Assembly: GCA_027023805.1 (NCBI GenBank)
Contig: JALVUF010000034.1
Span: forward strand, 1-64,000
Direction of reading: 5' to 3'
Length of the DNA stretch: 64,000 bases
DNA from: Helicobacteraceae bacterium
Lineage (GTDB): Bacteria > Campylobacterota > Campylobacteria > Campylobacterales > Sulfurimonadaceae
Numbering within the stretch: the first letter of the stretch is position 1; each line of letters starts with the position of its first letter. Both the position numbers and the translations under genes were made by a program. This document shows, in pieces, positions 1-64,000 of the stretch. The notes under the pieces were generated by a model. The model saw only the letters and a program-made list of their open reading frames with translations, searched no databases and was not told where the DNA came from.

Positions 1-2
1 GG

Positions 3-161
3 TGGGGTCATCAAATTCGCTCATATGTCTTACAGCCATATCAACAAGTTAAAGACACAAGAAGCAATGAGGCATACTCAAATGTAAATGCTATATTAGA
101 TGGTGATATAGATAAACTAATAGAGGGTGTACTAATTAGCAGCAAGACCAAGAGTGTATAA
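3..161 (+). CDS. prfB: Peptide chain release factor 2, C-terminal end (truncated by window start)
   Basis: Frame 3 reads [44 protein letters not shown]..., the characteristic RF2 C-terminus; stop TAA at 159-161. Confidence 0.9.
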
Positions 162-206
162 AAACTCCTAGTCTTTACATGTAAGTAAAATAATAACTAT
201 AAAATC

Positions 207-2297
207 TTAGCCGTTACGTTTTTTGATAATCTCTTCTGAGACATTTTTGGGAACTTCCTCGTAATGGTCAAATTCCATAGAATATGTTGCACGTCCTTGT
301 GTAGCTGAACGAAGGTCGGTTGAATAGCCAAACATTTCAGACAGCGGAACAAAAGCATCAATGATTTTATTACCAGAACGATCAGACATATTATTAACCT
401 GACCGCGACGACGATTCAAATCACCTATAACATCGCCCATATAATCTTCAGGCACTTCAACTTCAACCTTCATAAGCGGTTCTAGTATTGCAGCACCAGC
501 TTTTTTACAACCCTCTTTAAAGCCCATAGAAGCTGCTAATTTAAATGCCATTTCATTGGAGTCAACTTCATGATATGAACCGTCATAAAGTGAAACTTCA
601 ACATCTTCAATAGGGTAACCCGCAAGAACACCTCCCTGCATAGCTTCTACTATACCTTTTTCAACTGCAGGGATATACTCTTTAGGAATAGCACCGCCTT
701 TAATATCATTATGAAAAATAAACCCTTCACCCGGCTCACTAGGCTTAATACGCAAAAAGACATGACCGAATTGACCACGTCCGCCAGATTGTTTAGCATA
801 TTTATACTCTTGTTCAACCTCTTTTTTAATAGCTTCACGATATGAAACCTGTGGAGCTCCTACTTCAGCTTCAACATTAAACTCACGTTTCATTCTATCT
901 ACTAATATCTCCAGGTGAAGCTCACCCATGCCTGAGATAATAGTCTGTCCTGTTTCCTCGTCGGTGTGAACACGAAATGATGGATCCTCAGCCGCTAATT
1001 TACTTAATGCTATACCCATTTTTTCCTGATCGGCTTTTGTCTTTGGTTCAACTGCAACGGAGATAACCGGCTCTGGAAAATCCATACGCTCTAGCACAAC
1101 CTTGTCTGAAGGATCACATAAAGTATCACCCGTGGTTGAGTATTTTAAACCAACAACAGCTCCAATCTCTCCTGCATAAATCTCTTTTACCTCTTCACGC
1201 TTAATGGCATGCATTTTCATAATACGACCAATTCGCTCTTTTTTATCTTTAGTAGAGTTATGCACATAAGAACCTGATTCTAAACTTCCTCGATAAACGC
1301 GGATAAATGTCAACTGCCCAACAAACGGATCAGTCATAATCTTAAACGCAAGTGCGGCAAAATGACCATCATCGGTTGATTCAACGGTAACTTCTTGTGC
1401 CTCATCTTCCATCATCGTGCCTTTGATCTGAGCAACTTCCGTAGGTGCGGGAAGATATGCGACAACAGCATCAAGCAAAGTTTGAACACCTTTGTTTTTA
1501 AATGCCGTTCCTGCCGTCATCGGCACAATATGCATAGCTATTGTAGCTGCTTTGATACCTGCTACTATTTCAGCTTCACTTAAATCTTCACCTTCAAGAA
1601 ATTTTTCCATAAGCTCTTCATTGCCGTCAACTTCGGAGATAGCTTCTATTAATTTTTCACGATACTCTTGTGCTTTTTCCTGTAAATCTGCAGGAATCTC
1701 TTCAACATGGTAATTTGAACCCATAGCAGCATCCTGGTCCCAAACAATAGCTTTCATTTTCACAAGATCTACAACACCTGCAAACTGATCTTCAGCACCT
1801 ATAGGCAACTGAATAGGAACAGGATTCCCTTTTAGACGATCACGAATTTGACGCTCAACTTCGTAAAAATCCGCACCTGTTCTATCCATCTTGTTGACAA
1901 ATACAATTGAAGGCACGCCATATCGATTTCTTTGCCTCCAAACAGTTTCAGATTGTGGCTGTACGCCACCCACCGCACAAAATACTGAAACAGCACCGTC
2001 TAAAACGCGCATAGAACGCTCAACTTCAATTGTAAAATCAACGTGACCCGGAGTGTCAATAATATTAATCTGTTTGCCGTCCCACTCACAAGTCGTAGCA
2101 GCAGAGGTAATTGTTATACCCCTTTCTTGCTCTTGTTCCATCCAGTCCATAGTTGCTGCACCGTCATGAACTTCACCGATTTTGTGTTCAACCCCTGTAT
2201 AAAACAATATACGCTCGGTTGTGGTCGTTTTACCCGCATCAATATGAGCGGCGATACCTATATTTCGTACATCCTCTAGTTTATGTGATCTTGCCAT
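207..2297 (-). CDS. fusA: Elongation factor G
   Basis: 696 aa, [35 protein letters not shown]; str operon context. Confidence 0.98.
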
Positions 2298-2312
2298 TTT
2301 TTTTGCCTTTAA

Positions 2313-2792
<480 letters not shown>

Positions 2793-2908
2793 TCAATTTA
2801 TTTCAAATTTACTCAAAGTTTTTCAACCCTGTAGTTAGCTTGAATATTTATTATTAAAAATAACACTATGATTAAGCAGATCGCTTAAGCATGATTATGA
2901 TACTATAT

Positions 2909-3280
2909 TTATTTTGGGCGTTTTGTTCCATATTTAGAACGCGCAACAGTACGATTTGCAACTCCGGCAGTATCAAGTGCACCACGCACGATATGATATT
3001 TTACACCAGGTAAATCTTTTATACGACCACCTCTAACAAGCACTATTGAGTGTTCTTGCAAATTGTGTCCCTCTCCGCCTATATATGATATAACTTCAAA
3101 ACCTGATGTTAATCTTACTTTGGCTACTTTACGTAGTGCAGAGTTTGGTTTTTTAGGTGTAGTCGTATAAACACGGGTGCATACTCCACGACGTTGTGGA
3201 CATGAATTTAGAGCAGGTGATTTTGATTTTTTAATCACTCTCTGTCTTTCTTTACGAATTAGCTGATTGATTGTAGGCAT
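2909..3280 (-). CDS. rpsL: 30S ribosomal protein S12
   Basis: [15 protein letters not shown]...[21 protein letters not shown]. Confidence 0.98.
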
Positions 3281-3421
3281 ACAATTCCTTCCTTTAAATG
3301 TTCCAGTAAGCTTTCTCTTAAGAGATAAACTTAAGAGAAATTAACGCGTAATAATACACAAATAGCAATTAAAGTTTGCTTATATCAAGTTAAGCATTAT
3401 AATGAGCAAATATCATAATAA

Positions 3422-3445
3422 TGACAGAGACATTAGTCTCTGTCA
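3422..3445 (-). terminator. Candidate terminator downstream of rpoC
   Basis: Perfect 10-bp inverted repeat TGACAGAGAC-ATTA-GTCTCTGTCA about 90 nt after the rpoC stop, T-rich (TTATTAT) on the minus-strand 3' side. Confidence 0.55.
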
Positions 3446-3532
3446 CCACTTAAATCTTGAACAAGCAAACTCTTTAAGAGAATTTGGTGAAAATGCTATG
3501 CTATGTCATATAAGCGTGCAAGATCAATGAGC

Positions 3533-12257
<8,725 letters not shown>

Positions 12258-12360
12258 CTAGGAAGAGCCACAGGTAAAAAATGTTAGTGGTTTATGTTGT
12301 TTGGGCACTTTAATTAATAGACAAGGAAAAATCAATTAAATAAAGAACCCTAAAATAAGT

Positions 12361-12396
12361 TTATACAGCCGTGCATAAATACACGATACCGTATAA
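12361..12396 (-). promoter_or_regulatory. Candidate attenuator/processing hairpin between rplL and rpoB
   Basis: Interrupted inverted repeat TTATAC..CGTG-loop-CACG..GTATAA just after the rplL stop. Confidence 0.35.
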
Positions 12397-12407
12397 AGAA
12401 AAATAAA

Positions 12408-12782
12408 TTACTTAATTTCTACTGAAGCTCCAGCTTCTTCAAGAGCTTTTTTAGTTTCTTCGGCAGTATCTTTATCAACAGCCTCTTTAATAGTTGTAGG
12501 TACGCTCTCAACTGCTTCTTTTGCTTCTTTTAACCCAAGTCCAGTTAGTGCACGAACAGCTTTAATAGCATTAATTTTCTTAGCACCGGCACTAGTTAAG
12601 ATAACATCAAATTCAGTTTTTTCTTCAGCAGCAGCACCCGCATCTCCGCCCGTACCGCCAGCTATTGCAACCGGTTGTGCCGATACACCAAATTTTTCTT
12701 CAAACTCTTTTACCAATTCTGATAATTCTAAAACCGATAAACCAGCAATAAATTCTAAAACATCTTCTTTTGTAACAGCCAT
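12408..12782 (-). CDS. rplL: 50S ribosomal protein L7/L12
   Basis: Alanine-rich hinge and ...[20 protein letters not shown]. Confidence 0.98.
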
Positions 12783-12846
12783 TTTTAAATCCTTAATATA
12801 TTAAATTTTATCCTAAAAAATAGGGCAATAAATAAATCTGCCTTAT

Positions 12847-13332
12847 TTAAGCAGATTCTTCTTCTTTTTTTCTTCTAAGCGCATCAAGTCCAATTGTAAA
12901 ATTGGTAACCGGGGCCATCCATGTAGCTGCAAGCATAGCGAGCAGTTCTTCGCGACCAGGAAGTTTAGAGAATGCTTCAATTTTACTAACCTCTGCTACT
13001 TCTTTATCTAAATACCCTGCTTTGAGAATAAATTTCTCATTAGTTTTAGCAAAATCCATCGTAACTTTAGCTGCGCTAATAACATCATCCGACCAAATAA
13101 AAATATTTGTATCTTTTAGCTCAATGCCGCTCATGCCACAATTTTTAAGTGCAATGGAAGCTAGGGTATTTTTAACAACCTGAACTTTTGTATCTTTAGC
13201 GCTAGCTGCTGCACGCAATGCTTCGAGTTCGCTAACTTTCAAACCTTTGTAGTCACAAATAACAACAGCATTTGCATTCTCAAATGCATCTGAAAGTTGT
13301 TTAATGACTTCAACTTTTTTAGACTTTAACAT
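12847..13332 (-). CDS. rplJ: 50S ribosomal protein L10
   Basis: Sequence and position between rplA and rplL. Confidence 0.96.
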   Translation of the reverse strand: MLKSKKVEVIKQLSDAFENANAVVICDYKGLKVSELEALRAAASAKDTKVQVVKNTLASIALKNCGMSGIELKDTNIFIWSDDVISAAKVTMDFAKTNEKFILKAGYLDKEVAEVSKIEAFSKLPGREELLAMLAATWMAPVTNFTIGLDALRRKKEEESA

Positions 13333-13483
13333 ACAATCTCCTTTCTAGACATAGCTTCATGCAGGGTAAAATATTATACTTTTTTCAAGCCCCGTGCAAT
13401 CTTTAGTCTAATAATCCAGATTCTCAAGATGAAAATCTTTGCAAAAAGATACTAATATCCTTAAACAAAAACTTTAAATTAAC

Positions 13484-13512
13484 TACTATAATGAGTTTTA
13501 CCCATTATAGTA
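13484..13512 (-). promoter_or_regulatory. Hairpin in the rplA-rplJ intergenic leader
   Basis: Perfect 10-bp inverted repeat TACTATAATG / CATTATAGTA, at the start of a roughly 190-nt leader upstream of rplJ. Confidence 0.4.
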
Positions 13513-13523
13513 AATATTATCAC

Positions 13524-14219
13524 TCATTTTATATCTGCAAGCTCTACAATATCCAAAGATAAAGATGGACTCATAGTCAGCGATATAGCACCACTCTTTA
13601 TATAGCGACCTTTTGCCGAAGATGGTTTTTGCTTATTGATAGCCGAAATAAAAGCTTGTGCATTTTCATGTATCTGTGTACTTGAAAAGCTACTCTTACC
13701 TATACCGGCATGAATATTACCCTTTTTATCAACACGAAATGCTACCTGTCCACCCTTAACATTTTTAACGGCAGTAGCGACATCTGGTGTAACGGTACCT
13801 GTTTTTGGATTAGGCATCAAACCCTTTGGTCCCAAAATACGACCAATTTTACCAACTACTCCCATACAATCAGGAGCTGCTACAACAACATCAAAATTAA
13901 AAACTCCTTCTTTTATCTGGTCAACTAGATCATCAGTACCGACAATATCAGCACCGGCTGCTTTAGCTTCATCAGCTTTAGCGCCTTTAGCAAAAACGGC
14001 AACTCGTACAGTTTTTCCTGTTCCGTGTGGAAGCACAACGGCACCACGAACCATTTGATCTGCATGTCGGGGATCAACATTTAGGTTTAACGCAATTTCT
14101 ACAGTTTCATCAAATTTAGCAGATCTGAGCTCTTTAATATTTTCAGATGCTTGCGCAAGTGAATACTTCGTACTTTTGTCTATTTTTTCCAATAATGCTT
14201 TATAGCGTTTTTTTGACAT
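13524..14219 (-). CDS. rplA: 50S ribosomal protein L1
   Basis: [18 protein letters not shown] motif. Confidence 0.98.
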
Positions 14220-14282
14220 TCAAATTCTCCTACAAATTCTGCCGCATATATTTATACTCACTGCGGTCGATGAATATAATTG

Positions 14283-14708
14283 TTAATCTACGATATCTAT
14301 ACCCATAGAACGAGCCGAACCTGCGATAATATTCGCAGCACTTTCTTCATCTGAAGCATTTAAGTCTTCAATTTTCGTCTTTACGATTTCCATAAGCTGA
14401 GCTTTTGTAATTTTGCCGACTTTGTTTTTTAAAGGATTATCGGTACCTTTTTTAATGCCTGCGGCTTTCATTAACAATGCCGATGCCGGCGGTTGTTTAG
14501 TAATAAATGAAAAACTTCTATCATTATATACAGTAATTACTACCGGTACTTTAAACCCCATCTTATCCTTTGTTTTTTCATTGAATGCTTTGCAGAATTC
14601 CATGATATTTACACCGCGCTGACCCAGTGCCGGACCAACCGGCGGTGCCGGATTTGCTTTACCAGCTTCAATTTGAAGCTTGATATAATCCATAACTTTT
14701 TTTGCCAT
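14283..14708 (-). CDS. rplK: 50S ribosomal protein L11
   Basis: [33 protein letters not shown]. Confidence 0.98.
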
Positions 14709-14728
14709 TATGCTTCCTTTTTTTAAGA

Positions 14729-15259
14729 TTAAATTATTTTTTCTACTTGAGTATATGATATATCAACAGGTGTAGAACGCCCAAAAATAGATACATTAAG
14801 CTTGAGTGAACCATGCTCTAGATCATACTCATCAACCGTACCTGTAAAATTTGCAAACGGTCCGTCAGTTATACGAACCATCTCGCCTATATCAAAAAAG
14901 ACTTTAGGTTTAGGTGCTGCACGGTTATTTACTCTATCTAAGATTAGATTAATATCTTCTTCACTAAGAGGTGTCGGATGATTTGATTCACCTATAAAAC
15001 CTGCAACTCTCGGTAATCTTTGAATCATGTGCTGGATTTCATTATTTAAATCAATCTTAACAAATACATAACCTGAGTATAAAGATCGCTCGCTAATTTT
15101 CTTTTTACCATCTTTTACTTCAATAACATCTTCGGTGGGTACAAGAAGTTCTTGTATAAACTCCTGTAATCCCTGCTCTTGAATTATATTTTCAATTGCT
15201 GTTTTAACACTTCTTTCACTGCCGGAATATGTCTGAATCGAATACCATTGATGAGCCAC
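14729..15259 (-). CDS. nusG: Transcription termination/antitermination protein NusG
   Basis: [19 protein letters not shown]...YSGYVFVKI...[15 protein letters not shown]. Confidence 0.97.
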
Positions 15260-15268
15260 AAAAACCCC

Positions 15269-15451
15269 TTACTTTAATAAAACGGATACGGTTGATGACA
15301 TAATAAAGTCAACAAGCGCTAAAAACAATGCAACAAAGGCAACTACGACAATCACAGAGATATAAGCCTGTTTAACTTGTTGTTTGGTTGGAAAAATAAC
15401 CTTACTGAGCTCTGACCTTGCATCTTGAATATAACTATTGATATTTTTCAT
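15269..15451 (-). CDS. secE: Preprotein translocase subunit SecE
   Basis: 60 aa, single TM, ELSKVIFPTKQQ; adjacent to nusG. Confidence 0.93.
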   Translation of the reverse strand: MKNINSYIQDARSELSKVIFPTKQQVKQAYISVIVVVAFVALFLALVDFIMSSTVSVLLK

Positions 15452-15526
15452 GTCACCTTCTTATTGTATTATTAATATTTTTCGTATATAAAAATAGGTT
15501 ATATATTTACATATGCAAAAAATATA

Positions 15527-15602
15527 TGGCAGGCGAAGAGGGATTCGAACCCACAACCATCGGATTTGGAATCCGGCGCTCTACCATTAGAGCTATTCGC
15601 CT
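15527..15602 (-). tRNA. tRNA-Trp (CCA anticodon)
   Basis: Reverse complement AGGCGAATAGCTC...GGATTCCAAATCC...GGTTCGAATCC...TTCGCCTGCCA; cloverleaf and encoded CCA. Confidence 0.95.
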
Positions 15603-15656
15603 ATATAAAATGCTACATACCAGCTAAGAAAGCTTAGCTGTTTTATATATGTTGAC

Positions 15657-15809
15657 TTATAACTTCATCTCTTTATGCATTGTGTGCTCACGACAAAATT
15701 TACAATATTTGCGTACTGAAAATTTTTCTGTATGAGTCTTTTTATTTTTAGTTGTATGATAGTTGCGACGAGTACACTTTTCACAACCTAAATGGATACT
15801 TTCTCTCAT
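15657..15809 (-). CDS. rpmG: 50S ribosomal protein L33
   Basis: 50-aa ORF absent from the supplied track: MRESIHLGCEKCTRRNYHTTKNKKTHTEKFSVRKYCKFCREHTMHKEMKL. Confidence 0.95.
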   Translation of the reverse strand: MRESIHLGCEKCTRRNYHTTKNKKTHTEKFSVRKYCKFCREHTMHKEMKL

Positions 15810-15860
15810 AAATTCTTACCTAATTTAAATTTCACTCCCCATTAAGAGAAGTGACATCAA

Positions 15861-17060
15861 TTACTTGATGATTTTAGAAACGACACCCGCACCAACAGTA
15901 CGACCACCCTCACGAATTGCGAAACGAGTTCCCTCTTCCATAGCAATTGGAGCAATTAGTTCAGTAGTAATTTTTACATTATCGCCGGGCATAACCATCT
16001 CTGTACCCTCAGGTAAAGTGATAGCGCCGGTAACATCTGTTGTGCGAACGTAAAACTGTGGACGATAGTTAGAGAAAAATGGAGTATGACGACCGCCTTC
16101 TTCTTTGCTTAATACGTATATTTCAGCTTCAAAAGTAGTGTGCGGTGTTATGGTGCCGGGCTTACATAAAACTTGACCACGCTCAACATCATCTTTAGCT
16201 ATACCACGTAAAAGCACACCACAGTTATCTCCAGCTTCACCCTGAGTCATCTCCTTACGGAACATCTCAACGCCGGTTACTGTTGTTGCTTGAGTATCCT
16301 TAATTCCAACAATTTCGATATTGTCTCCAATCTTAACAACGCCACGTTCAATACGACCGGTTACAACTGTTCCACGACCTGAAATTGAAAAAACATCTTC
16401 AACAGGCATTAAAAAAGGCTTATCTGTTTCGCGAACAGGTTCTGGGATATATTCATCAACAGTATCCATAAGAGCAATGATTTTATCAGACCATGGTCCT
16501 AGAGTACCGGCCTTTGCTTCTTCCAATGCTTTAAGCGCAGAACCTGCAGTTATTGGAGTGTCATCACCGGGAAATTCATATTGATCTAAAAGTTCCCGAA
16601 TCTCCATCTCAACTAGCTCTAACAACTCTTCATCATCAACCATATCTTCTTTGTTCATAAAAACAACGATATATGGTACGCCTACTTGCTTAGAGAGAAG
16701 AATATGCTCGCGTGTTTGCGGCATTGGACCATCAGCAGCCGAAACAACAAGTATAGCGCCATCCATTTGAGCAGCACCCGTAATCATATTTTTAACATAA
16801 TCAGCGTGACCCGGACAGTCAACATGCGCGTAGTGGCGCTTATCAGTTTCATATTCAACATGTGATGTAGCGATTGTAATACCACGCTCTCTCTCTTCTG
16901 GTGCGTTATCTATCTGATCATAATCCATAAATTTTGCATCATTTTTTACTGCAAGTACTGCTGTAATAGCTGCAGTTAAAGTAGTTTTACCATGATCTAC
17001 GTGACCAATAGTACCTATGTTTACATGCGGTTTATTACGCTCAAACTTTTCTTTTGCCAT
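15861..17060 (-). CDS. tuf: Elongation factor Tu
   Basis: [33 protein letters not shown]. Confidence 0.98.
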
Positions 17061-17160
17061 ATTGTCCTCCGACTGTATTTATAAATAGAGATGGAATTAT
17101 ACCTAAAAAATATTCAATTTTTGCTTATACAAATATAAAAAATGTAACTTTTGATTTATG

Positions 17161-17235
<75 letters not shown>

Positions 17236-17284
17236 AAAAGAAATCATTTGGATAATATAAAATAAAATTAATGTGAATAAAAAA

Positions 17285-17361
17285 TGGAGCGGGTGAAGGG
17301 ACTCGAACCCTCGACCCTCAGCTTGGAAGGCTGACGCTCTAGCCAACTGAGCTACGCCCGC
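17285..17361 (-). tRNA. tRNA-Gly (TCC anticodon)
   Basis: GCGGGCGTAGCTCAG...CAGCCTTCCAAGCTG...CACCCGCTCCA. Confidence 0.95.
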
Positions 17362-17372
17362 ATCCAAAGTAG

Positions 17373-17457
17373 TGGTGGTGAGACCAGGAGTCGAACCTGG
17401 GAACCCATAGGGAGCAGATTTACAGTCTGCCGTCGTTGGCCACTTGACTATCTCACC
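17373..17457 (-). tRNA. tRNA-Tyr (GTA anticodon)
   Basis: GGTGAGATAGTC...GCAGACTGTAAATCTGC...long variable arm...TCTCACCACCA. Confidence 0.95.
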
Positions 17458-17492
17458 AAATAAGATACTACTAAAATAACTTACAAATTTAA

Positions 17493-17569
17493 TGGTGCCG
17501 ACACGAGGATTTGAACCCCGGGCCTGCTGATTACAAATCAGCTGCTCTAGCCAACTGAGCTATGTCGGC
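17493..17569 (-). tRNA. tRNA-Thr (TGT anticodon)
   Basis: GCCGACATAGCTCAG...GCTGATTTGTAATCAGC...TGTCGGCACCA. Confidence 0.95.
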
Positions 17570-17627
17570 ATTAAATTTGAGCCAGAATTATAGACAAATA
17601 ATCACCCTATGTCAAGTAAAACAACTG

Positions 17628-18371
17628 TTATTTTGACAATATGGTAAAAATAACTTCCGTATGCATCTTTTTTTGTATTATTTTCTCTATTTTCAAGTTT
17701 TCAATATCCATTTTATAAAGCTCCTCCATACTCTGTATATTATTAAGTGCTATGTGCCTCAAAACAATACCTCTGTATGCTTTTGCCCAGTGACTCACAC
17801 TTTTACCGTTTTTTAAAAACTTCAATGTGACATACGGTATCAGCGGTTTATAAAATTTTGTGTAAAAACCTGCCCTTAAATCTAATAGTTGTTCATCTTG
17901 TAAAAACTTATCTAAAGATTTCGAAAAATATCGCCTGTAAAACGACTCTAAAGCAAAACCGTCTATCTTCTCACCCTGCTTTAGTTTATAAAAGGGTAGA
18001 TAATTACTAGCCAACACAGGGCCAAATAGATTAGAAAATATTACAGTATTGGCGTCAATATACTCCTTGGCTACTTGATTTAATGAATCATACTCAAGAT
18101 AATTATATGCGACTCCACTGTATCTTCTTATCGCCTTTAGTGTTGGCTGTGTGAATATATCACGTTTGAGATTTTGTGCTTTTAAGACATCTTTAACGCC
18201 AAACAAAAGTAAAAGCTGTTCATCTGAAGCAGTTGTTAAATAATTGCTGTACCTTTTTAAAACATCTTCTCTTTTTTCATACAAATCAGGAAACACAAAA
18301 GCCTCTTTGCTAATTGGCGAATTATCACCACCCTCTTTTTTTCCTTCACTAGGCGAGAACAGTATCTTCAT
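17628..18371 (-). CDS. yaaA: YaaA family (peroxide stress / UPF0246-like) protein
   Basis: MKILFSPSEGKKEGG...; family-like pattern throughout. Confidence 0.8.
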   Translation of the reverse strand: MKILFSPSEGKKEGGDNSPISKEAFVFPDLYEKREDVLKRYSNYLTTASDEQLLLLFGVKDVLKAQNLKRDIFTQPTLKAIRRYSGVAYNYLEYDSLNQVAKEYIDANTVIFSNLFGPVLASNYLPFYKLKQGEKIDGFALESFYRRYFSKSLDKFLQDEQLLDLRAGFYTKFYKPLIPYVTLKFLKNGKSVSHWAKAYRGIVLRHIALNNIQSMEELYKMDIENLKIEKIIQKKMHTEVIFTILSK

Positions 18372-18376
18372 AATTA

Positions 18377-19267
18377 CTACCTTGAGAGGCTAAAACCGAT
18401 TGATACACTATCTACATAATGATTATAATCAATCAATGTTTCACCATAACCGCTAAATGCCTGAATATATAAAAACAGTCCGTTTGTATAAGCAAGTGGG
18501 TAGCTGTAGCTAAATTTTGCTGCACCGTGGCTACTAAAGTTGGATCTAAGCAGCAACTTAAAAACATTTTTTTTATATGGCGCCATAATCTTAAGACTTC
18601 CATGCCCTAAATAATCAAGCAAATCGGGATTGTAATCTCTTGTGCCATAAATTCTAGCCCATCCTTTTAGCTGAACAAAGATATTCTTATATTGTACATA
18701 TACACTGCCTGTGACAAAGTTCCATGACCGCTCATCCGCTCCACCCCTGCCGTTTGACTGATGCTCTAAAGAAAATCTAAAAGCTTTAATATACTTATCA
18801 TGATGCTTCCATGGAGAAGGGATGGTAACAAATATTTCAGGATTATAATTTGATTCTCTAAAATATGCTGATTTTGCATATGCCTGCCAAAAAGAGTGCT
18901 GCGTATAAGCAACACTGTAAATGCCATGTAAGCCAAAAACATTTGCTGCAAAATCATACCTCAAACTAAACTGAAACTGTACAGATGTTTTTTTAGGATT
19001 TTGTTTTGTGTCGTTACTATAATTTCTACCGACTCCATAGCTTACCGGAAGTAAATAATTGGCCCTAAAAGCATGTAGATTATAAGTAGAATAATACATC
19101 TGCTTAACGCTTTGCTGTGTTTCATTATTGTCGATAGGAGATAAGTAGCTGTATAGATTTTTATCTGCTTGTTGAAGTTTTAAATCAATATTATTGTTAA
19201 AATAATCCGGGTTTGACCGGGCAAAGCCTATGGCTATAAACAAACTTAAAAGTAAAAAAAATCTCAT
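18377..19267 (-). CDS. pldA: Outer membrane phospholipase A-like protein
   Basis: Signal peptide, beta-strand pattern, HQSNGR...SWN active-site motif of OMPLA. Confidence 0.8.
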   Translation of the reverse strand: MRFFLLLSLFIAIGFARSNPDYFNNNIDLKLQQADKNLYSYLSPIDNNETQQSVKQMYYSTYNLHAFRANYLLPVSYGVGRNYSNDTKQNPKKTSVQFQFSLRYDFAANVFGLHGIYSVAYTQHSFWQAYAKSAYFRESNYNPEIFVTIPSPWKHHDKYIKAFRFSLEHQSNGRGGADERSWNFVTGSVYVQYKNIFVQLKGWARIYGTRDYNPDLLDYLGHGSLKIMAPYKKNVFKLLLRSNFSSHGAAKFSYSYPLAYTNGLFLYIQAFSGYGETLIDYNHYVDSVSIGFSLSR

Positions 19268-19308
19268 AACATCAACAACCTTTTAATACAGATACAGTAT
19301 AATAAAAA

Positions 19309-19632
19309 ATGCAGAATCTAAAATCAGTAAACGATATTATACATAAAAAACCGGCTGTTATACTTTATTTTAGCACATCTACATGTAATGTGTGCCGCTC
19401 CCTAAAGCCAAAACTCATTGATGCGGTACAAAAACATATCAATAAATTTGAAATTATAGACATAGATATCGCTACTGGCACCGACGTTGCCGCTTCTTTT
19501 AATGTATTTGCTATTCCTACTGTTTTATTCTTTTTAGAGGGTAAAGAGTTTTTAAGAAAAAGTAGGCACATGAGTATAGGCGAGGTGATACGTGAGATAA
19601 AAAGACCATATGACATGTTATTTGACGCTTAG
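19309..19632 (+). CDS. Thioredoxin-family protein
   Basis: STSTCNVCRSLKP (CxxC) plus cis-Pro region FAIPTVLFF. Confidence 0.85.
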   Translation: MQNLKSVNDIIHKKPAVILYFSTSTCNVCRSLKPKLIDAVQKHINKFEIIDIDIATGTDVAASFNVFAIPTVLFFLEGKEFLRKSRHMSIGEVIREIKRPYDMLFDA

Positions 19633-21416
19633 GAAATCTCTTTTTTGAGTTGCAGGCAAAACTGCATAAACTGTTCGCCGTATCTTTGAAACTTAACTTC
19701 TGCGACACCATTAATGTCAAGCATCTGCTCCTTTGTAACAGGTAAAGATACGGCAATCTCTTTTAAGGTTTTATCATTAAAGATAACATAAGCGGGCTTA
19801 TTTTGCTCTTGTGCTATCTTAGCTCTAAATTCTCGAAGCCTTTGAAACCTCTCATCGCCCGTCTCTTCAAAAACCGCTGCCTCTTTCTTAACTTTTAGAA
19901 GTAATCTATTTTGGGCTATAAACAGGTTTTTCTTACCTTTTAATATATCTATACCGTATTTGTCTATCACCAACGCTCTAAATTCATCTCTTTTTAGAGC
20001 ACCGACCTCCATCAGTCTTTCGCAGATTCTGCTCCAATACTCTTTTGGCATATCCGCACCTATACCGTAAACAGATAAAGAGTCATGACTATTGTTTAAG
20101 ATTTTTTGTATTTTACTGCCTCTTAAAACGTCTATAACATATGCCTGTCCAAAACTTTGACCTGTTTTAAAAATAGCGGATAAGAATTTTTGTGCGTATA
20201 TACTTATATCCGTATCTTGGCTTGGCGGTGCCGTGCAATTATCGCAGCTATCTTTACAGCCGTCTATCTCATCTTCAAAATACTCTGCTATAAACCGGTG
20301 CCTGCACTCTTGCATGGTTGCATATCTTGACATCTGCTCTATTTTATTAAAAGCATGCTGCTTATATACTGAAGGCTCTAGCTGTTGTATAAATTCTCTT
20401 TGCATAACCGCATCTGCTGCACTATAAAGCAAAAGCACATCACTTTTTAATCCGTCACGCCCCGCTCTGCCTATCTCTTGGTAGTAGTTTTCTATTGTCT
20501 TTGGCAGACTCATATGTACAACAAAACGGATATTGCTTTTATCTATGCCCATCCCAAAGGCAATAGTAGCTACTACAACTTCCAGTTCATCGCGAACAAA
20601 TTCTTTAAATGTCTGCTCCTTTACATGTAAAGGCAGTCCTGCGTGAAAAGCTTTTGCTTTTATGCCGTTTTTATTTAAAAACAAAGCTAACGACTCGGTT
20701 TGTTTTCTTGATAGCGTATAGATAATACCACTTTGCTTTGGAAAGTTTTTTAAAAACGATAGAAGCTGTTTTTTTCCGTCTTTGATACGTTGCTCTACGC
20801 TGATGAAAAGATTGTCTCGAAATACTTTTCCGCGTAATACCAAAGGATTGTCAAGAAGCAGCGCATGTTGTATATCTGTAGCTACCCTTGGTGTTGCCGT
20901 TGCCGTAAAAGCAGCTATGGATGTAGTCGGAAAATTTTCTCTTAAAAGATTTAATTTTCTATAATCGGCTCTAAATTCATGCCCCCATTCACTGACACAA
21001 TGAGCCTCATCTATTACAAAAAAGTTTATTTGAATGGTTTTTAAAAACGATACAAACTCCAAAGAGGCAAATCTTTCAGGAGCAATATATAAGAGTTTTA
21101 TCTCACCATGACGAAGCTGAGTTTTTATCTGCTGTATCTGTTCATTTGTTTGCATTGAAGATATCATCTTGGCGTTGATGCCGTTTGCTTCAAGTGCTAA
21201 AACCTGATCATACATCAAAGCCAAAAGCGGGGAGATGACAACACTGACACCATCCATCAAAAGTGAGGGCAATTGATAACAAAGAGATTTACCGCCGCCC
21301 GTTGGTAAAATCATAAGCAAATCTTTATGCTCTAAGATAGCACTTATCGCTTCTTTTTGCAATATTCTAAACTCATCATAGCCAAAATATGATTTTAAGA
21401 TTTGATATTTTGTGAT
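19629..21416 (-). CDS. recQ: ATP-dependent DNA helicase RecQ (start uncertain, no canonical start codon)
   Basis: GGGKSLCYQLP, DEAHCVSEWGHEFR, QEIGRAGRDG; conserved FGYDEFR..Q motif lies upstream of the TTG at 21362. Confidence 0.93.
   Translation of the reverse strand: MTKYQILKSYFGYDEFRILQKEAISAILEHKDLLMILPTGGGKSLCYQLPSLLMDGVSVVISPLLALMYDQVLALEANGINAKMISSMQTNEQIQQIKTQLRHGEIKLLYIAPERFASLEFVSFLKTIQINFFVIDEAHCVSEWGHEFRADYRKLNLLRENFPTTSIAAFTATATPRVATDIQHALLLDNPLVLRGKVFRDNLFISVEQRIKDGKKQLLSFLKNFPKQSGIIYTLSRKQTESLALFLNKNGIKAKAFHAGLPLHVKEQTFKEFVRDELEVVVATIAFGMGIDKSNIRFVVHMSLPKTIENYYQEIGRAGRDGLKSDVLLLYSAADAVMQREFIQQLEPSVYKQHAFNKIEQMSRYATMQECRHRFIAEYFEDEIDGCKDSCDNCTAPPSQDTDISIYAQKFLSAIFKTGQSFGQAYVIDVLRGSKIQKILNNSHDSLSVYGIGADMPKEYWSRICERLMEVGALKRDEFRALVIDKYGIDILKGKKNLFIAQNRLLLKVKKEAAVFEETGDERFQRLREFRAKIAQEQNKPAYVIFNDKTLKEIAVSLPVTKEQMLDINGVAEVKFQRYGEQFMQFCLQLKKEIS
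20619..20632. repeat. Palindrome CTTTACATGTAAAG
   Basis: One of four perfect TTTACATGTAAA sites in the window. Confidence 0.7.
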
Positions 21417-21433
21417 AAAACTTCCTTTAATAC

Positions 21434-21856
21434 TCAGAGATACTGACTAACAAGGGATATTAAACTTTTTTCATCTAGCGCACCTGAAAGCCTGTGAACC
21501 TCTTTACCGCCTTTAAAGATGATAAGAGTCGGGATACTTCTAATACTAAATCTAGCACCCAATTGCTGTTCATCTTCTGTATTAACTTTTGCAAAAAGTG
21601 TTTTTAAAGGAAAGTTTGTTGCAGCTTTTTCAAAATTTGGTGCCATCATCTTGCAAGGTCCGCACCACGGTGCCCAAAAATCAACAATTACAGGGATATC
21701 ACTGTTGGCTATTACCTCATCAAAATTTCCGGCCTTTAGTGATATCGGTTTAGTATCAAGCAGTGAGCCTTTACATTTTCCGCAATTTGCTTTTTTATAG
21801 CTATCTTTAACCGGTACATTATTAACAGCAAAACAGTGTGGACATACTATACGCAT
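21434..21856 (-). CDS. trxC: Thioredoxin 2 (TrxC-type, N-terminal Zn ribbon)
   Basis: CPHC...CGKC ribbon then FWAPWCGPCKMMAP. Confidence 0.9.
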   Translation of the reverse strand: MRIVCPHCFAVNNVPVKDSYKKANCGKCKGSLLDTKPISLKAGNFDEVIANSDIPVIVDFWAPWCGPCKMMAPNFEKAATNFPLKTLFAKVNTEDEQQLGARFSIRSIPTLIIFKGGKEVHRLSGALDEKSLISLVSQYL

Positions 21857-21894
21857 CTAAAACCTCCATATATTGATATGGATAGATTTTAGCA

Positions 21895-22671
21895 TTATTT
21901 TGGTAAAAAACTAATTAGTGCCGCAGTGATGGCGACATTTAACGATTCAACATCTCTTTGCATCGGAATTTTAACAGATTTATTACAAAGTTCTTTTATA
22001 TTTTCGCTGATACCCTCCGATTCATTTCCAAGAACAAAGATGGCCCTGTTTTTTACATGTAAAGAGTAAATATCCTCTTTTGAGTGTGAGCTTAAAGCAA
22101 AAATCTCACATTTGTCCTGCATATTTTTTAAAACATCATCTAAAGTATCACAATAATAGATGTCTATTTTAAAAAGAGTACCGGCGCTTGCTTTTATAAC
22201 CAAAGGAGATATTTTTGCACTATTTTTTTTCGGCAAAATGATACCATCTATATTACCTGCTGCCGCACTTCTTATAATAAGTCCTAGGTTTTGGGGATTT
22301 TGTATGCCTTCAAGCGCTAAAAATCTGTAACTCTTTAAAGCGTAAATTTCATCTGTGTTTTTGTATGTACTAGATATAATATCAGCTGCTACGCCTTGAT
22401 CTTGTTTACCGGCTTTAGAGATTCTTGCCAATGCTTTTTTGTCATGATACACAATCTCAATCTTACGCTTTGTTGCCAATTTTAATATCTGATTAATCGT
22501 GTTGTCGGCTTTATTTGAATCTGCCAAATGTAGTTTATATATCTTGATGCTGTTATTTTGCATAACCTCCTTTACAACATGCCTGCCGTAAACTGTTATC
22601 ACATTTTTAAAGAAATCTTTCTTTTGCCTATACTCTTTTGAATCATTCACTCTTTTGCCTTTTTGATACAA
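21895..22671 (-). CDS. rlmB: 23S rRNA (guanosine-2'-O-)-methyltransferase, RlmB/SpoU family
   Basis: ALEGIQNPQNLGLIIRSA...FVLGNESEGIS...IPMQRDVESLNVAITAAL. Confidence 0.88.
   Translation of the reverse strand: MYQKGKRVNDSKEYRQKKDFFKNVITVYGRHVVKEVMQNNSIKIYKLHLADSNKADNTINQILKLATKRKIEIVYHDKKALARISKAGKQDQGVAADIISSTYKNTDEIYALKSYRFLALEGIQNPQNLGLIIRSAAAGNIDGIILPKKNSAKISPLVIKASAGTLFKIDIYYCDTLDDVLKNMQDKCEIFALSSHSKEDIYSLHVKNRAIFVLGNESEGISENIKELCNKSVKIPMQRDVESLNVAITAALISFLPK
22052..22063. repeat. Palindrome TTTACATGTAAA
   Basis: Perfect copy inside rlmB. Confidence 0.7.
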
Positions 22672-23291
22672 CTCTCAACAGTCGGCTCATCTGCTACAAT
22701 ATACTTTACATGTAAAGGAAGTGCACGTGCTGTTGTTTGACCGATAACTATAATGCGACTAAAATGTGCTAAATCATGAGTTTTTAAAAAGCATCTTACA
22801 GATGATGGTGACGTAAAAATCAAGGTAGCTTTGTCAGGTATATCTGCTTGTAAAATCGCTTGAGCGCAAGATGTTTCATAAACAATCTTCTCGTCTACAA
22901 AAAACCCGCTCTTAGTACACACAGACACAAAATCAGAAGCAATTTCTTTAGCCCGCACATATAGCCATCTAGTTGTTTTTGAATATGAGCATATGATACT
23001 GCTTAAATTATCCCCATAACCATCACCGACTTCAAGCAAAGTTCCACCTGCTTTTACGACAGCATTGGCTGTGGCGCTGGAGATAGCTAAAACGCTCCTA
23101 TTTTTCCAGTTTGGATTAAAAGCCTCTAAAGCGGCAACTGCTTGTTTTGAGGTTATGATAAGATAATCGTATCTATCAAAATCTATCTTGATTTTTAAAA
23201 ACTCTACATGTAAAGACATGACTTGCGTGATAGTGCCAGCCTTCACCTGAGTACGTGAAAATAGGTAGATACTCAAACACTCTATTCCCAC
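22647..23291 (-). CDS. hemD: Uroporphyrinogen-III synthase
   Basis: HemD-like two-domain pattern: [13 protein letters not shown]..., [24 protein letters not shown]. Confidence 0.8.
22704..22717. repeat. Palindrome CTTTACATGTAAAG
   Basis: Perfect copy inside hemD. Confidence 0.7.
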
Positions 23292-24832
23292 TCAATAGTA
23301 GCCGGGGGTTTAGAGCTGATATCATACACAACACGGTTGATACCATCAACCTCGTTAATAATCCGGCGTGAAATTCTCTCAAGCAGGTCATGAGGCAAAT
23401 GTGCAAAAGTAGCCGTCATTCCGTCAACCGCTTCAACAACTCTTACACAGACCGTATTATCATACGTGCGGTTATCTCCCATTACACCTACGGATTTAAC
23501 ATTTAAAAGCACGGTAAATGCCTGCCATGTTTTTGTATAATATCCGCTTGCCTTTAACTCATCTATTAAAATTACATCAGCTTCTCTTAATAGCGTTAAA
23601 TCCTTATCATTTACATCGCCCATAATACGAATTGCCAGACCCGGTCCCGGAAATGGATGACGGTTAATCATATTCTGCGGCAATCCCAACTCAAGACCCA
23701 GCTTGCGAACTTCATCTTTAAAAAGCTCTCTTAAAGGCTCTATTAGCTCAAAATCCATCCAGTCAGGCAAACCGCCTACGTTGTGATGAGACTTTATAAC
23801 TTCTGATGGACCGTTTACAGACACGGATTCAATGACATCCGGATAAAGCGTACCCTGTGCTAAAAACTTGATACCGTTATGTTTTTTTGCCTCTTTTTCA
23901 AACTCCTCTATAAAAGTATGGCCGATAATTTTTCTTTTTTCTTCCGGGTCGCTAACACCTGCTAACTTTCTTAAAAAGTTTTTAGAAGCATCTACACTCA
24001 CAAGAGGAACTTTTAGATTAATCTTAAACACCTCTTCAACCTGCTCTCTCTCACCCTTACGTAAAAGTCCATTGTCTATAAAAACGGGTACAAGCTGCTT
24101 GCCTATGGCTTCATATAAAAGTGCTGCCACAACAGAGCTGTCAACCCCTCCGCTTAAACCGCATAAAACTTTTGCATTGCCCACTTTGTTTTTAATTAAA
24201 TTTATCTGCTGTTTTAAAAAGTGTTCCATTTTCCATTTTTCGTTAACCCTGCATATCACTCTTGCAAAATTACGAAGCATCAGATACCCCTCTTCGGAGT
24301 GTTGAACTTCAGGATGAAACTGCAAAGCATAAATATGTTTTTGCTCGTTGGCAATAGCTGCATAGGGAGAATTTGCTGAGACTGCTATAGCTTCAAAGCC
24401 TTCAGGCAGTATATCGACTTTATCACTATGGCTCATCCAAACGATACGACCGTTATCGCAATCTTTAAAAAGCGGTGAAACAAAACTATTTTTGGACAAA
24501 ATTTCTAATTCGGCTTTACCATACTCATGATGTTCGCTTCGTATGACTGAACCGCCAAAATCAACTGCAATGCGTTGCATTCCGTAACATATTCCTAAAA
24601 TCGGAATATTTAGATCATAAACACCTTTATCAACCTCATAAGCATTTTCGCCATATACAGAAGATGGACCGCCGCTAAAAATAATACCTTTTGGATGCTT
24701 TGCCTCTATCTCTTTACAAGAGGTGTGATATGGAAGAATCTCACAATACACCCTCTCTTCGCGCAGTCGCCTGGCAATAAGCTGTGTATATTGAGAACCG
24801 AAATCTAAAATTATAATATTTGCAGTTGTCAT
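23282..24832 (-). CDS. guaA: GMP synthase (glutamine-hydrolysing)
   Basis: [37 protein letters not shown]-terminal PPATIEWE. Confidence 0.98.
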
Positions 24833-24878
24833 AATAAACCTTTTTATATTAATCTCTTAAAATAGTACAAAACTTTGA

Positions 24879-26186
24879 CTAACAAAGACCTAAGAGTTTA
24901 AACTGAATATACCAAATAGCTATTGATACAACATAACCTACAAAAACAGTCCATGCAAGCCTCAGGTGCGATGAGAAAGTATATATCCCCTTTAATTTTC
25001 CCATAACACCTACTCCCGCAGCCGAACCAAACGATATAAGCGAACCACCGATACCCGCTGTCATGGTCACAAGCATCCATTGCTGCATATCTATATGCGG
25101 ATTGGCTTTTAAAACTGCCGACATGACAGGCACATTGTCTATAAACGCGGATAATACACCAACGCCGATATTGACTTTAGTCGGGTCAAATATGGAATAT
25201 AGCTTTACCGCATAATCTAGAAATCCCGCCACATGTAAAGCCCCGACTGCGGCTAAAATACCAAAGAAAAACAGTAATGTATCAAGCTCAATTTTAGATA
25301 TTGATTGATAAAGTGATATATCGCTATTGTGTATTTTTTTAAGTCTAATGGCATACAACTGAAGTAAAGAAAGCCCAAATAACATCCCCCACATCGGCGG
25401 AATGTGTAAAAGCTGTTTGCCGGCAATAGCCAAAATAATCGTAAATACACCTAAAAATATTATAACCATACCGCCTTTTTGCATTTTGACAGGCTCACAA
25501 CTGTCCACTCCGGCAGGTTTTCCTTTAGGTACAAAACGGCTGAGTAAAAATGCGGTAACACCCCACCCTAAAAACACAGCCGGAAATAAAAAGATAAAGT
25601 CCGCAAAGTCACCTTTACCCGCAGACCATGACATTAGTGTCGTAATATCGCCAAAAGGTGACCACGCACCGCCTGCATTTGCCGCTACAACGATGCTAAT
25701 GGCACTTGGCACCAAAAAAGCCTTATTGTTTTTATCTAATGTATAAAGTACAGTTGATAAAATCAGTGCGGTTGTTAGATTATCGGCAACAGGTGAAATA
25801 AAAAAAGCCAAAATACCGGTTACCCAAAAAAGCTGCTTATAGCTGTATCCGGCTTTAAGTAAACGATACTTCAAAGCGTCAAAAGCGCCGCGTTCAATCA
25901 ATGTCTCGATATAGGTCATAGCAACAAATAAAAAGAAGAATATCTCAGCAATATCTAAAATCAAACGACTCAGCGCATTATGAAAAATCTGTAAATCCGC
26001 TCCTGTAAACAAATAGTATCCGCCAAGCAGCATAAACATAAAAGTACCGATAAACAGCGCAGGTTCTGCTTTATTTAATCTATATCTCTCTTCTGTAGCG
26101 ATAAAATAATATCCTATCACAAAAACAGCTAAAAGAAGCCATCCAAACGGCCTTGTTGCGATATTGACCATATGCTGTTCGTTCAT
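24879..26186 (-). CDS. nhaD: NhaD-type Na+/H+ antiporter
   Basis: Polytopic protein with NhaD/CitT-like motifs (FFISPVADNLTTALI, AANAGGAWSPFGDITTLM). Confidence 0.85.
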   Translation of the reverse strand: MNEQHMVNIATRPFGWLLLAVFVIGYYFIATEERYRLNKAEPALFIGTFMFMLLGGYYLFTGADLQIFHNALSRLILDIAEIFFFLFVAMTYIETLIERGAFDALKYRLLKAGYSYKQLFWVTGILAFFISPVADNLTTALILSTVLYTLDKNNKAFLVPSAISIVVAANAGGAWSPFGDITTLMSWSAGKGDFADFIFLFPAVFLGWGVTAFLLSRFVPKGKPAGVDSCEPVKMQKGGMVIIFLGVFTIILAIAGKQLLHIPPMWGMLFGLSLLQLYAIRLKKIHNSDISLYQSISKIELDTLLFFFGILAAVGALHVAGFLDYAVKLYSIFDPTKVNIGVGVLSAFIDNVPVMSAVLKANPHIDMQQWMLVTMTAGIGGSLISFGSAAGVGVMGKLKGIYTFSSHLRLAWTVFVGYVVSIAIWYIQFKLLGLC

Positions 26187-27640
26187 TAATTTATTTCCTC
26201 GTTATTTACTATTGTGTGTACGCCGATGGAGTGTTGTCGTTTTTGAGCTGATGTTATAATCTCTTTGGCAGTTAGAAGTCTAAATTTTAAAAGCCTTCCG
26301 ATGGGCTCTTTTAGCAAATCTTCAACTAATTCTTTTGCTTTTTGCAGTCCTTTTGGTGTTCGCACAATACTGACATGCTCCCACATAATGTGACGCAAGA
26401 GATCTTTTTTTCTCTTATCCTCTTTATAGCTCATCACATCATCAGTCATATCAAACTCAATATCAGCTTTTTTACTTTTATCTTTGAGTATTTCATTAAC
26501 CGCCCGCTTTGCAAACACTAACCCCTCAAGCAAAGAATTTGAAGCCAAGCGGTTTGCGCCATGTACGCCCGTAGAAGCTACCTCGCCTATAGCATAAAGA
26601 GATTTCACCCCTTCTATATGTCCGTTTAGATCTGTTTTAATACCGCCGATAGCATAATGAAATGCCGGCGATATAGGCACGCGCTGATCTGGTACGTCAT
26701 AACCCAGCATTTTTAGTGTTTGGTAGATATTTGGAAATCTATGTCGCATAAAATCATGGCTAAATTCATAAAAACACAGATAAACCTCAGAGCCTGTCCT
26801 TTTTTTATAATCATAAATAGCGCGGCTTACAATATCTCTAGATGCAAGTTCTCCCCGATCATCATAATCAAATAAAAATCTTTTTCCTTTTTCATCTTCA
26901 ATAGTTGCACCCTCGCCGCGAAGCGCTTCTGTTAGTAAAAGCTTTTGGACGGAGTTGTTGTCTATATAAACAGTCGGATGAAACTGCATCATCTCCATCT
27001 TTTCAAGCTTGATGCCCTTTAGTAGAGCCAATCCCTGCATATCTGCACTAATTGTAGGCGCATTTGTATGGTACTCAAACAAAGAACCCACGCCTCCGCT
27101 TGCAATAATTACATTATCTGCATATATGTTTTTAGTTTCTCTGTGATTTAAAACAGTTACGCCATAACATTCACCCTCTTTTATGAGCAGATCCACGACT
27201 CTGCTGTCAGACATCATGGGATGCACATTATGTTCTAGTAAAAAAATATGCAGATATCTGCCCGTTGCGTCACCGCCTGCATGTAAGATTCTATCTCTTG
27301 AGTGCGCAGCTTCTTTGGTATATAGCAGATGTCCCTCTTTATCTTTATCAAATTCAAAACCTAAAGCTATAACCTCATCAATTATATCTCGTGAGGCGCC
27401 ACTTAACGTCTTTACGGCTTCTTCGTCACAAAGTCCGGCTCCGGCTTGCAAAGTATCTTGAATATGACTTGGTATATCATCACTATCAACCGCCAAGGCT
27501 ATGCCCCCTTGAGCATAAAAACTGTTACATTTAAAAGGTTCGCGTTTGTTTATTAAAAGAACTCTTTTATCTTTGGGCAGGTTTAGTGCTGCATACAAAC
27601 CGGCAACCCCGCACCCTATAATAATAACATCATATTTCAT
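26186..27640 (-). CDS. nadB: L-aspartate oxidase
   Basis: MKYDVIIIGCGVAGLYAAL...SFYAQGGIALA...GEVASTGVHGANRLASNSLLE. Confidence 0.95.
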   Translation of the reverse strand: MKYDVIIIGCGVAGLYAALNLPKDKRVLLINKREPFKCNSFYAQGGIALAVDSDDIPSHIQDTLQAGAGLCDEEAVKTLSGASRDIIDEVIALGFEFDKDKEGHLLYTKEAAHSRDRILHAGGDATGRYLHIFLLEHNVHPMMSDSRVVDLLIKEGECYGVTVLNHRETKNIYADNVIIASGGVGSLFEYHTNAPTISADMQGLALLKGIKLEKMEMMQFHPTVYIDNNSVQKLLLTEALRGEGATIEDEKGKRFLFDYDDRGELASRDIVSRAIYDYKKRTGSEVYLCFYEFSHDFMRHRFPNIYQTLKMLGYDVPDQRVPISPAFHYAIGGIKTDLNGHIEGVKSLYAIGEVASTGVHGANRLASNSLLEGLVFAKRAVNEILKDKSKKADIEFDMTDDVMSYKEDKRKKDLLRHIMWEHVSIVRTPKGLQKAKELVEDLLKEPIGRLLKFRLLTAKEIITSAQKRQHSIGVHTIVNNEEIN

Positions 27641-27747
27641 GGATTTACATTCACCCCTTTACCGGCAGGACTACTTGCTTTATAGTACGGTGGCGCTTTA
27701 AAACCACAGCCAAATAAACTTAACGCCAAAAATGATATAATAATCAT
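27637..27747 (-). CDS. Small LptM/YifL-like lipoprotein (unannotated)
   Basis: MIIISFLALSLFGCGFKAPPYYKASSPAGKGVNVNP; lipobox LFGC followed by GxKAPPYY; stop overlaps nadB start (ATGA). A TTG start at 27765 would give [11 protein letters not shown]... or [10 protein letters not shown]... from 27762. Confidence 0.65.
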   Translation of the reverse strand: MIIISFLALSLFGCGFKAPPYYKASSPAGKGVNVNP

Positions 27748-28197
27748 ATGAAAAATTCTCAACAAATCCTATCCTCTTTACAAAATCGGTCACAGTTTAA
27801 AAAACTCTCAAATGTATTTTGTATTAAAAAAATACAAACACTCTTTCCACAGCCTTTACAACAGATGATTGTTTATGGATACATTCAAAATAAAACACTC
27901 TATTTTGTTCTCAGCCATCCATGGGCCAAACAAGAGTTTCATCATATAATACAATCGATTAAAACACCATTAAAGCAATTTGCGCCAAAAGAGTGTGAAA
28001 ATATAGAAATTACAGATATAAAAGCATACGTTTCACACAAGCCAAGACAAAAGGTAAACTTATATACAGGTGCCAGTAGCGATGAGGAGTTTGCCCAAAG
28101 AGCGCAGGCACAATTTATAAATGATACCACCGATGAGCAATTACATGCCATTTTTGAAGATATAAGAGATATTTTAAGCAAAAAAAATGATAAATAA
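27748..28197 (+). CDS. DUF721/DciA-like protein (tentative)
   Basis: 149 aa; [23 protein letters not shown] resembles the DUF721 core. Confidence 0.5.
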
Positions 28198-29983
28198 AAT
28201 TAAAAACCTACCCTCAAGTGCAGGAATATACCAATACTTTAACGACAAAGGGCAACTATTATATATAGGTAAAGCAAAAGATCTTAAAAAACGGGTTAAG
28301 AGCTACTGGCGATTTACCCCTTCATTGCATCCAAATCCAAACCAAAGCGGCAGAATCTTAAAGATGTTGTCTCAAACAACTTTTATGGAATATATTGTTG
28401 TAAAAAACGAACATGACGCTTTAATACTTGAAAACTCTATGATTAAACAATTAAAGCCAAAATACAATATCTTGCTTCGCGACGATAAAACCTACCCATA
28501 TATTTATATAGACTACTCGGCTAAGTATCCAAGATTTGATATCACAAGAAAGATTATAGCGTCAAAAAATATCAAATATTTCGGTCCATACTCCGTAGGT
28601 GCAAGAGATATACTAAATTCCATATATGATTTTTGCAAACTTGTTCAAAAAAAGAGCTGTTTAAACGGCAAGAAGGCATGCCTGTATTATCAAATAGGAA
28701 AATGTTTAGCTCCGTGTGAATTTGATATCAGCAAAGAAGAATATGATAAAGAGATACAAAAATCTATCTCATTTATACAAAATAAAAATCTTCTTACTTC
28801 TAAGCTGAAAGAAAAAATGCAATCGTATGCCAAAGAGTTAAGATTTGAAGATGCAAATGTTTTAAAAATAAGAATTGAAAACATCGGTAAATCAAATCTT
28901 GTATCACAGATAGATTTGGCAACTAATGATAATTATGATATTTTTGCCGCTTCTCATAACGAAAATCGCGCCGTTGTTGTCAGAGTATTTATGAGAAGCG
29001 GCAAAATAGTATCTTCATCATCTGATTATCTCTTTTTAAACGAAGGTTTTGATCTTGATGAGATATATTATCGTGCTATCATGGAGTTTTATAACAATAC
29101 AATCCCGCCCATAACGGCACCGATACTAACGGCACATGATTTTACTTCAAAAGATATGCTGCAAAGTTATCTAAGCACTCTTTTTCATAAAAAAACAGAT
29201 ATCACAACTCCCAAAAGAGGCGATAAAAAAAGATTGATACAACTAGCATTATTAAATGCTCATGAATTATTAAACCGTAAAAATGATAACCATAATGATA
29301 AGTTACTCTACCGCATAAAAGAGATATTTCACCTGCAGCGCTTACCCGTTCGTATTGAGGTATTTGATAATTCACATATGTCGGGTCAGGCAACCGTCGG
29401 AGCTATGATAGTATATGATAATGATCAATTTGACAAAGCCTCTTACAGAACATACCATCTAACAGCTAAAGATGAATATGCGCAGATGAAGGAGATGCTG
29501 CTTCGCAGAATAGAGAGCTTTGATAAAAACCAGCCGCCTGATTTATGGATACTTGACGGTGGAGAGACTCTGCTAAAACTAGCACTTGAGCTGATAGAAT
29601 CAAGTGGAGTTTTTTTGGATGTCATGTCCATCTCTAAAGAAAAAATAGACGCTAAAACACATCGCGCTAAAGGCAGAGCAAAAGATATAATACATATTAA
29701 AGGTCAGAGCTTTAATCTTGGTGAAGATGATAAAAGAATGCAGTTTATACAAAGACTTCGTGATGAAGCACACAGATCGGCAATTACTTTTCATAAAAAA
29801 ACAAAATTAAAACTGGACAAACAAAGCAAATTACTCTCACTAAAAGGAATATCCCAGGCAAAAATTATAAAACTTTTAAACTATTTTGGTACGTTTGAAA
29901 ATTTGAAAAAAGCAACCGAGGAAGAGATTGCAGATGTTTTAAATAAGAAATATGCTAAAATAATAAAAAATGAATACAAATAA
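28187..29983 (+). CDS. uvrC: Excinuclease ABC subunit C
   Basis: [25 protein letters not shown]...[17 protein letters not shown]. Confidence 0.97.
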
Positions 29984-30041
29984 GTTTTTTTTATCTTAAA
30001 TTATGATATATTATCAGCGCTAGCTTTTAAAAGGTTAAGAG

Positions 30042-30464
30042 ATGCAAAGACCGCAAGCCATTGATGAAGAGTACTATTACGAAGAGGGAAGAGCTATCAT
30101 TAGCGAGACAGACCTCAAAGGTAGGATAACTTTTGCAAACCGTAAATTTTGTGAAATCGCGGCATACACAAAAGAGGAGTTAATAGGGCAGCCCCACAGC
30201 ATAATCAGGCATCCGGATATGCCCAAATCCGCCTTTAAGCAGATGTGGGAAACCATACAAGCGGGTCAAATCTGGCATGGATTAGTTAAAAACCTAAGAA
30301 AAGATGGACTGTACTATTGGGTTGATACGACTATTGAGCCTGGATATGATAAAAATGGTCATATCACTGGATATATCGCAGCACGCAAACCGGCAAGCCG
30401 TAAAAATATCCAAGAGGTCGAAATTGCATATAAAAGGATGAGAGAAGATGAACAGCAAAGGTAG
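30042..30464 (+). CDS. Stand-alone PAS-domain sensory protein (Aer/CetB-like)
   Basis: ETDLKGRITFANRKFCEIAAYTKEELIGQPHSIIRHPDMPKSAFKQMW...; 140 aa, no output domain. Confidence 0.85.
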   Translation: MQRPQAIDEEYYYEEGRAIISETDLKGRITFANRKFCEIAAYTKEELIGQPHSIIRHPDMPKSAFKQMWETIQAGQIWHGLVKNLRKDGLYYWVDTTIEPGYDKNGHITGYIAARKPASRKNIQEVEIAYKRMREDEQQR

Positions 30465-30467
30465 TGT

Positions 30468-31877
30468 ATGTTAATTTATAATCATAAATTTGAATTTATC
30501 GGCATTGATAAAAAAGATTTAAACAAGCTCGGCTTTAAAACATTTGCGAATCTTCAGAGCACTTGTAATGACTTTGCTGATTTGTTTATAAAAAAACCCG
30601 GCTATATTCACAACTTTAAAAATTTAAAGTGGATTTTATACATACTCAATTCCGATATTCAAGAAGCCAAAGCAATACTTAATGTAAACGGAACAACTTT
30701 TATGACAAATCTTGTTATAGATACTATCTATATGAAAGACAGTCCTGATGAAGAATCATATATCATTATGTTGCAAAATCTACATCAAACCAACATCTCC
30801 CCCGAGCCGTTAGCGCAGATGGACAAAGATACTATCTCTACAAAAGATACAATTCATCACGAACAACCGCCGACTGAAGCTGTTGTTGAGCCAAAAATAC
30901 TTAATGACAACAATGCACTGGATAACCTCGATACACAAACTACTCTTAAGCCTGAAAACATAGATAATCATACACAAAAAAGCCCGATGCTTGGTGATTA
31001 CTTATCACAATCTAAACCGGCTTCAGGTAACCAAATCAATCAATATTTATATAATCCTAAAGTAGCAGCTGATGAACTGGGTCTTCCTATTGATCTGATA
31101 GAGGAGTTTATAGGAGATTTCATACAGCAGGCATATGATTTTAAAGATGGCTTATACAGTGCTGTTGATAATGAAGATCATGAAACGCTTAAGAATTTAT
31201 CTCATAAATTAAAAGGGGTAGCCGCTAACCTTCGCATAGAGGATGCTTTTGAAGCTTTACGTATCATCAATACCTCAACAGATACAACGGAAATACAATC
31301 AAATCTTGATATTTTCTATTCTATCATTAGTAAGCTGGACAAAAAAGAACAACAAGAAAAAATAGCTCAAGATATCACAACACCTAAAAAAGCACCGGTA
31401 GAAAAAGATTCTAAATCAATTGATGATGATATATATACAAACTTGTTACAAGATGAAGATTTAGCACCTGCAACTGGGGATAAAACGGCGAAACAAACAG
31501 AGCCGCCACCGAAAATACAAATAGATAAAGAGCCCATAAATACACAAAGCTTATCACCAAAACCTCAAGTTGGTATGGTGTTAAACTATGATAAACAAAA
31601 AATTGTGAATGAACTTGGATTAGAAGAAGAGATTATTGATACCTTGTTGCATGAGTACAAAATACAACTTACTTCATTTGTGCAAGAAGCCAAGCAGGCA
31701 ATGCAATCAAATAATGTCAAACAGGTACGCCGACTTGCCCTAAATATAAAAGGAACAAGCGATAACCTTCGCCTATCGCAAATCTCAGCTCTTCTTGAAC
31801 AATTAATGTTTACGCATAAGCCGCAAGAGATAACCGATACAATTAAAGCTTTACAGCAGTATTTAACACAGATTTAA
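30468..31877 (+). CDS. Tandem Hpt-domain protein
   Basis: Two similar C-terminal modules: LKNLSHKLKGVAANLRI (Hpt with His) and VRRLALNIKGTSDNLRL (His replaced by Leu). Confidence 0.8.
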   Translation: MLIYNHKFEFIGIDKKDLNKLGFKTFANLQSTCNDFADLFIKKPGYIHNFKNLKWILYILNSDIQEAKAILNVNGTTFMTNLVIDTIYMKDSPDEESYIIMLQNLHQTNISPEPLAQMDKDTISTKDTIHHEQPPTEAVVEPKILNDNNALDNLDTQTTLKPENIDNHTQKSPMLGDYLSQSKPASGNQINQYLYNPKVAADELGLPIDLIEEFIGDFIQQAYDFKDGLYSAVDNEDHETLKNLSHKLKGVAANLRIEDAFEALRIINTSTDTTEIQSNLDIFYSIISKLDKKEQQEKIAQDITTPKKAPVEKDSKSIDDDIYTNLLQDEDLAPATGDKTAKQTEPPPKIQIDKEPINTQSLSPKPQVGMVLNYDKQKIVNELGLEEEIIDTLLHEYKIQLTSFVQEAKQAMQSNNVKQVRRLALNIKGTSDNLRLSQISALLEQLMFTHKPQEITDTIKALQQYLTQI

Positions 31878-31892
31878 AAAAGGACGATACAA

Positions 31893-34800
31893 ATGCAAAT
31901 AGGTTTAAGAAATAAATTAAGAGTAATCAGTCTGATTCCAATCATCATCCTTTTACTCGTAGCATCTTTTTATGTATATACATCATACAATAAATATAAA
32001 AGTGTAGAAAAATTACAGGTACAGTTAAAGCAAAATGTCTATTTTAGTCAGCTAGCACACGAAATATCACATGAGCGGGGACTAAGTATCTTGTATGCGG
32101 CAGACAAGTCTGCTGTAACTTTAAAGAAATTAAATAAAACAAGAGATATAGTCAATCATAGCATCGCAAAGTTTGAAGCATATGCAAATACTTTACAACA
32201 ATTAAATTATATCTCTAAAACAGAGGTTAATCAACGACTAGGCAGCATTTCTAAAATCTTGCAAAGCCTTATCATGCAGCGTCAGCGTATTAACAAGCAT
32301 ACTGCTAGTTTTGATAATATTTTTTATGGTCCATACAGCAAAGCCTTGTCGTATCTGTTAAATCAGACCAAATCCTTGGCAAATCTGCATATAGATGAAG
32401 AGATTGGTACAATGTCAGGAGCATACATAGGTTTTGTCAGAGCGCAGACATATACATCAAATGAGCGCGATTTCGTATCTAACATATTGGCTCGTCATCT
32501 GCTTATGAGTCAAGCTATGATGGGACATTGGCTTACATATATCGACAAAGATGATGCTCTGAATTTTGATAGTATCGGCAATAAGAAAATTTATAACAGG
32601 CTATACCGTATATTTGACAATAAGAACACTATTAATCTTTTCAATAATATTAATAGAAATAGACTAGCTATAACATTTGCGGCATCTACCGGTAAATACT
32701 CCGTACCTGTAAATATGTGGTTTGGCATGTTAACTCAAAAGGAAAATATTATAGCCAATGCTCAAGCAGTTATACTTCAAGCTATGAGTACAAAAAGTGT
32801 GTTAATCAAGCAAGAAGCACTTAGAATTTTATTTATCTCAATTGCTATATGGATTATCGCTATACTCTTAACATTGTTAGCTTTTTTTGTCGCCCGTGAT
32901 ATTACAAGAAATATTAAAAATCTTGAGTCTGTTTTAAAGCGTGTTGCAAAAGATACACAGCACAGTGAAGATGATATCAATATCAACCTTGATACATCAG
33001 CAGGCACCTCCAGAGCATATGAACTCCTGGAGAGCATCATTGAACAGACACGTAAAGATAAAGAATTTGCACTAGAAGCCAACGAAGCCAAATCAATGTT
33101 TTTAGCTAATATGTCACATGAGATTCGAACACCACTCAACGGCATCGTAGGTTTTACGGAACTCTTGCGAGATACACCTTTACAAGATGAGCAGCGTGAA
33201 TTTATTGAGATTATTGAAAAATCATCTGAAAATCTATTAGAAATCATCAACAACATACTTGATTTATCAAAAATTGAAAGCAATAAAATCGAAATCGAAG
33301 AGATAGTTTTCAATCCGGTAAAAGAGTTTGACAATGCCGTTGAAGTTTACTCAGTCAGGGCATCTGATAAGCACATAAGTCTTGGTTGCTATATAGACCC
33401 TAGCTTTGAATCGCCTTTAAAAGGAGATCCGACCAAAATTAAAGAGGTGATTATAAATCTCCTCTCAAATGCCATCAAGTTTACAAACACCGGCGGAGCA
33501 ATAAACGTAAATATCAAACGTATGCCTGCTGAGCAATCAACAAAAGCAAAAATACTCTTTGAAGTAGAAGATAACGGCATAGGTGTAACAAGTGAGCAAA
33601 AAGCTCGTATTTTTGAAGCTTTTTCACAAGCTGACACATCTATTACGCGTAAATACGGTGGTACAGGTTTAGGGCTTACAATCTCAAGCAGATTTGTTGA
33701 GTTAATGGGAGGAAAACTACAACTAGAAAGTGAACCAGGAAAGGGAACTAAATTTTTCTTTGTTCTTGAACTAGAGGAGATACAGACATTAAACGATTCA
33801 GATAAAGGCAAATACTCATCATTTCAAGCCCTTGTGCTTGATTTGACATCTAAAACAAAAAAACAAGGTATATTTTTAAAAAACTACCTTGATTTTTACG
33901 GGGTCAAATGTATTGAATTTAATACATTTGAGCAAGGCAGCGCTCTGCTAAAAAAAGAACAATATGATTTTATGTTTATCGACTATGACTTTATAAATGA
34001 TAAAGAATTAAAAGATTATTGCAGCTTAAATCAAAATGTTGTATTACTAGTAAAATCATACTACAAAAAAACAATAGATTCACTAAACTTAAAAATCTTT
34101 AAAACTATATATGAGCCACTGACAGGCACGAAGCTTAAAACAGTTTTAGAAAATTATCAACCAACAATCAAAAGAACAGGCAATATACCTTTAGGTCATA
34201 CCAAAAAATTTGATAAAGCAAAATCAAAATTCAATGCTAAAGCACTTGTAGCCGAAGATAATATTATTAATCAAAAATTGATAAAAAAGACATTAGAGGA
34301 CTTAGGGCTACATGTAGAACTTGCAAATAACGGTCTTGAGGCGTTTCAAAAACGCAAAAGCGAGCACTTTGATATTATATTTATGGATATACAAATGCCG
34401 GTATTAGATGGCGTGGAGGCGACACAAGAGATATTGGATTATGAAGAAGATACAGATGCCACCCATGTGCCTATTGTTGCATTGACCGCAAATGCTCTAA
34501 AAGGGGACAGAGAAAGATTTTTAAAAGAGGGACTGGATGAATACACTACAAAACCATTGGTTCGTGATGAAATCATCTCAATTTTAAATCATTTTTTGGG
34601 AGATTTAATTATAGATATAGATGATTTACCAAAACAAATATCTGATGAAAAAGAAGATGAAACCGCTAAAGGACAAGGTCAAGACACAAAACCAACCAGT
34701 GTTATATCGCAGCATCATGAACTAAAAACCCAACCAATATTAAATACCAAGTCTGAGCAAAGTTTAGACGGTGACAAGCGGGCAGTAGATATTTTATTGG

Positions 34801-35126
34801 TAAAGAAAAATCCACTAGAGACAACGCTATTTGCAAAACTTTTAGACACCCTCGGGTTTAGTTACGAGACTGCGTCTAATACAAAAGATATTTTTACAAA
34901 ATTAGGTACGTCAAAGTACAAGCTGCTTCTTCTTGATAAAGAGCTCGATAAACTGGATCTAGAAAAACTACGACAAGAATTTGAACAAAATAATCTTTCG
35001 ACTAAAATTATAGTATTTATTGATCCGTCTGATATCCAGTCAGATGTTACAGATGCGGATGAGGTAGTTCAAAATATTATCAATAAAGATCTATTGCGAT
35101 TAGTGATAGAAAAATTTCTAAAATAG
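31893..35126 (+). CDS. Hybrid sensor histidine kinase (NIT-like sensor, HisKA, HATPase, three receiver-like domains)
   Basis: Periplasmic ISHERGLSILYAADKS region, NMSHEIRTPLNGIVGF, HATPase NAIKF/DNGIGV/GTGLGL, canonical REC FMDIQMPVLDG. Confidence 0.9.
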   Translation: MQIGLRNKLRVISLIPIIILLLVASFYVYTSYNKYKSVEKLQVQLKQNVYFSQLAHEISHERGLSILYAADKSAVTLKKLNKTRDIVNHSIAKFEAYANTLQQLNYISKTEVNQRLGSISKILQSLIMQRQRINKHTASFDNIFYGPYSKALSYLLNQTKSLANLHIDEEIGTMSGAYIGFVRAQTYTSNERDFVSNILARHLLMSQAMMGHWLTYIDKDDALNFDSIGNKKIYNRLYRIFDNKNTINLFNNINRNRLAITFAASTGKYSVPVNMWFGMLTQKENIIANAQAVILQAMSTKSVLIKQEALRILFISIAIWIIAILLTLLAFFVARDITRNIKNLESVLKRVAKDTQHSEDDININLDTSAGTSRAYELLESIIEQTRKDKEFALEANEAKSMFLANMSHEIRTPLNGIVGFTELLRDTPLQDEQREFIEIIEKSSENLLEIINNILDLSKIESNKIEIEEIVFNPVKEFDNAVEVYSVRASDKHISLGCYIDPSFESPLKGDPTKIKEVIINLLSNAIKFTNTGGAINVNIKRMPAEQSTKAKILFEVEDNGIGVTSEQKARIFEAFSQADTSITRKYGGTGLGLTISSRFVELMGGKLQLESEPGKGTKFFFVLELEEIQTLNDSDKGKYSSFQALVLDLTSKTKKQGIFLKNYLDFYGVKCIEFNTFEQGSALLKKEQYDFMFIDYDFINDKELKDYCSLNQNVVLLVKSYYKKTIDSLNLKIFKTIYEPLTGTKLKTVLENYQPTIKRTGNIPLGHTKKFDKAKSKFNAKALVAEDNIINQKLIKKTLEDLGLHVELANNGLEAFQKRKSEHFDIIFMDIQMPVLDGVEATQEILDYEEDTDATHVPIVALTANALKGDRERFLKEGLDEYTTKPLVRDEIISILNHFLGDLIIDIDDLPKQISDEKEDETAKGQGQDTKPTSVISQHHELKTQPILNTKSEQSLDGDKRAVDILLVKKNPLETTLFAKLLDTLGFSYETASNTKDIFTKLGTSKYKLLLLDKELDKLDLEKLRQEFEQNNLSTKIIVFIDPSDIQSDVTDADEVVQNIINKDLLRLVIEKFLK

Positions 35127-35136
35127 GGATCAATGA

Positions 35137-35514
35137 ATGCAGCAAAAACAACTAAATATTTTAGCAGTTGATGATGACTTGATAAATCTAAAATTATTAA
35201 AATCAATGTTAATGAAAAATGAGCATGTACGCCATGTTATTGAAGCTAAAAACGGAGCGGATGCAATAGAGATACTTAAACAAAATAGTGATATCGATCT
35301 AATTTTGCTAGATATTATTATGCCTGTTATGGGCGGCATAGAGATGCTACGTATTATCCGAGCAGACGAGAATCTTAGCCAGTTACCGATTATAGTTTTA
35401 ACAACGGATGAAACTAAAAAAACAGAGGCGCTTGAGAATGGCGCAAATGGATTTTTAATGAAACCTATACGAATACATGATTTAAATGAACAAATCCAAC
35501 AGTTAATACTTTAA
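35137..35514 (+). CDS. CheY-like single-domain response regulator
   Basis: ILAVDDDLINLKLLK...LILLDIIMPVMGG...LTTDE...MKPI. Confidence 0.93.
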   Translation: MQQKQLNILAVDDDLINLKLLKSMLMKNEHVRHVIEAKNGADAIEILKQNSDIDLILLDIIMPVMGGIEMLRIIRADENLSQLPIIVLTTDETKKTEALENGANGFLMKPIRIHDLNEQIQQLIL

Positions 35515-35548
35515 AAAATTTTAAGGTATTAACAAAACCATAATTGTT

Positions 35549-37969
35549 TCAATCACTAAAAATAAGCTCTAGCACCTCTTCAATTCTTGTAATACCGATT
35601 ATATCAACGGCATCTTGAACTTCTTTTGGTATATCATGCAAATCGCGGTCATAATTTTTTTGCGGAATAATCACTTTTTCCATGCCAGCCTTATATGCAG
35701 CAATTAATTTTTCTTTCAGCCCGCCGATTGGTAGCACATCACCGCGAAGCGATACCTCTCCAGTCATTGCAATTTCTGAGCGAATTTTTCTAGAACTAAG
35801 AATTGAAGATATCACACTAACCATAGCAATGCCGGCGCTAGGACCATCTTTTGGTGTTGCTCCATCTGGCACATGTATATGCAAATCATATCTCTTGTAA
35901 ACTTCACTGGCATCAACTATCTTATTTTCTTCTGTCTCTTTATGAGAGCGTGGGATGTTGTCTGCCGTTATATCTAGCACATGAGTATCAATTAAAGTTT
36001 TGACAACGCTGAGTGCAATTTTTGCAGATTCTTTCATAACATCGCCCAAGCTGCCCGTTAGTTGCAGTGAGCCTTTTCCTTTAATGCGAATAGCTTCAAT
36101 CTTTAAGACATCCCCGCCGACACTTGTCCATGCCAATCCGTTAACAACACCGATTTTTGGAATTTTATCTGTTTTATCAATCTCAAAAACAGTTTTATCG
36201 AAAAACTCTTTAAGATTTTTTACAGATACACTGATTTTAGACTGCCCGGGCTCTTGTAATAATATCTTAGCTGTCTTTCTGCTGACTTCTGCTAAACGCC
36301 TTCTTAGGTTTCTAACTCCCGCCTCACGCGTATAACTTCCTATAATCTCTATCAGTGCCATTTTAGAAACAGTAAGCTCAGTTGATTTTAGTCCATGTTT
36401 TTTTATCTCCTGGGGCAATAAATATCGTTTGGCTATCTCAAATTTTTCCTGAGGAGTATAGCTACTGACCTGTATAAACTCCATCCTGTCACGAAGCGGA
36501 GCCGGAATTTTTCCTGCATCGTTTGAAGTGGCAATAAAAATAACGTCCCGTAAATCAATATTAAAATTCAAGTAATAATCTCTAAATTCCTTATTTTGTT
36601 CTGGATCTAAAATCTCTAGTAAAACCGCCGTAGGATCCCCGCGTTGCGTACGTGCTACTTTATCTATCTCATCTAAAACAATCACCGGATTCATTTTTTT
36701 TGCATCAATCAACCCTTGAGCAATACGCCCCGGCATCGCACCTATATATGTACGTCTATGCCCTCTTAACTCATTAACGTCTTCAAGTCCGCCAAGAGCA
36801 ATACGCACAAGCGGTCGCCCTAAAGCAGTCGCTATCGAGTTTGCCAATGATGTTTTACCGACACCGGGAGGTCCGTTAAAACATATAATCGCACCTGCTG
36901 AATTTTGATCTTGCTTACCTCTTAATGATAAAAGCTCTTTTACCGCAAAATACTCAACAACTCTTTCTTTAGCTTTTGTGAGTGCAAAATGATCTTTATC
37001 AAGCTGTTTTTGAACATCCTCTATTTTTAATGATTTAGTAGTAAAATCTCCAAATGGCAAATCAAGCGTCCATTCAAGATATGTTTGAATCATACCGGCA
37101 TCAGCAGAATCTGGATGCATTCTGGCATATCTGTCTATCTGTTTATTAATCTCTTTAAAAGCATCTTTACCCATTTTAGCTTTTTTAAGTTTCAATTTAT
37201 CTCTGTATTGCTGAATCTCTTCATCTCTTTGAGTGTCTGTTCCAAGCTCCCTTTGAATCTGCTTTAACTGCTCTTTTAAAAAATACTCTTTATTGACTTT
37301 TTCAATTTTATGATGTACCTTATTTCGTATCTCTTTTTGCAATTTATTAGCTTCAATTTCTTCTATCAGATAATCTATGAGTATTAAAAATCGCTCTTCA
37401 ATATTTGTTTCTACAAATAGCGAGTATGCCTGCTCTTTTTTTAACTTAATAGCACTGCAGATAAGATCTACTATACGGTTATAATCATGATTTTCCTCAA
37501 TAGTTCTAAGCAGGTCCGGCGGAAAAAAATTACTTAATTTAGACAATGTTCTAACTTTTTCACGCGTTACTTCCAAAAGAGCATCCATTCTTAAATCATT
37601 AGCACTGCTTGACTTTAAAATATCAACCTTTGCAACTAGCGCGGAGTCTTCAATCTTTTCTAGCATAATACCTCTAGCTAGTCCTTGAAACAAAACTTTT
37701 ACTCTTCCGTCAGGCAAGGATACCTTTCTCATAATAGAGCCTATTGTGCCTGCTTTATATAATGATTCAAAATCACGATTACCCTCTAGATTCGGCATGG
37801 TAGAGCAGATAATCACCAAAGAATTATCTTCAATCGCCTTAGTTGCGGCTGCTATATTGCTCTCATCATTTAAAAAAAGTGGCGAAATCATAAATGGATA
37901 CAAAAATATCTCATCTTCGCAAATCACCGGAAGATTAGTTGGAAATGTATCGTAATCACTTAATTGCAT
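35549..37969 (-). CDS. lon: ATP-dependent protease Lon
   Basis: GPPGVGKTSLANSIATALGR; DGPSAGIAMVSVISS catalytic Ser. Confidence 0.97.
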   Translation of the reverse strand: MQLSDYDTFPTNLPVICEDEIFLYPFMISPLFLNDESNIAAATKAIEDNSLVIICSTMPNLEGNRDFESLYKAGTIGSIMRKVSLPDGRVKVLFQGLARGIMLEKIEDSALVAKVDILKSSSANDLRMDALLEVTREKVRTLSKLSNFFPPDLLRTIEENHDYNRIVDLICSAIKLKKEQAYSLFVETNIEERFLILIDYLIEEIEANKLQKEIRNKVHHKIEKVNKEYFLKEQLKQIQRELGTDTQRDEEIQQYRDKLKLKKAKMGKDAFKEINKQIDRYARMHPDSADAGMIQTYLEWTLDLPFGDFTTKSLKIEDVQKQLDKDHFALTKAKERVVEYFAVKELLSLRGKQDQNSAGAIICFNGPPGVGKTSLANSIATALGRPLVRIALGGLEDVNELRGHRRTYIGAMPGRIAQGLIDAKKMNPVIVLDEIDKVARTQRGDPTAVLLEILDPEQNKEFRDYYLNFNIDLRDVIFIATSNDAGKIPAPLRDRMEFIQVSSYTPQEKFEIAKRYLLPQEIKKHGLKSTELTVSKMALIEIIGSYTREAGVRNLRRRLAEVSRKTAKILLQEPGQSKISVSVKNLKEFFDKTVFEIDKTDKIPKIGVVNGLAWTSVGGDVLKIEAIRIKGKGSLQLTGSLGDVMKESAKIALSVVKTLIDTHVLDITADNIPRSHKETEENKIVDASEVYKRYDLHIHVPDGATPKDGPSAGIAMVSVISSILSSRKIRSEIAMTGEVSLRGDVLPIGGLKEKLIAAYKAGMEKVIIPQKNYDRDLHDIPKEVQDAVDIIGITRIEEVLELIFSD

Positions 37970-37973
37970 AACA

Positions 37974-38732
37974 TCAATCCTGTTTTTTTGTTAAATTCTG
38001 ATCTAGTGTTTGTACACTGCGTCTGCCTACGACATTGATAGTATCAGGCAGCATAAAGCCATACCAGCTTCCTTTGCCGTTACCAACAAACATTTCACGG
38101 TACCAAGGAATATGACCCGGCAATACATCATTTTGTTTTAGCCATCTAGCAGGATTGATTGAGTTATAATACTGCGCACTGAGTGGTTTATTTATACGTT
38201 TATAAAGCAATGCGGTATCTTTATCAAACATACTCTTGGCTATATCCATGCGTGTAAGCATAGTATCTACTAAAGGATAATACTGCGACTCAGGATATCT
38301 TAGTTCAAAAATCTTAGCTATCTGTATGGCCTGATTTAATTTAGCTTGATCTCGTCTTGGTCTTGGGAGTGATAAAAATGCTTCTTTAACTTTTAGATAT
38401 TCGCAATACAGTTTTTCATTTGGATTGGCATATCTTCTTATATACTCATTAAAAAAATGTGTACTTAGAAGGTATTGTTGATTTTGCAAATGTGCAATTG
38501 CCAACATAAGAGTAGCTTCTCTTAAAAGCGGCGAGTCAATGTGCTCTCCCTCAAGAGAACTATAATCACTGTCTGCTTTATCAGGATTTGCATTTGAAAT
38601 ATTTAGTACTATATGTTGATACCAATATAATGCAGGTTTATTATAAACCTGCGCCTGTTTACTGCTGCAACCTGATATCAAAAATGACAATACGGATAAA
38701 AATAATAAATTTTTGAAAACTATCAACGTCAT
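37974..38732 (-). CDS. bamD: Outer membrane assembly lipoprotein BamD
   Basis: Lipobox LISGCSSK, TPR-like repeats, adjacent to lon. Confidence 0.82.
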   Translation of the reverse strand: MTLIVFKNLLFLSVLSFLISGCSSKQAQVYNKPALYWYQHIVLNISNANPDKADSDYSSLEGEHIDSPLLREATLMLAIAHLQNQQYLLSTHFFNEYIRRYANPNEKLYCEYLKVKEAFLSLPRPRRDQAKLNQAIQIAKIFELRYPESQYYPLVDTMLTRMDIAKSMFDKDTALLYKRINKPLSAQYYNSINPARWLKQNDVLPGHIPWYREMFVGNGKGSWYGFMLPDTINVVGRRSVQTLDQNLTKKQD

Positions 38733-38827
38733 CCCTTAATAAAATCAATACGGTATTTTACCCAAAATAGTTGTAATACTCTTTAAATATGATACAATAA
38801 TAAAAACATAATCATAAGGTTTAGCCG

Positions 38828-39217
38828 ATGACATTTAATTTGAAAATTCCTTTCTTAGGATTTGAGGATATCAAAACCATGGAATTACAAAAGATAGATG
38901 ATGTATTTGCAAGACTTACAACAAGCCAACGAAATGATGCAACATTTACACTTATCAACCCTTTTATATTGCGCGATTATCAATTTGAAATACCCACACA
39001 GATAGAACATTTGTTGCAACTAGATGATGCGCAGGAACTGCTAATATACAATACCGTCGTATTAAACAGCAAGATTGAACAATCAACGATTAATTTTGCC
39101 GCACCGATAATTTTTAATGTTACAAACAAGACTATGGCTCAGGTGATTTTATCAAACAGCGACATATATGGCATAGATGAAAAATTATCTTCGTTTTTGC
39201 CAAAAGAGCAGCCATGA
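38828..39217 (+). CDS. fliW: Flagellar assembly factor FliW
   Basis: FLGFEDIKTMELQKIDDVFARL...INFAAPIIFNVTNKTMAQVIL. Confidence 0.85.
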   Translation: MTFNLKIPFLGFEDIKTMELQKIDDVFARLTTSQRNDATFTLINPFILRDYQFEIPTQIEHLLQLDDAQELLIYNTVVLNSKIEQSTINFAAPIIFNVTNKTMAQVILSNSDIYGIDEKLSSFLPKEQP

Positions 39218-39969
39218 AGCACCGCATAACTATTCTTGGAAATGGAAATATGGCCTTTGCCATAGCTACCGGATTATCCTTAGTGTATGATTTAGAAATT
39301 GTTGGGCGCAATATTGATAAATTGGATAGTTTTGAAAAAAAGCTAGGCATCAAAATCAAAAAAACACTATATGATGATTTTAATGGGTGTGATAAAGATA
39401 TTGTTTTATGTGTAAAGCCGGCAAATCTAAAAGATATACAATATTTTTTTTCAGCTAAAATAAATACACTTTATTCCGTTTTAGCAGGCACGAAAATTGA
39501 GCAGCTTAAACAATATATTGATGCAAAACACTACATAAGAACCATGCCAAACCTTGCTGCAAATGTACAAAAATCTATGACGACATTAACAGGAGACCTT
39601 ATATGTAAAGATAATGCGATAAATATATTTAGTGCTATAGGCTATACACTATGGGTAGATTCTGAAAAAGAGCTTGATATCGCTACAGCATTAGCCGGAA
39701 GCGGACCCGCATTTTTGGCATTAATTGCCGAAGCGCTCACAGATGGTGCAGTCAAGCAGGGGTTAAAACGTACAGACGCTATGACTTTAATGCGTGGCCT
39801 GTTTTTAGGATTTGGCTCTATTATTCAAGATATACATCCTGCTTTATTAAAAGATGCGGTTATGAGCCCCGGAGGAACAACGGCCGCAGGATATGCGCAA
39901 CTGGAAAAAAACGGCGCAAGAGATGCATTTATCTCAGCTGTGCAAGCGGCTTATAAAAAAACACAATAA
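39214..39969 (+). CDS. proC: Pyrroline-5-carboxylate reductase
   Basis: ILGNGNMAFAIATG...ALAGSGPAFLALIAEALTDGAVKQGL...SPGGTTAAG. Confidence 0.95.
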   Translation: MKHRITILGNGNMAFAIATGLSLVYDLEIVGRNIDKLDSFEKKLGIKIKKTLYDDFNGCDKDIVLCVKPANLKDIQYFFSAKINTLYSVLAGTKIEQLKQYIDAKHYIRTMPNLAANVQKSMTTLTGDLICKDNAINIFSAIGYTLWVDSEKELDIATALAGSGPAFLALIAEALTDGAVKQGLKRTDAMTLMRGLFLGFGSIIQDIHPALLKDAVMSPGGTTAAGYAQLEKNGARDAFISAVQAAYKKTQ

Positions 39970-39996
39970 AATAACTCTTTTTCACTAACGCAGCCA

Positions 39997-41604
39997 TTAT
40001 AGCTGTGGTCCTGCCTGTGAGTAATCAATTTTAGCGTCTTTTGTTTGATACTTTTTAAAGTTTTCTATAAACATAGCCGCAAGCTTATCCCTTGAACTGT
40101 CAAATTCCTCTTTATCTGCCCATGCATTTCGAGGGTTTAAAATATCCGCTCTTATATCGCCTAAGCTCGTAGGTACACTTAAATTAAATGTTTTTGTAGT
40201 ATCAAACTCGCAATCATTGATACTGCCGTCTAATATAGCGTTAATACAAGCCCGCGTATCTTTGATGCTCATACGTTTGCCCACACCATATTTACCGCCG
40301 CTCCAACCAGTGTTTACAAGATATACATTTACTCCATATTTATCAATTTTCTTACCTAAAAGTTCTGCATACACGGTTGGGTGAAGCGGTAAAAATGCCT
40401 CACCAAAACATGCACTAAAAGTAGCAACAGGCTTGATAATTCCACGCTCTGTTCCCGCAACTTTAGCGGTGTATCCGCTTAAAAAGTAATACATCGCCTG
40501 TTCTTTACTTAGTTTACTAACAGGAGGCAGCACACCAAAAGCATCAGCTGTTAAAAAAATAATATTTTTTGGATGATCACCCTGAAGTGTCGGCTCATGA
40601 TTTAAAATATGCTCTATAGGGTATGATACGCGTGTATTTTCCGTTTTACTATTATCGGTATAATCGACTACTCCATCGCTATTTACCACAACATTCTCGA
40701 GTAAGGCCCGCTTAGTTATGGCATTAAAAATTTCAGGTTCGCTCTTTGGATCTAAATCTATAACCTTAGCATAACATCCACCCTCGAAATTAAAAACACC
40801 GTAATCATCCCATCCATGCTCATCATCTCCGATTAGACGTCTGTTTGGGTCTGTTGAGAGCGTTGTTTTACCTGTTCCGCTTAATCCAAAAAACAGTGCG
40901 GTATCGTTATCCTTACCGATATTTGCAGAGCAGTGCATAGAGAGCTTGCCTTCTAGCGGAAGCCAATAGTTCATCATAGAAAAGATACCTTTTTTAAGCT
41001 CGCCGCCATACCAGGTGCCACCCATTATAGCTAGATTTTCTTCGATATTAAAAAGCACAAAAACCTCAGAGTTTAAACCATGTTCTTTATATCTGCTGTT
41101 TGTAGCTTTTGATGCGCTTAAAAATGTAAAGTCAGGCGTAAAGTCATCTAACTCATCTTTGGTTGGACGGATAAACATATTTGTTACAAAATGCGCCTGC
41201 CACGCTATCTCTGTAACAAATCTGATAGAACGCTTACTTTCTTTACTGGCACCTACATAAACATCTGTTACATATATATCTTTATCTGATAATTGAGCCT
41301 TAGATAACTGTGCAAGCTCATCAAATGTCTGTTTATCTATTTTTTGGTTTATATCACCCCATGCAATATATTGATTAGACGGAGCCTGATCAACAAAATA
41401 CTTATCTTTTGGACTTCTGCCGGTAAAAATCCCGGTGTCAACTGTTGTTGCTCCACTGCTTGTCATTTGACACTCGTTTTTACATAACTCATCCTCAATC
41501 AATCTATCATATTGCAAATTATGATGAATTGTTTTCATATTTTTTAGTCCAAGTTGCTCAAGTTCCTGTCTATGCATTGTTATATAACCTTTTTTTAAAA
41601 TCAC
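39997..41604 (-). CDS. pckA: Phosphoenolpyruvate carboxykinase (ATP)
   Basis: [28 protein letters not shown]. Confidence 0.97.
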
Positions 41605-41788
41605 TTTCTTTGTTTTGCATAATTATACACCCACCTAACCTAAATTAAAAGTAAAATAACTAACTATTTTGATTCTTTGATTCTTTTTAATATAATCGCC
41701 GCATACTGCGCCACTGCTAAAAGCCCGCTGAAAATTATAACCACCCAGCCTTCCCGTCACATCCAATACTCCTGCAATAAAATAAAAC

Positions 41789-42394
41789 TTATCTAATACC
41801 AAGCCGTAATGCCAGAAGAGCACTGATGGTGATAGTATAAACAATAAACTCAAAAGAGATGGTTTTATGGGCAAATAAAAAATGGATAATAATAAAAATC
41901 ATAGCTATATAAAACAGCTTATGCCAAGATGCAAATCGTTTATATAAAAAGTCTATAGATGTAACGGCCATAATTGAAAATATCGCAAAAGCTATCATTC
42001 CAAACAGAATAAAAATATGCTCTTTAGCTGCTGCGTAAACCTCATCAAGATGGAAATTATGTTTTATTGCGATAAAAATCATTACATGTAAGGTGGCATA
42101 AAAAAATCCAAACAAACCTATCATGCGCCTATATTTTAAAAGATTTATTTTAAGATATGCATATAACGGCTGCAATGCCAGCACTGCGATAAACATATTT
42201 AAAGCAGTTTTTGCCGTTGTATCTTGTAAAAATGTCACGGGGCGGCTTAATGACTCCCCCAGATACACTCCAAAATACTTATGCACAAAATCTACAACAA
42301 CGTACTGCCAATGCCATCCAAACTCAAATGAATAACGAAACGACATATAGACAATCGGTATTAGCGCCAAAATCCAGATAATTACTTTCATCAT
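41789..42394 (-). CDS. Ferric reductase-like/MsrQ-like heme membrane protein
   Basis: YedZ-like polytopic pattern: RRMIGLFGFFYATLHVMIF, WHKLFYIAMIFIIIHFLFA. Confidence 0.75.
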   Translation of the reverse strand: MMKVIIWILALIPIVYMSFRYSFEFGWHWQYVVVDFVHKYFGVYLGESLSRPVTFLQDTTAKTALNMFIAVLALQPLYAYLKINLLKYRRMIGLFGFFYATLHVMIFIAIKHNFHLDEVYAAAKEHIFILFGMIAFAIFSIMAVTSIDFLYKRFASWHKLFYIAMIFIIIHFLFAHKTISFEFIVYTITISALLALRLGIR

Positions 42395-42439
42395 AAAATT
42401 ATAGGCTATAATTGCATAAGTATTTATAAAAGGTTACGT

Positions 42440-43756
42440 ATGAGCAAAAAACTACATATCGTATCTTTGGGGTGTACTAAAAATCTAGTAGATACCGAAG
42501 TTATGATGGGACGGCTTAAAAACTATGAGCTGACACAGACAAAAGAGGACGCTGATGTCATTATAGTAAACACATGTGGATTTATCGATGCCGCAAAAGA
42601 GGAATCAATCAATACCGTTTTAGATCTTCACAGCAGTAGAAAAGAGGATTCGCTACTTGTCATGGCGGGCTGTTTAAGCGAACGGTACAAAGAGGATTTG
42701 ATGTCTGATATGCCCGAGGTTGATCTTTTTACAGGAGTTGGAGACTATGAAAAAATTGATACGCTTTTAGCTGAAAAAAAATCGCATTTTAGCCGACAGG
42801 TTTATCTAATAGATACAGAAGAAAGAGTAGTTACGGGATCTAGCTATCATGCTTATATAAAACTCTCAGAGGGGTGCAACCAGCAATGCAGTTTTTGTGC
42901 AATACCCTCTTTTAAAGGTAAATTACACTCAAGAACACTAAAATCCATTACAAAAGAGGTTCAAAATCTAGTACAGCGAGGATATTATGACTTTAGTTTT
43001 ATATCACAAGACAGCAGTTCATATCTAAGAGATCAGGGCGCAAATGACGGCCTTTGTTTGCTGATAGAGAGCATAGAGCAGATACAAGGCGTTAAAAGTG
43101 CTAGAATTCTTTATCTCTACCCTTCAACTACATCCATCAAGCTAATTGAAGATATCGGCAAATCAAAAATATTTCATAACTATTTTGACGTGCCTATACA
43201 ACACATCAACAACGATATATTAAAAAGCATGAAAAGAGGTTTTACAAAGAAAAGAACTCTTGAGCTCTTAAACGCTATGAAAGCACTGCCAAATTCATTT
43301 TTACGTACCAGTTTTATAGTCGGATATCCGGGTGAGACGCAGGAGATGTTTGATGAGTTGTGTGATTTTGCAAGCACTTATGGTTTTGATAGAATGAATA
43401 TATTTGGCTATTCAGACGAAGAAACAACGCCAGCCTTTAAGATGAGCGGCAAAATAGATGCCAAGACGATAAACCAAAGAGCAGAGATTATGGGTGAGAT
43501 AGCAGCTGCTTGTGAGATAAAAAGTCTTAAGCGACAAGTTGGAAAATACACCGATATCGTAATTGACGGACCAAGTGATGAAAGCGATTTTATATTAAGT
43601 GCCAGAGAATTATGCTGGGCGCCGGATATCGACGGTGAAGTATATATAAACGACAGGACTCTTGATGAAGAGCTGGAGCTTAACAAAATATATAAAGGCA
43701 CTATAACTGCACTAGCCGGCACAAAGCTCTTATGCACTATTGATAATCTAAAATAA
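42440..43756 (+). CDS. rimO: Ribosomal protein S12 methylthiotransferase RimO
   Basis: SLGCTKNLVDTEVMMGRL, radical-SAM CNQQCSFCAIPSFKG. Confidence 0.95.
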   Translation: MSKKLHIVSLGCTKNLVDTEVMMGRLKNYELTQTKEDADVIIVNTCGFIDAAKEESINTVLDLHSSRKEDSLLVMAGCLSERYKEDLMSDMPEVDLFTGVGDYEKIDTLLAEKKSHFSRQVYLIDTEERVVTGSSYHAYIKLSEGCNQQCSFCAIPSFKGKLHSRTLKSITKEVQNLVQRGYYDFSFISQDSSSYLRDQGANDGLCLLIESIEQIQGVKSARILYLYPSTTSIKLIEDIGKSKIFHNYFDVPIQHINNDILKSMKRGFTKKRTLELLNAMKALPNSFLRTSFIVGYPGETQEMFDELCDFASTYGFDRMNIFGYSDEETTPAFKMSGKIDAKTINQRAEIMGEIAAACEIKSLKRQVGKYTDIVIDGPSDESDFILSARELCWAPDIDGEVYINDRTLDEELELNKIYKGTITALAGTKLLCTIDNLK

Positions 43757-43757
43757 A

Positions 43758-44762
43758 ATGCTGTACCAAGATGACATAAAACACCTTAGCTGTTCTAAAA
43801 ATCTTTTAGCCTTTTCAGGAGGCTCGGATTCTACAGCTTTGTTTTTTTTACTGCACAAACATGGCATCAAATTTGATATAGCTATTGTTGATTACGGTAC
43901 AAGAGATCAAAGTAAGGCTGAAGTCGCGTATGCAAAAGATCTGGCTTTAAGCTACAGACAAAAATGTTTTGTTCACTCATCTTTAAAAATAGAAAAAAAC
44001 TTTGAAGCAAATGCAAGAAAAGTAAGATATGATTTTTTTAATTCACTGATTAAAAAACATAAATATACAACTTTAATAACAGCACACCATTTAGGAGACA
44101 GGCTTGAGTGGTTGTTGATGCAACTTTGTAAAGGAGCCGGATTGGCTGAATTAAATTCACTAAAAAGTAAAACAATAAAAAGCGATTACACTCTGCTAAG
44201 ACCTCTTTTACATGTAAGCAAAGATGAGCTTATACAATACCTAAAAGACAACCATGCAAAATATTTTGAAGATCAAAGCAACACGGATTTGGCAATTAAA
44301 AGAAATTATTTCAGACACAATTTTGCAAATCCCATGCTAAAGCAATACGTCTCAGGTATAAAAAAAAGCTTTCAATATCTAGATACTGATACAAAACTGT
44401 TGATACAAGAAGCAGATATTAAAATAACTAATGGATGCTACTATTTTAAGAAAACGAACAATTATATAAACGACATCTATCATGTAGATAAAATTTTAAA
44501 AACCGCCGGCATATTAATAGGAACCAAAACAAGAGAAGATATTCAAAAAAATCAAGAAAGTGTAATAGCTAGAGAGTATTTGGTTACAAAAACATCAAAT
44601 CATATCTTTATCACACCGTTTGTAAAAGATTGCGTTATGTCCAAAAACTTCAAAGAGAGGTGCAGGCAGATGCGCATACCGCCAAAAATCCGCCCTGTTT
44701 TATATAAATATCAGGATTTGTTCAAAATATTTGAGGAACTGTCTTTTAGTAAGCGTTTGTAA
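43758..44762 (+). CDS. tilS: tRNA(Ile)-lysidine synthase
   Basis: LAFSGGSDSTALFFLL PP-loop; NYFRHNF. Confidence 0.9.
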   Translation: MLYQDDIKHLSCSKNLLAFSGGSDSTALFFLLHKHGIKFDIAIVDYGTRDQSKAEVAYAKDLALSYRQKCFVHSSLKIEKNFEANARKVRYDFFNSLIKKHKYTTLITAHHLGDRLEWLLMQLCKGAGLAELNSLKSKTIKSDYTLLRPLLHVSKDELIQYLKDNHAKYFEDQSNTDLAIKRNYFRHNFANPMLKQYVSGIKKSFQYLDTDTKLLIQEADIKITNGCYYFKKTNNYINDIYHVDKILKTAGILIGTKTREDIQKNQESVIAREYLVTKTSNHIFITPFVKDCVMSKNFKERCRQMRIPPKIRPVLYKYQDLFKIFEELSFSKRL

Positions 44763-45262
44763 ACTCTCATAGTAAAATCAAGATCAATAAGACGGCCGTC
44801 TCTTTGAAAATGGATAGGAAACTCTATCTTTATAATCCATCCTTCATGATTAATTTGTTGCAAAAATTTATAAAAATTTTCAGGACTGTGTATCTTAGAT
44901 ACAGCATTGACTCTATAAGTATCAAACACATCAAACTGTTTATCTTTCTTAAGTTTAGTCAACGTAATTTTTTGAAAATATTGCTTATTTGTTTCTATAA
45001 ACTTACCCGCATTAAAAGTATTACTAAACGCCGTTAATACTGCTGTATGTTTTTTAGAGAATTTATTATATTTTTTGTTAATATCAGTTTTTGCTAAATA
45101 TAGTTTTTCCACTCTTTTTGATAATGTATGCACAGCCAATTTTTGTTTTCTATACTGCTTGCCCGAAGGTATAATATAATCAATGCTAAAGCTTAAAAGC
45201 AAACCAAGAAATACCGCAGACATGATAAGTAGATAAAGATACTGGCGTGGGATAAATTTCAT
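44711..45262 (-). CDS. PilO-like membrane protein (tentative)
   Basis: Single N-terminal TM plus coiled coil; third in a minus-strand trio. Confidence 0.45.
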   Translation of the reverse strand: MKFIPRQYLYLLIMSAVFLGLLLSFSIDYIIPSGKQYRKQKLAVHTLSKRVEKLYLAKTDINKKYNKFSKKHTAVLTAFSNTFNAGKFIETNKQYFQKITLTKLKKDKQFDVFDTYRVNAVSKIHSPENFYKFLQQINHEGWIIKIEFPIHFQRDGRLIDLDFTMRVYKRLLKDSSSNILNKS

Positions 45263-45771
45263 AAATTATCCCCATTTATATAATTTTTACAGACAAAATT
45301 CAGTGAACCGTTTGGCAATTGATAAAAAGTTGTTGAGGTGGATGTAAAGATGGAACTAAGCGGTGCCTGAAGCATAAATCTAAACAAATTCTTATTTGGA
45401 GTGTGACCGTAAATCAATAAACTGTTTTTTGCAATGTCAACTCTTGAGAGTACAATGCGGTTGGGAACTAGATCAAAAAGATTTTTAATACTCTCCTGCA
45501 GCACTGTGTTAGCAGTGTCAATCTGCGCTGCTTTTGAGACTTCAAACTTAGCATCGAGCATTGCTTTTTTTAGATCCTGTATTGTGATCTGTAGCTGCAT
45601 TATTTTATTATTTTGTATAATTTTCTTAGTTTTAAATCCATGAACTTTAAACTGCATAATACCAAATGAAAAGATTAAAACAACAAAAGCGGTAATAAAA
45701 AAAACTCCTACAATTTTAAACTCATCAGATATTATATTTTTTGGCCTGGGTTTTATATAGCTAAATTTCAT
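45259..45771 (-). CDS. PilN-like membrane protein (tentative)
   Basis: N-terminal TM, coiled coil, LVPNRIVLSRVDIAKNSLLIYGHTPN resembles the PilN ferredoxin-like domain. Confidence 0.5.
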   Translation of the reverse strand: MKFSYIKPRPKNIISDEFKIVGVFFITAFVVLIFSFGIMQFKVHGFKTKKIIQNNKIMQLQITIQDLKKAMLDAKFEVSKAAQIDTANTVLQESIKNLFDLVPNRIVLSRVDIAKNSLLIYGHTPNKNLFRFMLQAPLSSIFTSTSTTFYQLPNGSLNFVCKNYINGDNL

Positions 45772-46745
45772 AAAGATTCCTCTTTAGCTAAAGATATTAC
45801 CTCGCAACACAACTCAACGCTCCGCACATACACAGTTAAAAATAACTCATCCTCAATATACTGTTTAAAATCATTTTCTAGCTTACAAAAAGAAGCTACA
45901 TAAGCTGTCTCAACAAATTCACTTGCATATTTACTGTTTGAATAAAAATTATGCAAACTGTTTTGAATAACCAAAAAACGCTTATAATCGTTTGATGAGG
46001 TTGTTAAATCATGTTTTTCCTCTTGTGGCACGTCCTGTGTTTGAGCAAAATCTTCTAAATCATCAAACGATTCACTATCTTTAAGATCCGATAAATCATC
46101 CAGATTTAAATCATCCAAATCATCTAAATCAAAAGTTTCTTGCATCTGCATAGTTTGGGCATCGTCATCTTCAGCAATCTCGTCTAGCTCTTCATCTTCA
46201 ATCACATCTGCCATAGATATAACATCACCGTATAAAAGTTTATCCAAATGAAAGATGGATACAACGATTAAATCCTCTTGCAATAACACAAACAACATAG
46301 CTTTGTCTTGTGTTTTTTTCTCAGAAAAAATATTGGATAAAACCGTAAAGGGAGAAAATATAAAATCAATGTCAACGTCTGCATACTCTTGTTCTAACTC
46401 TCTAAGTTCATCAGTTAATGTGTATGAACTCCACGAGCCATGACACACCGTACTAACCGTGTTTGCCATACTTTTGTTATCTTCTTTGTCACACTCAAAT
46501 AAAACACCCTGTGACGTAGTATTATCGAGTAAAGAGATATAAAAAAATGGAGATTCTTTCTTAAAAGGAGTGATAAAATCAAGCAATTTTCGAGTCATCT
46601 CTTGAGTAGTAAATGTTTTGGTCTGGCTCTGTATTAATTTGTCCTTTTTATACAATTCAATACACACAACAGTACTTACACTTGAAGAGACAATACCGAC
46701 ATATACTTTAGGATATAGTTTTGAAAGCATATTTTTAAGTATCAT
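45768..46745 (-). CDS. Putative PilM/GspL-like protein with an acidic insert
   Basis: Operonic with PilN/PilO-like ORFs (4-nt overlaps); contains TFDLDDLDDLNLDDLSDLKDSESFDDLEDF. Confidence 0.4.
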   Translation of the reverse strand: MILKNMLSKLYPKVYVGIVSSSVSTVVCIELYKKDKLIQSQTKTFTTQEMTRKLLDFITPFKKESPFFYISLLDNTTSQGVLFECDKEDNKSMANTVSTVCHGSWSSYTLTDELRELEQEYADVDIDFIFSPFTVLSNIFSEKKTQDKAMLFVLLQEDLIVVSIFHLDKLLYGDVISMADVIEDEELDEIAEDDDAQTMQMQETFDLDDLDDLNLDDLSDLKDSESFDDLEDFAQTQDVPQEEKHDLTTSSNDYKRFLVIQNSLHNFYSNSKYASEFVETAYVASFCKLENDFKQYIEDELFLTVYVRSVELCCEVISLAKEESL

Positions 46746-47572
46746 TTCTCTCCTTTTTCAAGTGGATGCGCATTTTTATAATTTTGCATCTTTAGCGATG
46801 ACGCTAACTTGGTATATATCTGTGTCGTAGCCATAGATGAATGCCCCAATAATTCACTTACATCAGATATTCTGGCACCTCCGTTTAACAAATCAGTGGC
46901 ATAGGCATGACGGAGCTGATGCGGTGATATCTTAAGCCCGATTTTACTAAATACCTTTGTAATCGTATATCTTAAACTATTTTCGCTTAATTTTCTGCCA
47001 TTTTTCTCAAAAAGATAATATTTTGGCTGATATACATCTATATACTGCTCTATTTTATCATGCATCTTACCTAGTAGCGGCACATCTCTTTGCTTTGAAC
47101 CTTTGCCGTGTACTCTAATCCACTCTTTTGTTATATATTCTAACTTTAAACCCGACAGTTCAGATATTCTAAGTCCTGCCGTATAAAGCAATAAAATTGC
47201 TGTATATTGCATCAAATCCGATACCGACAACGCTTGCATTATATACTCTTTTGATACAGGTTTTGGCAGGGTTTTTGTAACTTTAATACTATCGTCAGAT
47301 TTTAAAATAACTTTTATATCTTGAGTATTTATATAAGCTACAAATGAACGCATCGCGCTTAATTTTTTTGAAATAGTTGTGTTTTTTAAAGTAGCTATTT
47401 TTATTCTATACGGCATTAAATTAACAACGCTGATGCCATCTTCTTGTTGTATGTCTATATTTTCCAATGCCTCAGATATAGCATCGCCGTAGGTCTTAAC
47501 AGTTAGATCAGAATACCCTCTAATATCTTTTAAATACGACAAAAATGAGGCTTGGTAAGATTTAAGATGCAT
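46742..47572 (-). CDS. xerH: Tyrosine recombinase (XerH-like)
   Basis: TAGLRISELSGL, HQLRHAYATDLLNGGARISDVSELLGHSSMATTQIYTKL. Confidence 0.88.
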   Translation of the reverse strand: MHLKSYQASFLSYLKDIRGYSDLTVKTYGDAISEALENIDIQQEDGISVVNLMPYRIKIATLKNTTISKKLSAMRSFVAYINTQDIKVILKSDDSIKVTKTLPKPVSKEYIMQALSVSDLMQYTAILLLYTAGLRISELSGLKLEYITKEWIRVHGKGSKQRDVPLLGKMHDKIEQYIDVYQPKYYLFEKNGRKLSENSLRYTITKVFSKIGLKISPHQLRHAYATDLLNGGARISDVSELLGHSSMATTQIYTKLASSLKMQNYKNAHPLEKGEK

Positions 47573-48185
47573 GTTTTTGCAGTCCGTCGTAAATTATTTG
47601 CTTAGCTTCTTCTAATGTATAATCTTTTAAATCAATAGGCTCACTGGCATAAAAGCTAAGCTCTCCAAAAGGTTTTGGTATCACAAAGCCGTCCCAGCTA
47701 CTTAATTTCCAAAATCTAGTTGGTTTACATGTAAAGAGTATTACTTTGGTGTTTGTTTTTTGTGCCATCGCCACGATCCCACCGCTAACGCTGTGTCTTG
47801 GTCCTTTAGGGCCGTCGGGCGTGATGCCGATATCATAACCATTTTTTAAACTTCGCATGGCACTAATGAGAACTTTAGCGCCATTTCTATTTGTTGAGCC
47901 GGCTATTGTACCTAGTTTAAAATACTCCATAGTTTTAGAGATAAGCTTACCGTCAAAGTGATCGCTTATTAATACATCTGCTTTCGGAATTGATCTAAAT
48001 TGATAATATAAGTAAGGTTGCATCAACAAATCTCCGTGCCAAAATGCAAAAATAACCGGCTCTTGTGGAGTAACTGTTGGCAGATAAAAACGCTTTTTAC
48101 TGCTAAAATATAAAAAACGCATAAGTACCATTGCTAAAAATGGAACAACTGCTAAGGCTACTCTTCTTAAGATGATTTTTTTCAT
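47562..48185 (-). CDS. DUF374-family lysophospholipid acyltransferase-like protein
   Basis: FAFWHGDLLMQPYLY, SDHFDGKLISKTMEYFKLGTIAGS, GITPDGPKGPRH. Confidence 0.88.
   Translation of the reverse strand: MKKIILRRVALAVVPFLAMVLMRFLYFSSKKRFYLPTVTPQEPVIFAFWHGDLLMQPYLYYQFRSIPKADVLISDHFDGKLISKTMEYFKLGTIAGSTNRNGAKVLISAMRSLKNGYDIGITPDGPKGPRHSVSGGIVAMAQKTNTKVILFTCKPTRFWKLSSWDGFVIPKPFGELSFYASEPIDLKDYTLEEAKQIIYDGLQKHAS
47724..47735. repeat. Palindrome TTTACATGTAAA
   Basis: Perfect copy inside the DUF374 gene. Confidence 0.7.
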
Positions 48186-48190
48186 CCTTG

Positions 48191-49492
48191 CTAAAATGCT
48201 AGTTCACCGACGCAAGACAACCTGCTTGGATTTGTGATCTTTACAGGAGCAAATCTTCCAAGCAGTTCTTCACCGCCCTTAACTTTAACAAGATGATTAT
48301 TATCACTTCTACCTGCTATGTATCCATCTGTGCGCAACTCTTCAAAATAAACATCATAGATGCGCCCCTTTAACTTATTAACATTTTTATCTAATATCTG
48401 ATTGTGCAAATCTTGCAAAGCTGCAAGCCTCGCTGAAGCAACCTCTTCATCTACAACGTCCGTAAACTCGGCAGCTTCAGTTAAAGGTCTTGCAGAATAT
48501 TTAAAACTAAAAATCTGATCAAATTCCACTTGGCGCATCACATCAAGCGTATGCTCAAAGTCTTCATCGCTCTCACCCGGAAATGCTACGATAATATCCG
48601 TGCTTATACTAACATCAGGTATCATCTGCTTTAGTTTAAACACACGGTTTAAAAACCACTCTTTTGTGTAGCCGCGCCTCATCCTCTTTAAAATATCATT
48701 AGAGCCGCTTTGTAGTGGCATATGCATAGATTTACAAATTTTTGGATTAGATGCAAATTCTTCTAAAAACTCATCATCCATATGAAAAGGATGCGGGGAT
48801 GTAAAACGGATACGCTTTAGTTTTGAAATCTGTGATATACGCTGTAATAATTTTGTAAAATTTATCTTTTCGCCTGTATCTGTAAAGCGCCTTCCGTAGT
48901 TATTGACATTTTGTCCAAGCAAAAAAATCTCTTTAGCACCACCCTCAACCGCCCTTTGGCACTCCTGAAACACTAACTCCGCAGGAATAGATATCTCCTC
49001 GCCGCGTGTTTTCGGCACGATACAAAATGTACATTTTTTATCACATCCTATTGAAATATTGATATATGCTTTATACGCTGAAGATCGAAAATCTTTAAAA
49101 GCAAAACTTGACTCATCATAATCAATATCGATCTCCACCGCTTTGTCTTTATTTACGACTTCACCGATTTTTGAAACATTTCTAGCACCCAATACAAAAT
49201 TAACATAAGGTGCCCGTTTAATGATATCGCGACCCAAATGAGAAGCACTGCAGCCGCACACACCGATTTTCGCACCATCTTTTTTTATTTTATTAAACGC
49301 CCCTAATTCTGAAAAAAGTTTATGTACAGGCTTTTCGCGAACCGAACAGGTATTGATTATAATTAAATCAGCTTCTTTTGAATCATCTGTTAAACTATAA
49401 TTCTCTTTTTCATTTAGCTCTGCAATCATATGTTCAGAATCTCTCACATTCATAGCGCAGCCAAGCGTCTCAATATAAAGTTTTTTGCCCAC
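48191..49492 (-). CDS. miaB: tRNA-2-methylthio-N6-dimethylallyladenosine synthase MiaB
   Basis: [37 protein letters not shown]. Confidence 0.96.
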
Positions 49493-49501
49493 ATTAAGTC
49501 C

Positions 49502-49762
49502 CTATGAAATTATATGAACTTCATACATGTACTCATTATCTGAGAGTCCATACTTAACCTCACGCATATAAAAGCTTTTTCCCAAGCCTTCTATATGGTC
49601 TTGAAGAGTTAATAAATCTTTATGTGAATTATCACGATCAAAATAATAGATTATAGAGTCTGTTTTACTAATCTCGTCTTCTATTTTGTTTAGTTTTATA
49701 CTTTTTGGTTTTTTATCAATCTCAGTACGGGCTAATTTTAGTTCCATATCCAAATTCCTCAT
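49502..49762 (-). CDS. HP0268-family protein
   Basis: 86 aa; YYFDRDNSHKDLLTLQDHIEGLGKSFYMREVKYGLSDNEYMYEVHII; next to miaB as in Helicobacter. Confidence 0.75.
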   Translation of the reverse strand: MRNLDMELKLARTEIDKKPKSIKLNKIEDEISKTDSIIYYFDRDNSHKDLLTLQDHIEGLGKSFYMREVKYGLSDNEYMYEVHIIS

Positions 49763-49883
49763 TTTGTTAAGTTAGTCTATTATTATATTTAAAATTCAAT
49801 AAATATTGCATTAAACATTTTTTTGATACAATATGCTACTTCATAAAACAATCCCACAAAATAATATAATAAATTAATATTTT

Positions 49884-51011
49884 ATGAAAAATAACAAAAA
49901 AGGGTATATTGTGGAAAAAATATTAGATATTGTAAGTGCAATAGCACATGAAAAAGGTTTAAAACAAGAGGATGTATTGCAAGCCATAAAAACCGCATTT
50001 ATCCAAACTGCCAAGCATGTCATAGATAAAACTTATACATTTGATGCCAACTTGGATGAAAATGCAAAGAAACTTCATCTATACAGAACTATTGTTGTTG
50101 TTGATAATGAAGACGAAAGACTTCAAGATAAGGAGATATCCGGTGGATTTATATCCCTCCAAGAGGCAAAAACTCTGGATGAAAGTGCAGAGCTTGATGA
50201 TCAGTTGCAAATTGATTATAACTTAGAAGATTATGGGCGAACTGCTGCGGAAAGACTTCATAATGAGATGGAGTTTCATATTCAAAGGCTTGTAGAAAAT
50301 GAACTGTATGAAAAATATCACTCAAAAACGGGAACCGTGGTATCAGGCAGAGTTACGCTTGTTGATTCTGAGCAAAATACATTCATAGAAGTAGATGAAG
50401 TAAGGGCTAAACTGCCGATGAAAAATCGCATCAAAGGAGAAAAATTTGTCGTAGGAGACGTTGTGCAGGCACTTGTAAGACGAGTTGAGATTAACAAAGC
50501 AAACGGTATCCAGATAGAACTCTCAAGAACCTCTCCAAAATTCTTAGAGCAGCTTTTGCGCATGGAAGTCCCTGAAATTGATGATGAAATTGTCATTATT
50601 GAAAAATCGGCAAGAATTCCGGGAGAGAGGGCAAAAGTAGCACTTATTAGCACAAACCCGCGCATAGACCCAATAGGTGCAACCGTAGGGGTTAAAGGAG
50701 TTCGTATAAATGCAGTTAGTCAGGAACTGCTCGGAGAAAATATCGACTGTTTGGAATACACGGCTATACCGGAACTTTTTCTTGCGCGCGTTATGAGTCC
50801 GGCCATTATCTCGCATATAGAGATTATTGACAACAAAAAAGCTATTATAACTCTGCCAAGTGATCAAAAAAGTAAGGCCATAGGAAGAAGCGGTATAAAT
50901 ATCAGGTTGGCATCCATGATGAGTGGACTAGAGATAGAGCTTGTTGAACAAGATAGCGTCTTAACCGAAGAAAAAGACGGCGTTGACGCACTACAGGCTT
51001 TGTTTAATTAA
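49884..51011 (+). CDS. nusA: Transcription termination/antitermination protein NusA
   Basis: PEIDDEIVIIEKSARIPGERAKVAL...DPIGATVGVKGVRINAV. Confidence 0.95.
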   Translation: MKNNKKGYIVEKILDIVSAIAHEKGLKQEDVLQAIKTAFIQTAKHVIDKTYTFDANLDENAKKLHLYRTIVVVDNEDERLQDKEISGGFISLQEAKTLDESAELDDQLQIDYNLEDYGRTAAERLHNEMEFHIQRLVENELYEKYHSKTGTVVSGRVTLVDSEQNTFIEVDEVRAKLPMKNRIKGEKFVVGDVVQALVRRVEINKANGIQIELSRTSPKFLEQLLRMEVPEIDDEIVIIEKSARIPGERAKVALISTNPRIDPIGATVGVKGVRINAVSQELLGENIDCLEYTAIPELFLARVMSPAIISHIEIIDNKKAIITLPSDQKSKAIGRSGINIRLASMMSGLEIELVEQDSVLTEEKDGVDALQALFN

Positions 51012-51042
51012 GGTTTACTAAAAATCTGTTATACTTATCGTT

Positions 51043-52257
51043 ATGAACAAAAAACGGATATATATCATAGGTGCCGGGTATGCCGGCATCAAAGCATTAA
51101 CACAACTGGCTAAGATAGATGATGTAGAGTTATTTCTCTTAGATAAAAACTCATATCATTATCTGCAAACTGATGTGTATGATTACCTAGCGGGCATAGT
51201 TAATTTAGCTGATGTTTCAGTTGATCTTTATACCCTCTGTCATAGTTTTGAGAGGAATATTACTTTTTTACAAGAAAATGTACTCAGAGTCGATTTTGAA
51301 AAAAATATCATTATAACTGAGCACACAAGATATACATATGATTATTTGATCCTTAGTAGCGGTGCACAAACTATGCTGCTTGACTCCATAGAAGGACTTA
51401 AAGATAATTTTCACGGTATAAAATCACTTGATAATGCCCTGTCCTTCAAGCAAAGGTTTGAGCAAAATATTTTTAATAAATTACAAAGTGAGGGTAAATG
51501 CTCCAGGGAATCTAAATACAGTATCGTAATTGCAGGTGCGGGATTAAGTGGGGTTGAGATAGCCGCCCAAATGGCTGATTACGCAAAAGAGTTCTACAAA
51601 GATGCGGGGTACCTGTGCTCAAATGTTGATATTACGCTTATAAATTCTAAAAAGATGCCTTTACCTTCCAACTCTTCATTCATGCAAAAACAAGCAGCCA
51701 AAAGACTTCGGCAGTTGGGTGTAAAAATAATCACAAATTCCCACGTAACTAAAGTTGAACCAAAAAGCGTAACATTGAATCATACAGATAAAATTGATAT
51801 GGATTTTCTTATTTGGACTGCCGGTATTATGCCAAGCAAGCTAACAAATGCACTTGATGTGAAAAAAAGCAAACGGGGTCAGATTTTAGTTGATTCTTTT
51901 TACAGACTTATAGACTATAGCAATGTATTTGCAATTGGAGACAATGCGCAGCTTTTTAATCCGTCAACAAACGAGATGCTGCCACCAACTGCACAGACGG
52001 CAGAATTGGCAGCAAGTTATGTGGCCTCAAATATAAACAATGCCATAACCGGTAAAAAGCTAGTAAAACAAAGTATTAAACCAAAAGGATTTCTCGCATC
52101 TCTTGGGGGAAGGTATGGTGCGGCAGAACTATTTGAATCGATCAAACTGTCAGGTTTTATTGCTTATTTTTTAAAAAAACTTGTCGAAAAAAATTATAAA
52201 TATCCTTTACGCAAAAAATGTAAAGAGGGATATCAAAACATTATGAACCAAAAATAA
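51043..52257 (+). CDS. Type II NADH dehydrogenase / FAD-dependent oxidoreductase
   Basis: IIGAGYAGIKALTQL, VIAGAGLSGVEIAAQMA, NVFAIGDNAQ. Confidence 0.85.
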   Translation: MNKKRIYIIGAGYAGIKALTQLAKIDDVELFLLDKNSYHYLQTDVYDYLAGIVNLADVSVDLYTLCHSFERNITFLQENVLRVDFEKNIIITEHTRYTYDYLILSSGAQTMLLDSIEGLKDNFHGIKSLDNALSFKQRFEQNIFNKLQSEGKCSRESKYSIVIAGAGLSGVEIAAQMADYAKEFYKDAGYLCSNVDITLINSKKMPLPSNSSFMQKQAAKRLRQLGVKIITNSHVTKVEPKSVTLNHTDKIDMDFLIWTAGIMPSKLTNALDVKKSKRGQILVDSFYRLIDYSNVFAIGDNAQLFNPSTNEMLPPTAQTAELAASYVASNINNAITGKKLVKQSIKPKGFLASLGGRYGAAELFESIKLSGFIAYFLKKLVEKNYKYPLRKKCKEGYQNIMNQK

Positions 52258-52294
52258 AATTGTATAAAATAATAATATTTTACTATAATACTAT

Positions 52295-53218
52295 ATGCTT
52301 TTAAAACAATTTAGATCCTTTTATGCTCGAAATTATCCAAGCGATATGGAACGGCAAATAGCCTATTTTTCTATTTTTGGCGGGCTTGAGTGGCAAATAG
52401 ATACAGACATTGACTTATCTGAACTTATCTGTGATATTATTTTAGAAAATTACGGTTATCTGCATAATGAAATCATGTCATTATTTCTTGATGAAGCTCA
52501 TATTTCACGCCTGCTTCATGCCCTGGCTGTCGGTGATAGAAAAATATTTACCGCATTTAACAAAGCCGGGCTAAACAACGGTAATGGCGGAGCAGCACTT
52601 AATTATCTGCAAACCAACAACATACTAGAAATTGAAACAAAACAAAGTCTTATCTTAGACAATATCTTATCAAATAAAAAGATAAAACATCAACGCATAT
52701 CAAATAAAATGAGATTTACTCAGCCTTTTTTACGTTTTTGGTTTTATTTTATCACCCCCTTTGCAAAAGAGATAGAAGTAGGAAATTATAAAAATATTTT
52801 ACAAAAGTTTCAACAGCACAAATATAACTATATGAGTCTAATCTTTGAAGAACTCTCACAAGTGATGCTAAATTACTACACAAGAGATGAAGCTATACTG
52901 TCTCTTGGCAGCTACTGGGCGGACGGCATTGAAATAGATATTTTAGCTACAACAAAAACAAACCGGATATATATAGGTGAATGCAAATGGACAAACCATA
53001 AAATCAATAAAAAAGAACTCCATAAGATATTAGAAAAATGCAATAAACTAAACATCAAGCCGTCTAAAATCTTTTTTTTCTCCAAAAGAGGATTCTCCAA
53101 AGAATTAGGCGAACTGCAAAATAGGTATTTAGTTCTATTTAGTGCAGATAGTTTTTCTTCACTACTAAAAAACATCTCACAAGATAGCTTATTGCCTGCT
53201 AAAATATCTGAGATTTAA
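52295..53218 (+). CDS. DUF234-like protein with PD-(D/E)xK nuclease-like C-terminus, no ATPase domain
   Basis: RFTQPFLRFWFYFITP and GIEIDILATTKTNRIYIGECKW. Confidence 0.7.
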   Translation: MLLKQFRSFYARNYPSDMERQIAYFSIFGGLEWQIDTDIDLSELICDIILENYGYLHNEIMSLFLDEAHISRLLHALAVGDRKIFTAFNKAGLNNGNGGAALNYLQTNNILEIETKQSLILDNILSNKKIKHQRISNKMRFTQPFLRFWFYFITPFAKEIEVGNYKNILQKFQQHKYNYMSLIFEELSQVMLNYYTRDEAILSLGSYWADGIEIDILATTKTNRIYIGECKWTNHKINKKELHKILEKCNKLNIKPSKIFFFSKRGFSKELGELQNRYLVLFSADSFSSLLKNISQDSLLPAKISEI

Positions 53219-54008
53219 GGGCAGTATAAGCGTTTTGTAGATGCTGAAACCTTACAGTATAATCATGTTCGCTCTGCATGCCAAAAACTCTATCAGGATG
53301 ATACGCTTTAGCAAGCTGCCTGTATTTATGTTTTAGCACCTCTTTTGGGGCACCTATGCGGCAATTTAAAAGGGTGTATGATTCTAAAATTGTTTTAGCC
53401 GTGTATTGATTACTAAAATTGTGTGTCATGTAAAACTCAGATAAAGTGTCAAAAAAGCTATCATGATATTTACACTTAAGGCTGTAACCAAAAATCATTT
53501 TTTTACTAACTATTTTTTGAAGATTCTTTACAGCTTTATCATGCCTGATATCAAGTGATAATGATTTAGATGATATTCTAACAGCATACGGTCTTAGAAG
53601 CTCATATAAATATTCTATGAACCACTTAACCGTATTTAAAGAGATATTTATACGGTGATTCTTGGCATGAGATATCGCAACTGACATCTCTGTCTTACAT
53701 GTACGAATAATATTTAGTTTTATAGTTTTTGATTTTAATTTTCTAAGTGTATTGATAAAAAATTGTGAGTTATAACTATATTTAGCAGTGTATATTTTAC
53801 CTACTTCAAGTAAAAAACTCTCTCTTACAGATACCAAAGAAGTGCTTGAGAGCAAAATTATAGAATTTTCAAGCATCAATATCTGAGACTTGTGTGCCAA
53901 TATAATATCTTCAAGCAAATTTGACGGCAATTCTTTATCATCAAAAGTAATAGTGAGTATATCCCGGTTAAAATAAATTCTCAAAACTATACCCTCCTCT
54001 TGCCTCAA
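53199..54008 (-). CDS. Protein with C-terminal J-domain
   Basis: APKEVLKHKYRQLAKAYHPDRVFGMQ...QHLQNAYTALK (HPD motif). Confidence 0.85.
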   Translation of the reverse strand: MRQEEGIVLRIYFNRDILTITFDDKELPSNLLEDIILAHKSQILMLENSIILLSSTSLVSVRESFLLEVGKIYTAKYSYNSQFFINTLRKLKSKTIKLNIIRTCKTEMSVAISHAKNHRINISLNTVKWFIEYLYELLRPYAVRISSKSLSLDIRHDKAVKNLQKIVSKKMIFGYSLKCKYHDSFFDTLSEFYMTHNFSNQYTAKTILESYTLLNCRIGAPKEVLKHKYRQLAKAYHPDRVFGMQSEHDYTVRFQHLQNAYTALKSQIF

Positions 54009-54032
54009 TAAAGCAAGTAGAGTTCCATAATT

Positions 54033-54872
54033 TTATATCTCCTGATATTGTTTAGGCTGCCTATCGCGCAACAATCCCCAATGCTCCTGAAATTGTTTAT
54101 TTTTTTGCAAATCAAATTCAGCATAAATAATCTCTTCTAAGTCCCTTGACGCCTCTGCTATAACGGCACCGGTATTATCAGTAATAAACGAACTGCCGTA
54201 AAAATTAATCTGGCAGCTCTCTCCTGTCTCGGTGCCGATTCTGTTTGCGGCGATTATCGGAACAAGATTTGCAGCTGCATGCCCCATCTGGACTCTTTGC
54301 CAATGCTCTTTTGAATCAATGCAGGTCTCCGGTTCACTCCCAATGGCGGTCGGATAAAATATAAGCTCTGCCCCTTTTAAGGTTAAAATTCTGGCACTCT
54401 CACAAAACCATTGATCCCAACATATACCCGCGCCGATACGTCCATACGCCGTATCATAAACTTTAAAACCGCTGTCTCCAGATTTAAAATAAAATTTCTC
54501 TTCATATCCGGGACCATCTGGTATATGAGTTTTTCTATAGTTCGCAAGCTCGTCTCCGTTAGCATCCATAACCACTAAAGAGTTAAAATATCCATCATCG
54601 TCTTTTTCAAAATAACTCACAAGCACAACTACATGCAACGCTTTAGCCAAGTCGCTAAAACGCTTAAGCATCGGGTGTCCCTCTCTTGGCTGTGCGTATG
54701 AAAAATATTTTTTATCCATATCTTTACAAAAATATACGCTCTCAAAAAGTTCCGGCAGCAATATAATTTTTGCACCGTTTTTTGCTGCTTTTGTAACCAA
54801 AAATACCGCTTTTTGTATATTTGCTTGTATATCTATGCCCATACTCATCTGAATCGCTGCAATTTTTACCAT
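54033..54872 (-). CDS. aguB: N-carbamoylputrescine amidase (nitrilase family)
   Basis: KIILLPELFESVYFCKD, YRKTHIPDGPGYEEKFYF, AGICWDQWFCESAR. Confidence 0.92.
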   Translation of the reverse strand: MVKIAAIQMSMGIDIQANIQKAVFLVTKAAKNGAKIILLPELFESVYFCKDMDKKYFSYAQPREGHPMLKRFSDLAKALHVVVLVSYFEKDDDGYFNSLVVMDANGDELANYRKTHIPDGPGYEEKFYFKSGDSGFKVYDTAYGRIGAGICWDQWFCESARILTLKGAELIFYPTAIGSEPETCIDSKEHWQRVQMGHAAANLVPIIAANRIGTETGESCQINFYGSSFITDNTGAVIAEASRDLEEIIYAEFDLQKNKQFQEHWGLLRDRQPKQYQEI

Positions 54873-54880
54873 CTATCCTC

Positions 54881-55246
54881 CTATGTAAAAGCTGTTATTA
54901 AGACAAATATCCATATCAGCACAACAACAATCAAACTAACAAGCACTAATGCAGCACCCGCATCTTTTGCCTGCTTGGCAAGCGGTTTATGCTCGGTAGT
55001 TGTCAAATCTACAACTCTTTCGATAGCGCTATTGATAATGTCTGCCAATATTGGAATAAAAAGTGAAATAAATAAAATAGAAGAATATATAAATTTTATA
55101 GGTAAGCTCCATGCAATTACTCCAAACACAATAAATCCTATCACCTCTATCTTAAAAGACAGCTCATGCCTGCCAATCTCAATCAAGCCATCTATTGCAT
55201 ACATAAAATTTTTCATAAGTGAATATTTTGGCTTATTTAATTGCAT
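54881..55246 (-). CDS. dgkA: Diacylglycerol kinase
   Basis: ADIINSAIERVVDLTTTEHKPLAKQAKDAGAALVL. Confidence 0.95.
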   Translation of the reverse strand: MQLNKPKYSLMKNFMYAIDGLIEIGRHELSFKIEVIGFIVFGVIAWSLPIKFIYSSILFISLFIPILADIINSAIERVVDLTTTEHKPLAKQAKDAGAALVLVSLIVVVLIWIFVLITAFT

Positions 55247-55366
55247 TACACTCTCTTTATCATAAACTCTATACTAACAGACAATAAGTCGTCATTATTT
55301 TCTTCTACTTATAAGTATATCAAGTGAACCTAAAAATAAGAATATTTGCAACCTAGGCAAATGCTT

Positions 55367-55560
55367 TTATGCATATAAATTTTTCGCTCTCCATACTAGC
55401 ATAAGTGTCAATGCAAGACATACAAGTAACAACCATATATTTAAGCTAACTGGCTGAATTTCCAAAATAGATTGCATAAATGGGTTATGTATATTACAAA
55501 ACTAAATACCAAAAATACTCAAACCGGAGATCTATAAAAACTTATTTTGCTTATGATTGA
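55367..55560 (-). pseudogene. Degraded C-terminal remnant of a P-type cation ATPase
   Basis: Minus frame: ...NKFL*ISGLSIFGI*FCNIHNPFMQSILEIQPVSLNIWLLLVCLALTLMLVWRAKNLYA*, resembling the Cation_ATPase_C end (PFxQ...PLSLxxW), with two in-frame stops. 5' boundary approximate. Confidence 0.5.
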
Positions 55561-55726
55561 TTTTAAATAGAAAATATTTTTTACTTCTTAAAGTAAAAAA
55601 GGTACATATATTGCATCTATTTGATATAGCTTATCTTCTTTTATACAAAATTAAAGCAAACCTTTAACTGTTATATAATGTTTATCATCATATAATACCG
55701 ACACTTTCTTCAAAAGAGCATATCAG

Positions 55727-56674
55727 ATGAATCCAAAAATTAAGATAGTTAGCATAATTGCTATAACCACGCTGCTGCTAGCAGGATGCGCAAACACCAA
55801 ACAAGATAACAAACAACAGACATATCACAGGCTATCAGGGCGAGTTGCAGACGGATATATAGCCGGTGCAAAAGTTTGTCTTGATACCAATCAAAACGGT
55901 ATATGTGATTCTAATGAGCCTTATGCCGTAACTTCACAAAATGGTAAATTTAACTTTACACATCTCACAAATAAACAAATCAACTCTTCTTTGATTGTAC
56001 AAATCACAAAACAAAGCATTGATATGGATAACAATAAAACTATAAAAATACCTTTTGTGATGCTAGCACCAAAAAAATCTACTTTTATATCTCCTCTGAC
56101 AACTCTAATTGCCTGCAAGATACAGCTTGGAGATTCGTTGATATCTGCTATGGTTGATGTATCAAAAAAGACAGGTATAAACTTACTGTACGTGGATGGT
56201 AATTTTATGAAATCTAACACTTTAGCTGCAAAAAAAGCCAAAATTGCCGCTAAAATTATCGCTAAAACGACACAACTAGTGATAAAAAAGTTACTAAAAA
56301 ATCATACAATATCAAACATCTTCTATAGCATTAATGCAACAAGATATATAAACTGGGGGATTCTTGATCACTCAATAATACTTAAGCGCTTTTTATCCAC
56401 AATTTCCAAACAAAACAACAATATAGTAAAAACAGATACCGTCATTAACAAACTCTCTAATGCGCTAATATCAAATCTTGGCGATTATAAAACAAAGATA
56501 GCATCAATAAACAAAAATATACAAATAGAAAAAAGAAAAAAATTGGCAACTGATAAATACAATCAAACACACAAATCGGCTCACAACAAAAGTGATGCCG
56601 AAAATACAGGTGCAATTATTTTTGTCTTGACTTTACAACTCTTTTTCTTTGTATTTTTAGCATTTTTTCTATAA
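55727..56674 (+). CDS. Putative lipoprotein with SdrD-B/EF-hand-like repeat and C-terminal TM
   Basis: Lipobox LLLAGCAN; GRVADGYIAGAKVCLDTNQNGICDSNEPYAVTSQNGKF; C-terminal IIFVLTLQLFFFVFLAFFL. Confidence 0.65.
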   Translation: MNPKIKIVSIIAITTLLLAGCANTKQDNKQQTYHRLSGRVADGYIAGAKVCLDTNQNGICDSNEPYAVTSQNGKFNFTHLTNKQINSSLIVQITKQSIDMDNNKTIKIPFVMLAPKKSTFISPLTTLIACKIQLGDSLISAMVDVSKKTGINLLYVDGNFMKSNTLAAKKAKIAAKIIAKTTQLVIKKLLKNHTISNIFYSINATRYINWGILDHSIILKRFLSTISKQNNNIVKTDTVINKLSNALISNLGDYKTKIASINKNIQIEKRKKLATDKYNQTHKSAHNKSDAENTGAIIFVLTLQLFFFVFLAFFL

Positions 56675-56785
56675 TGACAACATATAGACGCTTACATGTA
56701 ATACTTTGTAGATACCTCTAAAAAAGAAAACTATATACCATATTTATGATAAAATTGCAAAGAAGTTAAAAAAGGAAGGAATAGC

Positions 56786-57697
56786 ATGCCCCAGCAGCAT
56801 CTCTTAAACAGCTTGCATAAATTATGGAGCATCTTACATTACCCACTTTTTAAAATTAATCAAACTCAAGTTTCGCTAGCAACACTTATCGGGGTTATAT
56901 TTATAATTGCGATAGGTATTTACGGTGCAAAATATTTTAAACGATACATAAACTCACTGCCAAATCGCCGCTCACTTCATATAAAACAGGAAACTGCAAC
57001 GCTTTTTTCTATGTTGGGATACTATTTTATATTAGTTGCGACTTTTTTGATAGCAGTCGGATATACCGGAATAGATCTTACCTCTTTTACGATTATCATG
57101 AGTGCCCTGTCCGTAGGTATAGGTTTTGGTTTGCAGGCAATTTTATCCAACTTTGTCTCAGGTATAGTCTTGCTTTTTGAAAGCTCGCTTAAAGTAGGTG
57201 ATCACGTTGAAGTCGGTAACGATGTTGTCGGGACTGTAACAGATATCAAAATGAGATATACCAATATACTGACATTTAACAGTGTGGATGTACTCGTTCC
57301 GAATAAATTTTTTATTGAAAATATTGTTACAAACTGGACACTCTCCGATAAAACAAGAAGACTTAAAATTCCATTTGGCGTTGCATACGGCACTGATCCA
57401 GATACGGTCGATAATGCTGTCATACCCGCGCTTATGAAGCTAGATAGAGATTTTGTAAAAGACGACCCTAAGAAGCTGCCCAAATGCGTTATGACATCGC
57501 TGGCTGATAGCAGCGTAAACTTTGAATTATGGATATGGCTAAAAGTCGGTATAGTCAATCAAACACCGCCGGGAATCACTTTAGATGAAATCTTAAGAAC
57601 AATATATAAGGCTCTAAGAGACAATAATATCGAGATTCCTTTTCCTCAACAAGATGTACACCTCATCTCTGTACCAAAGATGCTAAACATCCAATAA
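56786..57697 (+). CDS. MscS-family mechanosensitive channel
   Basis: GIGFGLQAILSNFVSGIVLLFESSLKVGDHVEVG...VLVPNKFFIENIVTNWT. Confidence 0.93.
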   Translation: MPQQHLLNSLHKLWSILHYPLFKINQTQVSLATLIGVIFIIAIGIYGAKYFKRYINSLPNRRSLHIKQETATLFSMLGYYFILVATFLIAVGYTGIDLTSFTIIMSALSVGIGFGLQAILSNFVSGIVLLFESSLKVGDHVEVGNDVVGTVTDIKMRYTNILTFNSVDVLVPNKFFIENIVTNWTLSDKTRRLKIPFGVAYGTDPDTVDNAVIPALMKLDRDFVKDDPKKLPKCVMTSLADSSVNFELWIWLKVGIVNQTPPGITLDEILRTIYKALRDNNIEIPFPQQDVHLISVPKMLNIQ

Positions 57698-57698
57698 A

Positions 57699-57732
57699 CT
57701 AAAAACTAGACCTTATAAAATCTAGTTTTTAG
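57699..57732. terminator. Bidirectional terminator between mscS-like and ompA-like genes
   Basis: Perfect 12-bp inverted repeat CTAAAAACTAGA-CCTTATAAAA-TCTAGTTTTTAG between converging genes. Confidence 0.75.
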
Positions 57733-57739
57733 ATACAAA

Positions 57740-58777
57740 TTATTTGCCCAGCAAAAGCTTAACATTAACACGTCTGTTTTCGGCACGCCCTTGCTTGGTT
57801 GAGTTTAAAGCAACAGGATACGCTTCTCCGTAACCAACGGCCGTTACTCTTTTTGCACTAATGCCGTGAGATACTATATCTCCCGCAACACTATTTGCGC
57901 GTTTTTGTGATAATCTTAAATTATATGTGCTAGTACCTACTGAATCGGTATATCCTCTTACTTTAATTTTATAGCTCATATGTGTCTTTAAAAAGCCTAC
58001 ATATTGGTCAATCTTATTTTGTGCACTGTTTGTTATAAGAGAAGAATTGTTTGGAAATCTAATATTTAAAAGCTCCAACGTTGCTATTTGTTTAGAAATT
58101 TGTGCTGCTTTTTTTGCCGCTAAAGCTATAGCTGCTTGCTTGACTATTCTTACTTTTTTTACAGCCGCTTTTTTTACCGGCAATACTTTGACTGCTTTTT
58201 GTGCTACTTGTGGTTTTGCTTGTTGTTGCATATTGATATTGTTTTGATAGTTGCTGCCGCCAAAAGCAAAATCAACACCTGCTAAAAGGGCTAAATTATT
58301 ATCCCATCTATTGTTATTGTTTTTAAGATTATACACGGCCTCAAGCTTTAAGCAAACATGTTTAACCAAAGCCATTTTAACTCCGGCTCCGGCATCTACA
58401 AACGGACTGTCTAGGTTTTGATGAAAATGTGTACTTAAAGTCTCATACCCTAAGCCGGCTTTTACAAACGGAGTAAGTGTTTGAATTTTATGAAACCCAT
58501 AAACACCGTTTAATGCAAATCTGTAGATATTTGTACTTGCATTACTTTGTTTATTATGATCAGCATTTGTGTATAGCACACTTAACTCGGGGCTGAGTAA
58601 CCAGTTTGGCTTGTTGTATTGAAGCTCTGCTCCTGTTAATATAGAGTTTTGCAAGGCTAAATCACCCTCAGGAATATTGTATCCAATAAGCGGAGTAATT
58701 TCATAATTATAATCTTGTGCATGTGCAAAAAGCAAACTTGATGCTACAAGCGCAGATAAAACAACTATTTTTTTCAT
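57740..58777 (-). CDS. OmpA-family outer membrane protein
   Basis: N-terminal beta-barrel-like domain, C-terminal VRGYTDSVGTSTYNLRLSQKRANSVAGDIVSHGI...NRRVNVKL. Confidence 0.9.
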   Translation of the reverse strand: MKKIVVLSALVASSLLFAHAQDYNYEITPLIGYNIPEGDLALQNSILTGAELQYNKPNWLLSPELSVLYTNADHNKQSNASTNIYRFALNGVYGFHKIQTLTPFVKAGLGYETLSTHFHQNLDSPFVDAGAGVKMALVKHVCLKLEAVYNLKNNNNRWDNNLALLAGVDFAFGGSNYQNNINMQQQAKPQVAQKAVKVLPVKKAAVKKVRIVKQAAIALAAKKAAQISKQIATLELLNIRFPNNSSLITNSAQNKIDQYVGFLKTHMSYKIKVRGYTDSVGTSTYNLRLSQKRANSVAGDIVSHGISAKRVTAVGYGEAYPVALNSTKQGRAENRRVNVKLLLGK

Positions 58778-58856
58778 ATCTCATTCCTTGTACCTAAAAG
58801 TATGAAATTATAGCATTAATTAACAAATATAGTGTTAATATTTATAATTTTCATCA

Positions 58857-59543
58857 CTATGCAAAAACTCCAAACAACCTACCCGCACCGGCTGTTACTG
58901 CCATAGCCAGCAAACCCCAAAAAACAACTCTTACGCCTCCTTTGATAATAGGAGCTCCTCCTATTTGTGCCGCTATTGCACCCAAGACGCCTAAAACGAA
59001 TAAAGATGATATGCAAACACTAACTATTAGGTAATGCTGCGATGAAAACATGACCGCTATAAGAGGCATTGATGCACCTATCGTAAATGCAGCAGCAGAG
59101 GAAAAAGCCGCCTGAATAGGTTTAGACTCATTTTGAGCTGAAAATCCAAGTTCATCTCTGGCATGTGCATCAAGTGCGTCTTTCTCCATAAGTGAGATTG
59201 CAACCTCTCTTGCTAGTTTTTCATCCAAACCTCTATCTTCGTAAATTTCGGCAAGTTCTTGTATTTCATTTTCTCTATCGTTTGTTAATGCTCTTTTTTC
59301 TATCTCTAAATCAGCTTTTTGCGTATCTGCTTGAGAACTAACAGATACATATTCTCCTGCCGCCATAGACATAGCTCCCGCGCTAAGCCCCGCTACTGCA
59401 GCTAAAATAATGCTAGCTCTATCCGCATGGCTTGCCGCTATGCCTATAATAAGACTAGCCGTGGACACTATACCGTCATTAGCACCCAAAACAGCTGCTC
59501 TAAGCCACCCTATACGGTGGGATTTATGGTTTTCTCCTGCCAT
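58857..59543 (-). CDS. VIT1/CCC1-family transporter
   Basis: LGANDGIVSTASLIIGIAAS, GAMSMAAGEYVSVSSQADTQKAD; start taken at MAGENHKSHR. Confidence 0.88.
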   Translation of the reverse strand: MAGENHKSHRIGWLRAAVLGANDGIVSTASLIIGIAASHADRASIILAAVAGLSAGAMSMAAGEYVSVSSQADTQKADLEIEKRALTNDRENEIQELAEIYEDRGLDEKLAREVAISLMEKDALDAHARDELGFSAQNESKPIQAAFSSAAAFTIGASMPLIAVMFSSQHYLIVSVCISSLFVLGVLGAIAAQIGGAPIIKGGVRVVFWGLLAMAVTAGAGRLFGVFA

Positions 59544-59675
59544 TTTTGCACCCTTCTTTGGTATTATTTTCGCTATAATAGCACAAATAAGCCTCTGCAT
59601 AAAATAATAGAATTTCATTTATAAAAAAAAGGGTTACGCTAAAAAATTTTGAAGTTATATTTATGAAGTTTGAGG

Positions 59676-59751
59676 TGGTGGCCAATCTCGGAATCGAACC
59701 AAGGACACAGTGATTTTCAGTCACTTGCTCTACCGACTGAGCTAATTGGCC
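59676..59751 (-). tRNA. tRNA-Phe (GAA anticodon)
   Basis: GGCCAATTAGCTCAGTCGGTAGAGC...GTGACTGAAAATCAC...GTTCGATTCC...ATTGGCCACCA. Confidence 0.95.
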
Positions 59752-59820
59752 ATTTCTAAAGAGTCGTTTAAAAAATGTGTAGCGGAATTTTAACTAAAAA
59801 AAATAAATAAGGGCTTAAAA

Positions 59821-60477
59821 GTGAAAATTTTGATTATAGAAGATGATAAAAACATACTTTCCTTGCTGCTAAGAAGCTTGAGTGAAGATAGTCATGTAGT
59901 TCAAAGTGCTGTCAGTGGAGATGATGGAGAATACTTAGCGGATGTAAACTCTTATGATGTCATTATTTTAGATTGGATGCTACCACAAAAAAGCGGGCTG
60001 GATGTGCTTGTATCCCTACGCAAAAAGAACAACAAAACTCCCATCATTATGCTGACGGCAAAAAGCGATATTGATGATAAAATCAAAGGTCTCAAATATG
60101 GAGCAGATGATTATCTTGACAAACCCTTTTCTTTAAAAGAGCTGGAAGCAAGACTTGAAGCTCTTTACAGAAGGGATGCCAGAGGTGGCTTGGATAGCAT
60201 CAAATCAAAAGACTTGACTATCAATTTTGAGTCCAAAAAAGTATCAAAAAACGGTTTGGATATTTTTCTCACGGCAAAAGAGTTTGACCTGCTCGCTTTT
60301 TTAGTCAAGTATAATGATAAAATGGTCTCTAAAAATATGATTGAGCAGGAGTTGTGGAGCGAAGAGAAGTTTTTAAATAGCAATGTGATACAAGTAACCG
60401 TCTATAATCTGAGAAAAAAAATCGGTAAAGATTATATACAAAGCTTTAGAGGTTTAGGATACCGATTTGTTTTTTAA
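59821..60477 (+). CDS. OmpR/PhoB-family response regulator
   Basis: ILIIEDDKNILSLL...ILDWMLP...DKPFSLKELEARLEAL; winged-helix C-terminus. Confidence 0.94.
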   Translation: MKILIIEDDKNILSLLLRSLSEDSHVVQSAVSGDDGEYLADVNSYDVIILDWMLPQKSGLDVLVSLRKKNNKTPIIMLTAKSDIDDKIKGLKYGADDYLDKPFSLKELEARLEALYRRDARGGLDSIKSKDLTINFESKKVSKNGLDIFLTAKEFDLLAFLVKYNDKMVSKNMIEQELWSEEKFLNSNVIQVTVYNLRKKIGKDYIQSFRGLGYRFVF

Positions 60478-61783
60478 AAGTCTTAAAAACAGATTATTAC
60501 TATGGTTTAGCACTGTTCTTACAATCATACTGATAATTTTTGGCTTCTCTTTTTATTATCTGCTAAATAAAAATATCAACCTGACAATCAAATCAGACTT
60601 ATACAAACATGCAGTCGTAATTAAAAATCTTTTATCTAATAAAAAGCGGCTAGACAGATATATTCAAGATACAAAAAGCAAAAACCTAGGCATAGCAGTT
60701 TTTAAAAATAAACATTTTATCATTCAAAATCAAAGCTTTACTTTACATAATAAAAATAAATTTTTAGCATCAAAAAAAGATTTTTTTATACTAGATGATG
60801 AGGGAGACACTTTAAATGCTCTTTATATATTAAAGTTTAGACATCGCGGTGCTATTTTTATTTATAAAAAAGATATTGATGACAAAGGTGAAGATGTAGG
60901 CGATACTTTGGGAGCGCTAATGCCTTTGTTGATGATTATACTCATGTTTGCTGCGAGTAGATTAATAGATAAGATTTTAAATCCTATAAAAGAGATAACC
61001 GGCGCTATTGATGATATCACCATCACCAACTTTAAAACCACCATTCCCCAGAGCAGTGATGAATTTAAAAAGTTGATAGATTCTTATAATGACATGATTG
61101 CTCGGCTTGAAGAGGGAGTAAATACACTAGACAGATTTAACAGCGATGTATCACACGAACTAAAAACCCCTCTTACGGTAATATCAGGAGAAACAGAATT
61201 TGCTCTGCGCAAAAACAGATCTGCAGATGAGTACAAACAAAGCCTAAGCGTTATACAATACGAAGCCTCACAAATCCAAAATATAGTATCAAATCTACTG
61301 TTGCTTACAAAATATAACTCAGACAACATCACACAATCATTTCAAAAGTGCGATTTAACTGATATATTAACCGGCGTTTTAAAGCAGTACGATAAGAAAA
61401 TTACAGCTAAACGACTTTCTTTGCATGTAAAAGCTCTACATCCTATTGTTGCGATGGTTAACACAACCCTTATAACCTCTATATTTTCACACTTAATAGA
61501 TAATGCCGTCAAATACTCTAATTTTGATACACAGATAAATATCTGGCTCTATAAGGAGGGTGCTATCCATTTTATCGTTCAAGACGAGGGCATAGGGATA
61601 CAAAAGGAGCAGATAAGCAAAATTACTGATAGATTTTACCGTATCGACCCATCAAGAAACAAAGATACAAAAGGGTTTGGTCTGGGTCTTGCAATCGTAA
61701 AGCAAGCCGTTGCCCTGCATCATGGCACCATCACAATCACATCCAAGCCACAAGAAGGCACAAGTGTGCATGTAACGATGTAG
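60467..61783 (+). CDS. Sensor histidine kinase
   Basis: FNSDVSHELKTPLTVISGE, DNAVKYS, FGLGLAIVKQAV. Confidence 0.94.
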   Translation: MFFKSLKNRLLLWFSTVLTIILIIFGFSFYYLLNKNINLTIKSDLYKHAVVIKNLLSNKKRLDRYIQDTKSKNLGIAVFKNKHFIIQNQSFTLHNKNKFLASKKDFFILDDEGDTLNALYILKFRHRGAIFIYKKDIDDKGEDVGDTLGALMPLLMIILMFAASRLIDKILNPIKEITGAIDDITITNFKTTIPQSSDEFKKLIDSYNDMIARLEEGVNTLDRFNSDVSHELKTPLTVISGETEFALRKNRSADEYKQSLSVIQYEASQIQNIVSNLLLLTKYNSDNITQSFQKCDLTDILTGVLKQYDKKITAKRLSLHVKALHPIVAMVNTTLITSIFSHLIDNAVKYSNFDTQINIWLYKEGAIHFIVQDEGIGIQKEQISKITDRFYRIDPSRNKDTKGFGLGLAIVKQAVALHHGTITITSKPQEGTSVHVTM

Positions 61784-61845
61784 ATTTCATCTTTATTTCA
61801 TTTTCATACTTTATCATTTCAAAAAATGGCGAAGGATTATTTGTT

Positions 61846-63036
61846 ATGAAAAATCTTATTTATATTATTTTACTCGCCGTATCACTGCCGGCAATAACAC
61901 TTCACCATGCCATATCGCTCATAAACACCAATGCGCTGCAGCTTCATATGCTAGATAAAAATCTATCGGCAAAACAACAAAACATCAACGAAGCAAAGCG
62001 TTTATTTCCAAACAATCCGATATTTAGAGTCTCATTTTCAAGAATCGATTTCTCACCAAATGCCTATAATTTTAAAATATCTCAAAAAATCAATATAGCG
62101 TCTCAGGCACATTACAAAACCCTAATGGCACAAAATAGCTATAAAGCAGCCTCTTTAAATATAAAGCAAACCAAAATCTCGCTCATAACTCAGACTCAAA
62201 AAATATTTTACAAAGCATGGCTTGATAGACAAAACATCGCTATTATTGATAATATTTTAATATATGAGAATCAATTACAACAACAGATAAAAGACAAAAT
62301 AAACTCAGGCGCACAACTTCAAGGAAGTGATGCGATAGTGCTAGTTTCCCTATCGCAATACAAAAGTGAGAAAACACAGTACATGCTAGATTTACATGTA
62401 CAAAAGATACGTCTATCAAACATCTTAAACCAGCATATTGGCTCAATAAACACATCATTTAAAAAAGATTTTTCAAATATCACACTTACAGATTTAAATA
62501 AACAAATTGGTAAAAACTATCGTATTTTAATGATAAATCACCAAATAGACAGATTAAGAGCAAATCTTCAGATGCTGCAAAAAAGCAGATATCTCTCATA
62601 TGTAAAACTTGGATTTAACTACGGCTTAAATGCTAACAATATCACAAACGCAAGAAGTGAAACGATAACGCTTTCTTTACCTATCCCCGTAACAAACTCT
62701 CATCAATATTCAATCGCATCTCTTATGGATAAAATATCTAAGCTTCAATATAAAAAAGAGCTCACGGCAAACCGCATTAAAGCTAATGTAAAGATATTTT
62801 TTAGCGGACTTCAAACAGCTGTAAAGCTGGTATCATTGTATAAAAAAACCGTCTTAAAAGAGCTAAAGATTTATCTAAATGCTACAAAACGGCGATACAA
62901 AAACGGACTAATTCCACTAGAGGTGATGCAAAGTGCATTTATGAATTTCGCGTCAACTAAACAAAGATATATACAAGAGCGCTACGATATCTTACTGGAT
63001 AAATTAAATATATATCAGGAGCTAAGCCATGATTAA
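61846..63036 (+). CDS. TolC-family outer membrane efflux protein
   Basis: Signal peptide plus long helical pattern with NxxxAKQQNINEAKRLFPNNP. Confidence 0.75.
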   Translation: MKNLIYIILLAVSLPAITLHHAISLINTNALQLHMLDKNLSAKQQNINEAKRLFPNNPIFRVSFSRIDFSPNAYNFKISQKINIASQAHYKTLMAQNSYKAASLNIKQTKISLITQTQKIFYKAWLDRQNIAIIDNILIYENQLQQQIKDKINSGAQLQGSDAIVLVSLSQYKSEKTQYMLDLHVQKIRLSNILNQHIGSINTSFKKDFSNITLTDLNKQIGKNYRILMINHQIDRLRANLQMLQKSRYLSYVKLGFNYGLNANNITNARSETITLSLPIPVTNSHQYSIASLMDKISKLQYKKELTANRIKANVKIFFSGLQTAVKLVSLYKKTVLKELKIYLNATKRRYKNGLIPLEVMQSAFMNFASTKQRYIQERYDILLDKLNIYQELSHD

Positions 63037-64000
63037 GACGGTATTTTTTCTCATACTCTGCAATGTTGCGTTATTTGCTTTTCGTATTACACAAGCACCC
63101 GCTAAAGTTCACACATTTGAGCTGACACTAACAGGCTATGCTCACATGAAGCCCTCTTTGACTCAGGAGATAGTTGCCAAAAACAGCGGAATAATACAAG
63201 ACGAACATCTATTAAACGGTGCAAATGTAAAACAAAATGAACCACTTTTTGCAATATCGGGCATAACAACAAATTCAAAAATGATAACACTGCAATCGGA
63301 TATTACCATAGCCAAAAACAGATACAATCTGCTGCAAAAAGAGTATAAAAGAGTTTTACATCTTTACACAATCCATGCTGCTTACAAAAAAGAGCTACAA
63401 AGCATAAAAGCCAAATATCAACGCGGCAAAACAACTCTTTATTCATTGCAAAAGCAACTGGATCAATATAACCACAAGATATTTTACACCGTCAAAAGCA
63501 ACGCAACAGTCCTTAGTATTGCAAAACAAAACGGTAGTTTTGTAAGAGCAGGTGAAGCCGTTTTAACTCTTAGCTCATGCAACAAACTCTATGCCACGGC
63601 ACAGGTTTTTGATGCTTACAATAAAATAAAACCCTCAGATATTATAATTATAAAAACTCCTTTTGGAGATAAAACGGCTAAAGTAGATGCCATCTCAATG
63701 GTAGCGGCAAACAGCGGAGCAAGAGAGATAAATTTTATCTTTACACAAGCAAAATGTCAGGTAATACCTAATGTTATCTATAAAGTTACTGTCTTGTTAA
63801 AAAAGTTTAACGCCATTGCCGTGCCGTCTGAGTGTATTATGAAAAAAAGAGGTAGATTTTATCTACTAGTTATGAACAATAACCGGCCACAGACTCTACA
63901 AGTAAAAATTGGTATAACACAAAATGGATATACGCAGATAAAATCAGGCATCAAGCAAGGGCAAAAAGTTGTAGTTAGCGGTGCATACTTTTTATTCAAT
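63029..64000 (+). CDS. Efflux periplasmic adaptor (membrane-fusion) protein, truncated by window end
   Basis: Open to window end; MIKTVFFLILCNVALFAF...VAKNSGIIQDEHLLNGANVKQNEPLFAISG...VKIGITQNGYTQIKSGIKQGQKVVVSG; overlaps the tolC-like gene by 8 nt. Confidence 0.8.
   Translation, partial: MIKTVFFLILCNVALFAFRITQAPAKVHTFELTLTGYAHMKPSLTQEIVAKNSGIIQDEHLLNGANVKQNEPLFAISGITTNSKMITLQSDITIAKNRYNLLQKEYKRVLHLYTIHAAYKKELQSIKAKYQRGKTTLYSLQKQLDQYNHKIFYTVKSNATVLSIAKQNGSFVRAGEAVLTLSSCNKLYATAQVFDAYNKIKPSDIIIIKTPFGDKTAKVDAISMVAANSGAREINFIFTQAKCQVIPNVIYKVTVLLKKFNAIAVPSECIMKKRGRFYLLVMNNNRPQTLQVKIGITQNGYTQIKSGIKQGQKVVVSGAYFLFN

Follow-up and report, generated by a model that had tools for sequence, protein, structure and literature searches.

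The window analyzed here, 64,000 nucleotides from the start of contig JALVUF010000034.1 of a Helicobacteraceae bacterium, encodes a 469-aa protein whose C-terminal Hpt-like module (module 2) lacks the phospho-accepting histidine. Our analyses support module 2 as a true pseudo-Hpt that cannot carry phosphate. Among related genomes it disappears with the neighboring NIT hybrid kinase or with the REC3 domain of that kinase, and the active Hpt of the same protein (module 1) can stay. On balance, we favor the view that module 2 serves to dock the protein on the adjacent NIT hybrid kinase independently of phosphorylation, probably by binding REC3.

Gene cluster and organization of the 469-aa protein

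Four signaling genes lie on the forward strand of the window, spaced by 3, 15, and 10 bp. The first (30,042 to 30,464) codes for a 140-aa protein with a single PAS domain (Pfam PAS_3, 60.9 bits) and is followed by the gene for the 469-aa protein (30,468 to 31,877), by that for a 1,077-aa hybrid kinase to which Pfam assigns the architecture NIT-HisKA-HATPase-REC1-REC2-REC3 (31,893 to 35,126), and by that for a 125-aa stand-alone canonical receiver (35,137 to 35,514; Pfam Response_reg, 87.7 bits). Most relatives in the family share the order uvrC, PAS, 469-aa Hpt protein, NIT hybrid kinase, receiver, lon; this synteny also backs the assignment of the receiver gene and, family-wide, that of the PAS gene.

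The 469-aa protein combines a conserved N-terminal domain, an active Hpt, and a pseudo-Hpt. The N-terminal domain (aa 1-108, 30,468 to 30,791), which we labeled NPAS, is strongly conserved among orthologues, with Y-N, G-I-D, DFADLF, PGYIHNF, and W kept across the order. Sequence searches with this domain returned no Pfam or PDB match, and it appears PAS-like by eye only. Its homologues occur throughout the order, and in a class-level sample the matches were restricted to the order. Module 1, a catalytic Hpt (SHKLKGVAANLR), spans approximately aa 192-296 (31,041 to 31,355), scores above the Pfam Hpt cut-off, and carries its phospho-acceptor at His246 (codon CAT, 31,203 to 31,205). Module 2 spans aa 372-469 (31,581 to 31,874), and its phospho-His position is occupied by Leu425 (codon CTA, 31,740 to 31,742), in one common reading frame with codon 246.

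Module 2 is predicted to adopt the Hpt fold

The first-pass annotation had aligned the two C-terminal modules and read the histidine of the first as leucine in the second. Profile-profile comparison bore out both points, aligning the modules over 97 columns with 99.6% probability (E 3.7e-24) and pairing the columns of His246 and Leu425. Against the Pfam Hpt family (PF01627), module 2 of the window reached 22.2-22.5 bits for a cut-off of 24.6, and a match at E ≤ 0.01 was obtained for 30 of 56 module-2 orthologues (best E 3.9e-10). In a profile search of the PDB, HptB (7c1i) and Ypd1-type chains likewise aligned with their phospho-His on the Leu425 column.

An AlphaFold2 model of module 2, built from a two-sequence alignment of window sequences only with module 1 as the second row, reached a pLDDT of 89.6 and a pTM of 0.79. 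It contains helices at model residues 12-19, 23-49, 53-69, 73-84, and 88-104, and Leu425 (model residue 61) falls within the third of them. When the model was compared with the PDB using Foldseek, the leading matches were mostly Hpt proteins (HptB, ArcB, BarA, ShpA, and Ypd1), with probability 1.00 and TM up to 0.78; the E-values were weak (0.02-0.5), which is to be expected of a helical bundle this small. Module 2 is thus predicted to fold as an Hpt helical bundle, and the model and its matches speak against the non-Hpt fold that the first-pass annotation had named as the outcome fatal to its reading. The Hpt domains of ArcB, BarA, and HptB (PDB 1a0b, 3iqt, and 7c1i) share this predicted fold, but all three carry the catalytic histidine.

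The acceptor histidine is lost and the surrounding surface is conserved

Within the same GTDB family, the HxLKGVAANLR motif of module 1 was invariant and its histidine present in 83 of 83 orthologues, whereas none of 81 module-2 orthologues had a histidine at the Leu425 column. Leucine itself is not conserved at this position, where we observed an entropy of 3.2 bits (I20, L14, T10, S8, F7, A5, V4, R4, and others). Around this almost free column, the motif K-G-x-S-[DE]-N-x-R is kept (K428, G429, S431, D/E432, N433, and R435); in the window it reads KGTSDNLR (aa 428-435, 31,749 to 31,772), with K found in 78, G in 76, N in 79, and R in 75 of the 81 orthologues. Since the histidine is missing from every orthologue and this motif persists, the acceptor has been lost and the surface around it is still under selection. 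Conservation of module 2 clusters at this former active-site surface and does not extend throughout the bundle; overall, module 2 diverges faster than module 1, with a mean column identity of 44% versus 69%.

Several trivial or catalytic explanations were considered and discarded. The orthologues (0/81 versus 83/83 His) rule out an assembly or sequencing error, or chance, at Leu425, and recent decay in the window genome is ruled out by the order-wide distribution of the His-less module. A substitute acceptor, the other outcome that the first-pass annotation had held against itself, did not emerge: no histidine is conserved elsewhere in module 2 among the 81 orthologues, the best columns reaching 16/81 at aa 437 and 14/81 at aa 418. 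A Ser/Thr acceptor as in ChpA-type Spt/Tpt modules was rejected because the Leu425 column is mainly aliphatic. With Leu425 in the window and no histidine in any of the 81 orthologues, module 2 is not a catalytic Hpt.

The hybrid kinase carries one canonical receiver and two degenerate ones

Of the three receiver-like domains of the kinase, only REC2 (34,233 to 34,607) is canonical, with a Response_reg score of 82 bits and a complete active site (the EDN motif with E788 and D789, together with Asp832, Thr865, and Lys887) in 70 of 70 orthologues. REC1 (33,816 to 34,202) gave no significant Pfam receiver match; its acidic pair is lost and the beta5 lysine is replaced by Glu741 (69/70), while Asp697 is kept in 70/70. 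REC3 (34,776 to 35,123) scored 26.3 bits against the Pfam receiver, under the cut-off, and carries Lys971-Lys972 where the acidic pair would be (67/70 and 54/70, respectively), with Asp1015 retained in 70/70. In a PDB profile search, this Lys-Lys pair aligned with the Asp-Asp pair of RcsC, and a model of REC3, though of low confidence (pLDDT 60), matches receiver folds. Both REC1 and REC3 are degenerate order-wide, the REC3 motif being KKS..E. Judged by their sequences, REC1 and REC3 therefore qualify as pseudo-receivers, each lacking at least one of the five residues (DD, D, T, and K) that make up a receiver active site. One kinase of family f10 (L162:6197-10183) has four receiver-like domains, namely two canonical receivers in addition to REC1 and REC3.

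In CheY, replacing the second acidic residue by lysine (D13K) imitates the activated state in the absence of phosphate. By analogy, one may speculate that the lysines of REC3 could bring about a comparable phosphate-free activation.

The His-less module is found across the order

We extended the survey to 40 further loci from order-level homologues, scoring only readable genes. A His-less Hpt-like module was present in every readable family sampled; across the order it occurs in about ten families, with different arrangements. In the family of the window genome (f1), the active module precedes the pseudo module; in f4 this order is reversed; and f18 proteins have one or two active modules, usually with a pseudo module. 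In at least four families (f20, f7, f22, and f10), the pseudo module was the sole Hpt-like module detected in the protein: Pfam revealed no second Hpt in the scanned f20, f7, and f22 proteins, nor did our custom module profile in the f10 protein. The role of the pseudo-Hpt consequently requires no Hpt in cis. The loss of the histidine is ancient and common to every relative with an intact copy of the module. In a tree of the modules, 31 of 32 His-containing tips fell into a single group together with two non-His tips (weak support, 0.455), suggesting that the His and His-less modules may have diverged before the families did.

In f4, f18, and some f20 loci (e.g., L131:6436-6831), the Hpt protein and kinase genes are separated by one that codes for a small Sel1/TPR-like protein, apparently with a signal peptide; this gene is absent in the family of the window. 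We considered whether this gap gene of other families hides an active Hpt and rejected the idea, its product being small, repeat-like, and apparently equipped with a signal peptide.

Pseudo-Hpt and REC3 are kept and lost together

Of 228 genomes of the family, 139 were of good quality, with completeness of 90% or more and contamination of 5% or less. Profiles for the pseudo-Hpt and for REC3 both matched in 133 of these and neither matched in the other six, with no discordant genome. The pseudo-Hpt profile also matches active Hpt domains at E values of approximately 1e-17 to 1e-21; matches in this range were checked at readable loci and excluded because active Hpt domains score there. Among the lower-quality genomes, about nine had REC3 and no pseudo-Hpt match and several showed the reverse, all of them in fragmented or incomplete assemblies. 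Seeming absences of REC3 or the pseudo-Hpt at loci L053, L086, L111, and L113 correspond to contig-end cuts and were left out of the counts, and one further locus (L090, genome G062) is disrupted by frameshifts.

The six genomes lacking both domains are G018, G094, G118, G025, G036, and G415. No gene of the system was recognized in two of them (G018 and G118), and the contig of G036 ends within the gene. In G025 and G415, a short protein made of the N-terminal domain and the active Hpt is encoded directly before lon, and the kinase, receiver, and PAS genes are gone. The complete genome G094 no longer has the Hpt gene, and REC2 is the last domain of its kinase. Two additional genomes were informative. 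G423 resembles G025 and G415, but its module 1 is also without the histidine (SRELKD versus SHKLKG; L189:4851-5879). In G410, an 84%-complete MAG, the short protein is found with a kinase core and REC2 in a separate frame, the kinase frame being broken; REC3, the pseudo-Hpt, and the receiver (RR) and PAS genes are absent. On a uvrC and nadB tree, the lineages with losses occupy separate branches, each beside intact relatives.

These losses are not equally informative. Those in G025, G415, and G423 tie the pseudo-Hpt to the kinase and not to REC3, because the whole kinase is gone. Only in G410 and G094 is REC3 separated from the rest of the kinase, and both genomes retain the kinase core and REC1 while missing REC3. 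The leftover active Hpt presumably serves other kinases.

Two side observations concern Hpt proteins in these genomes. In the remaining Hpt protein of G423, neither Hpt site offers a phospho-acceptor. G036 encodes a second such protein (L190:1575-2708), with a degenerate receiver-like N-terminus and an Hpt module close to module 1, which is possibly related to L002 of the window's own genome.

A proposed docking role and its alternatives

In the reading that we favor, the adjacent NIT hybrid kinase would have the 469-aa protein as its Hpt partner, which agrees with how closely the four genes are spaced. In this protein, module 1 would relay phosphate from REC2 of the kinase through His246 to a receiver, and module 2 would keep the Hpt protein, with its conserved N-terminal domain and active Hpt, on the NIT kinase, probably via the dead REC3. 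Such docking could enrich the active Hpt locally near REC2, or deliver the N-terminal domain to the kinase. In families whose protein is without an active Hpt, only the docking part would remain, and what is recruited there may be the N-terminal domain and not a phosphotransfer function. We infer the binding of the pseudo-Hpt to REC3, REC3 as its site, and the tethering effect from the patterns of conservation and loss. Retention of the glycine at H+4 is no clean proof of docking, since in Ypd1 this glycine serves phosphotransfer geometry more than affinity (PMC6341664).

Covariation was examined using partial correlations of domain distances in 60 genomes, where the pseudo-Hpt covaried most closely with REC3 (0.29, bootstrap CI 0.08-0.43), compared with -0.06 for REC1 and about 0 for the kinase core. 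A rank-based version placed REC2 (0.27) above REC3 (0.16). As the outcome depends on the metric, we rejected covariation as decisive proof for REC3 and take it as suggestive only.

The rank-based result would fit a pseudo-Hpt that acts as a built-in titrator, competing with the active Hpt for binding to the active REC2 or to the stand-alone receiver. Plant AHP6, for which such a mechanism has been proposed, offers a precedent (PMC3572949), and the retained Hpt-like motif near the former histidine also agrees with this reading. We regard this as rather unlikely, given that G410 keeps REC2 and the active Hpt and yet is without the pseudo-Hpt and REC3, that G094 keeps REC2 and has lost REC3 along with the Hpt gene, and that the f20, f7, f22, and f10 proteins have no active Hpt to compete against.

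Some helical bundles of phosphotransfer proteins dimerize, as does Spo0B. Module 2 could by this precedent be a homodimerization domain, or a structural spacer without a specific partner, and its fast evolution is compatible with either. Conservation concentrated at the former active-site surface and the vanishing of module 2 with the kinase, although the rest of the protein persists, make this unlikely in our opinion. The suggestion of the first-pass annotation that module 2 may be a pseudo-Hpt is supported by the His loss and the predicted fold; the dimerization or titration role that it proposed gained no specific support.

In G025, G415, and G423, the pseudo-Hpt went missing along with the entire kinase, which does not pinpoint the domain bound; the pseudo-Hpt could instead dock on HisKA/HATPase or REC1 and act allosterically, in the manner of the pseudo-receivers that regulate ShkA. 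However, the kinase core and REC1 are kept in G094 and G410, where REC3 is nevertheless missing, and the pseudo-Hpt covaries with neither, which makes such docking elsewhere quite improbable. Finally, a decaying, functionless duplicate would explain the lost histidine and the faster divergence, but we consider it highly improbable given that K, G, N, and R of the retained motif are each found in 75-79 of 81 orthologues, that module 2 occurs in all 133 good family genomes keeping REC3 and across the order, and that several families retain it without module 1; nor, among the good genomes of the family, did module 2 turn out to be missing from many that keep their kinase intact.

Comparison with known systems and significance

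His-less Hpt domains are already known and account for 0.9% of annotated bacterial Hpt domains (90/10,312; PMC12632262). ChpA of Pseudomonas aeruginosa and CheA3 of Azospirillum contain modules that, like module 2, have the Hpt fold, are without the phospho-His, and stand in tandem with active Hpt modules; their function is described there as still to be established (PMC10782961). Those modules belong to CheA-type chemosensory kinases, whereas module 2 is part of a separate Hpt protein beside an NIT hybrid kinase, is distributed order-wide, and co-occurs with a specific pseudo-receiver. In Arabidopsis, AHP6 is a pseudo-HPt acting as an inhibitor, and in AHP6 and other plant pseudo-HPts the conserved histidine is mutated and selection keeps the protein (PMC3572949), as for module 2. 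However, AHP6 inhibits a hormone phosphorelay as a free protein with a single domain, while module 2 is part of a multi-domain bacterial protein and, in the family of the window, usually adjoins an active Hpt. The arrangement of REC1 and REC2 recalls ShkA of Caulobacter, a hybrid kinase with a pseudo-receiver ahead of the active receiver (PMC12632262, PMC7010744); unlike ShkA, the kinase of the window has a second pseudo-receiver, REC3, after the active one, and this one is apparently linked to the pseudo-Hpt.

In the open-access full texts that we searched, we found no bacterial pseudo-Hpt with an assigned role. The case described here is ancient and conserved; its genes form a compact cluster, a candidate partner can be named, and some lineages carry natural deletions. 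What is new is the suggestion that the likely partner of a pseudo-Hpt is REC3 of the neighboring kinase. More tentatively, a dead Hpt:receiver pair may form an order-wide, phosphorylation-independent clamp that sets which kinase is served, acting beside a working pair or, in some families, as a dead pair alone.
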